This document shows, in pieces, positions 1 to 64,000 of a stretch of DNA of 64,000 nt. The stretch spans positions 1 through 64,000 of the forward strand of contig JABANP010000175.1 in assembly GCA_013115135.1 (NCBI GenBank). Direction: 5' to 3'. The notes below the pieces were generated by a model. That model made no database searches. It worked only from the letters and a program-made list of their open reading frames with translations, and was not told the origin of the DNA. Position 1 is the stretch's first letter, and the number at the start of each line of letters is the position of its first letter. Both the position numbers and the translations under genes were made by a program. This DNA comes from Perkinsus olseni. Its lineage: Eukaryota > Perkinsozoa > Perkinsida > Perkinsidae.

Positions 1-1669
1 TTCTAGTCGCCCACTTGCACTACACCGAAGGCAATTCTCATAATAATGACCTACGTGAGTTATTTCCGTTGCTAATATCACGACGACAGTGGCACGACGA
101 ATATACCACAAGTTACCACGGTTCCAACGCTTACTCCCTATACTTCAAGTATCAATCGGGCCATACCAAAGTTTTCACAAATCAGACCATCCTCATCCAC
201 TAGTCACAACTGCACACTGAAGGCTACCATCATGATAGTGACTCACGGATCATATGTTCATTGTTCCCATCGTGACGACAGCGGTATGACGACTATAAGC
301 CAAGTCAGCAAAGGAATTTTGAAGCCCCTCGAGAAACAAGCGCCAATATACTCCTCCCACCAATTCCAGTGTCGCCGAGGCAGATGTAATAAGCTCGGGC
401 GCAGAAGTTCAGACGTCGGAGTGCTACTTTCCCGAGAAGTCGCCACAACGTTCCCTTCTAGCGGCGTTCGTTACACCGCCCTACCCCACCACCGATACTA
501 CCGCTGAAAGTGCCGCCTCCCAGAAGGGATCCATAGCCTCAAACACTTCTTCCAAATCTGGGTCCTTGACCGCTTGCCCAGGAAGCCCTCCTCTATCCGC
601 CGCGGTCGACGAGGACCCTACGATACAACCAACTGTCATTAACCAGCTTCGACCTTGGATACTCTCCTACCGCCGAAAGTCCTAGCAGCGTTCTCAGCAT
701 GGCTAAAGTACATATCGCCGCGAGAAGAACTTGAGGCCCCATAATGAGCTCCCTGCGACCATCCACCACTTCCAAATACTGAATTACCTACACCGCACAG
801 CTGGTCGCTGGCAGCCCATCTGACCAGCACTTACTCCCGGTCCGTTGAAGTTCCTGCCATGCATGCGGGTTCTCTATAACGTAATTGACAAGTCGCCCGA
901 TGAGCTCTTGTTTCCTACCTCCCACGCGCAGTCGGAAGTGCCTAGTGACAAGTCCAAGATCCACCAGCCCACTCCGACCATCGGGTGCGACTACCGGGCT
1001 ATGTCCTTTAATTGGTCTATAGTACATTTACTGAACCATCGTTCATGGGCAGCAGCCACTGCAGGAGATGACTGCTGCCCTGCAGTGTTGGACGACATCT
1101 CGACGGGAGGAAAGGACGAAGAAACTCCACAAGAGAAAACTCGAGTGACCAAATGAACTCCTCAGGGAGACTTAATACTGCAGCAACTGGCACCTGCAAG
1201 AGTTTTTGAAGACCACTTTCGTGTATAATCGGCGTGACTGCCAGCGCCCTTAGTGCAGAAAGACTCGGCAAGTGTAAAATGTACAGCAATGACGTATAAG
1301 GGAAGCTCCAATCAAAGAAGGGGAACTCCTCACAGCCCAGAAGCGACGTCCCTTAAGCGCCGCATAAGTTCCTTCCATCAGCAGCGTCGACGAAGCTCAC
1401 TTTTACTGTGTTGAAAGCGCTATTGAAGCAGAAGGACTGCCAGAATCGTCCGCCCACAGAGCGACCTGCGGAAATTCAGTTTTTGGCCTGCGCACCAAAT
1501 CTTGACTCTCTAGCTTCACTTGCATTTCCCTTATTTTGTCAACGCAATATTGAAAAGTCCGGTCGTGTATGATTTTACGCAATGAATTCTGTTGAATAGA
1601 ACGACGTCAAGGCAGCGGCACTAACTAGGAGCCGATACACTCATAGTTTACTCGGTTTTTCTCCGCACG
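1..1669. other. No gene recognised, 1.67 kb
   Basis: Only short open frames (under about 105 codons) on both strands, overlapping each other, with no recognisable domain. Composition resembles the rest of the left third. A spliced gene of unknown family could be hidden here, but nothing supports one. Confidence 0.5.
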
Positions 1670-1930
1670 ATGGCTCGGCTTTTCCTCGAGAGATTTCTCA
1701 TCATCTCCGCTATTTTATTACACGGACTGGCCGTACGTGCACGCGGGAAGAGGAAAGATCACCGATTGATAAAAGCCTTGAAGAAGCCGTTCCACTGTGG
1801 CGCAGACGACGACTCGGGCACCACTAGCCCTTGCGTGTGTTACAGGAGCGAAGAGAAGCATGAATATTGTAGGAAATTGACCAGAGACCTGAAGACATGC
1901 TACAAGTGGTGTGAGCCTCGCGATGAGTGA
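1670..1930 (+). CDS. Small secreted cysteine-rich protein (86 aa)
   Basis: Complete single-exon frame from ATG at 1670 to TGA. Residues 1 to about 24 form a good signal peptide: a basic start (MARLFLERF), then a hydrophobic core (LIISAILLHGLAV). The predicted mature peptide is short, basic at its start (RGKRKDHR) and has six cysteines (HC, PCVC, EYC, KTC, KWC), an even number that could form three disulfides. No family was recognised. Inference: an extracellular peptide of a lineage-specific kind. It stands alone, with no recognised neighbour within several kb. Confidence 0.55.
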   Translation: MARLFLERFLIISAILLHGLAVRARGKRKDHRLIKALKKPFHCGADDDSGTTSPCVCYRSEEKHEYCRKLTRDLKTCYKWCEPRDE

Positions 1931-2117
1931 GGATAGCGTATTTACAAGGGTCCTCCTTACTTGCTGTACAATACAGCATCTTAAGAGCTATTGATGAATA
2001 GCAGTGTTGTTTGCCGCATACTATGCGTGTTGACGGAACCCTAGGAGATGTTGGTTCAGTGTGGCTGTCAATGGTCTACATGGGGCTGTTCACAATCATT
2101 CCAGGTGTTCATAGCTG

Positions 2118-3010
2118 CTAGCGAGGTTCCTGGCGGGCTCTGGCGTACGGACGGGGGGTCGTCATTAGGTCAACACCCGCCTTCTCTTTGCTCCGGTTTG
2201 TGATGTCCAGTTTGGTGGAGACATCGAGTACTTTGAATAGCCATTCCCTTTTTCTATCAGAACCAACAGCCTCTGCCAGTGGCCCAGTAGGAGTAATGCT
2301 GATGTAGGGGACCGCTTTCGGAAATTGTATGACGGTGACATAATGTCGCCAATACCGTATATCTCCGACAATTTTAGCTGCCAAAATTCAGCAACCATTG
2401 GTGACGATGCCTTTACCCTGGATTCCTTGCGAAATCTCGAAGGCGCCATTGACCCCTTTTTTCATCAAGATCAACAACCCTAAGGGATGATGCTGGATGG
2501 CCGTCAAACACTTCGAGTCGCCATTTTCCCCTTTTTCTATCATTTCAACATATCTTTGTTGAAAGATGAAGACCGCTAATGCAAGGTATTCGACCACCCA
2601 CTCGGCTGACCCGGTGGGTGGTCCGAGCGAACAGTTTTGGTCCCCAGTCTGACATCGTCGACTCGACTGACGATGCGAACAGATTATTCCACCCGGATGT
2701 CCTCGACCAACAAACCATCGATTAACCGCGATGATCCGAATCTATATTTCGATTGATGTGCTACTCCATCGGCTAAACCAATCCGGCTCCATATCAAGGA
2801 GTCAAGGCCAGACAACTTGTCTGAGACAAGCAGGAATCGTTCTGATTCAGAACTTCTGAACGACCGTGATGAGCACGCTAGTCGTGAGCAATTGATAACA
2901 TTGATAGAGGCTATCAATATCAACGCCTACTTGTGACAATTCCTGTGCATTGAAGTCGCTATTTTCCCCTTTCAGGATCGACATTCACAAGTAATGCCGA
3001 TACAGTATAT
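2118..3010. repeat. Cluster of diverged short repeats
   Basis: A module resembling AAGTCGCCATTTTCCCCTTT followed by a TATC/CATC-rich stretch recurs at about 2250, 2450, 2520 and 2960, with a related piece (CCTTTTTTCATCAAGA) at about 7020. The copies are imperfect and unevenly spaced, so this is not a clean tandem array. The open frames crossing it on the minus strand (2118-2597) give no recognisable domain. It may be the remnant of a dispersed element. Confidence 0.4.
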
Positions 3011-4152
3011 CGGATATACCGGATCGGTGTTGAGAACCAAAGTCGCAATGTTCCTCTTTTCCTCATCAGAATCGCAAACGCGGGTAGTGCAGAGTCCAGG
3101 TCACTCTAAGCGTACCATCTTCTTCATCTCCGAATATGAGTACAGGTCTGCCCCTCTTGCAAGAAACGTCATCGCGGGCTTGCAGAAGAGTTTCGAGGAG
3201 AGAATAATCAGGCGCCTTAGTAAGGCGGCCTTACCTGCCAGCGGGTGCTGGACTGATGGTGTCAATGACGGAGAGGTCTGCAGATCAGCCGAGTATATTG
3301 TACTCTGTATGGCATACAATGTTGGCTTCAGATGCGATGAGAGAGCACTACAGGAGCTTGATCGAGGAGGTTGAAGCCGAGGTCGAAGACGCTCAGGTCG
3401 CTGACGGAGATGGTGATATGAACAGCAACTCTGAGGCCTCAAGCCGTGATGAGAAAGGTAGTAGTGGCTAGTATCCACTGGCTTAGCCAGTCTGGCTACC
3501 TCCTGGACTGATTGGAGCTACCACGTAGCTCCAGTCATTCTATGAGGATAATAAAAGGCCCCGTCTTCTCTCCGGATCCGGCTCGTCCTCACGATGGGAG
3601 CAAAATCAGTGAGACTTCCGAGGAAAGTTGCCTGGGAAACAGAACCAATCCCGACGGAACCTCCCAGGAATCTGCTGGCGAAGATTCCGACTCCGATGCG
3701 TCGGATCGGGAAGAATACGAAGGCGAGCCTGAAGGCGAAGTGTCCGGGAGCGACGAATCAGATGAAGCACCCTTCGATGAAGAAGATGGTATATGTGATG
3801 GCGGCGGCGAAATGAGCAGAAGCTGCTGTGCCGTCGGCACAGTGCCGATATGTCCCCCCACCCTACTGGGGAAACCAGTGGAGCCACGTACCTCGACGTG
3901 TCTCCGATTGAAGAACCGTTACAAGTACTCAAACCGTCCTCTACTCTTTGGTCTCCCGACCAGTCTCCTATCTCTTCGCGAGTCGAGACGAGACCAACTG
4001 GTGCGCATGATGAGCTGGACGGTCCAGCCTGGACCGTCCAGCCTGGACGTGCTGGAGGATTTCCAGTGGAGGTACCGCAAATCTGTAATCTGGTCCGGAT
4101 CCATCCACCACTAGAGAGCGTTTCCCTGAGAGACACCGACATCATGGCGTAG
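2994..4152 (+). CDS. Possible acidic-protein exons, unrecognised
   Basis: Several overlapping plus-strand frames look more protein-like than chance. At 3256-3471 there is an acidic end (EEVEAEVEDAQVADGDGD). At 3600-3800 there is a run rich in Asp, Glu and Ser (EDSDSDASDREEYEGEPEGE). At 3850-4152 a third frame ends SVSLRDTDIMA. The frame changes between them, so either introns separate them or this is a decayed gene. No domain was identified, and the outer limits are only approximate. Confidence 0.25.
4016..4040. repeat. Near-perfect 25-bp palindrome
   Basis: TGGACGGTCCAG is followed directly by CCTGGACCGTCCA, its reverse complement apart from the centre. It lies inside the possible acidic coding region. 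Confidence 0.6.
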
Positions 4153-6072
4153 GGGGAAGGGGCGTCGAAGATCGTACCGTCGCCTGGCGACGGTCCAACA
4201 AACAATTCAGGTACGCTCGCAGCCGCGTGTTCAGGTTCATTACGGTATGGTACTGCGCTGCCGTAAAAGGATAAATTATCGCTCGATGCATCTACGGGGC
4301 AAGAAGCAGAGTGGAAAATGACGATCAGAGCTGTCTTAATGCACGTTATTTAGAGGCTCGAAATTCGAGCATGTGGTTCTCAGTGTTTGAGTCATCAATA
4401 GCTTCCCTCGCTTCTCCGCCAGCTCCTCCGACCCCTGATGCAAGGTCGTCCGATCAGGGGCGAGGAATCTAAGGAAAAGTCAAGTAACACTACTGCAATT
4501 CGTGGTTATGGGTACCTTTTCGTCAGGAGCTCGCGGGCACTCAATCTGCGAGGTGCTGGACTGTACCAAATTCGCCCGTAGGAGATCCCCCGATGGCATA
4601 GGCAGGTGAAGTGACTTCGGAGAGAAGCTGCTGGTCACTGTTCTACGCAAGCCTTTCTGTGATCAGGTACTGCATCGCACACGGCGGAGGGCGACGGTGT
4701 CGTCACCCTGCTTGCTAGTCTGCAAAATGGACTGGGATATTGCCAACGACATAGGGGCACAGCTGAAGCTTCACGCTCCATCTTTAGCGCAGTGAACTCT
4801 GTGAACTGCGACGAGATCCTTGGTGGCTACAGACCTTCAAATTCAAGGTGTTATTCGACACCATCTCAGATTTCTACTGGCGGACAGGGCACTGAGGGGA
4901 AGACTGAGTCTGAACGACTGCGCCTGAGCTAGCCCGAACCTCCTCAGTTAGTGGACTCGTCGACTGAGGCCTTTGTTCTTCAGGCGGACCTTCTTTCCGA
5001 TGAAATCCATCCCTTTCGCAGATTTGCGCCTGCCAGATATTGAGGGCTCAGGGCAAACCCATTGAGACCGTCAGCTATGCCCGAATACTGAATGCATTCA
5101 AATTCAGGTTTTAAGCACATCATTGCCGTTTCTCTGTGAGTCACAGACTGTGACTGGCCTTCGTGATACGAAGTAACTTCGTCGAAGTTCGTATAGCTCG
5201 CTGGCGGATGCCGTGAAATTATGCGTTCACGATGCCCACCAAGGAGCGATCAGTGCTTGCAAGGGAAGGCTCTCAGATGCTCAAGATGGTATGACCGAAC
5301 TGGCGAGGAGAGGGAAGTTCCCTCAGGGAACTCTAAGGGCTCTTTTCAGCTTGCTGTTTCTACCCTTTCAAGTATGGCTGGGCACTTTCCGCTCCGGTTC
5401 CGCTCCGGGTGCTAATTCCGTTCCGGTTTAGCCGGGACGGAACCTCGCTCGGTCAGAGAAATCCGTTTCCGGCTTCCGGGTTTCTTCCGTATTCCGTTTG
5501 TATTCCGGTTCGAGTTCTAGCTCGTGCTACGGTCAGGGGTGAGTGAGAGATTCTCTTATCGTGAGGGAGTAGGAAGGCCAAAACAGGTTCCTATTGCGTA
5601 TTTTCAGAGAAAAATTATGTTCTACCTCGAGCTATCGGAGTTTTCTGACATTTCGAGTATTCAACTCTGTGGACTGACAACCAGCTACATTTGTACTGCT
5701 CCGCAATGGAGGCTCCATTGATCTCCAGACCTGGGAAAAGCTCAAAAATTCTCGCACATGCCCCGAATACTCGCCGGAAGATACCCACTCTGGGTGACGC
5801 GGAAAACATCCCGGAGCGGAACGGAAAACCGGACTCCGGCTAAAACGGAACGGAAAAGGAATCGTCTAATTTTCTCAACCGTGCCCACCTATGCTTTCAA
5901 GAAAAATCTAACAGACAAGTTGTCTGAGACAACAAAAGGAGCTCGGGGCGGCGTATGAATCCTCTTGGAGGAGCCCCAGCCTACCCGGACCGAGTAGCTC
6001 GGGGCAAAATTACTATGTTGCGCATGGGAAAACACCCAGGGTGGTATTCACATTCATCCACGTCGAGAAAAA
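4153..6072. other. No gene; TTCCGG-rich inverted segments
   Basis: No supportable coding region. At 5385-5520 the plus strand is rich in TTCCG/CCGG words (CTCCGGTTCCGCTCCGGGTG). At 5805-5868 the same kind of sequence occurs in the opposite orientation (GGAGCGGAACGGAAAACCGG). The two form an imperfect inverted pair about 0.3 kb apart. A near-palindrome around TTGTCTGAGACAA occurs at about 5920 and again at about 2818. Confidence 0.4.
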
Positions 6073-6426
6073 ATGACCAAGAAGCTTTCTGAACAACTTC
6101 CTCTGCGAAAAAATCGGATCCCTGATATACTTTTGGAGATGCGACCATATAGCGCCCTCAGAGTGATAGACCTTAGTGATGCATTCACTTGTCTAGGAAA
6201 TAAATTCTCTGGGTTGACTGATACGAGAGCTTCGTGCGAAAGCAATAACTTCAAGACCTATCGATTTTTGAGCTCATTCCATGACTATGTTTGTCCCCTC
6301 AGACAGCCACATTTGATTAAGCCACAACTAGCAAGCCTCCTAACCCACCCCCCTCGACCCCGCGGTAACCTTAATACTCGTGTGATGAAGAATTATATAG
6401 ATGATATCCTTATCGCTGGTATGTGA
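6073..6426 (+). pseudogene. Reverse-transcriptase fragment of a retroelement
   Basis: One open frame of about 117 codons contains two reverse-transcriptase signatures in the right order. A motif-A-like segment reads ALRVIDLSDAF (Asp in D-x-x-x-A-F context), and a catalytic YIDD box at 6394-6405 is followed by ILIAG. The spacing (about 70 residues) fits an LTR-retrotransposon polymerase, but much of the palm between the motifs is not recognisable. No protease, RNase H, integrase or terminal repeats were found nearby. I read it as a decayed, truncated copy. The superfamily (Ty3-like, Ty1-like or other) cannot be decided from this piece. Confidence 0.6.
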
Positions 6427-7831
6427 ACGATAAGTGGCGACCTCAACTACGTGACCAACCTCCCGCCATCATGTTCCTTCAAGGCGGTGCCTGAAAAGAA
6501 GAAGGTTATTGATCATCAATAACCATCAGTAGTTGATGATCTACCACGAGAAGATATTCTAAGTGTCACTATCGTCAATAAGTCTCGTCAAAGATATCTA
6601 ACGTTAAGCAAAGGACGGCATAAGGAAGCGAGTGCAAGAAGCATCTATTCTCCCCACTAGTAAACGGCGCCTTGACTTATGCTGATATTGCGTCTGCCAC
6701 TGACAAGATTCCCAAGTACTCGGAAGGTCTTGACTCGAGAGTCCCGAGTCGAGACTCTTGAGCTACAAGGTGCAGTCTACTGTATTATACAGTCTGTATA
6801 GCAATGCATAGGGCCTATGCCATAGGGGGACTTCATCGAAGGCGAATCGCCCAATGAGACCAGAGTCTTGCATCAGCTGAGTAGGATCTCTTGCTCAGCC
6901 AACAACAGATACTGATATCAGGATCGCTTGCGAAAATTGCATGTCATCAATTCTAATCAATCTAATCAATCATTCTAATCTAATTCCCTTGCAAAACCTC
7001 GTTAACCCTCCTGGCCATATTTCCTTTTTTCATCAAGAATCTTGATCCTGGTCAACTTTCACAACCAGTGATTGTCAACCACTTGTAATGGGTAATGAAT
7101 CATTAGTGATGTTGCCCGTAAATTATATTGGACCGCTTCCGCATCTATCACTGGTCAAACAACGAGGTTGACCTGGAGGCATTCAACAGAGCCGGCATGG
7201 TCTGCTCAACAGACTCTGTTGCAAGATTAGGGCCTAATCGTTGGGTGCCGCTCAATGGGCGTACGGCAAGTCCGGGTTACCGTCATTCGACATCTCACCA
7301 ATCTCGAGCCGTCACCGTACACTCAGTAGAAGAAGAGTGGGGGTTTTTACCATTCTTCTACCAGACTCGCTGACGCGAGTGGTGCAGGTTCCGACTCGGT
7401 CCGAGCTCTCTCGCCTGCGCGGTGTCGCGCGAGAGTCTCGCGGCTAGACTTTGCCGTCCCAGAGCCCGTAGCCTAGGGAATGGAACCCAGTCACTGGGTC
7501 GCTTCAAGTTGGAGCCTTGAACCCGACTGGATTAACTCAATTAAATCAAGTTGAGTCAACTTAGTTGACGTTCAACCGAACACTCAAATTCGCTGAGACT
7601 CAGCAGCTCAGTCAAACTCCGCTTAAGGACGATCTTTTGTAATCAGTGGCATCACTGCCGAGCCTCCACTCCGTAGCCTCGACTCGCGAGCCATCACTCC
7701 GACGAAGTAGAAGTGGGATCAGTCTGGCAAAAAGGGCATTGGCCACCATCTCGGAGGCGCCAATCAAACTGCTCTAATTTCTTACTCCCTGGGGGGCTGC
7801 ACGCCCTAGGACTATCGCTGCCACCTCCTTC
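6427..7831. other. No gene; low-complexity GACTC/TTGACT-rich stretch
   Basis: No coding region supported. An inverted repeat around GACTCGAGAGTCCCGAGTCGAGACTC lies at about 6730-6755. From about 7500 to 7620 the sequence is dominated by AAGTTGAGTCAACTT-like words. The remainder is unremarkable intergenic sequence. Confidence 0.4.
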
Positions 7832-8268
7832 TCAAGCAGGCTTCGTGGCTTGGCAAGACGCAGCTCTAGTCTCTGACATCAGGTGACAGGCTCGAATGTA
7901 AAGCAGTTGCAATTCGAACCTAGATTTCTCGATTCGAGAAATCTGCAAGATATGTGCAGTTTGGCGAATTCTTCGAGAAGCTTCCAAAAATTCGAAGAAT
8001 TCTTCTTCGATCCGCTCTTCTTCGAACCGGGCACGCATCAGCAAAGTTCGCCTCACCGCTGACACTTGAGCGCCTCGTGCTGCCCATTTCTGCAATGTCT
8101 CTGCCATGAGAGTATGCCCGAAGTCTTCAAACCGAGCGCTGCTTGCTATCAGCTTCTCAAACTGGTTGTTGAAGCTTACTGCATTTTGTAGAGCTACTAA
8201 TTGGTCCTGATCAGCGAGGTTTATTTCATGAACATGATTATATTGACCGAGATCGATGATAACTTATC
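7832..8268 (-). CDS. Helical coiled-coil exon, unknown protein
   Basis: A minus-strand open stretch of about 140 codons, rich in Glu, Arg, Leu and Ala. It opens after a likely splice acceptor near 8268 and includes NHVHEINLADQDQLVAL, then ARFEEERIEEEFFEFLEASR. Heptad-like spacing of hydrophobics suggests a long helix or coiled coil. No domain recognised. It lies just downstream, on the same strand, of LRR exons and may be the C-terminal part of the same gene. Confidence 0.35.
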
Positions 8269-8934
8269 ATTGATAGGCAGGCAAGTGCCATGACAGGAGA
8301 TTACACGTACACTGCCACCGAAGAACAATGCTATTCATTCGCATAAGCAGCTGATGCACCACGCCACTCACATCGGGGATAGGGTTCTGGTCAATAGCCA
8401 AACTCAAGAGAGTGAAGTTGGTCTCGCAAGCTGCGACAAGGGACCGACTGAGAAGGAATTTTCATCGATGAACGCTAGTACATGCCCACCCTCCAATCAT
8501 GCCAATGGAGTTCGAGAAGAGCACGAGTTTGACCAGAGACCCGCATGATTTCCCAGGCTCCGCCTTCGCCAAGCTTCGCGCAATGGCTTCCGCGCCTTCA
8601 TCTCCTGATTCATCGAGTTAGCAGATTTGACGAAATCAGACCAGGAGAGCTGAAGATATATCAGCCCGATCGATTCGACAGAATCTAAGGCCTACCGAGG
8701 ATTTTACCAATATAGTTGTATGGTATATCCAGGGTCATGAGATGTAAAAAGTTGTGCAGGGCCTTGGCCAACGCCCTACCTCCTCTCGGCAGAATTTCAC
8801 ATCTCGAAAGCCTGAAATGCGATGGTGGACTGTGGCGGTCGAGCAAGAAGTAACCCCGACAGAGCTAGTAGCGACTTTCAAGTCTGCAACTTCTAGGAGG
8901 GTCCCTTGCAGCTGCCCGCCTCACCTCAGAGTTC

Positions 8935-9650
8935 TCAGATCGGCGCAGTGAGCTAGCGCATCGCAGAGCAACTCTCCTCCTTCGGGGCCGATCGAATTTC
9001 CAGACAGATCGAACGACAGGAGCGGCATTGCTCTCAGCGGCTGATACAAAGACCAAAGTCATGATAAGATCCGTAGCAGACATCTCCCAACTCTGTCACA
9101 GCGCGATCAATTCTCCCTACTCATATCGCAGCACGACTCTCGCTGCAGGGTTCCGCAAGTGCGATCTCCGTAGCGAGCAGCCACTTGCAGAAGGATTGGC
9201 ACGATACTTCTGTGTCATTGAATTAAAGTCGTGTTGAAGATATCTCACTTTCACGAAGCTCCTGAGGCCTGCGAGGTCGTATGTACGGCCCCTAGCCACA
9301 GGAGAGCTGGGCGACGCAAAAGCGACCAGATTGTCCGACAAGTCGATGTGCTCCACTGTAAACTTCGAACACGCGCTCAGACATCTGGCAAGGACGAGTA
9401 TCTGTGGGAAGGCGAACCACTTCGTCTTCCCGACCCCTCTGGTGGTGACTACATCAGGGCTGCAAAGCTGTTTACTGTTGAGGTCAAGAGTGGTCATTTC
9501 TTGCAAGAGTGCGTAAAGAGGGAACTCGCCACCACTGATGCGGGCCGTACTATTTTCGAAGAGGGTGGCAAACTTTAGGAGGTATCTGAGAGTCCAAAAT
9601 CCAGAGTCCCACTGAGACTCAGTGACTGAGTTGTGGTAATGGCAGCTCAC
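8935..9650 (-). CDS. Leucine-rich-repeat protein exons (ribonuclease-inhibitor type)
   Basis: Minus-strand exons with LRRs of the ribonuclease-inhibitor-like kind. The clearest exon (8935-9040) lies between an acceptor (TATCAG) and a donor (GTGAGG); its core is LLSFDLSGNSIGPEGGELL followed by CDALAHCADLRTLR. An upstream exon (within 9117-9650) has MTTLDLNSKQL and FTVEHIDLSDNLV. Downstream, an intron of about 110 nt ends GCATTTCAG near 8815. Such repeats form curved protein-binding surfaces; the partner is unknown. A second copy of the clearest exon and its flanks lies at 18.6-19.3 kb. The full exon chain was not resolved, and it may join the kinase exons upstream or the coil exon downstream. 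Confidence 0.5.
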
Positions 9651-9744
9651 CGGCTGCCGAACGGCGACATTGGTATATCTCTGAGGTCCAGGCTGGTGGC
9701 CGGATCTACCATTACTTCTTCGCCAACGGCCTATCGATCATTGA

Positions 9745-10622
9745 TCAATAGTCAACCGGCGTGGGAAGACGACGTACAGCTGTCCAGGTTGAAAGTGCGT
9801 CTCTCAAGGCGCTCGGCAGCTGCTCAAGCTGCTCCTTGAGAAGCCGCAGTTGAGCGATCACATCCGCATATGTGTGCTCGCCTAATGCCGGAAATTCGGG
9901 AACTACTCGATGCCGCCCAACAGGCTCACTCTTCTGCACTCCCTCCATTAGTTCATCATCGTGATGATCGTCTTGAGATCCATCCACACTGAGGAGACAG
10001 TCATTAGGGCGTCAACCAGAGCAAGGCTTTTCAAGCGACCCCGAAATAATTTGGTACCGCCACCGAAGAGGCTTGTCAGAACATCATCACCTGTGAGTTG
10101 CAGGTGACTTGGAGAGCATCATCTCGATGATATCGATCAGCTCATCCGAAACCGCAGAAACAGGGCGCAGATCGGCGGGTCTGCATTGACAGTGTTGGGC
10201 GACGATTCGCTTTCTATATGCCTCCGACAGACCTTGCATCCTGAGCACCACGAGTAGCTCTTAGCAGTTTTTCGAAGGCTTCCACATACTGCTCCCACTT
10301 GAAGCTTCACAGTGCAGTCGAACTCCACGACTGATCGGAGTGCTTACTCGGCAGTCTCATCGAACCGTTCTCTTATTCCTTGCAAACTGTACTCCTCATC
10401 GTCCCACGGATACGGTGCCCGACCTTCCAGCTCAAGCGGTGGATCCTCCTCATCAGCATCTCTGGCAGAAGCCCCTTCGTGCTCAGGCAGGGACTCTTCC
10501 AGGGGCAACTCATTCTGCTTTGCTCCGAGGAACGGCGGGAGCAAGCACACACACTCAAACCTGAAGCCACCCCCGGAATACTTACCCCCTTTCGGGGCGC
10601 TCCGGGCAACATGGAGTCGCAA
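9745..10622 (-). CDS. Unrecognised minus-strand exons, acidic and helical
   Basis: Two stretches look coding. At 9745-9987 a helical segment reads YADVIAQLRLLKEQLEQL. At 10344-10622 a Pro/Glu/Asp-rich segment reads EESLPEHEGASARDADEED and continues to WDDEEYSLQGIRERFDE. They lie between the kinase exons upstream and the LRR exons downstream, on the same strand, so they may be a linker of one gene. No domain recognised. Confidence 0.3.
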
Positions 10623-10735
10623 ATTTATTTATTTCGATTCAGTCAGATAATTCAAACAAATAAACGTCCGAGGAAAATTTTCTGAGCTTGTTCGCCTTGC
10701 TGAGCAAGTCAAGTCAATTTCCTTGACGAACTCAC

Positions 10736-13198
10736 GCGATGCAGCCCAGGCTATACAGGTCCCAATTCCTCGTAGCCTCGCTCTCCGCACCTCCGATAAT
10801 CTCCGCCCGTGATATATCCGGGTGCGCGTACCTCACCTGACACAATTTCAACTCGGTGATTTCAGTGCCGCCCCTATCTATTGGCCATCGCCACGCGCGG
10901 GGTGCCCCAATTGAGCTGCTAACAATCGAGGGTGAGTCCGTGAAACTTGGAGTCTCACATCTCTGGTGAGATGCATGATACCGGCGTTCTCTACTCTGGC
11001 GGCCCTAGCTCTCTGCAGTCCAATTGATGGTCTGTTGGGCAGGCCCTCCAGGATATCACACCGTTCCCCCAACACCTATAGATGCACCACGCCTAGCGAA
11101 TGGATGCTCACCGTTCGCCGGATGCGACAACGGTGAAGACGGGAACTGAGATCCTCCTCCGCCGGAATCTCAGATGCTCAAAGAGTTCCTTTGCTTCTGT
11201 TTCGGCTGATCGATGGCGGTACTAACATCTTCTGTGTTCCATCGCGCGTCCTTCCATCGTATTAACACAATATCGTCGAGCCGTCCACCCCGCAAGAACA
11301 CTGCCCTGGGGTCCAAGGCGCTGTGAACAATGCGCCTTTTAGCCTCGCCTGAAAGGCAGGGAAGTCGAGCGTGTGGTCTTTGGGATGACTCAGGTGCGAT
11401 CACTCAAGTACCATCTTGTAGTGACGGGAGCATGGTTAAAGGAGGCAACTCATGTGTTTTACCGCTGCGAACTCCTATAGCGTTCTCCAGTTCATCCAAT
11501 ATCGATATGATCGATATCAAGAGATCGACTATCTGTGCCTCCGAGAGCCCAGGCCGTATCGGCCTTCGATTGAGCACGCTGATCGACAGAAAACTGGATG
11601 GCGAAGCCCACCGAGAAGAGAGTTGGGAAATGTTCAGGTATTGGATGCTTCTTTGTCGCAATTAGTGTGAAGTTCACCGAGCATCCGACGCGTAGCCGGG
11701 CGAACCTTCTCGTGTTCACTCACCTCGGACGGAATGGGAGAGAATGCAGCCCCGCGGCGGATGCACGTTTCCGGCTCAAATAGTCTGCCAGCGTTATACC
11801 ATCGATCAGATCTCTCACCTGGGAGAGGGAGTCTCGAGCTAGCATACGCACAGGCCAATCGAGTATCATGCAGGAACTAGCTCACTTGATAAGCACAGTT
11901 CGCGGTTGATTCGCCGAAGTCGAAAACTCTGACCAGCCTCCCGTTCAGCCGAGCGTTCATCTGAGCGACTGGAACATCCCGTCCGCGGCTTCCCAAATCC
12001 GCCCTGCAATCCTCCACGGCGCAAGACCAGAGCTCGTACCTCTCTCAATAAGGTAGCTTCTCTCCTGAAGGCCCGCTGAAAGTCCAAGGATGCATCATGA
12101 AAGTACGGATATACGTACAGGACCAAATCCGTCGATGCTTCGGACTCTTGCCTACCAAAGTCCTCAGGGATTCCGGCAACTCCCTACGCGTGATGAGTTT
12201 CATCTGCCCCGGTGCATCACCGGGGCCGACGGCCAAGGACACTGTCGGCCCGGCTCTGCCTCTCACTTCATAGCGTGAATGAGTTCATCCTCCACTTTAA
12301 AGCATAGGGGTCCTCCGCTCGAGCTGGCTGACTCCGCCACAGCATCTGAGAAAACGTAGTTTGGACCGAAGCTACACCACCGAGTGCTCCCCACCTGGGG
12401 CTAGTGCCTGGCAGATTCTGTACCGCCCAGCGAATAAAGAACCCTCTCTTATTTTCAACATATTAGATGCTGTAAGTGCGTTGAATAAGGGAGACTCTGC
12501 AGCCGTCCTGTACTCGTCGGCGTGGTCTGAATACTTTGTTGAAGAGAGAGACTCACCGTCCACAGAGCATGCCCGGGGTGATGACACTCGAGTTCATGAG
12601 CATTTCACATACGCCATCCAGAAGGCGCAGCCGACGTCTGATTGGGCCTGTGAGCGGAAACTAATGCGGAGCGCCGGGGCAAACCCCAGTATGAATGGCA
12701 GTCCAGGGAGAATCAGGTGGCCGTGAGCTTCAGGAGGAGGCGACGAGTTCTCCATCTCCCATACATAGAAGGCTGATTTTCATTCAAAATGGCTACATTG
12801 GGAAATTGTTAGGGAGCGTAGCGAGAGTTATACATGCGCGCAGCGACACTTCGCCCGTCAAGCATCGCGAATAGACGATGGTCCATCAGTGTACCAGTTC
12901 CGAGCATCCTTCTGTCTCCATTCTTCCCCTCGGGCGGCGAGGGTTGATTCACGCTCACCGCCTAGAAAGATCAGCCAGCTGACCGACTAGAAGCCGGCCG
13001 CCACAGACGGGGCGGCGAAAGCAACCTCACCTGGATGATCCCCTGCAGCTCACTTGGCGGCATCTCATGGTCTGAAGAAGCTCCAGATTTCAAGTGTATT
13101 CGCGCGTTTCGAGCAAACAGGGGCAGCCAGAGTAAGAAAACAGAGAGGAATGCGCTGACCACCCCTCTCGAGAAAAACACCCACTGAGTAGTCGACAC
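10736..13198 (-). CDS. Receptor-like divergent protein kinase (probable pseudokinase)
   Basis: Minus-strand exons carry kinase landmarks in order. A hydrophobic segment (VVSAFLSVFLLWLPLFA, about 13.1-13.2 kb) precedes the N-lobe start GRYRICQALAPGGEHSV (about 12.4 kb). A beta-3-like PYALKW follows a 32-nt intron. Next come a beta-4 to hinge region VRVFDFGESTANCAYQ then VRDLIDGITLADYL (about 11.8-11.9 kb), an alpha-E-like LSEAQIVDLLISIISILDEL, and, across an intron at 11349-11462, the catalytic-loop equivalent KRRIVHSALDPRAVFL. The C-lobe ends RYAHPDIS...WDLYSLGCIA before a donor near 10736. The usual HRD is HSA and no DFG was found, so catalysis is doubtful. A membrane segment before the kinase suggests a receptor. 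Outer limits and some middle exons are unresolved. Confidence 0.5.
12346..12377 (-). other. Candidate 32-nt intron in the kinase gene
   Basis: Read on the minus strand it starts GTGTAG and ends TTCTCAG. Removing it joins GEHSV to MLWRSQPARAEDPYALKW in one frame, as a kinase beta-2/beta-3 requires; without removal the frame meets TAG at once. The length is not a multiple of three. Confidence 0.5.
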
Positions 13199-13244
13199 AG
13201 TCCTGTGACTCCCTGGTGGACGAACAAGTGGAACTCCTCGGTGG

Positions 13245-14063
13245 TCAGCCGCCTCTGTACGAGTCTGCTGGGTATAGTTTCTGAAGTGGCACAGAATTCG
13301 AGCAACTACTACTGCATATCAAGGGGCTGTAGTAGTCGCCAGTCAGACTATAAATGCTTTTGTGAAATCTCTCACCTGCAACGCCCCTGTGTGGACCAGA
13401 GTCAATGCTGAACGCCTCAATGATCTGAGCTGTCTTGTGATCCTCTCCCACTGGAAGCAGGAGGCATGTGAGTGCAACGAGGGGCATAAGCTCGCCGGTC
13501 GAACAAGCTGAGAGCGGTCATTGACCGCCGGTCAAGGATAGCCCAGCTGACTGGCAGTTCCAGGAACTTACTTTGATGACCACGCTCATCTGTGATAGGT
13601 CGCACCTGAGCCGGCGCCACTGAGTACATAAGCTGAAAGGCTTAGGGACACAGGCTGAACGCAGATCATGATCAGCGTTCGAACAAATCACGGTGCGCTT
13701 TCTGGCGAGAGTTCGCAGGGCTCGATGGCAGCCAATCGTTGCAAGACAGCATTCACTTAGAGCTCACGCATATTCTCCAAAGAGCATCGACCGTCTTTTC
13801 CGCTGCATCCTGGACATCATCTGTTCCCCGTAGATCCACCTCGAGCACTGCTGAGGGCCTGCGAGATCGCTGACTTCCACGCTCAGGATTGGTGGGCCCT
13901 GATTCGATAAGATCAATTCTTTCGCTGGCAACCGCGGTCGACCGTTCTCACTCTCATCAGCCTCGCTGTTGACTCCTGCACCTTTCGTAGGCCGATTCAG
14001 GCAGGAATTGATGAATGCAGAGAAGTTATCCCGGCATGCAAGCAGTGGGCGATCTGTTCTCAC
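13245..14063 (-). CDS. Unrecognised minus-strand exons upstream of the kinase
   Basis: Protein-like stretches include PVGEDHKTAQIIEAFSIDSG (about 13.4 kb), MYSVAPAQVRPITDERGHQ ending at a GTAAGT donor (about 13.6 kb), and a longer segment within 13764-14063 with DNFSAFINSCLNRP and PAKELILSNQGPPILS. They could be the extracellular part of the receptor-like kinase gene just downstream, or a separate gene. No known domain. Confidence 0.3.
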
Positions 14064-15286
14064 CCACTCATCTACGAGGATGAGTCCGTACCTATGCGTG
14101 GACTATCATCTCCTGGCTCACAAGAAGCTCTTACTCACTCTGTCACAAAGCTTCTTAAGAAACCCTGGCTGGGGCCTGTGAATGGTGGGAGCCCCTTCAA
14201 GGACTCGCTATCTTGCACAGTCGTAAGCATAGCGAGAATTCCTCGTCGAGTATCGTACTGGGCGGATCCTAGTGCCGGGTCTAATGTTTGCACGTCAATG
14301 CGACCTCGATATTGAACTCGCAGCTACATGCCAACCCGGTTTATCGCAAGGAGAACTTCCTCGCGTTGTTAAGAAAGTTTCGATTTCTTTCCGATCGCTC
14401 GAGTCGCTTGAGCAGAGCGTACCGGCGAGGATTTGCGCCAGACACGCGCGAACTAGTACTTAACGCAAGAAAGACCGCGGTTTGAAATATTACTATCTCA
14501 ACAGCGCTGTTTATCCTGCGAGCTGCGACCGAGACGCGGATGAAAATCGTAGGAGGTCTTCACGACCAATAAGAAAGTCGCTTCATAGCCACGCTGTCAT
14601 CACTGCATCCAGCAGTGAATGCCACGGAGCTCCCTACTCATACTCGATCGTCTTATGCATGCGAACATGGCTGTCTACCCTCGATAGAGGTAAAACTGGT
14701 AGAGAGGCTTTACACCTCCTCCCGACGGAAGTTCCTGTCTTGCGCTGACTAAGAGCTACAAGTTGTTCCCAACAACGGAGGAGCAACAGCATGGGATTTC
14801 ATCTGAGGCTCAGATTCTGAGCGCATAGTAGTAACTTTGCGCCTGAACACGACTCAGAGATGCCATTGAGGCCTCGAGATGAAAACGTGTGAACCTTAAC
14901 GTTAAATTTGATGACTGGACTAGACGACTCGTCGAATATCGATAACAAGAGAATTGTAATGCAGTGGCGGGTATAATGAGTGGGAACGTGTGAAAAAGCC
15001 TTGCACATAGCCACTCGGAGCACGCGTCTTGCGTGCCAAGGCGGGATGCCAGAGCGGCGGTCCGATTCCAGCGGCCGAGAAAAAAAAGAGACCTACAATA
15101 GAGCGAAGTCAGCTGAGGGAGTTTCACAAATTGTACACTGAAGATACCCGGATTTCACAACAAAAACTTGGTCCAACTCGGACCGTCCGAGGGCGCCACG
15201 CTGATACCATCTCGTCGGCATAGAAAACGCGGGCAAAATGAACAGGACAACAATGGGCCGCATACCTGAACGGACTCTTCAGAGTC
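14064..15286. other. No gene recognised, 1.2 kb
   Basis: Short overlapping frames on both strands only. No domain, RNA gene or repeat seen. Confidence 0.45.
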
Positions 15287-16036
15287 TTAGCGACGCACAC
15301 TGTTTCTCATACTGAGCGGCACATGAACCCCACCAAGCTGTGTGTAGATGGTAGTCTTAGTCGCGACCGTCACCGTAGAGAAATCATCACCACTACTGCT
15401 CTCCACAGGGCAGTTTGTCCCCACCCACTCTTGTAATTCTTTCAGAGAGTTCGCACCAGATGACTGAACAGCATAGTTAACCAAGCCAGTACTGGTAACT
15501 TTCCGGGTGAGATGCAAAGAGGTGCCGAAATACTCCCTTTGCTCCCTGTTGCACAAAACCTCAACAAGCAGTCCGCCATCTTGTTCTACTTCAAACCACA
15601 ACATCAATGCAGCAGTGCCGGCATCGGGGTAGAAGAACTTCCCCGCGATCAACTCTAGTCCGAACCTAGTGAATTCGATCTCCTCTCCCTGAAAGGTGCT
15701 ACTGAGCGAGTTGAAGCCCTCGTACGTAAAACCGGTCAGATCACCCTCTTGGACTGTGACTCCGGGGTAGAGAGCGGCGATGCTATCATGCAAGAGCTTC
15801 AGCTCACCATCATTCCCAAAGGCAATCGCATAAGAAGAGTCAGCAGCATAGACTTGATACAACTTGGAGACGTACGACCCCGAACCCGTTTGGAAAGTGA
15901 AGGCAACATGAAGAGTCTCGTACACATCCAAGATAATTCTGTAGCCGTCTGAAGAGTGAACATACCTGCCGAAGTATTGAGCCACCACAAAGGCCAAGAG
16001 TTGAGCGCCTATTAATAAGGCTTGGACGAAGTTCAT
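15287..16036 (-). CDS. Secreted protein, paralogue A of a local family (249 aa)
   Basis: Single-exon frame. The ATG at 16036 is chosen because it starts directly before a signal peptide (FVQALLIGAQLLAFVVAQ); the frame is open further upstream but without a plausible leader. The mature protein begins FGRYVHSSDGYR, has a mixed beta-strand-like pattern, ends TIYTQLGGVHVPL and a basic tail, and carries only two evident cysteines (VLCN, TNCP). It is clearly related to the gene at 25369-26097: shared GRY/GRF start, QDGGLLVEVLC versus SDGGLEVAVLC, and an almost identical TIYTQLGG ending. Function unknown; extracellular location inferred. Confidence 0.75.
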   Translation of the reverse strand: MNFVQALLIGAQLLAFVVAQYFGRYVHSSDGYRIILDVYETLHVAFTFQTGSGSYVSKLYQVYAADSSYAIAFGNDGELKLLHDSIAALYPGVTVQEGDLTGFTYEGFNSLSSTFQGEEIEFTRFGLELIAGKFFYPDAGTAALMLWFEVEQDGGLLVEVLCNREQREYFGTSLHLTRKVTSTGLVNYAVQSSGANSLKELQEWVGTNCPVESSSGDDFSTVTVATKTTIYTQLGGVHVPLSMRNSVRR

Positions 16037-16362
16037 TTCGTGGATTGCTGCCAAGCACAACCTGCAAGACACGAAAAGTCTGAGGCGCAGAGGGTGATCG
16101 GAGATCGAACGGGGCAACGATTGGGCGTCGCTATGACTTGTGCAAATGTCGTACACTAGCGCAATACGAAAGCAGTGTGATCCAATATCAGTATCCAAAT
16201 TGGATAATCCAATGGGACTGACCGTCAGTCCCTGACGAGCGGAATGGAATCGTGCGCAGACGTGCTAATAGCTGAAATCGATCATCACCAACCCGATGAC
16301 CGCGCCACCCAACAGCGACAACTGCGCCAGTCGACAACGCTCCACCATATGTGAGGAATCTC
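16037..16362. other. 5-prime flank of paralogue A; no gene
   Basis: No coding region. It contains CCAAATTGGATAATCCAAT at 16195-16213, a near-palindromic motif that recurs at 27931-27950. Confidence 0.4.
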
Positions 16363-16411
16363 CCCAGCTCCGCTACGTTACGTAGCCTACGTTCAACGTA
16401 GCGGAGCTGGG
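16363..16411. repeat. Perfect 17-bp inverted repeat (stem-loop)
   Basis: CCCAGCTCCGCTACGTT at 16363-16379 is matched exactly by its reverse complement at 16395-16411, with a 15-nt loop. Its right arm overlaps the left target-site duplication of the adjacent transposon, so the palindrome predates the insertion. Confidence 0.85.
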
Positions 16412-16414
16412 AGC
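16407..16414. repeat. Left 8-bp target-site duplication
   Basis: CTGGGAGC, repeated exactly at 17819-17826 on the other side of the element. Confidence 0.8.
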
Positions 16415-17818
16415 CAGGGTGGTCGGTTTTGGGGGTTTATTCTATAACTCCCCCCCGGGGAGTTATTTTGTGTTGGTGACTCATGCTCATCTGAGTCTGG
16501 AGGTGTGGCGCCGACTGTCGTAATAACCCATTTTTGCCTTCGTTTCTTTTCTTTTCTTTCCAGGTTCACCACCCCTTTCTTGAAGGCCACCCCTTTCTTA
16601 ACTGGAGAGTCGCCTCATGAGTTCCTAATCGATGAAACTCGTCTCCCCAGCAGGCACGGGTTCGTCTGAGGGATGACATTTGCCTTTTTACTTTACGGTT
16701 CACCTCACTCTCACTCAATTTTTCTCAGGTTTCAGGGCAGTTCCGCGAGCCCACGATCAGTTGTGAGAGAAGTCACTTCCGCGATGGAAAGCATCCCTGG
16801 AGTAACCATTGTTACATCCGACTCGGATGATCCGAGTAGCGACTCACTTCTGCTTTTCCGCCCTTCTGCTGGCCGTTCAGATCCCCACGAGAAGGAGGCA
16901 GTTGACACCGCGGCCGACTGAGTACCGTCGCCCTTAATTACATTGTGAAGTTTGCAATGGCGTGTCTCAATGTCTCTTTCTTTCCCCATGTACGTCTCTA
17001 TATCATGTGGATGAATTTCCTTGCATCAGTAACCAAAGCTTATCTGAATAGATCTTGCTTTTTGTTTTTGCAGTATGGGCGCTGCCGATCTCCCCGCCCT
17101 CGGGAAGGGTGAGAGTCCCTAGTGAGTCACTAGTAGTGATTACTGATTAGCCAATATTCTTGCCACTCTTGCATTTCTTGCATTTTCTTCGCGCGCGCCC
17201 ATGCCCGCATTCACCGTAGATACCTTTGTAGAGTCTCTAGCACGAGCCGCGTCGTCATGATTGTGGCACTGTCATGTCGCTACGGCGTGGGATTACTGTG
17301 AAAGTTTTTGAGTCACAAAATTTTCACACAAACAATTTCTAGTAGAAACTGCACTCGTACAAATTTCCTACAAGTGCAGTTGCTATGCGTTCGAGTGAAT
17401 GTGACTGAGCTGAACAGTTTGACAGCCGAGCAGCCCTTCGGTTTAGCTTGGGATCTCAGGGTCCGGTAATTTTATCAGTAAGTTACTGACAGTAACGCAT
17501 GCCCCGCAAACCCGACCCAGATAAGCTATCAATCCCATATTCATCCCGCTGTCTAAGAGCTATAAACCCCATATTCATACGACAGTCTAAGTGATATCAC
17601 CTCTCCTTTGGATTTTGGGAATTACCCATCATGCATAGTACCCGTACGAAGGGCGAGATTCTTGCAAATCTTGCGTATCTTGTTATTTTCTTCGCGCGCT
17701 TCGCGCGCTCCAGAAAGCCCCAAGAACCCCCGGGGGTGAATCGGCATTTCTCCCCGTGCAGTAATTGGGGGTTTTTGGGGCGGGGTTTATTATAACTCCC
17801 CAGCCACCGACCACCCTG
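16415..17818. mobile_element. Non-autonomous hAT-type DNA transposon (1404 bp)
   Basis: The element begins CAGGGTGGTCGGT and ends ACCGACCACCCTG, a perfect 13-bp terminal inverted repeat, and is flanked by an 8-bp duplication (CTGGGAGC). Both the length of the duplication and the CAGGG terminus are typical of the hAT superfamily. Just inside both ends are matching segments GGTTTATTCTATAACTCCCC and GGTTTATTATAACTCCCC. The interior has pyrimidine tracts ending in CAG and a short frame (16673-16921) but nothing long enough for, or resembling, a transposase (usually about 600 aa). I read it as an internally deleted or captured-sequence copy that would need an enzyme from elsewhere. Confidence 0.75.
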
Positions 17819-17826
17819 CTGGGAGC
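17819..17826. repeat. Right 8-bp target-site duplication
   Basis: CTGGGAGC, identical to 16407-16414. Confidence 0.8.
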
Positions 17827-17846
17827 GTACTACAACGTAGTACGCT
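17824..17846. repeat. Perfect 10-bp inverted repeat
   Basis: AGCGTACTAC, loop AAC, GTAGTACGCT. With 16363-16411 it would have formed a double palindrome at the empty insertion site. Confidence 0.8.
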
Positions 17847-18610
17847 GTCTGTATTTTGCACCTATGCCCATAGCACTACCCTGCGTGATCCTGCATTTCA
17901 CCCTGTGAGTGGATGGAACCCTAACAGCTGGTGGAGAGCCCGTTGACCTCGGACCCCACGGACCGTAGGCTACGGTAAGCCTCTCGCAATCCTTGAGCTT
18001 AAGGACGTCTCTGACTTGGAGCGTCAAGGCGGCTCATCAGCGACCGATAACGCTACACGCTTCTGTACGCTTCGCAGCGATATAGATATAGATAGAAAGC
18101 GTGTAGCACGGAGGAACAGAATACTGTCGCACAAGGGACGGTGTAGCTTACAAGATCGGGGACAGTCGACCCCAAACTGGGGTCCCCAGTGGCTCCGTAA
18201 GCCGGTTTTGTCGTTTTCACCCACAGAGGATGTGCTTTTCCTAGTTCCGGCCGCGCAAGGTGCTCGTGCGGGTGTCTGGCCATTTGTAGCGTATTGCCGA
18301 TGCTTCCAATGGCCCAAGACTGATGTGTGAAATTCACACTGTGAATTGTGATGGCTGTCTCTTTCGAATACAGTGCGGACCAAACCGTTATGCAAATCGC
18401 GAAAAGTGGGATCTCTCAGCTGGGAGGACGTATTAAGGTATGAAAGTTGGACAGCATGTGTATTTCAAAGAGAGGAATTCACTTACATATCGATCAGCCG
18501 TTTCAATGGCCGTTTCATCGTTGTACAGAGCGCGAAGTGAATTTCGCTCGCGCCAGGTGTCCCAATCCGATATGCAAACGTGCCGTTTCGAGATATTACT
18601 CGACATCGGA
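17847..18610. other. No gene recognised
   Basis: Short overlapping frames only; nothing recognisable. Confidence 0.4.
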
Positions 18611-19290
18611 GTAACCGATGTCGACTATGGCGGTCGAGCGAGAAGAAACTCCGAGAGATGGAGAGCTGCTAGTAACTTTCTAGACGGCCCCTTGCAGCTG
18701 CCCGCCTCACCTCAGAATTCTCAGATCGGCCCAGTGTGGTAGATTTAGCCTCTCCAGAAGCCACCTCAACACCAAGCCTTGATGATTGAGACATATTATT
18801 GTAACTATTAATAATACGAGTGGGAGTCAATAAGCTAACAAATGACAGATGCAATCACAGATCGTCATAGACTGATCAAATCATATCACTCGATTAGTAA
18901 TGATGAGATGAATGGTAGTAGCTAGAATCATCATCTACACAATAAAGCTGAAGTATCTTGTGTTGAAGGACGGTGGTTGGATCATGGGTAGAGGAAAGAC
19001 TGACGGAGCTGCACATTATCACAGCGCGCTCGCCACACCAGTGAGCCAGCGCATCGCAGAGCAAAGTTCCCACTTCGGGGCCGATCGAATTTCCAGACAG
19101 ATCGAACGACAGGTGCGGCATCGCTATAAGCGGCTGACACAAAGACCGAAGCCATGATAAGATCCGTAGCAGCTATCCCTCAACTCTGTCACAGCGCGAT
19201 CAATTCTTAGGGAGAATTTCTCCCTACTTATATCGCGGCACGACTCTCGCTGCGGGGTTCCGCAAAAACGATCTCTGGCAGAGATCGATT
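18611..19290 (-). pseudogene. Second LRR exon copy, interrupted by an insertion
   Basis: 18623-18736 and 19038-19290 match 8826-8940 and about 8940-9170 closely, including the LRR exon and the donor (LRILR followed by GTGAGG). The translated LRR reads LSFDLSGNSIGPEVGTLL then CDALAHW. At that point 301-307 bp of unrelated sequence (18737-19043) interrupts the exon. The insertion carries stops and adds a number of bases not divisible by three, and its ends do not make a canonical GT-AG intron. The copy is therefore probably non-functional, unless an unusual splice rescues it. Confidence 0.5.
18737..19037. mobile_element. 301-bp insertion in the LRR exon copy
   Basis: Defined by comparison with the uninterrupted copy at 8935-9040. 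It is flanked by CCAGTG on both sides (18731-18736 and 19038-19043). Alternatively its ends read GTGTGG...CCACAC as a 6-bp terminal inverted repeat with a 2-bp CA duplication. No coding capacity. It resembles a small MITE-like element or a failed introner-type insertion; the class cannot be settled. Confidence 0.5.
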
Positions 19291-20710
19291 AGTAGGAGCA
19301 CTGCACTGCTGCAGTATAACTCAGTACAGAATGCCGGGAGTCTACTTGGTTAAATCCCAGTCGAAGGGAGTCCTGGACGACGGAGAGAGTCTTCGCAGTG
19401 CTTGCCGTGAGTCTTCTGACCTGGCCGACTAAGCCGGAAGTCTTCCTGATCAATGATCCGTTGCGAGAACGTCCGGAGATCCGGACAAGCTTCCGGGGCC
19501 ACCAGCACCTGAAGTAAGTAACAACATCTCGGCCGCGACCGAGGACTGAGTTCGCAATTCGGCCCCAAAGATGGGCAGAGCCGGAGAGGCACCTGAAGGC
19601 TTCAGATGCCTCAAGCTCAGGCCGAAGCACCAGGAGTAGAATTCAGTTGCAACTTAACTCGAGGCGAAGCGGTATCAGAGGGGCGCCCAAGGAAGGCCAT
19701 CCTCTCTTTTGCCAACCCAACCCGCCTTTCGGTGGTCCCGTTCGCCCACGGGGAAAAGCTGGCCCGGCATGCGCGTGTCGGACACGCGCATTCCGGGACT
19801 CCCGGAACGGACAAAGAAGCCCTGTACTCATTCGTGGCGATGGCGCCGTACACTTAATTTACACGCCACCGGATGGCGGAGGAGCAACTCTCACAAGTTG
19901 TGAGTGTCAACCGGGAATTCCGGTCCGGAATGCTCTTCAACCGAGTACCGTGTTTCACCTCGAGTCAAAGGTGATCAAAAATCTCATAGTTATGGCTCTC
20001 AATCGAACCTCGGCTACACCCTTTCATGGAGACAGCCCTTCCAAGATATGGGTATCTTTGCGCATCTTGCGATGCATCGCACAGCACGACTCTATCTAAT
20101 GGACACTGTCCATCGCGACACATCACCGGAGAATGGGATTCCTACAATCGCGGGAACAGTGTTTCCTAGGCAGCCTCCGCGCTGGGGTGAAGGGCAACGC
20201 CGCCGCGGCGTCGCCGCGGCATACGAAAAGAAGCCACTGCCGAATCGACGACTTGGGCTCGTAGTTCAGCGACATAACGCCCACGAATCCCTTCGTAGGA
20301 GCATCGGGGACACCAAGGCCCACAAAGACCCCGTAACGGTCGCCTCGTCGATCACGGTGACCCCCGTTTTCCACTCAACCAGACCCAACTCGAGAGATCG
20401 CAAGCTTCCGGCGTGCTGGCAGGCAACGCATCCCCCGAGTTGGATACCTTCTCGAGATCGACGTTGACCGTACCGCTGGGCGTGACCAGTCTCACCGATC
20501 GTTCTTGTGCCGGTTCGCTTCCACTGTCGCACGTGTCCTCGCCGAGGACTCCTTGGGGGCAGCAAGCAACATCGGCTTGGGGAGACCTTCAGGCAGGAAC
20601 TCCTCGCTGCCCTTCATCAGACGGGACAGCACATCACTGAGTTGATCATGACACCCATTGACATGGCTAAGCTTTACTCCACCCTCGGGGGAGTCGCCCA
20701 GGTCTGACAA
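19291..20710 (-). CDS. Unrecognised minus-strand exons
   Basis: Protein-like stretches on the minus strand: PEACPDLRTFSQRIIDQEDF (about 19.45 kb), DRYGVFVGLGVPDAPTKGF then VGVMSLNYEPK (about 20.3 kb), RLVTPSGTVNVDLEKVSNSG (about 20.45 kb) and DQLSDVLSRLMKGSEEFLPE (about 20.6 kb). They change frame, as exons would. They may belong to the same gene as the LRR copy at 18.6 kb. Neither the chain nor the function could be established. Confidence 0.3.
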
Positions 20711-21681
20711 CCAAAGCTTGTCGCGAGGAGTATATCATATGCCGTACATGGCTCCAGGGCGTAGGCATTTCTGATCAACATCCTACCCAGCGTCGCTGTA
20801 GAATCGGTCATCTCCAGCCTCCCTACACTCCGCCGACCAGCAACCTTGGAGGGATTTTCGTCAGCATTCGCTCCACCGCCAGAGCGGTACGAGCACTCCA
20901 GAATCTTATGTCGCCATGGAAAGAGAGCTTTACAGATGGCGTAGAAGAGGCGTATAGCACGTCACGTACTTCACAGCGTACTCTCCTGAAGCCCAGTACG
21001 ACTGTCCAACCCTATTATCGAATCAGTAATCGATATCCAACAATCAAGGTTTATCCTACAATAGCCACAATAGTATCGTTCAATACGCAAAAACTACCGA
21101 AACAATTGCCAATGTAACAGCAATGCGATACGCCCATGATGGGCGGCCCATCATACGAATTGCTGGCCCTTCATTCCTAGTCAACTCAAATCCTCGACAC
21201 ATCAAATTTCGAAGCATTCAGATCAACCATGCCCTCTAAACCGTATCTCGTGGGAAGGGACACCATGGAACAGCTCATTATCGCTGCAGTCGGAGGCGTC
21301 CTCCTCGCCGCTCCAGTCCTCCTCAGATCCTGACTTTGAGTATTCTTCCGAAAGTCTGAACAGCAAGATGGGCTAGAGTCCCAAGATTTGACTTACTCTT
21401 CGCCCCTCTCGCGGTCATAATAGCTGCTGTCTTCGCTGCCAGTTCCGGACTCGTAGGACGACGACGACGAGAAGTCAGAGATTGCTGAACCTGGTGAGAG
21501 ACGCTCGCAACATTAGTGTGACGGATGTCCCGAAAATTGATTTTTCTCTCGAGCGACCTTGAAGTAGCTGTTTCCTGATATACTCTACCGAACCGGGCTC
21601 AGGCGTTTTTCTGGCCGCGCCTCGTGCTTTTGCAAAGCGACGTACAGCATAGTTATTCCGGACCGGAATTTCCGGTTGGTA
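20711..21681. other. No gene recognised
   Basis: AT-richer stretch (about 20990-21130) with no open frame of note. Nothing recognised. Confidence 0.45.
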
Positions 21682-22833
21682 TCAAATAATTCTCGATTGC
21701 TCTTTCCAAACTCCTCTAGCTTTACGAAACGCCAATCGCAACGAGGTGAACGAACCTTCATCTTCCAATTGCAGCATCCTCTCGACTGCCCGGCGCTCAT
21801 GCTCGTATCTGTGACGAGGAATTTATCAGCGAGGCGCTCATCGACCAACTCACGCCAGAAGCTGGTCTTGCTCTCGCTGCGAGTCGTACATTTCCTGCTG
21901 ATACTTCAAGGCTAGATTGGGAACGGCACTCCTTTGGTATTCATTTGCCTGAATCACCGCTCCCGTCACCAGAATTTCATGATGATGGGCTACACTAAAA
22001 ATCTCTCGTTCGTGCACCACTCCTGCCCTGTCATACTCAGGAACGCGGCCACGCTGAGCGTCTCTGTGCAGCGGCGTCTGCAACAGCTTCATAACAATTC
22101 CACCGGCATCTTCCCTCACCCTTCCAGGAATATCCTCTAAAGGGAGATGTTCCGTTTTTGTCAACTCGATCTGTTGCCTGAGCTCCTCTTTATCATACGG
22201 TCGGGCCATAACCCCCGAGAACCATTTATCGAACGTGAGGCGTTCTTTGTCGTTCAATATACTGGCACTCATTCCTGAAACAATGGTACTTTCGGTTCCA
22301 CTAGGAGCGACGGGATCATCTCTCTCGTCGAAACTAGGCCGAACTATTTCTCAATCACAATGGCTGTCGGAGGAAGTTCGTAACGGAGATCAGAGTGCAC
22401 TAGTTTTTGTTAGCCAACCGAAACAATTGGTCGATTTCGGGTTAGTGATGAAGATTTTATGTGTTGTGTTGCGAGAGCGAAACTACAATCGTAATGTATG
22501 CCCCACTAGAAGCGGCTAGATCATCTCACCCGTCGAAACCAGGCCGAAATATTTCTCGATATCTTCACTCATCAAATTGAACTTCGCGTTCCGCTTGCCC
22601 TCCGTATCGAACCGGAAGGACGTTATCTCCCCATCCAGCCGCCTGGCAAGGCCGTATACTCTTTGGTGCCTAAAAGTCGCCGACGAACTCCTCTCATCCT
22701 CTCATCTAAAAGACATGTACTTCTTCAGGCCGTGGTCATTACTGTCCGGGCCGCCGCTCCTGCCTATCGCGAAAATGAGCCAGAAAGCTATCCAATACGC
22801 CGTTGCTGCAGTAAGATTTTTACCTAGTAACAT
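21682..22833 (-). CDS. Unknown membrane-anchored coiled-coil protein, four exons (266 aa)
   Basis: Exons 22721-22833, 22530-22669, 21854-22274 and 21682-21808 join through GT-AG introns of 51, 255 and 45 nt. They sum to 801 nt, exactly 267 codons with the TGA, which supports the model. Residues 1-24 (MLLGKNLTAATAYWIAFWLI then FAIG) form a signal anchor. The rest is soluble: RRLDGEITSFRFDTEGKRN, then SEDIEKYFGLVSTG, a Glu/Gln-rich middle, and a coiled-coil end (YEHERRAVERMLQLEDEG). No family recognised. The ATG at 22833 follows a possible acceptor (TACGTAG), so an upstream exon cannot be excluded. Topology and role are inference only. Confidence 0.6.
22287..22355. repeat. Decayed copy of an exon-intron border inside an intron
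   Basis: About 65 bp at 22287-22355 closely resemble 22501-22570, which spans the end of exon 2 and the start of its intron. The inner copy has a stop where the exon has Tyr (IEK-stop-FGLV). It lies wholly inside the 255-nt intron. Confidence 0.6.
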
Positions 22834-23554
22834 AAGCTTCTACGTAGGGGATGGTGACCGTGATGCTATCTTACTCGACACAAGCGTCTTGAAGAACAGT
22901 CGACCGTCGACCTTCCGAGCCTCGATGAAGCTCGTGAGCAGTGACACGATGGAGAGACCTAGCGTATCGTGAGCTAGCCTCGAGAATTTCGCGCGGCACG
23001 TAAAGTGACTCACACAAGTTGGCGAAGCGAAGCACTCGCAGAATCATCGCTATACGCCGCTGCCTGGCGATTTGCAGACGGATAGATCCCATTCGAGCAG
23101 CCAGTCTGAGCGGAGAGTGGTCCCAAAAGCGTACGTGAAGGACTCTTCTTCAGCGATCCGAGGGTCGCGGCACCCTGCCGCAGTTACTATCTCATAGTTA
23201 GAGTTCCACTGCCGACTATACAGGAAACCCAGGGAGCCTTCAATCGGCAGACAATTACCGAGGCGGAGCTCGAGCGAATAGAAACGAGCAATCGCTCGAC
23301 TGGCTCGACAGAGATGCGGCGTTAAGGGGAGGAGAGGGAATCGAACAACTTACTCCCTCTTGGCTTCCTTTATCCATAGCAATATAACTTCTTCCCGAGG
23401 GTCTCCAGATATCATTCGTCTCGGATCGTGCCGCTAACACACGACGGGATCGAGACTATGCACTGCGGCGAATTGCACCTTCCACGTCTCCACGGATCTC
23501 TGCAAGCCATTCACTTTGTAGAATATCTCAGGTTGCCTTCTGTAAATCTCAAAT

Positions 23555-24700
23555 CTAAAGATTCTTCTTTCGATCCATCGCTTGCATGAGGTCCGGAGTC
23601 CTACTGAACAACCCTGGCCTGGTTATTCCCGTCCGACACTGTCTGTCTATACACCATTCGTTGACGATCAGAGTCGAGCTTAGCGAGGTCGACGTAAGCA
23701 TCCCGAGGACGAGCATCCTTCTTGGGAAGATGAAGTTTTGGTATCTATCCCAACCACTGACGGGCACCGGATAAAGCGTCTCTTGCCTCGTTCTTGTGAA
23801 TATGATTTTTAACATGGTATGGTGACTTGAACCACCGGTACCTACGGATCATCCCTGCCCTACTAGACAGCTAGATGAGACCACCTCAGGGCCTTCCATA
23901 TTTTCGCCCTGTGTTCGTGCGGAATGTGAACTCGCTGCTGCTTCGACACAGTATTGATGATATCCTCCACTTCTCTGCTCGTCTGCCGCTGATTGGCTTC
24001 GATCAGATCAAAGCCTGTCAAGCGGACAACGGACCATTCCTTCACACTGACCTCACTCGCCCCGCTCAGCTTCTAGCGAGCTCTCAAACATCTCCGACGG
24101 CACCTCACCGGATTCCCGGAAATAAGGAAAGTACTTCTCCAAGCCGATACCCGATAGCACAGCTCGCATACTCACCTGACCGGAGGCCAAATTCGGTGAG
24201 CTGTTGAAGTAAGAGGTTTGGAGCCTCCCAGCGAGGACGCCACCGGTTCCACCTGGGGACTGCTGGTCCTGAGGGCCTCTTCAACTGCCCTAGCTCGGCC
24301 ATCTCTCGCTATTCGACCCCGGAAGGTAGTGACATCGTCGATTGGCTCCTCTCCCATGACCCCATTTGTCGCCTTTACCAGAGCTCCGCGCCTGGACTCA
24401 GCTGAGGTGTTGTTTTCCATGAATGGGTCAGGCAACTTCAGCAACTTCGTGAGGCAAGTCCGGCAAGCAATAGCCCTGGTCGAATTGTCGTACGAAACTC
24501 ACACAGGGATTTCGAAAAACTCCACTGACGGCCCGATTGAGGGCATCTGCAGTGAATCTCGAAGGCTGACTAGCTATCGAGCTTCTACCTAATGAAGGCA
24601 ATACACCTTTCACATATTTTTGATGTCTGCCCGCTGACCGCTCGTTCGCGATTATTCCGAGCCCTACAGCAGAGGCGTGTTCAATACGGCTCAAAAACTG
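23555..24700 (-). CDS. Unrecognised minus-strand exons
   Basis: Likely coding pieces: IPKLHLPKKDARPRDAYVDL then AKLDSDRQRMVYRQTVSDG (about 23.6-23.75 kb), LIEANQRQTSREVEDIINTV (about 23.95 kb), and MGEEPIDDVTTFRGRIARDG (about 24.35 kb). The middle piece has a degenerate second copy at about 26.5 kb. No domain recognised and exon borders not resolved. Confidence 0.3.
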
Positions 24701-25368
24701 CGCTCCTTAGCTCCAACCTGCGCATGCATTACGAGTAAAGCACTCAGAGGACCACAGTGTTTTGTCCCGAAACGACATTGCCGCCCGTCGCTCGCTAGTA
24801 GCGAGTCGATGCGGACCATGCGGTGACGTTGTCTACTGCTAGGCTCAAGCAAGGAACCACTGAGTTGTTGATAAACGAGGAGACGAGTTGAGCTTGAGAT
24901 TAACCTCTCCGATACCTATCTGGCTGCTGTGTTTACCGAATAACAGTGCCAGGTCTGCGTACGTGATGTGGCTCTCGGTAATGAGGTAAAATTGAATACC
25001 GGGGTTGGTAAAATTACCGAATCATACCGTTATCAGAGGGTTTGGTAGTTGCTACGGTAGTCTACCAAAGGAGATTTCGGGAGCACTCGCCCGCCTTTAG
25101 GATGACTCCGGAACACGACAGATTCAAGACGCCAAGGGAAAAGGCCAAGCGCATTCGGTGCGGATGCGGGCTGCTACCTAACTCAGCGAGAAAAAGAGAA
25201 GAAAAGTCTCTTCCATTCTGGAGAGACCCAGCACAATCAGCTGAGCTGACCAAATAAGAATATTCACCGGTAACTTGACCACCGGTGAGCTGATAGGATC
25301 TTTTGCGTACAAGTGGGATCCGGTCAATACCACCAGGCCACCCGACCTAAACGACCTACTCATGAAAA
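24701..25368. other. No gene recognised
   Basis: Nothing supportable. Two short frames of about 60-70 codons overlap on opposite strands at 25042-25257. Confidence 0.4.
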
Positions 25369-26097
25369 TTAGAGGAGTGCTCGCCTCATAAGTGCGACTG
25401 GAGCCCCTCCGAGCTGTGTGTAGATCGTGACCGTGGTCGCAATAGTCGCGGTAGATAGATCATAGACTCCATGAGCGGGCAGAGGGCAGTTCAGCTTCAC
25501 CCATGCCTGTAAAGCACTGAGAGAATCCGTTCTAGATGACTCTATAGCGTAGTAGACGGAGCCATAATCCGTCTCCTGGCGAGAAAGCTGCAAGGCGCTC
25601 AATAAGGACTTCCCATCGCACAAAACAGCCACCTCCAGTCCTCCATCTGATTCTATCTGAAACCTCAAGGTCACTGGAGCGTTGCCGGCCCCGAGATGAA
25701 TGAACGTCCCTGGCATGAACTCGAAGCCCACCCTCATGAGCACGGTAGTCTCCCCTTGAAGCGCAGTAGAGACAGCGTCCACATCGTTGAAGCTGAAAGT
25801 GGTGAGGTCCTTGTCTTGAACACTCATCTGGAATTTGGTGATATTTCCATACAACTCCTGGAGCTCAGCCCCATCGATATCAAGAGAGTAAGAGGAGCCG
25901 TCGCCCTTGAGAGGAAGATGGCCGCTGACGTACGTTGGCAGGTCATGCCCTTGAAGGAGGAAGACCACAGACTCGGACTCGTACACGTCCATGTACATAT
26001 TGGTAGCTCCCACAGTACGGTAAAACCTGCCAGGATATGGAGACGCCACAAAGGAAAAGATCTGGGCGGCCATCAAGGAAGCTTCAGTGACGTTCAT
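25369..26097 (-). CDS. Secreted protein, paralogue B of a local family (242 aa)
   Basis: Single exon from ATG at 26097. The N-terminus is weakly hydrophobic (ASLMAAQIFSFVA), then the mature part starts SPYPGRFYRTVG. It aligns along its length with paralogue A at 15287-16036: GFEFMPGTFIHLGAGNAPV for GLELIAGKFFYPDAGTAAL, ESDGGLEVAVLC for EQDGGLLVEVLC, and TIYTQLGGAPVAL at the end. The pair of cysteines (VLCD, LNCP) is conserved. Both are intronless, on the same strand about 10 kb apart, so a dispersed duplication is likely. Function unknown; extracellular or surface location inferred. Confidence 0.7.
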   Translation of the reverse strand: MNVTEASLMAAQIFSFVASPYPGRFYRTVGATNMYMDVYESESVVFLLQGHDLPTYVSGHLPLKGDGSSYSLDIDGAELQELYGNITKFQMSVQDKDLTTFSFNDVDAVSTALQGETTVLMRVGFEFMPGTFIHLGAGNAPVTLRFQIESDGGLEVAVLCDGKSLLSALQLSRQETDYGSVYYAIESSRTDSLSALQAWVKLNCPLPAHGVYDLSTATIATTVTIYTQLGGAPVALMRRALL

Positions 26098-26262
26098 GCT
26101 CTGAGATGCTGTGCAGCCAAACTACCAAGGACGGACCACTGAGACCAGGAGGGAGGGTCGAGATTAGGCAGCCCGCTGGAGGACTCGACAGTGTGGAATC
26201 TACACGGTAAGAGATCGCTACTATGAATCACACCTGCGGTGTCTCTTTTCTCGAGATTCAGT

Positions 26263-26600
26263 CTAACCAGCGCTCGTAGATTTAGCGAGTTCACTTTCGG
26301 AGCCAACTTCTAGCCGACGAGCTGATCTTAGCTCACTTGAGCTGAGACCATTTCTGTGAGATGAGCTATGTCCACGCGTGCCGGCTAGAGGGACAGACTG
26401 TCCCGGACAGAGCTGGCTCTTGCGCCGCATTGAGATCCGAGCCGGTTCAGCCTGCGCAAACGACTGGTGTCCTCCAAGCTGCGAGTTGCAACGGCCGGTG
26501 CTGCTTCGACACGGTATTGATGTTAGCCTCAACTGCTCGCCTGCCGTCGATTGGCTTCTAGAAGGGCAGAGTCTACCACGCCCGGCCTCATCTCCAGCGA
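26263..26600 (-). pseudogene. Degenerate copy of a segment at 23.9-24.1 kb
   Basis: 26500-26610 resembles 23935-24090 (CTGCTTCGACACGGTATTGATG versus the same with one change), and similarity continues past the shared GATTGGCTTC. In translation the intact copy reads EANQRQTSREVEDIINTVSK; here a small deletion and a stop split EANRRQ from INTVSK. No intact frame crosses it. Confidence 0.5.
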
Positions 26601-28940
26601 GTTCTCAGGAAACCTCGAGTTGTAAGGGATCCCATGAATGCTTGCGCTGGGAGAGGCACTGAAACCAGGCGAGCACGGGCCTGTAGCTTATGTCCTGGTA
26701 CCGAAGTGTAAGTCGTAACCTGACCTGCTTCTACTTCTTGAGTTGGGTGGGAGGGCCGATGGACTCCATCGGATGGAGCACTGAGCATCTGAATAGCTCG
26801 GAGAGGTGCAGGTTAGGCGCTGTGGTAGCAGAGAGGCTAGAGGGTTAGCATGGCTTCCAACTCGAACGCTGCTTCGGCCACATCTTGTCCTTTGGCAGAG
26901 AGGGTTGGCAATACTTGAGACTTGCTAACCCTCTACTTGGTTGACTTGAGTCCGCAAGTCATCTCCAATGCCACGAGAGAACGCGTGCGCCCCTTGTGTC
27001 GTACGAGTATCTTTCACTCGCTCACGTGTGTACAATAGTGACGACTACAAGCTAGGCACCAGCTGCCACAGACTTCAGTACTACTCACTGAGTAGTACTC
27101 GGTTGTTAGACTACCATCGCTGGAGTCACAGCTACTGCGTATCACTAGACTCAGATAACCGTCTGACCTTGTTATGCGCCTCGCACTCGCGTGCATGAGT
27201 TCCAGGATGAAACTTACGCTAGGCTAGCTTACGCTGTAGTCTCCCATTATCGATTAACCCCTCTCGAGTCCGGTGTTGAAACAAGTCAATCAGGTAGGAT
27301 AGAGCAGATCATGAAAACTGTGGGTTCGCTTCACAGGATGAAACTAAACTATAGGATGAGCTACTTCGAAGAGAACTTGAAACTTCTTACAGCAGCACAA
27401 GGCAGTAGACCAATTAGTAAGTGCTCGCGCTAGCGGAGGTTGACTTTGTGTAACTTGTGCCTTAGAAATACCTGCGAAGTTTGGGTAATCAGCAGCGGCC
27501 CTATCATGAACCTGGGCAAGCACCGAACGCTACACCGTGTCCGTCAGACGCCGGCACGCGAATCGGTCAGCCACAATCATGGCAGCGGTGCGCATACACA
27601 TGATACGGCGCTTGCCAGGGCATGATGGGCCCGCGAGACCTGGTCGGTAACAAACCGCACCAGAGCCTCCAACGCAGGTGTGGGCGGGATGGGTTTAAAA
27701 TAAAATAAAACTGTGAAACCTGACGATGTTCACTGGCCAACCACAGAACAGTTGCAGCAATCTGCTATCTAGCTCGCGAAGCGCCGAGCTGAGCGGACGC
27801 AATTGTGCTATTGTCTCCGCCTCGTAACTAAACGCGCCTACTACGTAACCGGTACTTAATTAGATTGCGTGTGAAAGCGGGCTCGCGTGCTTTGCTCAGA
27901 CCGAGCCATGAACCACTTTCCATGCGTATGTCCAATTTGGATAATCCAATATCTGAATCGAAGTAGACTCCGTAATCATCTGGCCTATGTCTTAGTATTT
28001 AGTTATTGATCTGGTGCCTTGATGGCATCTTCTGAGAGCATCTTCGGAGAGCCGCGTTCCAATCGCACATGGACACATCACGCCCTGTTGCTTTGTGGCA
28101 GGTGCTGTTTTCTACACCTGAACTGAAGAGGCTTTAAAAGCTTAAGAAGCACCTTTAAGGCTTCAGGCAAGTTCCTGGCTTCTAGGCGAGTCAGTCGAGT
28201 TTAAGGTATGCGAAAATCGTAACAAAAAACAAATCGTAACAACAATCGTAAATCGTAACAACAGTTTCTGTAATATCATCCTTCTCTACGCTGCGGGAGT
28301 TCAGCCATCGAGCAAGTGCTGCGATGTCACCTCCCTCCTCTTCTCTAGTGTTCAAGAGGGCGTCCACTCCGGTGTACCGGGTGCAGTCGACTAGCGGTGG
28401 TCCGCTAATGGACGCAGCAATCGGTGGCGGCGGCCATGGGACGCTCTAAGGCTCTTGCGGATTAGTTGCCTTTGTTCACCGGCAGCAACGGCGCCCGTAC
28501 TCTGGATAAGTACAGTCTTCCGAGTGAGGAAGTAGTCGAACTACGAGCATCTCAAATCACCGTTGAAACCTTCGGCAGAATTTGACATATGCCACTAGTG
28601 GCCCGCACTTTGAAGACAGCACGGTAGACAGTCTCAGAGCAGTACCCCGTTAGCAGCTCCCTTCCAACAATCGCCAGCATCGTTGTTTCATCGTTAACTA
28701 CTCCAACACAAGACAAAAATTAGTGCAGCTCAATCAATAGCATGAAATCATGGCATGTGCATCATGCGGTACGAGTGATACCAACTTAACCGCAACTCGT
28801 AGACGACAAGGCGCGGTTTTTACAGAAATGCCACTCAATTACCAAGTAGTAGAATACGAAAAGCTTCGTTGTTTTAACTAGGGCTTAAAAACACTGAACT
28901 CACAGCAGCTCGACCCCGGTGCCCTTCTACCAATAACCAG
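26601..28940. other. No gene recognised, 2.3 kb
   Basis: Short frames on both strands without recognisable domains. It contains TCCAATTTGGATAATCCAAT at 27931-27950 (compare 16195) and a short AATCGTAAC repeat at 28213-28262. Confidence 0.45.
28213..28262. repeat. Short AATCGTAACAA repeat
   Basis: AATCGTAACAA or a close variant occurs four times in about 50 bp. Confidence 0.7.
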
Positions 28941-30449
28941 TCATATCGTAACAATCATAACTCCTGCGACGAAGACAGCAAGGACCGAATTCAAAACTCT
29001 TCTCTCTGCTACGGATGGGCACATTTCAGGCGGGACTGCCTCGTTGATCGTCGCATTAAAGACTTGCATGAGGGACTGTTTTTCAGAAGGAAAGAAATCA
29101 TGCTCAAGAGCATAGATCATGATTCCAGCGATGCAATTGTTGTATATAAACTCAGTCTTATGTCGAATAACCGCTGGAGTGTTGAAGAAGAAGCCATTGA
29201 AGTAGCCATTGCCAGCCGGGTCGGCACCCTGCTCGATCAGCGACTGATAGCCAACTTGCTGCCGGTATCGGGTTTGGCCGTATAATGGTATCTGACAATA
29301 TCACCAGAGGGCTACAAGGCGTCGAGATGGCCCAGTACTCGACTTCTACGGTGAGACTAAAGTCATGCTGCTACTGAAGACGAGAGGCCACGAAATAGTC
29401 CTTCGCCTTCGCAAGAGAACCACACTGCAGTAGGCAACCCGGGCGTCGAGAACCAGGTCGCGCCGTGCTCGAGACACACAAATGTCAGAGAACGTTCACC
29501 GCGAAGTCCGTGATGAACAGTAACCACGGGGCGCGAGAACTGTCCCTGTGCGGTAATTCCAAAAACTTACCCCAACTGCTAGCTTATCAAACGGCAGCCC
29601 CACTGTGTCTCTCCACGTGTATGCCATATCCTCTGTCCATCTTATGCTAGAGTGTCCCTCAGGATCTTCTACATTGTCGTAGGTCATCATCAGGACCATA
29701 TCCACAGCATCAACGACGCCGCCCCGCTTAGCACAGTCGAACTGTTGCTCCCAGGCCCCGATACTGAAACAGCGGATATCGTCTAAGTCAAACTGGACAG
29801 AGCTGCCACTAAGCGACTTTTCTCGATAATGTCACCGGAAATCAAGCGGCGGAACTTCTATACAAGTTACCATCATCTTATACGATGCCGCAAAAGGCCT
29901 CCAACAGGACTACCTCACGCAAGCCATGGCTATGAGTATTCAAAGTTCGGAATGCTCCTTGACCTACTCCATAGTAATATAGGCACTCCTGTTAGGCCTG
30001 TAAACTCCTTCCTTCACCTTCTTCAGCAACGTACCGTAATTTCTACAATCTTTAATGTCCTTCGGGTACTCCCAGTCAAAATTGATGCCATCGAACGGGT
30101 ACGTCTCGAATAAGGTCCTGGTGGTATAAACGTACAAATCCCACTTGCTCTCAGGCCCAGCCATCAGATGCTCAGGAGTCGGGGACACCCAGCTGAGCGA
30201 AGCGCCGTACTGGTCCGCGATACTGCGTGCCATGTAAAACTTTGACTTCCACAACCGCGGCATCGTATGTGAGCCGTTCTCAGCCACGTCCGCCCCCGAC
30301 CAGTAAATAACATGATTGACCCCCGACTGGAAGAGGGCATGATAGTACTCTGGCGTCCAGTAGAGGTGGATGGTGAATGCAAAGAACGGCTTCTCCGTAG
30401 GGACGCCCTCAAGTAGCATCGGCAATAGAAGAGTAACGAGGCGTGACAT
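28941..30449 (-). CDS. GH18 chitinase-like protein with C-terminal membrane anchor (375 aa)
   Basis: Exons 29968-30449, 29914-29929, 29836-29876, 29571-29808 and 28941-29291 sum to 1128 nt (376 codons with stop). The implied introns are 38, 37, 27 and 279 nt; the 16-nt exon and 27-nt intron fit the frame but are unusual. The ATG at 30449 precedes a signal peptide (SRLVTLLLPMLLEG). The glycoside hydrolase 18 core is clear: FDGINFDWEYP (catalytic Glu present; the second Asp of the family DxxDxDxE motif is Asn), VDMVLMMTYDN, then GIPLYGQTRYRQQ. The protein ends in a hydrophobic VLNSVLAVFVAGVMIVTI, suggesting a membrane or GPI-like tail. Likely acts on chitin or related N-acetylglucosamine polymers; activity with the Asp-to-Asn change is uncertain. 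Confidence 0.8.
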
Positions 30450-30919
30450 TAGGAAAAAAACTCTGAAAAATTCCGCCAAGTTCAAGGGTTATCCAACGAT
30501 CCATGATGAAAATTCTACGACCGGATGTGACCTACTGAGCATAGCACCCTACGCTGTCATTGCTCTCAGCATGAACACAGAGAGCCAAACGGAAATATTT
30601 TGGGAAAATTCCCGGCGGAAAATTTCCCCCGAGTTCTGTTGGCCTCCAATACCCCATTAATGGAGAAGATTTCATGACCGACTGCAATCCGCTGCTGATA
30701 GCGTTGCAAATACTACCACTCTTAGCGTAAACACGTTAGCCGAACGGTCCTCGTCCGTCGCCAACCCAACCCAACAGCAGGCGCCGAAATCTCTCCTCAC
30801 AGTCGCATCGCGGACGACATGGAACAGCAGCAGCACGTCAGCCACAGAGCTCTCGAGCTTCCTTCTGATGCAGGCAATACAACGCCTACACAGTAAGGGC
30901 ATGCCAGGTAATATCTTCA
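30450..30919. other. Intergenic, chitinase-like 5-prime flank
   Basis: No gene. Separates the start of the GH18 gene from the stop of UXS. Confidence 0.5.
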
Positions 30920-32830
30920 CTACCACATTTTTACGGATTCATCCTCCTCAGCTCGCTTCTTGAAGTCCCTGTAGGTGACCTCTAGCCCCTCCTTCAACGG
31001 TATCTTAGCCTCCCACCCGTTCAAGTGCTTCTGAGCTTGTGTGATGTCGGGTTGCCGTCTGAAAGGACGACGTGGACGCAGCCTTCTCACTCACTTTTTT
31101 AACACCTTCGAGGATCGTCCTGAGGTAAGGTGCGATATTCTATCTCCAGCTTTGGCCCTTCCTCAGTGACAGCTGCCAGGTCTCTGACCATGTTCGCCAG
31201 CTGGCCCACGGTGAACTCATTTTGGTTACCCAAATTCACAGGTCCGATCGTCGTTTCACCTAACTCCGTTCAAGCTTGACACAGTAGCCCGATAGCCGCC
31301 CTACACTCCATCAACCTGTACAGCCCCAGTACAAGATCCGATACGAAGCAGAAGCTCCTGGTCTGCGTGCCGTCGCCATACACTGTGATCTTGTCGCCGC
31401 GCAGAGCTTGGACGAGGAAATTGGACACAACACGACCGTCCTGATAACAACTTCCCGCCTCCGCGATGCTGCTATTAATCGTACGTGGAACATCATCCTT
31501 GGACCATAGGTGTTGAATATCCGTGCGATCCGGACATCGACGCCGTGCTGACGGTGGTAGTCCATGCACAGCGCCTCTGCTGCCCTTTTACCTGTGTAGT
31601 TACATCACAATCAGGCGAGGGCGTTGACACTTACAAATATAGCATCTCGAGATACCTCATTTCTGGCATCCCGTTTGTTCACCCTGGTATTCAGGTTTCA
31701 ATTTTGAAATTATTTTTTGAAACTCTCGTTTTAGTGTTCTTTTCTGATGGTACAAAGTAGATCCAGACTATTGAAAACTTGTAAGAGTACTGCTCTGATG
31801 TCTACTGTATAAGAATAATGACCAAAATGAGATTCTCGAGGACCCCCTCAAGGAGCTTTCAAATGTGGCGCATCTATTCTTAGAAAATTCCGGCCTGGCT
31901 GTGCCCTAACAAGCTCCATTCGACTCCGACCCCATCTACCCTCATCATAACAACTGCGGGTCCCAATGCAGTTAACGTTCCCAAAGTAGGTCTCCTTCTG
32001 TGGATGCTCTTCGGGGTCACCGTACACCTGAGGCTTCCTTCATCAGCCGTCCACCATCACTTTTCTGATCACCTCGCTGGTGCTGGCCAGAAGCAGTCGC
32101 GCCCCCGTCCTCTTGGCGATGCCGCACATATTCAACGTACCGATAACCTAACGGTCATGTCCAGCATCGCTCCGCTGTCGCCATCATCACGCGCATTTGG
32201 TATTTTCAAAAGCCCACTGCACCTCCTACGTTCGTCTTGAGCGTCTTGATGGCATTGTGCTGATAATGCACGGGAGAGGCCGGACAGGCCAGATGGTAGA
32301 TCTGGTCCACTTCTAAAAGTATCTTTAACATCGAGGATCATTATCCCGGGCCCAGCCAACAGTGAGATGACCTCCTGAGTGACGTCGTGTCTGACCAGCT
32401 CGAACCTCGGATTCCCCAGCCATCGAGTAATGTTGGCCTGATATGAAAATGCACGAGTGACACTCAACTTAGTAGAGTGAAGCCCATCAAAACCGGCACG
32501 CTGAGTTGATGGTACCCCTACCCCCTTTACTTCATCCACCCCCCTTTCAGATGGTCAGTACGCCGCCCCTAGTTGGTGAGATCACTCACCTTATCGCCAC
32601 AGAAGAAGTTGTCCATACATAGCACCTCATGTCCCAGTTGCATCAAAAAGTCTATCATGTGGGAGCCGATGAATCCACCTCCTCCCGTCACCAGAATGCG
32701 CTTCTGAAGGAGGGGCGTCAATTTGGCCAACAGCGAACACCCTGTCCTGCTCTTGGACCTTGGCGGGCTTCAAGCCATCGGGGGGTATCGCGACGATCTC
32801 CTTGGGAACAAAGCCGCTCGTGGCAGTCAT
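30920..32830 (-). CDS. UXS1: UDP-glucuronate decarboxylase (UDP-xylose synthase)
   Basis: An NAD-dependent short-chain dehydrogenase-type enzyme that turns UDP-glucuronate into UDP-xylose, a glycan precursor. The chain is near complete: ATG at 32830; exon 1 ends VQEQDR; across a 37-nt intron (32704-32740) comes the nucleotide-binding start [16 protein letters not shown]; then [41 protein letters not shown] plus [45 protein letters not shown], and the end [20 protein letters not shown]. Catalytic Tyr and Lys of the YxxxK motif are present (YDEGK). Introns include 37, 152, 49, 82, 45 and 348 nt, most giving perfect family joins. The border after GPRM is unresolved. No membrane leader is seen, so a cytosolic form is likely. 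Confidence 0.92.
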
Positions 32831-33006
32831 GACTCAACAAAATGAGTTCAATCACTACAGTCCGGCGGAGTCACCCGACTCATTGACGAACCAAAGATCC
32901 AGCAAAATGTAAATTCAAATGCAGCAAGCATATCAAATATCCAGTCAGTCTATCACTGTACGGAGTAGCTGTTGGGTCGACCGCAGAAGGCAATGAGACG
33001 CCACCA

Positions 33007-33334
33007 TCACCCTGCTTCCTCGGCTGAGTCAGCAGGCACCTCAACGCCCACCAAACCACAGAGGTGCTCGTAAAACTGTGCCGTAGCCTTGAGAACGTCC
33101 ATGATCTCCTCTTCCAGCTCCGCAAGGTTCTCCTTCGATTCGGTCTCACAAACCATCCTCCACGCCCTCATGGACGCTTCCTCGGACTGCTGCTGCAGAC
33201 CGGGGCTGTCCGACAAGTCAATGGCACGCAGGTACTCACTCTGCCAGTACGGCACCTACCAGATACAAAAGACTTCCATCGAATGGTAGTAAGCACAAGG
33301 CCCCGTACACACGAATGCAGAAAAGATGGGCCAT
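33007..33334 (-). CDS. Small conserved-looking helical protein, unknown (90 aa)
   Basis: Two exons, 33311-33334 and 33007-33255, joined by a 55-nt GT-AG intron; they sum to 273 nt (91 codons). The protein starts MAHLFCIRVPYWQSEYLRAI, then an acidic helical middle (NLAELEEEIMDVLKATAQF) and the end YEHLCGLVGVEVPADSAEEA. It looks like a small subunit of a complex, but I do not recognise the family. Its stop lies 177 bp from the UXS start, in the same orientation. Confidence 0.6.
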
Positions 33335-33670
33335 CGACTTGAAACACTCTCGCTGGTTCCAAGATGCACGGTATTTATGCGAGTTGCCCGATCAGCGACC
33401 CTCGAGGAACCAGCGAGGGGAGGTCAAGTCATAGCAGCGCACGATCTAGTATACTGGCCAGTGTCGGTCGGTCGAAGCCTCACCATCGCTAAGAGGCGTA
33501 TGCTCCTCAACCGAATCATCTCCGCTTTCTTCGTACTTTTCCCTCGGTGCTTCTCGCATAGGGCAAGCTGGTCTCTCACAAGCTTCAAACGATCCTTGAG
33601 GAGCTCTCTGAGAAGGGATTTCGAATAAATTGCGCCGAGGACGCCCTTAAGAGTGCAAATGCATCAGCAT

Positions 33671-33743
33671 TCCGATGTAGTCTAGCTGGTTAGGATTCGT
33701 GGCTCTCACCCACGCGACCGGGGTTCGAGTCCCCGCATCGGAA
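33671..33743 (+). tRNA. tRNA-Glu (CUC anticodon)
   Basis: Folds as a standard tRNA: acceptor TCCGATG/CATCGGA, D-loop TAGTCTAGCTGGTTAGGA, anticodon stem CGTGG/CCACG with loop CTCTCAC (anticodon CTC), T-arm GGGGTTCGAGTCCCC, discriminator A. No intron. It is on the plus strand, inside a long run of minus-strand protein genes. Confidence 0.95.
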
Positions 33744-34460
33744 CATTTTCTGCATACAGCACTTGTAGTACCAGCGAGTACTGATACCCTCCCAGTGAGA
33801 CGTGAATCACGTCACGTGATCCGCCAGAGAAAACCCCCTTCAAGACTCACCGAGGTTCATGTTGCGAACAGTATCCTTTCCCAGCGGACGGTGTGCAGCC
33901 ACTCCCTCCAACCATCAAAGCAGGTCTTTCGCACATCACCATCGACGTCTGAGTCGTATCAAGAGGCTTCGACAACCCCGGCACAACCTTAAGATGTGAA
34001 CACTTTGCCCTTGCCGTAGACGATACACTCCGCCAGGCGCATACTCGCCACCGGAGGGCAGTACGGCAAAGCATGGGAACGTTCATCGTCTCTCTGAAAG
34101 ACCAGCCGACCGTTGCAAAAACTGGAATGTCTCAATGCCCTCAGTCGAAATTACAAACGCTACACCAACAGAACGAGAGAAATAAATTCCTAGTGTGTTG
34201 CTAAAATACACATGAAGGGGGTTCTGAAGGTTCGGAGGAACTCGGGGGGGTCTATTTAATAACGACCTGATGGCTGCTGAGCACATCGTATGATATCATC
34301 TTACGTTACATCACCTCACTGAGAAGAAGAAGCGGAAGACAACCAATAATACACAAGCGCCTCGGCTATTTACATTCAACCATGGGCGTCTCTTATACAC
34401 ACAATCTCATCGTCTCATCAAACACTACTAGTGGCAGTGGTCGAGCGGCTACGGCATCCC
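33744..34460. other. No complete gene; possible minus-strand C-terminal exon
   Basis: On the minus strand around 33990-34085 a frame reads PVASMRLAECIVYGKGKVF and then stops; it might be the last exon of an unrecognised gene. Otherwise nothing. Confidence 0.3.
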
Positions 34461-35021
34461 TCAGGCAGCATCGCCAGCGGCGGCCAGTCTGGCCATAAAA
34501 ATGCTAAGCTGCTCTTTCACACGATCTATCTGATACTGCAGTGCCATCTGAGCTAGCCTCGTGAACTCTTCGTCGTCATCGTCAGCGGTCTCGTGTCCTG
34601 CCGGTACGAACTCCGGTGCATCAGGGTTCATTGCGGGCTCATCGGCCTCTTCGGGAGCAGCTTCCGGTACGAACTCTTGAGCGTCTCCGTTGAGACCCTG
34701 ACGATGATATCGAAGATCCTGCGACCAGCTCAGAGCGTCTCCAGACCAGCAGGAGCTCTTCTCCGACCCATAAGTAGTCGACGGCGTCATCAGCGCGGCG
34801 AAGTCTCTCGTGTCTTTGACTGCAGCTGATAAATCGGCAACCTCAGGGCCTCTCTCCTGCACAGAGGGCGGGTTGGACTCCGCCACCATTTGTATGATAG
34901 GGTGGTCGTTATAGTAATCGGCGAACTCCTGCAGCAGATCCAACTGGCCGTCGTCAGCCTCGGCGTTCACTGAGGCGTCTTGTAAACCGTGAGCTGAGAA
35001 GTAGGTGGTGATATGAGACAT
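34461..35021 (-). CDS. PAM2-motif protein 1 (186 aa)
   Basis: Single exon from ATG at 35021. Mostly disordered and acidic, with two close matches to the PAM2 motif: LNGDAQEFVP (residues 110-119) and MNPDAPEFVP (131-140). PAM2 is the short peptide that docks into the MLLE domain of cytoplasmic poly(A)-binding protein; its core is L/M-N-x-x-A-x-x-F-x-P. Between and after the motifs lie Glu/Asp runs, then a C-terminal amphipathic helix (RLAQMALQYQIDRVKEQLSI). I infer a regulator of mRNA translation or decay acting through poly(A)-binding protein. A relative with three motifs is the next gene upstream. Confidence 0.75.
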   Translation of the reverse strand: MSHITTYFSAHGLQDASVNAEADDGQLDLLQEFADYYNDHPIIQMVAESNPPSVQERGPEVADLSAAVKDTRDFAALMTPSTTYGSEKSSCWSGDALSWSQDLRYHRQGLNGDAQEFVPEAAPEEADEPAMNPDAPEFVPAGHETADDDDEEFTRLAQMALQYQIDRVKEQLSIFMARLAAAGDAA

Positions 35022-35693
35022 TTCTCGATAGAAGAGAAGGAAGTTAGAAGCGAATCAATGGAACAACTGCAGAACACCTCTCAACCAATGGAAGGCACCG
35101 CACAAGCTGTAAGGTGCCAAGGAATGGCACGCAACAAAGATATAACATCCTGTCCTTCGTCACCCTCCATGACCGAATATCGGCGCGCCCATGGCCCATG
35201 AATTTAGTCATATTCCCGGTAAAGTGCCTCCTGGAACCCTCACTCACCAGCGACCACTCACACAAAACGTGTTCACGAATTTTCGACAGGCCCTTCAATA
35301 GAGTTGCGGACTGCTTCACCGCCCAACATCACAAGACAGGCGACCGTGCACTACCACTGGTAGCCTACTAGCACGCCCCGGCCGGTGAATTAGTCACTGA
35401 ACGCAGCCCGACATGACAGTATCGAGAAAGTGAAGATTGATACTCCCCTTCTGGCCGCCTCCCCTAGTGGCCGAGACACCCGCGGTGTGTGACGGTCGAA
35501 GTGAGAGGGCCTTGCTGTTGTTGATGATACCATTCTGGAGGACTGCGACCAGGAAGTACTCAGTGCATGAGAAAAACATTCACAAAGGTGGTGGTGGTGG
35601 ACTGCACCAGTAGGCTGCAGTGAACAATTCCCACACCTCGTATTTAAATGGGGTAAATTGTGCTGAACGCCAGGGTCAACCTTAGATACTCTG
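35022..35693. other. Intergenic between the two PAM2 genes
   Basis: No gene recognised. Short minus- and plus-strand frames are not supported by domains. Confidence 0.45.
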
Positions 35694-36314
35694 CTATACT
35701 TCTGCCACCGCAGGCTCCTCGGGCCAGTGTTTGCCATCAGAAGCGATCTCGGCCAGAAGCAACGCCAACGAGCCGTCCTCAACGGGAAGGTCCTCGTCAG
35801 CAGTCGCTTCATCGTCTTCATGAAACGCTGGATGGAGCCCTTGCACCCACAACGACGCCAAGTCAGCTATCAAGGAGTCGACACTGTCGTCACCGTCATC
35901 CTCCACAACCGAGCGGCAACCAGGCACGAACTCGGGTGCATCAGGATCCAAGCTAGCACCATGATAATCCTCTTCCTCTTCATAAGTCGTGCCCGGGATG
36001 AACTCGGGAGCATCCGCGTTGAGCGTCGTCTCGGTTGGGGGAGCTCCGATCGTCGGCACGAAAGCCTCGGCGTTCGGATTCAACTTGGGGGTGGTCACCA
36101 GCGGCTCGGTCGTGTTGCTCTCACCATCAACGCTCCAGTGGGAGTCTTCAGTCTCCTTGTCCGACAGTACGTCAGTTGGGGAAGCGAGCGCTGAAGCGAG
36201 ATAGAACTTGGCCGGGAGTTGCCAGGTGTCAGAATACACGCCGGTGGCGGGGGGCTGGATGCCACTTGTGGGCGGCCAAGGGGTGTAGACTGAGTCACCA
36301 AAATCTGATGCCAT
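35694..36314 (-). CDS. PAM2-motif protein 2 (206 aa)
   Basis: ATG chosen at 36314 (MASDFGDSVYTPWPP); the frame is open 31 codons further but that part lacks protein-like character. Three PAM2-type motifs are spaced about 20-25 residues apart: LNPNAEAFVP (78-87), LNADAPEFIP (98-107) and LDPDAPEFVP (122-131), the last with Asp replacing the usual Asn. The tail is strongly acidic with a short helix (GSLALLLAEIASDG). Multiple motifs would raise avidity for poly(A)-binding protein. It shares the motif-plus-acidic-tail plan with the neighbouring gene at 34461-35021, so a tandem duplication with divergence is likely. Confidence 0.75.
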   Translation of the reverse strand: MASDFGDSVYTPWPPTSGIQPPATGVYSDTWQLPAKFYLASALASPTDVLSDKETEDSHWSVDGESNTTEPLVTTPKLNPNAEAFVPTIGAPPTETTLNADAPEFIPGTTYEEEEDYHGASLDPDAPEFVPGCRSVVEDDGDDSVDSLIADLASLWVQGLHPAFHEDDEATADEDLPVEDGSLALLLAEIASDGKHWPEEPAVAEV

Positions 36315-37508
36315 GGAAATATAAACTGAAAAACGCCAAGGCTCCCACGCAGTATTGCTATACAACTGTGGATAATAATAACATTCATCAAGAATTACTA
36401 TCATCATTCAAAAGACATTCTCCATCACTTGAAATTAAGATGGGTATTGAACCAGTGGCTGTGTACTGCAGCGCCAAGCCTATAAAGGCCCGTTTGCAAA
36501 CGTGGCCGCGGTAACAACGAAAGGCTTGCCATGGCTCGATTGGAGTGGTTCTCCCTATCAAGTAGTGCTTGGGGCAGCAGTCCGCCTCTCAAGGGCGTCG
36601 CGCATGGGATGGTATCCATGAACGTGCATGGCCTTAGGGGTGTACTCCCTCGACTCACAGCTGCAGTCGAGCGGCTGGTGACTGCTGGGTGAAAGCCAGA
36701 GAAAAAACCGCCGTGATGGGGCTGGGACGGTTAATAACGCAAGAAGCAACTCGGTTTGTGGAGAAATGCAAATTACAGGAGAAGTGTCGGGCGCCGGGAT
36801 CGAACCAGGGTGGTTCTAAATCGTCTGGGAAAAGTGTTGCCAGGGGCACACTTTTCGGGGTGGGGTTTTCGGGTTTCCCTTTCTCGGCTCTCACCCGCAA
36901 GTTTGCTCTGCTGCGATCGACATAGTTGCGCGGCCCGGGACTTTCAATCAGCTTTGCGGTATGTTCTACGATATCGGCGAGGACACCGTGGACACCGCTA
37001 GGAGCGAGGAATGGATATTTAGGGGCGGCCAATGGGGTCTTAACGTTACTGAGATAACACCATCGAAGAGATGAAATTTGGGAATTTGTTAATCTCCGTT
37101 TCCTCTGTCTTCTCGACAGTAATCAGACCCGCTGACTCAGCAGCATGTAAAAACAGGATAATGGTGTGTAGTTGTTGTCTACAGCTACCATTCGACTGTT
37201 GCGTTTCCGCGAGCCCGGGCTTAGCCTCGTCCGCCCAAGCTCCCGGCTTCGGGATGGGTCCTCCCTTGATGTCATCGGCTGACCCCGCAGTGAGGTTCGT
37301 TCAGACTAACTGTGCAGGCAGTGGATTTTTTTCGGGCGCCCTGAATTTGTCACGGATGTCACAAATATCCTGTAGTTGTCAATAAACTAATCAGTGATGT
37401 CACAAATCGCTTCCAACGTTCTAAGAGCGTGTAAGTAAGGCCATGTTACTAAAAGTTAGTAACTAACTGACTCTAAGCTCAAGTGAGACTGTATTGCTGA
37501 GTCCAATC
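36315..37508. other. Mostly intergenic; one possible minus-strand exon
   Basis: At about 36900-37030 (minus) a frame reads APKYPFLAPSGVHGVLADIV then AKLIESPGPRNYVDRSRANL and meets a GTGAGA donor; it could be an exon of an unknown gene. The rest is not recognised. Confidence 0.3.
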
Positions 37509-37886
37509 TCAACTGCAGGTTAAAACTAATTCGTAGGACAAAAAAGAAACGAAGGACTCCACAATTCCCGCGAACTTCCCAATCCGCGTCCAAAGTTCAC
37601 CACTCATGGAGGCGTGGTCTCTAGGCGGCCTCAGCATACTGAGCGGATCGACACCGGTGCCGCTTGGTGTCACCTCCTCCGCAAAGAGGAACTTGTCGCG
37701 CTCGGAATCGTTACCACTGCCACGCGAGTACCACACTAGAACGGGATTATCACCGTAACTGAAACAACGACTAGAGTAGTACGTGGAAGAGGTCTCACCG
37801 AGGGCCTTACAAGACATCAAAAGCACTGCGGTTCTCAGCTGCCGGGCAATGAACTTCAATCGTGTGAAGGCTCGTGGCGTTAACAT
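37509..37886 (-). CDS. Hypothetical protein (125 aa)
   Basis: Complete frame from ATG at 37886 to stop. A basic amphipathic N-terminus (MLTPRAFTRLKFIARQL) could be a mitochondrial presequence. The middle is serine-rich (YYSSRCFSYGDNPVLVWYSR). No domain recognised. Position in the minus-strand gene block mildly supports it. Confidence 0.4.
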   Translation of the reverse strand: MLTPRAFTRLKFIARQLRTAVLLMSCKALGETSSTYYSSRCFSYGDNPVLVWYSRGSGNDSERDKFLFAEEVTPSGTGVDPLSMLRPPRDHASMSGELWTRIGKFAGIVESFVSFLSYELVLTCS

Positions 37887-37956
37887 CGATCTCGATCCTC
37901 TTTCGTGCTCGCCGTGGCGTGGTTATAAAGGGACCGACAATGTGTATTACTACATT

Positions 37957-37970
37957 ACTGTATATACAGT
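37957..37970. repeat. Perfect 14-bp palindrome
   Basis: ACTGTATATACAGT, just upstream of the hypothetical gene on the minus strand. Confidence 0.7.
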
Positions 37971-38063
37971 GAGCGGCATCGTGGGCATAAAGCTTTCAGG
38001 CACCCTTATCCAGTGGGGGGTAATCCTGAAGGGGCGAATCTTTGAGGTTGTCCGAGGACACGC

Positions 38064-38111
38064 GTTACAAATTGTAACGATGTTACAATGACCTTGTAAC
38101 TTACAAGGTCA
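38064..38111. repeat. Stacked palindromes of GTTACAA words
   Basis: GTTACAAATTGTAAC (38064-38078), GTTACAA again at 38082, then TGACCTTGTAA, C, TTACAAGGTCA (38089-38111), an exact 11-bp stem with a 1-nt centre. It lies between two minus-strand coding candidates, so it may form a structured RNA end or protein site. Confidence 0.7.
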
Positions 38112-38122
38112 ATGGCTCTTAC

Positions 38123-38356
38123 ATTAGCAGGATTGTGAAGAGCAACGGCACCGAGAGCGGCTGCGAGAAAGGGTTGACTTGTGAAGACAGCGATAGCTGC
38201 AGCAGCCGACACCCCAGTGATGAGCCGCTTAGTCAACATCGTCGACAGGCTTCGATTTCCTCTCCCAATGAGTAGAGTGAACGCGTGGAAAAATGGTCGC
38301 TCGAACGGTGATGATACCTGTCGGGCGAGCGATGGCCACCAAGGTTGCCCAAGCAT
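38123..38356 (-). CDS. Possible first exon of a small hydrophobic protein
   Basis: From ATG at 38356 the frame runs 78 codons to a GTAAGAG donor, with a basic start (LIGRGNRSLSTMLTKR) and a hydrophobic part (ITGVSAAAAIAVF then AAALGAVALHNPAN). This fits a mitochondrial presequence plus membrane segment. The following exon was not found. Confidence 0.3.
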
Positions 38357-39711
38357 CTGATGGAATGCACACTACACCATTTCCAGAGCAAAATATTTTT
38401 CCACAAATCGTGCGATGTGGGAATTATGTTTCAAATTCGGTGGCAAAGCCGATGAAAGCATCGCTGTACGCGCTCGAACATTCACCAACCGTCGATGCCC
38501 CTAAAGCAGCTATCCCAGGCACAGCGCTCTTCCGCAACGTGTGCTTCGGTGATATCGCTGAAAACGGACATCGGCGGCTCCCTTAGTATCCACTCCGGGC
38601 GTGGGAGCCTACGCCAACAAACTTCGTATGAACGTAAATGGTCTGTTACCTAGGAGAGTTGGGTTATTGGTTCGATGAAAGATGTTGGCTAACTATCCCG
38701 CTGCTGGCATACCGCTCACAGCGACGATCAGTAGCCGACGAACTCGGGCACCTCTGACTGGCCCGAGTTCCGCCCCCTGAAATGCTGCGCTTCGGCCAAA
38801 GCCTTCGACTGTCAGCGAAAGGGTCTCTTTCCCGAAGCGCCCATGTTGACCACGACAACACCATGCCTGCTGTAAACACGCTATGCCTCACCTGAACAGC
38901 GATCATCGATCGCTGTACATACTCGCAACTTAGCCCCTCTTGGATAACAGGGGCTCAAGAGGGACGTGTAAAATCCTGGAGCCACTCAGGTCTCGTCCCC
39001 ATACGCCCCCCACCATTACAGTCGCACACGTCTCACTTCAATCTCGCCCAATAAACTGACCGATCAATGAAGTTCGGCAAGTTACTAATTTCCGTGACAC
39101 TTCCTAGGCAAGGGCGAAATTCTTCAGAATTGGGCGACAAAAGTTTTTCCTTGCTTGTAAAAAGTGTAAGGTTGGGTGCTATGAAGGAGTTTGTAGCATA
39201 GATATTTCCCGTCATTCAGACGTGCGTGGCTAAACCACGCTGGCTTCGGCAGCTTTCGCTCGGACAGCTCCGAAAAAGGCGTACTCGATAGCTTGATCCT
39301 TGGAAATTTTTACCCTGCCTTCCTGACTGGAAACGTCCTGTCCTGTCGGACTTGCCCCGCTCGATAGGCAAGCCTTAGTGCTTTACTGGCAATTGATTGC
39401 GGTCGAAGCGACTCCGTGAAGCTCTTGAACCAAAACGATTTTGAGGATTGCGGACACTTCTGGCCGCCGTTCAATCATGGATTATCAAGCGACACCCTCT
39501 CCCGAATACTCCAATAACCACGACCAGCTAATGGCAGAAACTGGATTACATTAGAAACATCATTACATGGGGGCAACAGTCAGGGATGGTTCAATACAGC
39601 GTGATGAGCAGGCGTCGAGCTTGGAAGCCATTACCCTGGGAGAGCATGTAAAAGTATCTAAAACGCAGTGAACAGACGGGAGAAATCAGCAATCAGTCGC
39701 CCTACTCCAAC
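38357..39711. other. No gene recognised, 1.35 kb
   Basis: Nothing recognised; contains the 3-prime flank of mS29. Confidence 0.45.
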
Positions 39712-42080
39712 TTATCCTTGGGAAAGTTGAAGAGAATATTCATTAGCCGATAATACCCAACATAATTCGCAAACTCATGCTTGCTGAAATTGCGTACGGT
39801 CTTAATCTGACCATCAACAGTCTAGAGGTACTCCATCCACGCTGTATCCTATCCTCACCTCATCATCACGCACACCACAAAGCTCAGGGCGATAGTCCCT
39901 GAGAAAAAGATAACCCGTAGACGCGAACGAGAAATTCACCTTCGGTTCCGGAAACGCCAAGAGGTCCCATAGAGCTTCACTCCGCGCTTGTATCTGACGA
40001 AAAATGGGCCGCCATCTGGGGCAACTCTCTCACTCGTCGCCGTCCCATTTCGAGAACAGCCTCGACATTGTGAGATGGTATGCCGGAATGTAGCCATTGT
40101 AGATAGTATTCTCATACCTAAACGACAGCTAGAGGTGTCAGAAAGTTCATGTGAGGGCATCGTCGTCGTCGTACCTCATTGACACGTAGTGTGAGACTGG
40201 GAAGGCCTCGCACCACTCATCACACACAATCAGTAGAGGGAACTTCGTCTGCACCTGCCAACCACACGATGATAGGGCACTAGCCTCATGCCCTTGGAAG
40301 AGCGATGCTGTGAACAGCCATGCAGCCGGGCAGGCTAGGTACGTCACAGTCATGTCGGAAATCTCGTCATTGACCAAGGAGTTTATCAATGCTGCTTCCC
40401 TTCGCTCGATGAGCCACAGTCACGATGAGTCATCCACGAGTACGGGTCTGGTACGGCTCGCGACGCATATCAGTGGTAGCACTGAGGTTCACGCGACGAG
40501 TTTCCAACTGAACCCGTCGTATTGCCAACGCTGCGGCTCCCCTTCCCCCAGTGGAGACCATTCCTACCTTCAGTTGCTCGAAAAGCTCATAAACAGCTTG
40601 ACAGGCATATGCCTGATTATCCAAGGCAAAGTCTACGATGTCCCACAACGTCCCAGGCTCCGGCAGAGGGGTCGTCATTGATGGTATCTGCACACTCATG
40701 ACCATACCATAACAACCGTAACTTCCCCACCTTGACGTCCCTTCTATAGTGGGCCATCCGCTCCAGTTTGTACCTACACCCTTCACTGTAGCCGAGGCAG
40801 CCCTCCAGCGCTCGTACTCTATCTGCTCAGCCGTGAGGTGCTCGAGGTCGATATCCTCGCCGAACTTCAGCACAATCTCCTTGTTGACAGCTTTCTCAAT
40901 CAGCGGCGCATACAGTCGCCTCGTGAAGTTCAAATCATTACCATCCAGCGCCCTACCGAAAATAACAAAAATTCTGCATCGCTCCGCCGACATTTCAACC
41001 TCACTTCCGGCCATAAACGCTCATGTCAACCGGCATCTGTTCGAAGAACTCTCTGTTGCGTATGGACGTCCTCTCCAGAAACTGCTGGCTGAACTCGTTC
41101 TGGATGTACAGCCCGGCGTTGCTCCGCTTAATTTCAGCAATTTCCTACAATACCAAACCTCGAGGAAAAAGCGCCGCCACTACGACCCACCCGATTGTAG
41201 CGCGAGAGCAGCGGCTCATAGACGACAAGCCAGCCGTTGAGCCTCGCCCAGCACACTACGTAGTTCAGCACGCCCGACTTGCCCGACCCTGCGAAATGGA
41301 CAGTCACAACCACCCCTACAGAGCACTAAGGACACCTTTCTTTCCGTCGAGCAGCCATCCCCGTGCATGTTGGAAGCTGGGCTTGTCCCTCAGGCACTGC
41401 AGCTGGCGCATGATCTCAAGGGTCACTTTCCTCAACATTATTCCCAAGTCCCTGATGGCGCCAGAACCCTCGCCACCTATCCGATGGTATCTTCCTTACC
41501 GTTGCCGGCTCTTGATCAACATGATATCCCTTGGCAGCTCCCCACCCTGAACGCCCCAGCTGAGTGACCCCATACAGCATGTGAAGGTCTCACCATGCCC
41601 TCCGGCAACAGCTCCATGAGCTCATCCCGAGGAAGCCGCATGAAGCGGCCGACGTCCGAGGCCTTCGGAAAGTACTCGTCGCCTGTCAGAGAGTGATAGT
41701 AGCTCTCAGTACTTGCGGTAAATCGGGTTGGAAATAGCACGAAGAATTCCGTCCAATATATTTTGGCACCGCGATTCAGAATCCACGCTCGTTCTTGTCT
41801 GAATCGTCGACTACGAGAAAAACTTGAAATCCTGAAGTGCTTCGCTCCGCCTTCAGTACCCTCATCATCTTGCCTCGGCATCCACAGGTCCGGCCGCTTC
41901 ACCGGGTCCTCGAGCGGCATCGTCGTTATATCCGGGGTGATGATGTGTGAAGGGTACCTTCCGCAACCGACATGACGATCGCCTCGCCTGCCGCTCAGCC
42001 TACATCTCCAGTACGGCGTCTCGCTGCTCCTTAAACTGATGCTGGCCGTAGTCCGTTCCCGAAGAGGACTTTCCCTAAGA
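39712..42080 (-). CDS. DAP3: Mitochondrial ribosomal small-subunit protein mS29 (DAP3 family)
   Basis: A GTP-binding structural protein of the mitochondrial ribosome small subunit. Exons follow the family order: YGQHQFKEQRDAVLE, then YFPKASDVGRFMRLPRDELM then ELLPEGM, the P-loop segment VVVTVHFAGSGKSGVLNYVV (GSGKS present), NGWLVVYEPL, SNAGLYIQNEFSQQFLERTS, LPEPGTLWDIVDFALDNQAY, the Walker-B-like FPLLIVCDEWCEAF, YNGYIPAYHLTMSRLFSKWD and the end FANYVGYYRLMNILFNFPKD. TAG at 39712-39714. At least eight exons, with short introns. The first exon was not resolved: frames near 42080-42124 lack an ATG, so a mitochondrial presequence exon may lie further upstream. Confidence 0.85.
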
Positions 42081-42323
42081 GCATAGTGACCCGTACGGCG
42101 CCCACGGTTTGATCGGTCTCCCAATTTACAGCTCTTAGCTTAAGTGCCCCATTATATACTCCATCACGTACATTGTGCCGATCCTAGCTCGCCCCGATAA
42201 GAAGCTACTACGCTGACGCTAAGTCAAGTGGTGGATGGCAATAAGGCAGCAGATGGAAAATTGGGTTCCAGATGACAAAACTCGGGTAAATAGCATTATT
42301 ATTCAGCCTCGATATACAGCTGT

Positions 42324-42542
42324 TCAGTTCCACACTCGTTCGACGTAGCGTGTCCCTTCTACCTTGCCGCCGCTCTGACGGCCCTGCCTCTGGTCCTGAT
42401 GCTCGCCATCTCGAGGCAGGGGGATCCCAAACACCTTGGCATTGTCCCAGGCCTGGAAGCCTGCAGCACCCCTCGAGCCCATCGCCATACCCCTCGCCAT
42501 CACGGCCAGAGAAGGGCTCCTCACGCCGCTAGTCACCAACAT
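42324..42542 (-). CDS. Hypothetical small protein (72 aa)
   Basis: A frame from ATG at 42542 (MLVTSGVRSPSLAVMARGMA) to stop, with GFQAWDNAKVFGIPLPRDG and a hydrophilic Gln/Gly-rich end. It lies between the SAM carrier and mS29 on the same strand. The composition looks coding, but no family was recognised and it could be an exon of something larger. Confidence 0.35.
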   Translation of the reverse strand: MLVTSGVRSPSLAVMARGMAMGSRGAAGFQAWDNAKVFGIPLPRDGEHQDQRQGRQSGGKVEGTRYVERVWN

Positions 42543-42668
42543 CAACCAAAACAGCTGACCGATTCCCTACCACTCCTTGACCAACTCCAGACGCCGTAAC
42601 CACGAGAGAAACGACAGTAGAAACGACACTAGCGAGACGACCCCGCACGGCCCGTTGTGCTAAGATTC

Positions 42669-43974
42669 TCACAACCCCATCGCCTTGGTCATCTCAGACG
42701 CCCATCCATAAATACCGAAGAAGATGATGCCGCCCGAGGACACTTGTATGACTCTAGGCAGCATACCCTTAGTCAGAGCTCTAGGGCCCTCCGTCCTCAC
42801 TATGTCCATCCTGAAAACAACAACTACAACGATGCCGCCTAAGCCGTACCATCCCTTTCCTACATCGTCTTCAAGAAAGGAGCACTGCCTGTCTCAGTGG
42901 CCTTAATACTCAGCATACTTCGTGTTTTTACTACATCCAAGGGCGTTGTTACAGCAGCAGCGATCCCTCCAGCAATGGCGCCGCATATCGCCCCTAAACG
43001 CCACAAGAATCTTCCTACCAAGGGGCTTCTACCCGCTTTCGAAGTACCTCCAAAAGGTGTCACCTGTTCCCTTCCCTGCATCCTGGCAGCGTAGACCTTA
43101 AGCTTCTCCCATATCGGGAACTCGATAAACCCGAAAGGGATCTCCCTGGCCAGCGTAGCCAGGTAGCCGGTGAAGAAGCCACCAACACCAAAATTGCGGT
43201 ATATATGCGAGATGACCTGGACAGCAGCAGGAACAGTGTATGAGGGCTTCTCCCGTCAACCCAGTCGGATTTTCTACTGGAGTTGCCACCAAGGGAAGAG
43301 CAAGTCGACTATTTCAGGATATACGGCAGAATCTAACAAGACCTCGAGGGCGGTGTTTCAAGAAAATGGTTACTAAGTAAGTGTAACAGTGAGTGGCACA
43401 TGCCAGCCTTGTTCCCTTTTTCGTTTTTCTAGCAGCATCAGTACGAACAACCCCGGGTAAAGGAACCCCCTCCCCCACCTCCCTGTAAGTCCCGAACTGG
43501 CCGGCTTGCCGATTCTGTTTGAGTATATCACTAGGGACTCTCGCAGCACAAGCCACACACTCCGCCAGGGCGGCCGAGCAGCCATGCAGCAGAAAGGAGC
43601 CCTCCTTCAACGGCAGTCGGGCCCTGCAGGAGCACAACAGTGGTCATCAGAGACCAACAGCAGGCCGCTTACTTGGACTGCTCGTAGGTGAGGAAAAACA
43701 GCGATGCCGCAGGAGCTGACCCCAACGCCGCCGCCCCAACTCCGCTGTACACACCCCGAAACTAAACAGAAAGATCAGTGAGCCAGCAGCGACGGGCGAC
43801 CCCTACCCCTCCCGTAGCCCAGAACCCCTGCCTGGACTGCATCCTAGTTTTTATGGTGTCCACTGGGTAAAGACCGATATCAACTGCCAACCCCGCGCTC
43901 GCCCCCGAGACCAGGGAGCTGGCCCATGATGGTTGCTGCTTTGGAACGGTCGATGAAGAGCTGCTACTAGACAT
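42669..43974 (-). CDS. SLC25A26: Mitochondrial S-adenosylmethionine carrier
   Basis: A six-helix carrier of the mitochondrial inner membrane that imports S-adenosylmethionine for methylation of organelle RNA and proteins. ATG at 43974 (MSSSSSSSTVPKQQ). Repeat 1: GLYPVDTIKTRMQSRQGF then FRGVYSGVGAAALGSAPAAS and FFLTYEQSK. Repeat 2: ECVACAARVPSDILKQNRQA then FFTGYLATLAREIPFGFIEF. Repeat 3: GGIAAAVTTPLDVVKTRSML then GMLPRVIQVSSGGIIFFGIY. The three PxD/PxE-type signatures (PVDTIKTR, PSDILKQ, PLDVVKTR) and the insertion-free spacing match the SAM-carrier subfamily rather than other SLC25 members. About six exons. RCC1-gene stop lies 105 bp upstream. Confidence 0.88.
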
Positions 43975-44078
43975 TAGAAAAAAAACTACAGAACCGATGA
44001 GACGGCGTATCCAAACTCGAAGACGGTCAGTCACAGAATAATGGTGCGAATGATACATAATAGTATACTGGACAGTGG

Positions 44079-47000
44079 TTAAGCAAATCTGCTAACGCTA
44101 CTCGCTTCGCTCCGCCGAGCCCTGTAGGAGCTGCCTTCCCCTCCAGGGTCACTAAGCAGGAGGCTATGACCATACCCAGCAGCACAGGCCCCCATCCTAA
44201 CCGCACCGATAGATCCGACAACGGATGGTACGTACTCGCAAGACTGCCGAGATCTTCTCGGAGGAGGGGCCTTGGCTATCCAGGACCCACTGGACTTGGC
44301 AGGAGGGTTCAACAGCCCCAGCTGGCCATAGCAGTCGGAACCCCATGCATACACCTGACCCTGCGCGTCGATCGCCAGGACGTGAGCAAAGCCACAAGAT
44401 ACGTTCTTGAACCGTTTGCCAGGAGGAACATTAGAAACCTTGCGAGGCCTGGTGAGCTCCATCGGGTCCCCTGGGGGAAGTGCTAGCTGGCCACTCTCGT
44501 TGCTACCCCAGGTCCATACATCGCCCAGAGTCGTCAGGCAGGTCGTGAAGGCCCCACCGCAGGAGACAGCCGTGACCACGCCGTCCCTATCAGAACCGAC
44601 CTCCACGACTTTAGGCGTGGGACTGCGACAGCTGTTGCCACCCTGACCAGGGGGGAAGGTATCAGCCGAAAACCCCAGGCCTAGCTGCCCGAACTCCCCC
44701 CAACCCCAACAGTACAGCTGCCCAGCCGCCGTCACCGCAGCCGAGTGAGCCTCCCCGCAGGAGACCGAAGCGAAGGAAATGGAAGATGTCTCGCCAGAGA
44801 GCATAGTAGGGGTGGTGACGATGGTCTCATTCTTGACGTCATAGCAGGCCTCAACGCCGTCGATGCCGAGCTGGCCACCCTCCCCTCTGCCCCAGGCCCA
44901 AAGACGTCCTCGCGTGTCGATAGCAATAGCGTGGTAAGACCCACAACTCACCGCTGCCGCCCTACTGGCCCCATCGCCCAGACTGATCTCGAGCACTCCA
45001 GCGCCAGCGGCACCAACCCTGGTAGAGGTAGGCGACGAGGTCAGATCTCCCAGCTGCCAAAGCCGGCCGTCTTCCGACAGCGCCACAACAGCAGAGGCAG
45101 CGCAGGACACTGTCTCGACTACCACACCTTGCGGAAATCGTGGGATGCTGACCTCAGGGAAAGAAGACCCCCATACGTACAGCCGCCCCTCATCACAGAC
45201 TGCCGCGGATATGCTGTCACCAGCAGACACATCGACTAGCCTGCGCTCCTTCAGGCACATCAGCCTCACCGGCCGAGCTGTCCAGTTCACCGCGCTACTC
45301 GCCTCAGTGATCGATCGGACCCCCAGCTGGTCCCTATCGTTACTACCAAACCCGAAGCATGTCCCTCTGGTGACCTCCTGGGTATCCGAAACCACCGGTG
45401 CCGCTGGGACCTGCTTGTACTCCCTCACAATCTGTCCGACCCCCTGAGGGCTCCGCTGGAAGGCCGCCACCGGGTAGGGCCGGGACAAGTCCATAGCCCA
45501 TGGAAGCCTTCTTATATCAGCATCAGCCATACTGGACGCTAGCACCTCGTCCACCTCCTCATCCCGCAGCGGCCCCCCTGTGAGGTCCCTAGCGGTCTCC
45601 GCTCTGTCAAGGAAGGGTCCACTCTCCACCCTAGGGGGCTCGAAATTCATCCCGTCCCTCGCCGCCTCCCCGCACGCCCGAAATATATCACCGTATTTCT
45701 CGACCTTCAGGACCTCCCCTTTAGCATAAGCGTGCTTGCCCAGTCGCCAGGCCAGCCAAGCCACGATCCTTTCCCCCTGCCCCAACCGGGCCCTCGGGTC
45801 CCCATACCCTCCCCTGCTCACCAGCATCGCCAAGGCTTGCAAAAACAATACCGAAGACAGCTCGGGCGAGTTGCTGCTGCCTGCTGCCACGCCTTTGGCG
45901 CACCACAGACCAGCTAATAGTTCCGGATCCGAGGGCCTAACCGCCAAAACCGACCTCGACAGGTTCGGGAAACATGGCAGCACTCCTGCCGAACCGGACC
46001 TCCTCGCCGCAGACCACGCCCCTTGGAGGACCAGCCGCATCCTGTAGTAGGCAAGGCGGCTGTTGGGGAGGTTCAAGGGCGACGGCAGGCAGCAGGCCAA
46101 CAGCAGTTCCTTCAGAGGCAACCCCGACACCTGCTCCTCCAGCCAGTGGACGCCGAGGGACTCATGGACCTTCACCGCCGCCCTAGAGCTCTCCCCTCGC
46201 CCCTTGGACGAACGGGGCTTCACCGTGTAGACCCTAGAGGGCCTCAGCATTGCCTGCAGCTCTATCATATGCCCCGAGCCTGGCTCCAGCACAGCACCCT
46301 CGACCGCCTGGGAGATGCCCGGTCGCCTCCCTCTGCGCCGAAACAACGTCTTCTCTACCGTACTCTCAGGTAGGACCACCCGCAGCTCCCATGCCATGGC
46401 ACGCAGGAGCTCCGGCGGATCCAGTAGGGCCAAGCCCAGGACCAAGGCCGCCGGGGGCGCCTCCCTCCCCACTGCTGATAACAAAACCGCCAGAGTGACA
46501 TAGAAGGACGAGGCAATGGCCGCGGGGTCGTCGCTAGGCGAGAACTTGCCGTCCCAGGCCGTATTAAAAAGCACGCAGAAGAGAGCCTCGCTGTAAGACA
46601 CCCTCCCCTCAGCCCGGGAGCCGCCACCAGGCAGGGCGTTGCAGTACCGCCGAGCCGTGTACTTGCACGCGCGCGCCACCATGAACACACACCAAGGCAC
46701 CAGCCTGTTGTGCATAAATTTGACCTCCAACGCCCTCCTCTCCCCTCGACACGCCCTCAGCTCCTCGGCCACTATAAATGGCACCGCAGCGAATGTGAGA
46801 TCTAGGTCCTTCAAAGCGGCCTTGCAGACTTCCATCACCGACCCCCCGCGGGCTGCCTCTCTCCGCAACGCCTGGCGGGCCCTCAAACAGACCGCCCTGT
46901 CCGGGCAAGCTGCATCGGGGAAGGACACCCGCAGCGCATAGGGAAATCCGCGAATGTTGAAGTCAACCTCGGATTCTTCCCGCGCTATCGCCTCCACCCT

Positions 47001-47909
47001 CGTCACCCCCAAACTGATCTGCTCCTCCTCCGCAAGGTCCACCCATCCCCACTCGACCTCCTGTCCGCCACTAAAAACACAGGCCTCGTGACACGTATCA
47101 GCATTCCGGAACACCAACACCTGCCCCCTTCGCCTACCACCATCCCGATGCACCCTCAAAGCCTTCACCTCCTCCTCCCTCCCCACCAGCGCGCTGCTCC
47201 ACACAACGACGCCCGGCTCCGTCTCCACCAGACAGACGAACCGGTCCTCAGCCCGCTTCACCTCAGCCTTAGCTCTCCTATGCTCCTCACTATCAGCTGG
47301 AACCCTCCTACAGTACACGCCTGCTGCCACCGCCGCCCCAGCGCTTCTGAACTCCTCAGTCGTGGTAATAATCGCTATTGTGTTCATAAATGCCTCGTCC
47401 AAACAGGACAGCTTCTTCATCAACCTCACAGCGTCATCGACTTTGTTAGACTCCCGAAACAGCAGCTCGAAGGGGAAGTAGTGGGTGTCGTTGGCTAGCT
47501 CCGTCACGAACAGTCCGGCAGCCGCAGCCTCCACGTCCTCCCCCTTCAAAGCCTCCACTTCCCCCACCAACTTCAACACCTTCGAGCTCACACTGCGCCA
47601 CATCCCATTCCAGTCGATCGGGTCCGAGTCGTCAAGGTTTTGCTCTCCGCCCCTCGCCAGGGCCTCTACGACCCTCCACGCTCTGCCATCAGCATCCCCG
47701 ACCCGCCTTTGGTAGAAGGTCCCTACCAAATCTTCCATCTCTTCTTCCCCGCCACTCGAGCTCGCCGGCGGTATACTAGTACCAATCGCATTATCACAGC
47801 CGTCCGTCGCTGCCACCGCTGGGCCCTTGGACTCGATCCGAGCAGGACCCTCCGCAGGTGGCGGTGCTGTTGCGGAGGAACTCCTACAGAAGGAGGCACC
47901 ACACCCCAT
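44079..47909 (-). CDS. Large RCC1-repeat protein with N-myristoylation signal (1276 aa)
   Basis: Uninterrupted frame of 1277 codons, unusual beside intron-rich neighbours. ATG at 47909 is chosen because it creates MGCGASFC, a strong N-myristoylation plus palmitoylation start; the 29 codons upstream in frame would bury it. Residues about 848-1260 carry RCC1-type blades: CFGFGSNDRDQLG, GRLYVWGSSF, GRLWAWGRGEGGQLG, GQLYCWGWGEFGQLGLG, GDVWTWGSNESGQLALP, GQVYAWGSDCYGQLGLL, each preceded by a VSCG/AHSAA-type strand. This predicts a seven-bladed propeller. The 850-residue N-terminal part is unrecognised. I infer a membrane-tethered scaffold or exchange-factor-like protein. No HECT or FYVE domain is present. 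Confidence 0.85.
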   Translation of the reverse strand: MGCGASFCRSSSATAPPPAEGPARIESKGPAVAATDGCDNAIGTSIPPASSSGGEEEMEDLVGTFYQRRVGDADGRAWRVVEALARGGEQNLDDSDPIDWNGMWRSVSSKVLKLVGEVEALKGEDVEAAAAGLFVTELANDTHYFPFELLFRESNKVDDAVRLMKKLSCLDEAFMNTIAIITTTEEFRSAGAAVAAGVYCRRVPADSEEHRRAKAEVKRAEDRFVCLVETEPGVVVWSSALVGREEEVKALRVHRDGGRRRGQVLVFRNADTCHEACVFSGGQEVEWGWVDLAEEEQISLGVTRVEAIAREESEVDFNIRGFPYALRVSFPDAACPDRAVCLRARQALRREAARGGSVMEVCKAALKDLDLTFAAVPFIVAEELRACRGERRALEVKFMHNRLVPWCVFMVARACKYTARRYCNALPGGGSRAEGRVSYSEALFCVLFNTAWDGKFSPSDDPAAIASSFYVTLAVLLSAVGREAPPAALVLGLALLDPPELLRAMAWELRVVLPESTVEKTLFRRRGRRPGISQAVEGAVLEPGSGHMIELQAMLRPSRVYTVKPRSSKGRGESSRAAVKVHESLGVHWLEEQVSGLPLKELLLACCLPSPLNLPNSRLAYYRMRLVLQGAWSAARRSGSAGVLPCFPNLSRSVLAVRPSDPELLAGLWCAKGVAAGSSNSPELSSVLFLQALAMLVSRGGYGDPRARLGQGERIVAWLAWRLGKHAYAKGEVLKVEKYGDIFRACGEAARDGMNFEPPRVESGPFLDRAETARDLTGGPLRDEEVDEVLASSMADADIRRLPWAMDLSRPYPVAAFQRSPQGVGQIVREYKQVPAAPVVSDTQEVTRGTCFGFGSNDRDQLGVRSITEASSAVNWTARPVRLMCLKERRLVDVSAGDSISAAVCDEGRLYVWGSSFPEVSIPRFPQGVVVETVSCAASAVVALSEDGRLWQLGDLTSSPTSTRVGAAGAGVLEISLGDGASRAAAVSCGSYHAIAIDTRGRLWAWGRGEGGQLGIDGVEACYDVKNETIVTTPTMLSGETSSISFASVSCGEAHSAAVTAAGQLYCWGWGEFGQLGLGFSADTFPPGQGGNSCRSPTPKVVEVGSDRDGVVTAVSCGGAFTTCLTTLGDVWTWGSNESGQLALPPGDPMELTRPRKVSNVPPGKRFKNVSCGFAHVLAIDAQGQVYAWGSDCYGQLGLLNPPAKSSGSWIAKAPPPRRSRQSCEYVPSVVGSIGAVRMGACAAGYGHSLLLSDPGGEGSSYRARRSEASSVSRFA

Positions 47910-48093
47910 AATAACGAAATAGAAACAAAGCTGATTTGTAGGACACTCGAAGGTGATGAGGCAGAGACTTAAGAGAGAGGGCGGCATTGATCTCATGGAG
48001 CCTCTCTCCCAAGACGCAACCCTCGCGCGCCACGAAATTCAACAGAGACACAGCAGAGAAACCACACTTGAGGAATTCACACGTTAAATATTA

Positions 48094-51000
48094 TCAGTCG
48101 TCCAACTGCTTCACATAAACCCTCCAGCCGGCAGCCCCATGCCTGGCAGACCTACCAAGAGAACGTTCACTCCCACCCACACGCCTCCCTCTAGTACCAC
48201 TCCTTTCCGAAATCATCCGCGCGTCACTGCCAGAGGGGGCTACCAGAGCCTCCGTCAACAACACCGATGCCGCCGTGGCTGACGCTACTCGTACGACCGA
48301 CTCGACTACCAGCGCTGAGACAGCGAGAATTGAGACTGATAGGCCGATAGGTGCTGAACTAACCTGGATCGAGGATTCCTGCCGATGGGAGATCCTCAAG
48401 GCGCCCCCGAATAGCGTTGTAGCCGATGCCCGGATTGCCGCTGCTCCGCTGCACCTGGGCAGATGAGAGACATCTTGTGGATACACTGAGGGGGTTGTCC
48501 TCTCCCGCTGCCGATTAATATGAGTTGAGAGATAGGAATTCGGGAAAAGTTGGTATCAGCGTATAAAAAAGAACAAAAATCACCATCCGTAAGCGTCTCT
48601 GATTCGTCTAACAGTATCACCTCTCCACACCGCTCCACCACAGCGTCCCCATCAGCTCCGCTATTCTCTGCTATCTGCCACATCACCCTTGGCAAGGCCT
48701 CAACCAGCAGCCGATACCCAGCCGTCCAGGAGGGTGACTCCTCCCGACCCATCACCCCCTTCCCCAATGCCCCAGCAGCAGCCAAGAGAGCGGCCCCTCC
48801 CCCAGGCAACACCCCTCCCTTCATAGCCGCCTTCAGCGCACCAATGCCATCCTCATACCGCAGGCCCTTGTCCCTCACCACCAACTGATACCACAGATCC
48901 TCGTCTACCCCCTCCTACCCGGAAGCCTACCTCAGAGTCACCAGCTATCCTGATAGCTGCCACACCGCCCTTTAGGGAGGCCTGCCGACTCTGCAGCTTC
49001 GATTGTTCGTACCTGGTCATCCGGATCATGAACTACAATGAACCCTTCGGAGACAGCACCTTGAGGTCGACTGCTTGATCTCAGCCCTGAGCTCTGCTGC
49101 CCTAGCATCAACCCTCTCCTGGCTATCCTCAGTCAACTTGATAACAGTACGGGACTTGCCAACACTAACCGATGAGGCCTTGCCTGAGGAGAACTTTCTC
49201 AACCCTCCGATGTCTCTTGAAAAAATTTCTAATTTTTCGCTTCCAGTGAAACCAGTCTTACAGGATTCTCCCGGACGTACTAGCATAAGAGAGAAGCTAA
49301 TCCTTGGCGTCTATACATAGGTCTGGTCCTTGGGTCTGTATAAAATGAGGTATATTATCAACGTTAGGTCCCAGATCTAAAATACCGATAATAGCCACTG
49401 GTGTTAATAAGATAATCTCTCTACTTATGAGAAGCCCACTTATCCGAACTTCAGCTTACACCAGACGTAGACAAAACTGGTCGGAGAACTGCCTTACCAA
49501 AGTCCGTCCCCTCAGCCTCATGCAGTCGCTTCAACCTCCGCTCTCCGACCACCGACGCTCCCGTAGCCGCCGCAAGGTCCTCCTAAACCCCACAGCACTT
49601 CCCCCGGCCAGACCCTCCTCCCTTGCCCCTACCAATCGCCTCGTTCGCTCCACTCCGTACCCCGGTGCCTTCACACAGACCATCCTCGGCACTTGGCCCG
49701 ACATCACTGACAGCAGCACCGTACGGATGACAGCTGGCGAGAACTCATCAGCTAGGATCAACAGCGGCGTCTGAGGGGAATCATCCGCTGTTCGCGCTCC
49801 CACAGGCATCAACTACCTTCGCCTCGGTAGCCGCCTTCAGCGCTGGTATGAGATCTTGGGGCTCCTCTATCCGTCCCTCGACCAACAACAAAGACACTTT
49901 CCCTTCCAAAACACACTGGCCCGGTTTCCAATCGCTCCTATCCGAGGCAGCCGTCGCGAACTGTGATGATTCATAACCTCGGTCGAAGGTGTAGCCATCC
50001 GTGAACCTGAAGGGCCCCACCTCAAGCACCCCCACCAAGTAGCGGAGAGCTGCAGCTGTATGAACAAAGTCTCATAAAGCTTAAGGCAAGCATCGGAGTC
50101 CGATGATCGGGCTATAATGAACAAGGACAAGACAACAACAGCAGCAAGAAGAAGAACCCCAGCCCAGCACTACTCCACAGTATCCTGCTCACTGCCATCT
50201 CTCGACTCCTCGACCGTGACCTCTCCCTCATACCCAACATGGGCGAAGGCAGTCGCGAGTATCTAGACGACTGGTAAGACCACGACCTTGCAGCCTGCAT
50301 GCCCCTGACTACCCTCGCCATCTCAGCGTCCCCTGTGCTGACCGCTGCGATCTGCGCCAAGGCCTCCTTACCCCGCTTCAACGGATGGGCCATCTCGTGC
50401 AGCAATGACACGCAGTCGTTCGCTGCGACCTCCAAACCTGAGCTCACCAACACGATGGACGGGAACGCACAGTCATCACCCTGCTAGAGGGAGGGTAACC
50501 TAGCCACAGCCAAGCTGATACTAAACTGGAGGAGAAATCTAATAAATTTTCTACGTTAGCAAAACTTTATTTTCATTCTTGATGGACTTTGAACGCGGCT
50601 CGGCCGGACAGGCCCTACACTGCAGCAGTCCATTAAGAAGTCACCAAGCAATTCCCTTGACGCTACACAGTGACGAGATATCGAAGGCAGCGGGAATATC
50701 GAACGCCCCAAATGATACTAAGCTCGGCAGTGCTCCCCCCGAAGCAGAGGCTGCCAGGCGACTGCCGATATTACCTTTCTTGATCTCCACGGCGTTAGAG
50801 GTCGTCGAGTTGGCCATAACTTCCAAGCCCTTATTAATCAGGTACTGCGTAAGCACCGCCGTCGAGGAGGTCCCATCTGCCACTAAAGCTACCGCCCGTA
50901 GCCATCACCCTCCACCCTACCTCCAGTGGACACCTCGCTCTTGGACGCAGCCGACGCCAGAATCTCTGCTCCAATAGCATCTACAGCCACAACAACAACG

Positions 51001-51768
51001 ATTGGAACCTTCCTTCTATCTGAGCTCTGGCGCAAGAATCAGGACGATGTATTGGCGGTGTGGTACGGGTCGACTACAGCTCCGCTTAAAGAGGTTGACC
51101 ACCCTGGCGTCTAAATTTGCGGCTATAGGGTCTATACGACCGATATTGAGAAGAAAAAGGACCGTTTCTTAACGGAGCAGCAGCAGCAGGGCTGGGCCAA
51201 ACTCCGGTCAGTACCTTTGGAGCCCACTTGCATGCTCAATCGCTTGGCCATATCCTTAGCGATAGTCGCACCGTCATTGACTATCTTAACTCGAGTCCGG
51301 TCAGAGACGCCCCCCTCCGTCAGCACTACATTACGACCTTGAGGGCCCAGCGTTACCTAGCACAGACACCGTACCACTAGCCGAGAATCCAAGGTTGACG
51401 CTGGCATGCGGCAGTGAGCTAAGATACCCTCTCCTTCAACCCCTCACTACCTTCACAGCATCAGCTACAAGATTGAGACCGCGCAGGAGGGAGTCTCTTG
51501 CATCAGCCCCGAAGTCCACAATAGCCTCCGAGGCCCCTCGCAGCGCCGTAGGGTTCTACCACGATGGCGATTCTCAAGCAAAATGGCAGCACAGCAGAGG
51601 CCTTACCAATGGTCCCAGGGCCCCGGGGGGGAGAGGGGCCGCAAAGAGTGCCTCAGTACTGAGCTTGAGGACGTCCCATGCTGTCACGCACAGAGCAGCT
51701 ACTACGATCAGGGACAACACTGCCGGAAGCCTCGACCGTCGACTCCGCCGCCGCCGCTCTTGCTGCAT
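48094..51768 (-). CDS. CPN60: Plastid-type chaperonin 60 with bipartite leader
   Basis: A GroEL/Hsp60-family chaperonin. Exon 1 (51607-51768, 54 codons) starts MQQERRRRSRRSR, then a hydrophobic core LPAVLSLIVVAALCVTA (residues 14-30) and a transit-like stretch with FAAP at 42-45. A 51-nt intron leads to exon 2 with EAIVDFGADARDSLLRGLNL, and a 94-nt intron to VTLGPQGRNVVLTEGG. Then DGATIAKDMAKR, DGTSSTAVLTQYLINKGLEV, GRIEEPQDLIPAL, SVMSGQVPRMVCVKAPGYG, KSRTVIKLTEDSQERVDARA, GGVLPGGGAALLAAAGAL and VRVASATAASVLLTEALV. The sequence is divergent and has no GGM tail, unlike typical mitochondrial Hsp60. Leader and tail together suggest a relict plastid chaperonin. Several middle exon borders are unresolved. 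Confidence 0.85.
51607..51768 (-). other. CPN60 exon 1: signal peptide plus transit-like peptide
   Basis: The first ATG in this frame after an upstream TGA (near 51885) is at 51768. The encoded segment is a strongly basic start, a 17-residue hydrophobic core, then LKLSTEALFAAPLPPGALGP. The FAAP resembles the FVAP-type motif known at the start of dinoflagellate plastid transit peptides. Confidence 0.6.
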
Positions 51769-51964
51769 CAGAAAACTGGCAAAACTCGAGCTTATTGACC
51801 GCCACCGGTGAGAACTCAATCTCAAGAGAGAAGCAGAAAAAGTATGCAGTACAAGACGGCAAGAATACGGCTGAACAAAAGTCGATGATGATCAAACAAT
51901 CGCACAGTAGCAATACGGAAATCTTCAATGGTATAAGGCGACAGCACTCCCAAGCGACAGGCTG

Positions 51965-54900
51965 CTACCGACCCGCTCCGCCGAACATAGCCCACATGTT
52001 CTTCTCGCAGCGTCTGATGGTGGTGTCCCTGTACCGCCGGAGGGCCTTCACACACCTCTGCATGGTCACTCGATGGCCCGGGTTGTAGACCCAGCAACGC
52101 TCGGTCATGCGCTTCAGCAAGGGGCTCATCTTGGCGTTGATGCAGCCGTTACCGATGTAGCGTCCGGGATGGAGACCGCACATGCCGACAGCGGCCACCA
52201 TCTCACTATGAGAGCACATCCTCCAGGGTATCTTAGGTTGACCATAGCTCATGACGGAATCCTCACCCTGCCTACCTCCCTGTTCACCATCTCCCACACT
52301 ATGCAGGCCCAGGACCATACGTCACTCGGCGTGCTGATGTCGTCGTCTCGCAGACTCTCCGGGCTGGCCCATCCGAAAGTACACATTCGCCTTTGATACC
52401 TGTCCGGCAGCAATGACAACAACAACCGTCCCTGCTGCTTCTCCGTCGTCGCGAGAAGGGACGCAAAGGCGCATAACGAGTAACAATCCCCTCGGCGTCC
52501 TCACCTGGGCACCACTCTGCTCGCCGAGTGGCCGAAGTCGCACAGCTTGGCCGTAGGCGGTTTGCTTCTCAGATCCACCAGCACGTTCGGGCTCTTAACA
52601 TCCCCATGTATCAAATAATGGCGATGCATGTAAGCCAACCCGCACGCGATATCCAGTGCAAAATTGTGTACCGCTTTCGAGTCCAAGTCCACACTGTCCG
52701 GTCCCGAACTGGTGGGGCCATAAATGATAGCAGGCAGTGAGCTCTCAAGCAACTGGGTCGCAAGGAACCTTTTCGAGTAGGTCTCCGTGTTCGGATCTGC
52801 AGCTATTCCCGCCAAAGACACCACATTCTTGTGGCCACACACTGCATGCAGGACATAAGATTCCCTCAGCAGCTCCGTGGCGTTCTCCAGAGTAGTCTCA
52901 GAGCCCACCTGCTCCTTCAAAGCAAGGTACTCAACACTGGAGGTATTGAACGTTCGACTCATGCTGCCCGTCATGGCCGCGGCCGCCGAGCTCATACCGC
53001 TCCTCGGACTCTGCAGCTCGGAAATCGAGATGGGTATCGCCATGGCAGCCGATTTGATCATCGGAGGACTGCTGGGGCAGACCGATGGCAGGCGAGGCCG
53101 CATCGCTTCGTCCTTCTGTGAGGCGAGTCTGTTTCGGCCGCTCAAGTGCCGACTACCGCTCCGAGATCGATGTCGTTTGATCGTGTACTGGGCGTACTGT
53201 ACCCGACCGTAGGCCCCCTCCCCGATGGTGTCGATGATGTTGATTTGCTGCATTGGGAGGTGCTTGTCGGCTAGCACAGGGTTACTCAGAGCATCCGTTA
53301 CTGCTACTGGGGACCTCATATGCCGGTCTATGCTGCATGCCTGAACAACAAGGAGGAGAGTGAGTACCACACTTCGCCCAATTCATCGCGACGATGTCCC
53401 CTTCAAACGCCATCGACCAACACATCGCCCGTAAACTCGCAGCCCCCTGCGTAGTACCTTAAGCAGCACCTGTTGCATCCTCTCCACGGCGTTCACTTGA
53501 GCTAGCGTCATGTCCAACTCCTCGGCCGCAGTCCCATTGTGGAGCATTCTCTCGAGATCCTCACCATCATACGACTTAGCCGACATCAACAACGCCGATC
53601 GCCTCAGTCCCATCAACTCCAACCAGGCCGCGATCTCGAATCGGTCCATGCAGTGCAACGGTAATATCGCAGAATCGTACAGCTCCGGCAGGTCCGGGCC
53701 TGCTTGCAGCGGCACGCCCGTCACCGGGCTCAACCCGATCACGTGGTAGCGCCATTGCTCAGCTCGTCTAACGTGAGCGGTGTAGACGCACTCCTGCCGT
53801 CTGTTGCCGTTCTGATCCGTCGTCACCCAGACCGAGTTGATCGGCTGCGTGAAGGGGGATATCGACATGCCGATCTTCAGCTCGCCCGTCTCGAACCGTC
53901 CCATCTTCCATACCGCATCTTCGGTAACCTTGAAGCCATAGCCAGTGAACTCATCCTGTTGCCAGTCACCCTCGAAGGTCTCTGCACTGAGCTCGCCAAC
54001 ATGCGCCGCTTCTCCCTGTACCCAATACCGTCCAAAGCCTTCTCTACGGCCTTCGACCAAGGACCCGGTGTACGCTCCTCGCCTCGGGTCATTCTCGTAC
54101 CACACGGAGCCGTAACCGGTAATTTTATCTTGGTCAGGATCGAAATTTTCGCGCAGCCACCGCGGGAACTGCCCCAGAGGGTGCAGAGGTCCCTCGGCCG
54201 GCAGCAGAGTGGAAAACCGGGCCCGAAAGACGGCTGCGGCCCGAGGGGCGTAGGTCGATATCACATAGCGGTTATTTACAAATTTTCCATCAGAAGTAAC
54301 CAGCTCAGCCTGGCGTACTTTGAATCCGGCCGTCATGATTAATAGATGGAGGAAGGCGGCCAACCCGGCCTGGTTCACGCTGGTGACCTCCGCTTCAAAA
54401 ATATAACCCCAAATCCCGGGCCGCCGAGGGCGATAGCCGTGATGGCGCGGCAAGGCTACCGGCCGATCACACCGAGTTCGCGGCCATTCCAAAGGTAAGT
54501 TACGGATGGAGTGGTAGCTGTCGATAAGTTTGAATTTTTTCAAGGATATCAGATCTTCTATACCTGATAGCGACAGCTTCACTGCACGAACAACGCGACG
54601 AAGCTAGTACATAGTAGGCCGTTCTCTGGGGCCTCGTCGGTCGGCCCCTCCGTGGGGCTTTTACCGATGTCATATGAGTGGGCATTCTGCATGACGCACC
54701 TGAGAGTTATCATAGGGATCAGCGAGATGCAGTATGATACTACTCGAGATCATGGCGAAGGGAATCAAAGGTCGGAGCCTGCTGATCGTCGAAGGCGCTG
54801 GTTGCTGGTGCCAGTCCGAAATACCCGACAAAACCGATACCTCCACGACCGCCAGAGTAATCATAGAAACTCTGAGAGTATCCATAGGTTGATCATGGAA

Positions 54901-55518
54901 AGATACAAAACAGCTCACCTTGCTTGCCACTGGGTTGCCTAGCAGATCCCCATCGCCCATCATGTATATCCGCCCACGGAGCATGTCCATGCCCCTCCAA
55001 GCCAGCCACGTTAGCATCCTCTGCAGTATCCTATCAGTGAGATCTGCTGCATGCAACTGGACCACCTCATCTTCCTTCGATATATGCCGACAATCCACCG
55101 AGGCCCGCACCACCGGGTTGGTCCGATCAACCGCCGTAAGACTGACCAACCTCGGAGGGGGGTTATAGAACGACGTAGGCGGCTGAGGGATGGCAACCAC
55201 CGCCGACCCTACATGGAAAGAAGTCATCATCACCACGACGCGCAACCCCCTTTCATTACGCCTTCTAGCCGCCGACCAACTTTGCCCGCTCGTTTTTCTA
55301 CTGCCGGTGGCCTCAGTGTTATCAGTGCCATTGTGAGTGTCCTGCTTCTGGTCGTCCTCATCGTCGTCGTCCAAGCCCTTCATCTCGAACGACATATACC
55401 CGGCAGCAGAGCGATCGCTACGGTACTTCTGTGCTGCATAGGATACGGACTCGGCTGAGGATGTTAGGCTATCCACGGACCCAGCACGACCTCGATTACG
55501 GTTCGCCACGGTCATCAT
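51965..55518 (-). CDS. ACT-MORN-SAM-protein kinase fusion
   Basis: ATG at 55518. Exon 1 (54919-55518, exactly 200 codons) ends in an ACT-like region (VVQLHAADLTDRILQRMLTW then MLRGRIYMMGDG). The next large exon has a second ACT-like fold (AEVTSVNQAGLAAFLHLLIM, VRQAELVTSDGKFVNNRYVI), MORN repeats (GAYTGSLVEGRREGFGRYW; FEGDWQQDEFTGYGF) and a SAM-like helix bundle (FEIAAWLELMGLRRSALLMS). After an intron at 53341-53457 comes a kinase: IGEGAYGRVQYAQ, YLALKEQ, HGDVKSPNVLVD (HRD as HGD), KLCDFGHSA, then across 107- and 44-nt introns TFGWASPESL, SDVWSWACIVWEMV, REIPWRM, ending with CW...RVTMQRC. Overall style is tyrosine-kinase-like (TKL). One gene is inferred from phase-0 joins; the region 54560-54918 is unresolved. 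Confidence 0.7.
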
Positions 55519-56491
55519 CAACAACAACCTTTCAATAGGGCTCGGTTATGGGTTCGTTTCGCCTCTACCACCCACTAGTGCACAACACAGTTCAATGAGA
55601 AGGAGGATGCCACTTTGCTCGGCACAGGACATGATTTTGTCAAGAGCACGAGTCAACCTAGGATACCGTCAGGACCATGATGGCAGCCTCTTCCCGAGTC
55701 AACTTGTTACGCTAGTCGTTAAATCGAAGCTAGAAGAGTCCTGAAACCATAGTATTCAGCGAGGCTGGACCGGCGACGCTTCCGAGCCTTGTGATTGCCG
55801 CCAAGGGCGGTTTTAAAGCGTGAAAATCGAACCTAAACTCGATACTGAGTTCAAAAACAAACCGAAGGTTCAATAGACTGCCTGAATCTCGCAGACGCTG
55901 CCAGGACCGACTTACGCACCTTGCATTCAGTCTTCACAAGAACCCCAGGGAATGTACCAAAATCGATATCTCTCTGCTATAACTAGATAAGCCAACTCGA
56001 CTCCAGCTCCTTTGTATACCAGCTAACTTAGTAATACGATATGTGGCACTAGCCGGTTAGTAGGGTGTTTGGTTACTGTCGATCGATACCAATAACAGAA
56101 GATGGAGATGAATAAGACAGTACAGCCAAAGGTCGATAGAAATCGATCCTCAAACCGAACCGAAACTTGAACTTGAAAACTTGAAACTGAAATGAATCAG
56201 ATAACATCAGATCCCTATGATACATATATCTTCGATCGATCAAACTTATAGCGAATACACTTCAGCGGTAGAGTGGGACTTCAGTCTTCCTGCAACTTGC
56301 GTAAAGCCTTGCACGCAGACCCTCGTCCAGAACAGGAACATGCACGAAGAATTTCGCGAGCCATATCAAGATTTTGGAATCTCGAACTCTTGCTCTCTCT
56401 CAGCGGTACGCAACTCCATAGAATCGTCACAAGTTAAATAAAACTATTATTGGTTGTTATCAACAACCTTGTATCGCCTCCGATAAGAACT
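55519..56491. promoter_or_regulatory. Divergent intergenic region, kinase gene and DDX6 copy 1
   Basis: No coding region. It separates two genes transcribed away from each other, so it should contain both 5-prime regions. Visible structure: a GAAACTTGAA-like repeat at about 56158-56195 and a 7-bp hairpin GGTTGTTATCAACAACC at 56452-56468 just before the helicase ATG. No TATA-type box is assigned. Confidence 0.4.
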
Positions 56492-57838
56492 ATGCCAACT
56501 ACCACTACTGCCAATTCCGCCCAGATTGGCACCTCTACCAAGCCCTTGGTCCAGAAGGAGCAAGCTAAAGTCGATGACAATGCCGCCGCGGGCGTCACGG
56601 AGGCTACCAAAGAGTTGCTCACTTCCGATGATTGGAAGACTAAAATTGAACGCCCTGTCGCTGATACTCGCGTGAAGACTACTGATGTTACTGCTACCAA
56701 GGGTAACGACTTTGAGGACTACTTTTTGAAGCGCGAGTTGCTTATGGGTATCTTCGAGAAGGGTTATGAGAAGCCCTCACCTATTCAGGAGGAGGCTATT
56801 CCTCCAGCTTTGGCCGGTAAGAATATTCTTGCTCGTGCTAAGAATGGTACTGGTAAGACTGCCTCATTCCTTATCCCTATGTTGGAGAAGGTTAATACCG
56901 ACATCACTGATGGCATTCAAGGCCTTGTTCTCGTACCTACCAGAGAATTGGCTTTGCAGACATCTGCTGTTGCCAAGGAGCTCGGTAAGTATATGGATGT
57001 TCAAGTTATGGTTACCACTGGTGGTACTTCTTTGAGGGATGATATTATGCGTTTATACAACACGGTGCATATTCTTGTTGGTACTCCTGGCCGTGTGCTC
57101 GATCTTGCTAACAAGGGTGTTTGCTCTTTGAGCGATACTTGCACTATGTGTGTTATGGACGAGGCTGATAAGCTTTTGTCACCAGAATTCCAGCCTGTCG
57201 TTGAGGAATTGGTTCGATTCCTTCCTAAGGAAAAGCGTCAGATCCTTATGTTCTCTGCCACCTTCCCGGTTACCATTTTGGACTTCAAGAACAAGTATAT
57301 GCCCGATGCTGTTGAGATCAACTTGATGGAAGAGCTCACTCTAAAGGGTGTGACCCAGTTCTACGCCTTCGTCGAGGAGCGTCAGAAGGTTCATTGCTTG
57401 AACACACTTTTCTCTAAGTTGACTATTAATCAGGCTATCATCTTCTGCAACTCCGTCACCCGTGTAGAATTGTTGGCTAAGAAGATCACTGAGCTCGGTT
57501 TCTCCTGCTTCTATATCCACGCTAGGATGTATCAATCTCATAGAAACCGTGTATTCCATGACTTCCGTAACGGTGCCTGCAGATGCTTGGTGTCTTCTGA
57601 TCTCTTCACTCGTGGTATCGATATTGAGAACGTCAACGTGGTTATCAACTTTGATTTCCCGAAGAACTCTGAGACTTATCTACATCGTATTGGTCGTTCC
57701 GGCCGCTTTGGTCATTTGGGAATTGCTGTCAATATGCTCACTTATGATGATAGGTTCAACCTTTATAGAATTGAGCATGAGTTGGGAACCGAAATCAAGC
57801 CCATCCCGAGCCATATCGATGAAGCTCTCTATTGCTAG
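56492..57838 (+). CDS. DDX6: DDX6/Dhh1-family DEAD-box RNA helicase, copy 1 (448 aa)
   Basis: A cytoplasmic helicase of mRNA decapping and translational repression (Dhh1, Me31B). ATG at 56492 ([18 protein letters not shown]). All motifs are present: Q motif region [14 protein letters not shown], motif [26 protein letters not shown], motif [11 protein letters not shown], motif [26 protein letters not shown], motif [11 protein letters not shown], motif [15 protein letters not shown]. The [17 protein letters not shown] entry is typical of the DDX6 subfamily. The gene is intronless, unlike most neighbours, with different codon choice (many GGT/GCT/AAG). From about 56654 to past the stop it is almost identical to the inverted copy at 59521-60858. 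Confidence 0.95.
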
Positions 57839-59520
57839 ATACGTTGTAGTAGTAGTACTCCGCCGTCTTAATAAGTCTCAGTGTATGTGAAGGTAGATGG
57901 ACGAGCTCCCATTTCTCAAATCCTTTGAGTCGAGGGGGCTCCTTTATTTTATTTCATTGCTACATATCCATAGCTATCTATATGTCTGTTTCGACGAGCA
58001 GCACAATGTACTACGAGACGTCTCGTCGTTGGAAACATTAGCAGTGCTCCAACTCTGTTGCGTTCAAGTCGACTCGCGCCAATGAGTTCAGGCTAGAGGT
58101 GCGTCCGAGTGTAGGAGTATTAATGAACGTAACGTCAGCAAGCACTCTTCTTTACTTATCGCAGTATCTCTGCCCGCGGTTCGTGATACTGCGAGCCTGT
58201 CTCTCGAGAACACGCTAGAGTATTATAAGTGCTTATCGGCACCAGCCAGGCGAACATCGACGCGCACTGGTCAACAGGCCAGACACTAAGCCGTACTGTC
58301 GGCGTTGGACTTCGAACTCACACACACAGGACAGACAATAAGCCGTCAGTCTAACTAAGCCCTGCTTGGCGTATTGTTTGTCGCAGTGGCCCGAGCGAAA
58401 GTTTTCTTGAGTGCCCAAAAACCAGTGAAGAGAGTGAACCAGTAAAGTGACCATCCGTGCCAAAATATATCAAAACACGGTTGCATTCTAGAGCAGGCGC
58501 CCTTCACTTCCTGACGCGGCCAGTAATATCAGTTCTCACTGGAAAGGTTGAGAACATCAGCTATAAATAGAAGGTGGAGTGCCACGCAGAGTGAAAAGCA
58601 GGTATACTGAACCCTATACATGATATCGCAACTGATACGGGCTATCTGGCCCCATCCGCAGAAAGAATCCTCAGTCCATTCTGCTGAAAACTTTTCGCTC
58701 CGCCTTTTTGATTCTTTGAGACCCTCCGCGGCCCTTCTGTAGAGTTTGCGCAACCATACAGTTCATTGCCTTCGCGTGCCAAACATCGACTTGAACACAA
58801 GACACCACAGGAATGGGCTATCATCTGGACTCAGCGGCTCGATGAATAGCAGCGGCTCTACATAAGCGCAAAGCAGAATATACACAACGCCTCCTCGATT
58901 TACCAAATCGCAATCCGCTTTGTACAAAACCGCGACGTTTTCCAAATGTCCATGCGCGTTGGTGTTATTCTAACTCCTCGAGTGCTTATGCACACAACAG
59001 CGCGCTGCTGTTTTGCTCGTCATTATACGTTAACAGCTCTTGGCGTTAACAGCAAAGTTTTTTGCTCTCTTTTGGTCGCCGTTTTCGGAACCAGCTCCGA
59101 GTTTCCACTTCTGGGTTGTCAACCTAGAAGATTAAACTCTCACAACACGACACCAAAAAACAACCGACTTCATAACATTTGTTGCGAATCATCCGAGACA
59201 CATGACCGGACCGGACGGTGGGGCCTCCGTTACCGTAACGTACGTTGTGCTCTTTGAACTATGTTCGAAGATACCGATGGTGGCATCATAGTAACTGACA
59301 ACCCCACTTGGAAACGCAACACATCAAGAACACTGCTAATGTTTCCAACAGCGAGGCGTCCCGTACATTGTGCCCGTCAAAATAGACATATAGATAGTTA
59401 TGGATAAGAAGCAATGGAACAAAATCAAGGAACCCCTTTAAGAGAGATAGGGACCGGACCATCTATCTTCCCCATACACACTGAGACTTACTAAGAAGGC
59501 GGACTACTACTACAACGTAT
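57839..59520. other. Spacer between convergent DDX6 genes, no gene
   Basis: About 1.7 kb. The first and last 50-60 bp are near-identical inverted 3-prime flanks of the two helicase genes. The middle has only short frames and no recognised RNA gene. Confidence 0.5.
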
Positions 59521-60858
59521 CTAGCAATAAAGAGCTTCATCGATATGGCTCGTGATGGGCTTGATTTCGGTTCCCAACTCATGCTCAATTCTATAAAGGT
59601 TGAACCTATCATCATAAGTGAGCATATTGACAGCAATTCCCAAATGACCAAAGCGGCCGGAACGACCAATACGATGTAGATAGGTCTCAGAGTTCTTCGG
59701 GAAATCAAAGTTGATAACCACGTTGACGTTCTCAATATCGATACCACGAGTGAAGAGATCAGAAGACACCAAGCATCTGCAGGCACCGTTACGGAAGTCA
59801 TGGAATACACGGTTTCTATGAGATTGATACATCCTAGCGTGGATATAGAAGCAGGAGAAACCGAGCTCAGTGATCTTCTTAGCCAACAATTCTACACGGG
59901 TGACGGAGTTGCAGAAGATGATAGCCTGATTAATAGTCAACTTAGAGAAAAGTGTGTTCAAGCAATGAACCTTCTGACGCTCCTCGACGAAGGCGTAGAA
60001 CTGGGTCACACCCTTTAGAGTGAGCTCTTCCATCAAGTTGATCTCAACAGCATCGGGCATATACTTGTTCTTGAAGTCCAAAATGGTAACCGGGAAGGTG
60101 GCAGAGAACATAAGGATCTGACGCTTTTCCTTAGGAAGGAATCGAACCAATTCCTCAACGACAGGCTGGAATTCTGGTGACAAAAGCTTATCAGCCTCGT
60201 CCATAACACACATAGTGCAAGTATCGCTCAAAGAGCAAACACCCTTGTTAGCAAGATCGAGCACACGGCCAGGAGTACCAACAAGAATATGCACCGTGTT
60301 GTATAAACGCATAATATCATCCCTCAAAGAAGTACCACCAGTGGTAACCATAACTTGAACATCCATATACTTACCGAGCTCCTTGGCAACAGCAGATGTC
60401 TGCAAAGCCAATTCTCTGGTAGGTACGAGAACAAGGCCTTGAATGCCATCAGTGATGTCGGTATTAACCTTCTCCAACATAGGGATAAGGAATGAGGCAG
60501 TCTTACCAGTACCATTCTTAGCACGAGCAAGAATATTCTTACCGGCCAAAGCTGGAGGAATAGCCTCCTCCTGAATAGGTGAGGGCTTCTCATAACCCTT
60601 CTCGAAGATACCCATAAGCAACTCGCGCTTCAAAAAGTAGTCCTCAAAGTCGTTACCCTTGGTAGCAGTAACATCAGTAGTCTTCACGCGAGTATCAGCG
60701 ACAGGACGATGAATCTTTTCTTTCCAGTCATCGGAAGTCAACAACTCCTTGGTAGCCTCAGTAACTTCACCGGTGGTGCTCTCCTCAGTTTTAGTAGGCT
60801 CTTTCTGAACGAGCGGCTTAGTAGAAGTGCCAATTTGAGTCGAATTGGCAGTAGACAT
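59521..60858 (-). CDS. DDX6: DDX6/Dhh1-family DEAD-box RNA helicase, copy 2 (445 aa)
   Basis: Same family and motif set as copy 1. ATG at 60858 ([18 protein letters not shown]); the upstream in-frame extension is not protein-like. The first about 65 residues differ from copy 1 ([20 protein letters not shown] versus [20 protein letters not shown]), while from [18 protein letters not shown] onward the proteins are the same except IKPIT versus IKPIP near the end. Intronless. Orientation is tail to tail with copy 1. The uneven divergence suggests recent gene conversion across the helicase core; both copies are intact and probably expressed. Confidence 0.95.
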
Positions 60859-63406
60859 GGTAGGCGCTAGTCGTAAAATAACACGTCGAGTAAACTCTAA
60901 ACAAACAAAAACGAAAAATTGAGAACAACGGGACAAGGACCACACTAAGCTTAGCGTCCAGATACTCAGACCATCTGCGGCCAACTGTCAGCACTCAAGT
61001 ACAATTCGCCAGTCGGGAAACACTCGCTAGCTACATGAGCAACGATGTCCTGATGATCTAAGATCGAACTTCTCAACGAGCCACCCGGTCGACCCTCAGA
61101 TGGTCCAGTCGACTTAGCTAAAGCACCGGCCATCTTCTGTGCAGAGCCTCTGGAAATCGCGCTCGCCCGAATGATCGATGAACTCCGCGACCGTTAACCT
61201 CGTTGCCCTCCAACAACACAGGAGAATGATTGAACTGAGTTGGTTGCGCTGTTTCAGGTATTCACGGGAAGTGGAGATCAGTGACCCGGTTCACGGATGA
61301 GTTCACACAGAGTTAGAGAAAGTTCGTTTTTTGGATCTGCGCTGTTATGATGGTGAGGGTGTGCTCTTGTGGCTCAGCATTGCTTCCGGGGCCGCTTCTA
61401 CGTGTGAAAATTAGTGCTACTCGTCGCTGGAAATAAGTCTGGAATTCGGAATCGATTTTGAAATTCATTTTTAGGCGTAAAATATGGTTCCAGAATTGGT
61501 TATGGATTTTAGGACTTGTTCGTCGAACGCGCCCGCATGATCGATACTATCTTCGCGATCGGCTTTCTGAATTACGTCAAGCATCGAGTCGGACATGTGT
61601 CGACGGTGATGAGACTGAGAAGAGATACGGCGGGTCTGGTCGTTGTAGCATGGGTCGTGCTACCACGACCAGTGCCATGTTGCATGGCAGCGCGAGTACG
61701 TTCCGCATGAATCGTAAAAAGCCCACCGACGAATCGAGAGCTCCGGCAGCCGTAGCAGTCCAGTGGATGTGAACAGTCTCTCCGTGGCTCTTCTTGTTGA
61801 ATATGTTGCAATCGCGGGAGGCGGCACAAAAAGCCTCGGATACGGCCACATGCCTTGCCTAAGGGCTGTTGGTAATCTGTACCGGAAAGCGAGAAGAAAG
61901 ATATGCTTCGGCCCCACGATGAGTTTCATCCAATCATACACTGTTTTAAAGGCTCGTGGCTCGTCTCCAAGTAAAGCAGCAAGCGAAGATGGGATATACG
62001 ATACCTAACCAGATATTCGAGACGCATATCTTTTCCTCTATGGAACAATTTTTGAACGCGTGACAACGAGTTAGTGAACTTCTTCGAAGCAGGGTTCTAT
62101 GGTCGCTTGATGGAGAGGGAAGCGAACGAACATCAAACGATCTCCAAGATAACGCGAGTCGGGTCACGAGTATCGACTTTCGCGGGACTCGACGAATTTT
62201 GTTTTACCGAGTTCTGTTGTTCCTTGCGATAGTCAATGACTCATCACGATAGTGACCACGCGTGCACGAATTGGACACAGCTGCTCAGAGCAGCCTGCTC
62301 TTGCTCCTCAGTTCAGCCCCTACTGCGTGCTGCCTTTTCTGGGGACCAATGCCGGTAATGGCCGGAGGGGATCATGAGAAATCCCCCCAGGCTCGGAATT
62401 TCAGCTTTGCCGGGCTGAGCGTGTAGCCACGACGATGTAACGAGTCCCACCCGCGCCCGAACGTTAGATGCCAGCCGGCAAACGAGCGATACCCTGCGAA
62501 CACGGGAAACGGTCTTCCGCAAAATACAAGACGACTGCAGGATGTGTGGGTCCCAACGAGAATGGAACGGCACGTACACCACAGAATAGATTTGTTGCGA
62601 TGTGGGCATTTATCCGCGTTGACCGACCGCCGGGAGCTGGTATGACCCGTTAGGTTGAATGCCGACGTTCGCCGCCAGAGAAGCTGCACATTTTCCAGCT
62701 TGAGAGTGGAACGCTCTTTACTTTCAATATAGTAGACGACTGGACTATGCGTGCAGCCGTGGTAATAGGCTCAAGTGACGATGGAATGCCCAGCGGGGAC
62801 AGAGCACCTGTACACTGACACGAGCCGCTCTTTGTTGCTGTCTCTTGGCCGTCGAAGAGATTGTCCCTGAAGCCCATCCAAATTGGAGAACTACAAAGCA
62901 GGGAACTGATCGTGTGCAACGCCAAACCCTCACATGCCAGCTCCAATTGTCGGGGGGAGACACATGTTCATCGAAGCGAGTCCCTCATCTGAACGTTGAA
63001 TAATTTAGTCACAGATCGGCTCCACGTGAGGGCCAAGGAAAAGGGGAAAAGGAGGCTGCAAAGAAGGAGTTCTACTAGCGCGCAGCGTGTCCCCCACGCC
63101 CCTACGGGATAGCCCAGTCGAGAGACAACAAATGCAACCAACAATCAAGCGACTTCGCGAAAAGCCTAGTACAGTTTGGTCATGCATAACACGCAACCTG
63201 GATCCCGCCTGCCGAATATGTGATTGCTCAATCTGGGCCGTCGTGGGTCAGATGGAGCCGGAGACAGGGCTCAGCTCCGCCAAACGGCGCTCTGGTCGAG
63301 GGATCGTGTCCCCTTCATCCTCGGGTTTCTAGAACTTGACTGCTAGAGTGCAGCTTCGAGGACTCTACAGTGAATTGACGCTGCTCTTCTCAGCGCGTTG
63401 CCTCGC
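60859..63406. other. No gene recognised, 2.5 kb
   Basis: Begins with the 5-prime region of DDX6 copy 2. Short frames on both strands; the best-looking (minus, 61577-61849, HGETVHIHWTATAAGAL) has no recognised domain. No RNA gene seen. Confidence 0.45.
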
Positions 63407-63772
63407 ATGAACACCCTCCTTTTGTTCTTGTTCTTGGTCTGGATAGCCCAGTCTGCCGTCCCTGCCGGCCGATACCACATTGTTGGTCATTATCCCGATG
63501 TACCGATAAGAGTACTCGACTTCCAAGGCCAGAATACAATGCTGCTCGGGTTCAAGGACACCACCATGAAGACAACCTTCACGATGCCGTCTACTGGTTG
63601 TTCGATCCAGCCGAAGCTGAGCAAGTCGCAGACTGCACAACTGGTGAAGAAGTATCCACAGTACATCGAGGCGACCACCCTGGCTAATTTCCAATGCTCC
63701 ACTAGTGGGGGCTTTACCATAGTGATTGACTACAAGGGTGGACTAGACATGTACTACTCTTCGGGCGGGTAA
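63407..63772 (+). CDS. Small secreted protein (121 aa)
   Basis: ATG at 63407 starts directly before a signal peptide (MNTLLLFLFLVWIAQSAVPA). The mature part starts GRYHIVGHYPDVPIRVLDF, with two cysteines (TGCS, FQCS) and the ending GGFTIVIDYKGGLDMYYSSG, then TAA. The GRY opening after the leader and the GGL strand recall the secreted paralogues at 15.3 and 25.4 kb, so it may be a short relative, but this is weak. No known family. Extracellular location inferred. Confidence 0.6.
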   Translation: MNTLLLFLFLVWIAQSAVPAGRYHIVGHYPDVPIRVLDFQGQNTMLLGFKDTTMKTTFTMPSTGCSIQPKLSKSQTAQLVKKYPQYIEATTLANFQCSTSGGFTIVIDYKGGLDMYYSSGG

Positions 63773-64000
63773 CCTCCATAGTCTCCCAGATCGACCCTAC
63801 CTGACTCGTTAGCTATGTCGCTTCTTTCCGGTATTTTATGCGGTGGACACAGACAGGTTATCTCGAAAGCCACCATGAGAGACCATATGGAACTTCCTAT
63901 TAAATCATAGTATTTCGTCTAGACAAGCTCAACAATTCTGGTGCTACCCTGGTTTTGATCTTGCCCGCTCGGCGGTGGGCATATGTGGCTGGTCGTAAGC
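63773..64000. other. 3-prime flank, no gene
   Basis: Nothing recognised before the window ends. Confidence 0.4.

What the first reader, a model, noticed from the sequence alone, without database searches (positions are those of the whole stretch)
48094..51768. Divergent GroEL-type chaperonin with a signal-plus-transit leader: evidence for a cryptic plastid
The exon-1 product has a basic start, a 17-residue hydrophobic core and a downstream FAAP motif before the conserved chaperonin begins. That is the layout of a bipartite plastid leader in secondary-plastid lineages, where FVAP-type motifs are known. The C-terminus lacks the GGM tail of mitochondrial Hsp60. If the organism is a perkinsozoan, which is non-photosynthetic, this is a strong candidate for a protein-folding machine of a relict plastid.
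Basis: partly seen in the sequence, partly recalled or inferred. Interest (0 to 1): 0.8.

Follow-up and report, generated by a model that had tools for sequence, protein, structure and literature searches.

The report
Divergent plastid chaperonin of a Perkinsus
A shellfish parasite that lost photosynthesis carries an apparently intact, very fast-evolving protein-folding machine gene whose start looks like the address label of its leftover chloroplast, which fits an already suspected organelle and adds a likely folding part to it.

Summary
The gene is real: minus strand, window 51768-48111, 16 exons, a 638-residue GroEL-type chaperonin with ATP-site residues kept and a Perkinsus olseni ortholog 95.7% identical over 608 residues. 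The genome also carries a conventional mitochondrial Hsp60, so this is a second, divergent paralog (32% identical to it). The leader holds: basic start, hydrophobic core, FAAP. The same layout lies upstream of five plastid-pathway genes in this genome (DXR, IspG, IspH, ferredoxin, DXS), in none of the Hsp60, Cpn10 and other chaperonin loci scanned, and once in 50 kb of arbitrary sequence. That is the best evidence for plastid targeting; the criterion was partly post hoc. One detail fails: spliced as in P. olseni, the protein ends LPGMGLPAGGFM, a short G/M-rich tail. Phylogeny cannot place it (branch about 8 changes per column); mitochondrial grouping is weakly disfavoured under one model, a red-plastid origin allowed but not shown. 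A relict Perkinsus plastid has been in print since 2007-08. My searches of open-licence papers listed no report of a plastid chaperonin for it. Verdict: likely stromal Cpn60 of the relict plastid, a new member of a known kind.

The parts
51607..51768 (-). exon 1: leader (residues 1-54)
   Evidence: open frame, GT donor; its 3' part (WDVLK..STEALFAAPLPPGAL) is conserved in P. olseni P0001
51682..51729 (-). hydrophobic core LPAVLSLIVVAALCVT (residues 14-29), preceded by RRRRSRRSR
   Evidence: hydropathy 2.58
51634..51645 (-). FAAP motif (residues 42-45)
   Evidence: comparable F motifs in DXR, IspG, IspH, Fd and DXS segments
51451..51555 (-). exon 2
51215..51356 (-). exon 3 (VTLGPQGRN, IVNDG ATP-site motifs)
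50921..50980 (-). exon 4
50775..50876 (-). exon 5 (GDGTSST, counterpart of GroEL GDGTTT, spans the exon 4/5 junction)
   Evidence: acceptor set by the P. olseni ortholog
50313..50437 (-). exon 6
50174..50262 (-). exon 7
   Evidence: donor set by the P. olseni ortholog
49817..50006 (-). exon 8 (apical domain)
   Evidence: acceptor set by the P. olseni ortholog
49633..49770 (-). exon 9 (apical domain, VKAPGYG)
49498..49582 (-). exon 10
49060..49183 (-). exon 11
   Evidence: acceptor set by the P. olseni ortholog
48931..49012 (-). exon 12
48621..48884 (-). exon 13 (YEDGIGALKAAMKGGVLPGGG: D398, G414-G416)
   Evidence: one match in the assembly
48364..48454 (-). exon 14 (GYNA, GILDP)
48198..48314 (-). 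exon 15
   Evidence: acceptor set by the P. olseni ortholog
48111..48151 (-). exon 16: C-terminal tail LPGMGLPAGGFM and stop
   Evidence: 46-nt GT-AG intron before it; same end in P. olseni P0001

Best explanation
The gene encodes the GroEL-type chaperonin (Cpn60) of the Perkinsus relict plastid. Proposed path: the hydrophobic core in the leader takes the precursor into the ER; a transit-peptide-like stretch beginning around FAAP carries it on through the plastid membranes; the leader is removed; the mature chain of about 570-580 residues forms a ring that uses ATP to fold proteins imported into a plastid that makes isoprenoid precursors and probably Fe-S clusters. Shown here: the open spliced gene, the conserved ATP-site residues, the leader layout shared with plastid-pathway loci of the same genome, and a separate mitochondrial Hsp60. 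Inferred: expression, localisation, cleavage, ring assembly, clients and co-chaperonin.
For: GroEL identity: NCBIfam chaperonin GroEL NF009487 E 1.1e-106, 357.2 bits (cut-off 352), first model; PDB GroELs E down to 2.2e-72. Positions T30, L31, G32, P33, D52, D87, G88, T89, S151, D398 and G414-G416 kept. Frame maintained in a P. olseni ortholog, 95.7% over 608 aa. A separate Hsp60 on C774/C653; the C774 copy groups with mitochondrial Hsp60s 100/100 and is 32.2% identical to this protein. Leader: DXR, IspG, IspH, Fd and DXS loci each hold one open segment with basic start, hydrophobic core and [AL]Fx2-5[PG], on the gene strand and upstream of the enzyme exons (6 of 149 segments over 11 plastid-pathway loci, IspH on two contigs), against 0 of 54 (Hsp60 x2, Cpn10 x2, L136), 0 of 42 (four other PF00118 loci, taken for CCT) and 1 of 165 (five arbitrary 10-kb stretches). 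Precedent: apicoplast CPN60 is essential and its loss is rescued by IPP (passages of PMC12282863).
Against: The motif was worded after seeing the candidate, DXR, IspG, IspH and Fd; only DXS was found blind. IspF, IspD and three SufB/D-type loci do not pass it. The CCT-type control loci may lack their first exons. Leader-to-enzyme splicing is not shown for any gene. FAAP lies 12 residues past the core, further than in DXR or IspG. Phylogeny does not place the protein with plastid Cpn60; diagnostic residues tie 10 to 10 between red-plastid and mitochondrial types; its apical half scores best with glomalin and 7v98/7v9r, which I counted as mitochondrial-type, though human Hsp60 scores below E. 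coli GroEL there. No plastid-type co-chaperonin was found, only one Cpn10 pair of loci. No localisation or transcript data.
Confidence: 0.74

Rival explanations
1. A second mitochondrial Hsp60: a diverged duplicate of the mitochondrial chaperonin whose hydrophobic N-terminus is an unusual presequence or inner-membrane sorting signal.
For: Diagnostic residues tie 10 to 10; the apical half scores highest with glomalin and 7v98/7v9r (137-141 bits against 129 for E. coli GroEL), of which glomalin and 7v98 fall with mitochondrial Hsp60 in the tree; under LG+G4 a mitochondrial position is 5.9 log units below the best and not rejected.
Against: The leader has hydropathy 2.58 and the layout of plastid-gene segments, whereas the genome's own Hsp60 leader scores -0.06; under LG+C20 holding it with mitochondrial Hsp60 costs 3.46 log units, p-AU 0.038; human Hsp60 scores 122 bits in the apical half, below E. 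coli GroEL.
Confidence: 0.1
2. A chaperonin of the ER, another endomembrane compartment or the space between plastid membranes: the hydrophobic stretch is a plain signal peptide or membrane anchor and FAAP is incidental.
For: Any ER signal would give the same core; 5 of 191 window segments and 5 of 165 arbitrary ones have basic start plus core; FAAP is 12 residues past the core.
Against: Group I chaperonins are, from general knowledge, not known in the ER; the F motif recurs in plastid-pathway loci; PMC5756292 (passages) reports that periplastid-space leaders lack the phenylalanine, shown for diatoms.
Confidence: 0.1
3. Gene-model artefact: exon 1 is not part of the transcript, or the gene is a decaying copy.
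For: No transcript was available; both P. olseni models are fused with neighbouring genes and neither starts at this ATG; P0001 skips most of the hydrophobic core by what in the window would be an implausibly short intron of about 25 nt (inference).
Against: 16 open exons with 15 GT-AG introns, 9 of them 44-51 nt; ATP-site residues kept; ortholog identity 95.7%, similar to the neighbouring RCC1-repeat protein, 94.7% over 1311 aa; P0001 keeps WDVLKPSTEALFAAPLPPGAL joined to NPTALRG as predicted here.
Confidence: 0.06

Closest known systems
Apicoplast Cpn60 of Plasmodium (PDB 7k3z; PMC12282863 passages)
   Same: Nuclear-encoded GroEL-type chaperonin of a non-photosynthetic myzozoan plastid that supplies isoprenoid precursors; also divergent. 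The first-model protein scored 7k3z (210.5 bits) about as high as E. coli GroEL (213.3).
   Different: Apicoplasts have a genome; none is known for the Perkinsus plastid (recall). Direct grouping untested: the 7k3z letters were not obtained.
Dinoflagellate plastid-type Cpn60 (P0245, named Symbiodinium groL1; P0235, P0243, P0249, P0230 unnamed, grouped with it)
   Same: Group I chaperonin with a long N-terminal extension; plastid location is my inference.
   Different: Better conserved and with cyanobacterial-like GroELs at 100/100; acidic DY-rich tails; P0235 is 32.8% identical to the candidate.
Mitochondrial Hsp60 of the same genome (C774/C653)
   Same: GroEL-type sequence and ATP site.
   Different: Polar, basic leader; GGM repeats at the end; 54.5% identical to bacterial P0004 against 37.0% for the candidate.
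P. olseni FOL46_006948 (P0001) and FOZ61_007662 (P0121)
   Same: Ortholog, 95.7% and 95.1% identical over the matched parts; P0001 shows the same upstream kinase, P0121 the same downstream RCC1-repeat gene.
   Different: Named hypothetical and fused with a neighbouring gene by annotation.

Membership tests
Group I chaperonin (GroEL/Cpn60/Hsp60) | Full-length sequence homology to GroEL | tested here: met
   NF009487 residues 66-648 at 357.2 bits (cut-off 352); TIGR02348 335 bits, below its equivalog cut-off of 582.1; PF00118 127.6 bits, cut-off 34.3. All on the first, unrefined model.
Group I chaperonin (GroEL/Cpn60/Hsp60) | ATP/Mg2+ and catalytic residues | tested here: met
   D52, D87 and D398 and the G-rich loops kept; K51 is N, as in P0235; T90 and T91 are S; 150 is V. 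Residue roles are recalled.
Group I chaperonin (GroEL/Cpn60/Hsp60) | C-terminal GGM-type tail | tested here: inconclusive
   LPGMGLPAGGFM if the last 46-nt intron is spliced
Group I chaperonin (GroEL/Cpn60/Hsp60) | Seven-membered rings, co-chaperonin binding | not testable with these tools
   Positions 199, 204, 234, 237, 259, 263 and 264 stay aromatic or aliphatic, 203 is Q
Plastid Cpn60 of secondary red plastids | Leader of the layout found in other plastid-pathway genes of the organism | tested here: met
   Same layout as DXR, IspG, IspH, Fd and DXS segments, not IspF, IspD or Suf; criterion partly post hoc; cleavage and import untested, SignalP not available
Plastid Cpn60 of secondary red plastids | Groups with cyanobacterial/plastid Cpn60 in a tree | tested here: inconclusive
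   Held there: 3.08 log units better than the free tree, p-AU 0.73; under LG+G4 the red-plastid position is 3.8 below the best
Plastid Cpn60 of secondary red plastids | Localised in the stroma | not testable with these tools
   none
Plastid Cpn60 of secondary red plastids | Plastid co-chaperonin (Cpn20/Cpn10) in the genome | tested here: inconclusive
   PF00166 finds one Cpn10 locus and an apparent second copy (C81, C806), matched exon by exon; a divergent Cpn20 could be missed
Mitochondrial Hsp60 | Mitochondrial-type presequence | tested here: not met
   Leader hydropathy 2.58 against -0.06 for the own Hsp60 leader; no targeting predictor was available
Mitochondrial Hsp60 | Groups with mitochondrial Hsp60 | tested here: inconclusive
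   p-AU 0.0377 against under LG+C20; not rejected under LG+G4

The most novel reading that the evidence does not exclude
The Perkinsus plastid no longer uses the algal chaperonin: its folding machine is a much-altered second chaperonin, perhaps a retargeted duplicate of mitochondrial Hsp60 or a laterally acquired GroEL, adapted to a plastid that folds only a small set of imported proteins. Mixed plastid-type and mitochondrial-type diagnostic residues (10 to 10) and the unplaceable branch do not exclude this.
Probability: 0.15. Interest if true: 0.7.

Novelty: new member of a known kind. Interest (0 to 1): 0.45.

Why it matters
If right, this is a likely protein-folding component of the Perkinsus relict plastid, beyond the isoprenoid enzymes, ferredoxin system and acetyl-CoA carboxylase mentioned in the passages read; [quoted passage not shown] marinus (PMC5573998 passages). 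A chaperonin could serve as an organelle marker. The leader pattern, seen at five plastid-pathway genes plus this one, is a rule that can be run over a whole proteome to list what the relict plastid contains, which makes the open question of that organelle's content testable. The annotation lesson is concrete: both public P. olseni models found fuse this gene with a neighbour, which hides it.

Tried and rejected
First gene model (15 exons, 688 aa, stop at 48094; one search was an incomplete first run) was replaced after comparison with P. olseni: it missed the GDGTSST motif and kept extra residues at the changed junctions. Searches used this first model.

C31 (best PF00118 hit) was first noted as the mitochondrial Hsp60. 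It is not among the matches of a GroEL query and reads, by eye, as a cytosolic CCT subunit; the mitochondrial Hsp60 is on C774/C653.

Placing the protein by tree: not resolved. Before the tree I dropped 10 of 67 collected rows, near-duplicates or ordinary bacteria, for speed. The tree program flagged the candidate rows for unusual letter make-up. Diagnostic residues: tied. Bit-score affinity to the apicoplast chaperonin: rejected as a test because slow sites alone can raise the ratio. Getting the 7k3z letters from printed alignments failed, it was never among those printed. Intron positions against the own Hsp60 were compared by eye only and were uninformative. Structure prediction was not run: identity to GroEL was already clear.
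Full report
What is there. The minus strand of window 48111-51768 holds a 16-exon gene for a GroEL-type chaperonin. I first read it from six-frame pieces and joined them at GT-AG sites. Two P. olseni proteins (P0001, FOL46_006948; P0121, FOZ61_007662) showed four junctions to be misplaced and one C-terminal intron missed. The corrected model has 15 GT-AG introns, 9 of them 44-51 nt, and 638 residues; it aligns with P0001 over 608 residues at 95.7% with no gap, partly by construction because P0001 guided the choice. An exon-13 DNA search finds one copy in the 61.5-Mb, 968-contig assembly.

What it is. The main ATP-site and catalytic positions I checked are kept, with T90S, T91S, K51N and 150V among the changes. 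Identity to the other nine rows compared (P. olseni apart) is 32-37%, against 43-60% for the genome's own Hsp60 with the non-candidate rows. So this is a probably active but strongly diverged chaperonin.

The organism. The only close relatives in the listed protein hits are P. olseni proteins (120 of 5739 hits listed; all 20). The neighbouring RCC1-repeat protein is 94.7% identical to P. olseni over 1311 residues, and the upstream kinase also matches. The window is from a Perkinsus close to P. olseni; I did not identify the isolate.

Two GroEL-type chaperonins. A bacterial GroEL query finds a well-conserved Hsp60 on C774 and C653, two similar loci that I read as haplotypes, and one exon of the window gene. 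That Hsp60 has a polar, basic leader and ends in GGM repeats; the C774 copy groups with mitochondrial Hsp60 at 100/100. The cell therefore has a mitochondrial chaperonin besides this one. PF00166 finds one Cpn10 locus, also on two contigs (C81, C806).

The leader. Residues 1-13 are basic, 14-29 hydrophobic (mean 2.58), and FAAP lies at 42-45. The same genome carries DXR, IspG, IspH, IspF, DXS, a weak IspD match, a plant-type ferredoxin and SufB/D-type genes. Upstream of the conserved exons of DXR, IspG, IspH and ferredoxin I saw open segments with the same layout. I then fixed a criterion: 16 residues of mean hydropathy at least 2.1 in the first 60, net charge at least +2 before it, and [AL]F followed by 2-5 residues and P or G after it. 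It passes 10 of 717 ATG starts in the window and 16 loci: 1 in the candidate, 2 in IspH (one per contig), 2 in DXR, 1 in IspG, 2 in ferredoxin and, not seen beforehand, 2 in the DXS locus. Counted per open segment: window 1 of 191 (the candidate), plastid-pathway loci 6 of 149 over 11 loci, Hsp60/Cpn10/L136 loci 0 of 54, four other PF00118 loci taken for CCT 0 of 42, five arbitrary 10-kb stretches 1 of 165; 0 of 3939 starts in shuffled windows. By gene, 5 of 8 plastid-pathway genes pass, counting the three Suf loci as one; IspF has a hydrophobic stretch without the motif, IspD and Suf do not pass. Caveats: the motif was framed after seeing four of the five genes; no leader is tied to its enzyme by a transcript; the CCT-type loci may not reach their first exons; the DXS leader lies about 1.2 kb upstream of the first DXS exon I recognised. 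In print, a phenylalanine at the start of the transit peptide is described for most chromist plastids but reported missing in Plasmodium, Digyalum and Voromonas (PMC5756292 and PMC4010437 passages, PMC6733595 section 8), so the motif is a lineage habit, not a requirement.

Origin. In a tree of 57 of 67 collected rows (LG+C20) the candidate pair sits on a branch of about 7.9 changes per column with no supported position. Holding it with all plastid and cyanobacterial rows, or with the red-type subset, gives trees 3.08 log units better than the free search found (p-AU 0.73); with the five dinoflagellate-type rows alone 0.41 better (p 0.55); with mitochondrial Hsp60 3.46 worse (p 0.038). Placing it on each of 107 branches under LG+G4 (535 columns) puts one alpha-proteobacterial branch first, then mixed bacterial branches (1.9-2.6 below), red plastid 3.8 below and mitochondria 5.9 below; only positions among cyanobacterial or cyanobacterial-like rows alone are as much as 10.8 below, counting the best position of each category. 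Diagnostic residues tie 10 to 10 between red-plastid and mitochondrial types: plastid-type ones include N and I in IVNDG-TIAK, A in AASK and D, L and I around LRYEDGI, mitochondrial-type ones lie elsewhere. The apical half scores best with glomalin and 7v98/7v9r, which I counted as mitochondrial-type, but human Hsp60 scores below E. coli GroEL there. The honest reading is that descent is unresolved, and a red-plastid origin is allowed but not shown.

How it most likely works. Shown: open spliced gene, ATP-site residues, leader layout, separate mitochondrial Hsp60. Inferred: expression, co-translational entry into the ER, onward import across the plastid membranes with the F-led transit stretch, leader removal, ring formation, ATP-driven folding of imported isoprenoid, ferredoxin and Fe-S proteins. 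The co-chaperonin is the weakest link.

Against the literature. Passages read: PMC2868825 (relict plastid evidence, MEP pathway, ferredoxin; [quoted passage not shown] marinus), PMC5756292 (bipartite leaders for ferredoxin and isoprenoid genes of Perkinsus), PMC4010437 (non-photosynthetic plastid identified by immunofluorescence in P. marinus), PMC12282863 (apicoplast CPN60 essential, rescued by IPP), PMC3542282 (apicoplast cpn20), PMC7980591, PMC10624901, PMC6642578, PMC9550989, and PMC6733595 (passages and section 8, which uses cpn60 as a signature plastid gene). The review PMC6810647 is not held. Nine Perkinsus/Perkinsozoa paper searches (one search listed 20 of 33) showed no title or abstract start that reports a Perkinsus plastid chaperonin. 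I read only passages of some listed papers, and subscription papers and supplementary tables were out of reach, so it may be in print.

Verdict. Ordinary as a kind (a plastid Cpn60), useful as a find: a likely stromal chaperonin of the Perkinsus plastid, hidden by fused annotation, very divergent, with a leader that recurs at the genome's plastid-pathway genes.

Noticed in passing
G000:C115:12870-13376, C243:7254-7880, C608:23676-23858 (L137, L138, L139): SufB/D-type genes (SUFBD_core) in the assembly, suggesting a plastid Fe-S system in this Perkinsus; the C115 locus has an arginine-rich, hydrophobic segment upstream that does not pass the leader criterion.
   Followed up: partly
L133:518 on (G000:C723): A plastid-type leader segment (MAVTTSSRASAAARLGVVVVCALALSSIIMVSEMLFIQPSP) about 1.2 kb upstream of the first recognised DXS exon, picked up blind by the leader criterion.
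   Followed up: partly
P0001 and P0121 (NCBI FOL46_006948, FOZ61_007662): Public P. olseni gene models fuse this chaperonin with the upstream kinase or the downstream RCC1-repeat gene, which probably hides it from annotation searches.
   Followed up: yes
window 44079-48038 (-) and about 51965-53400 (-): Neighbours: a 1319-codon open frame with RCC1-like repeats downstream and a protein kinase gene upstream; each is next to the chaperonin in one P. olseni model too.
   Followed up: partly
G000:C653/C774, C81/C806, C547/C889: Hsp60, Cpn10 and IspH each match on two contigs, so the assembly seems to keep both haplotypes in places; exon 13 of the window gene matches once.
   Followed up: no
P0235, P0243, P0245, P0249, P0230: Long Cpn60s (P0245 named Symbiodinium groL1) end in acidic DY-rich tails instead of GGM repeats.
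   Followed up: no
L142 (G000:C279:110001-120000): One open segment in arbitrary sequence also passes the leader criterion (MVHGDVFRPPPHRRLLCVCVGSGIQLLLMCGLVLVFATLGFLSPVHRG...); it may be a membrane protein or an unrecognised plastid protein.
   Followed up: no
P0002, P0122: Database proteins of 1086 aa that hold two GroEL units in tandem; further listed hits of about 1050-1100 aa (for example P0168, named Solirubrobacterales) may be alike but were not read.
   Followed up: no
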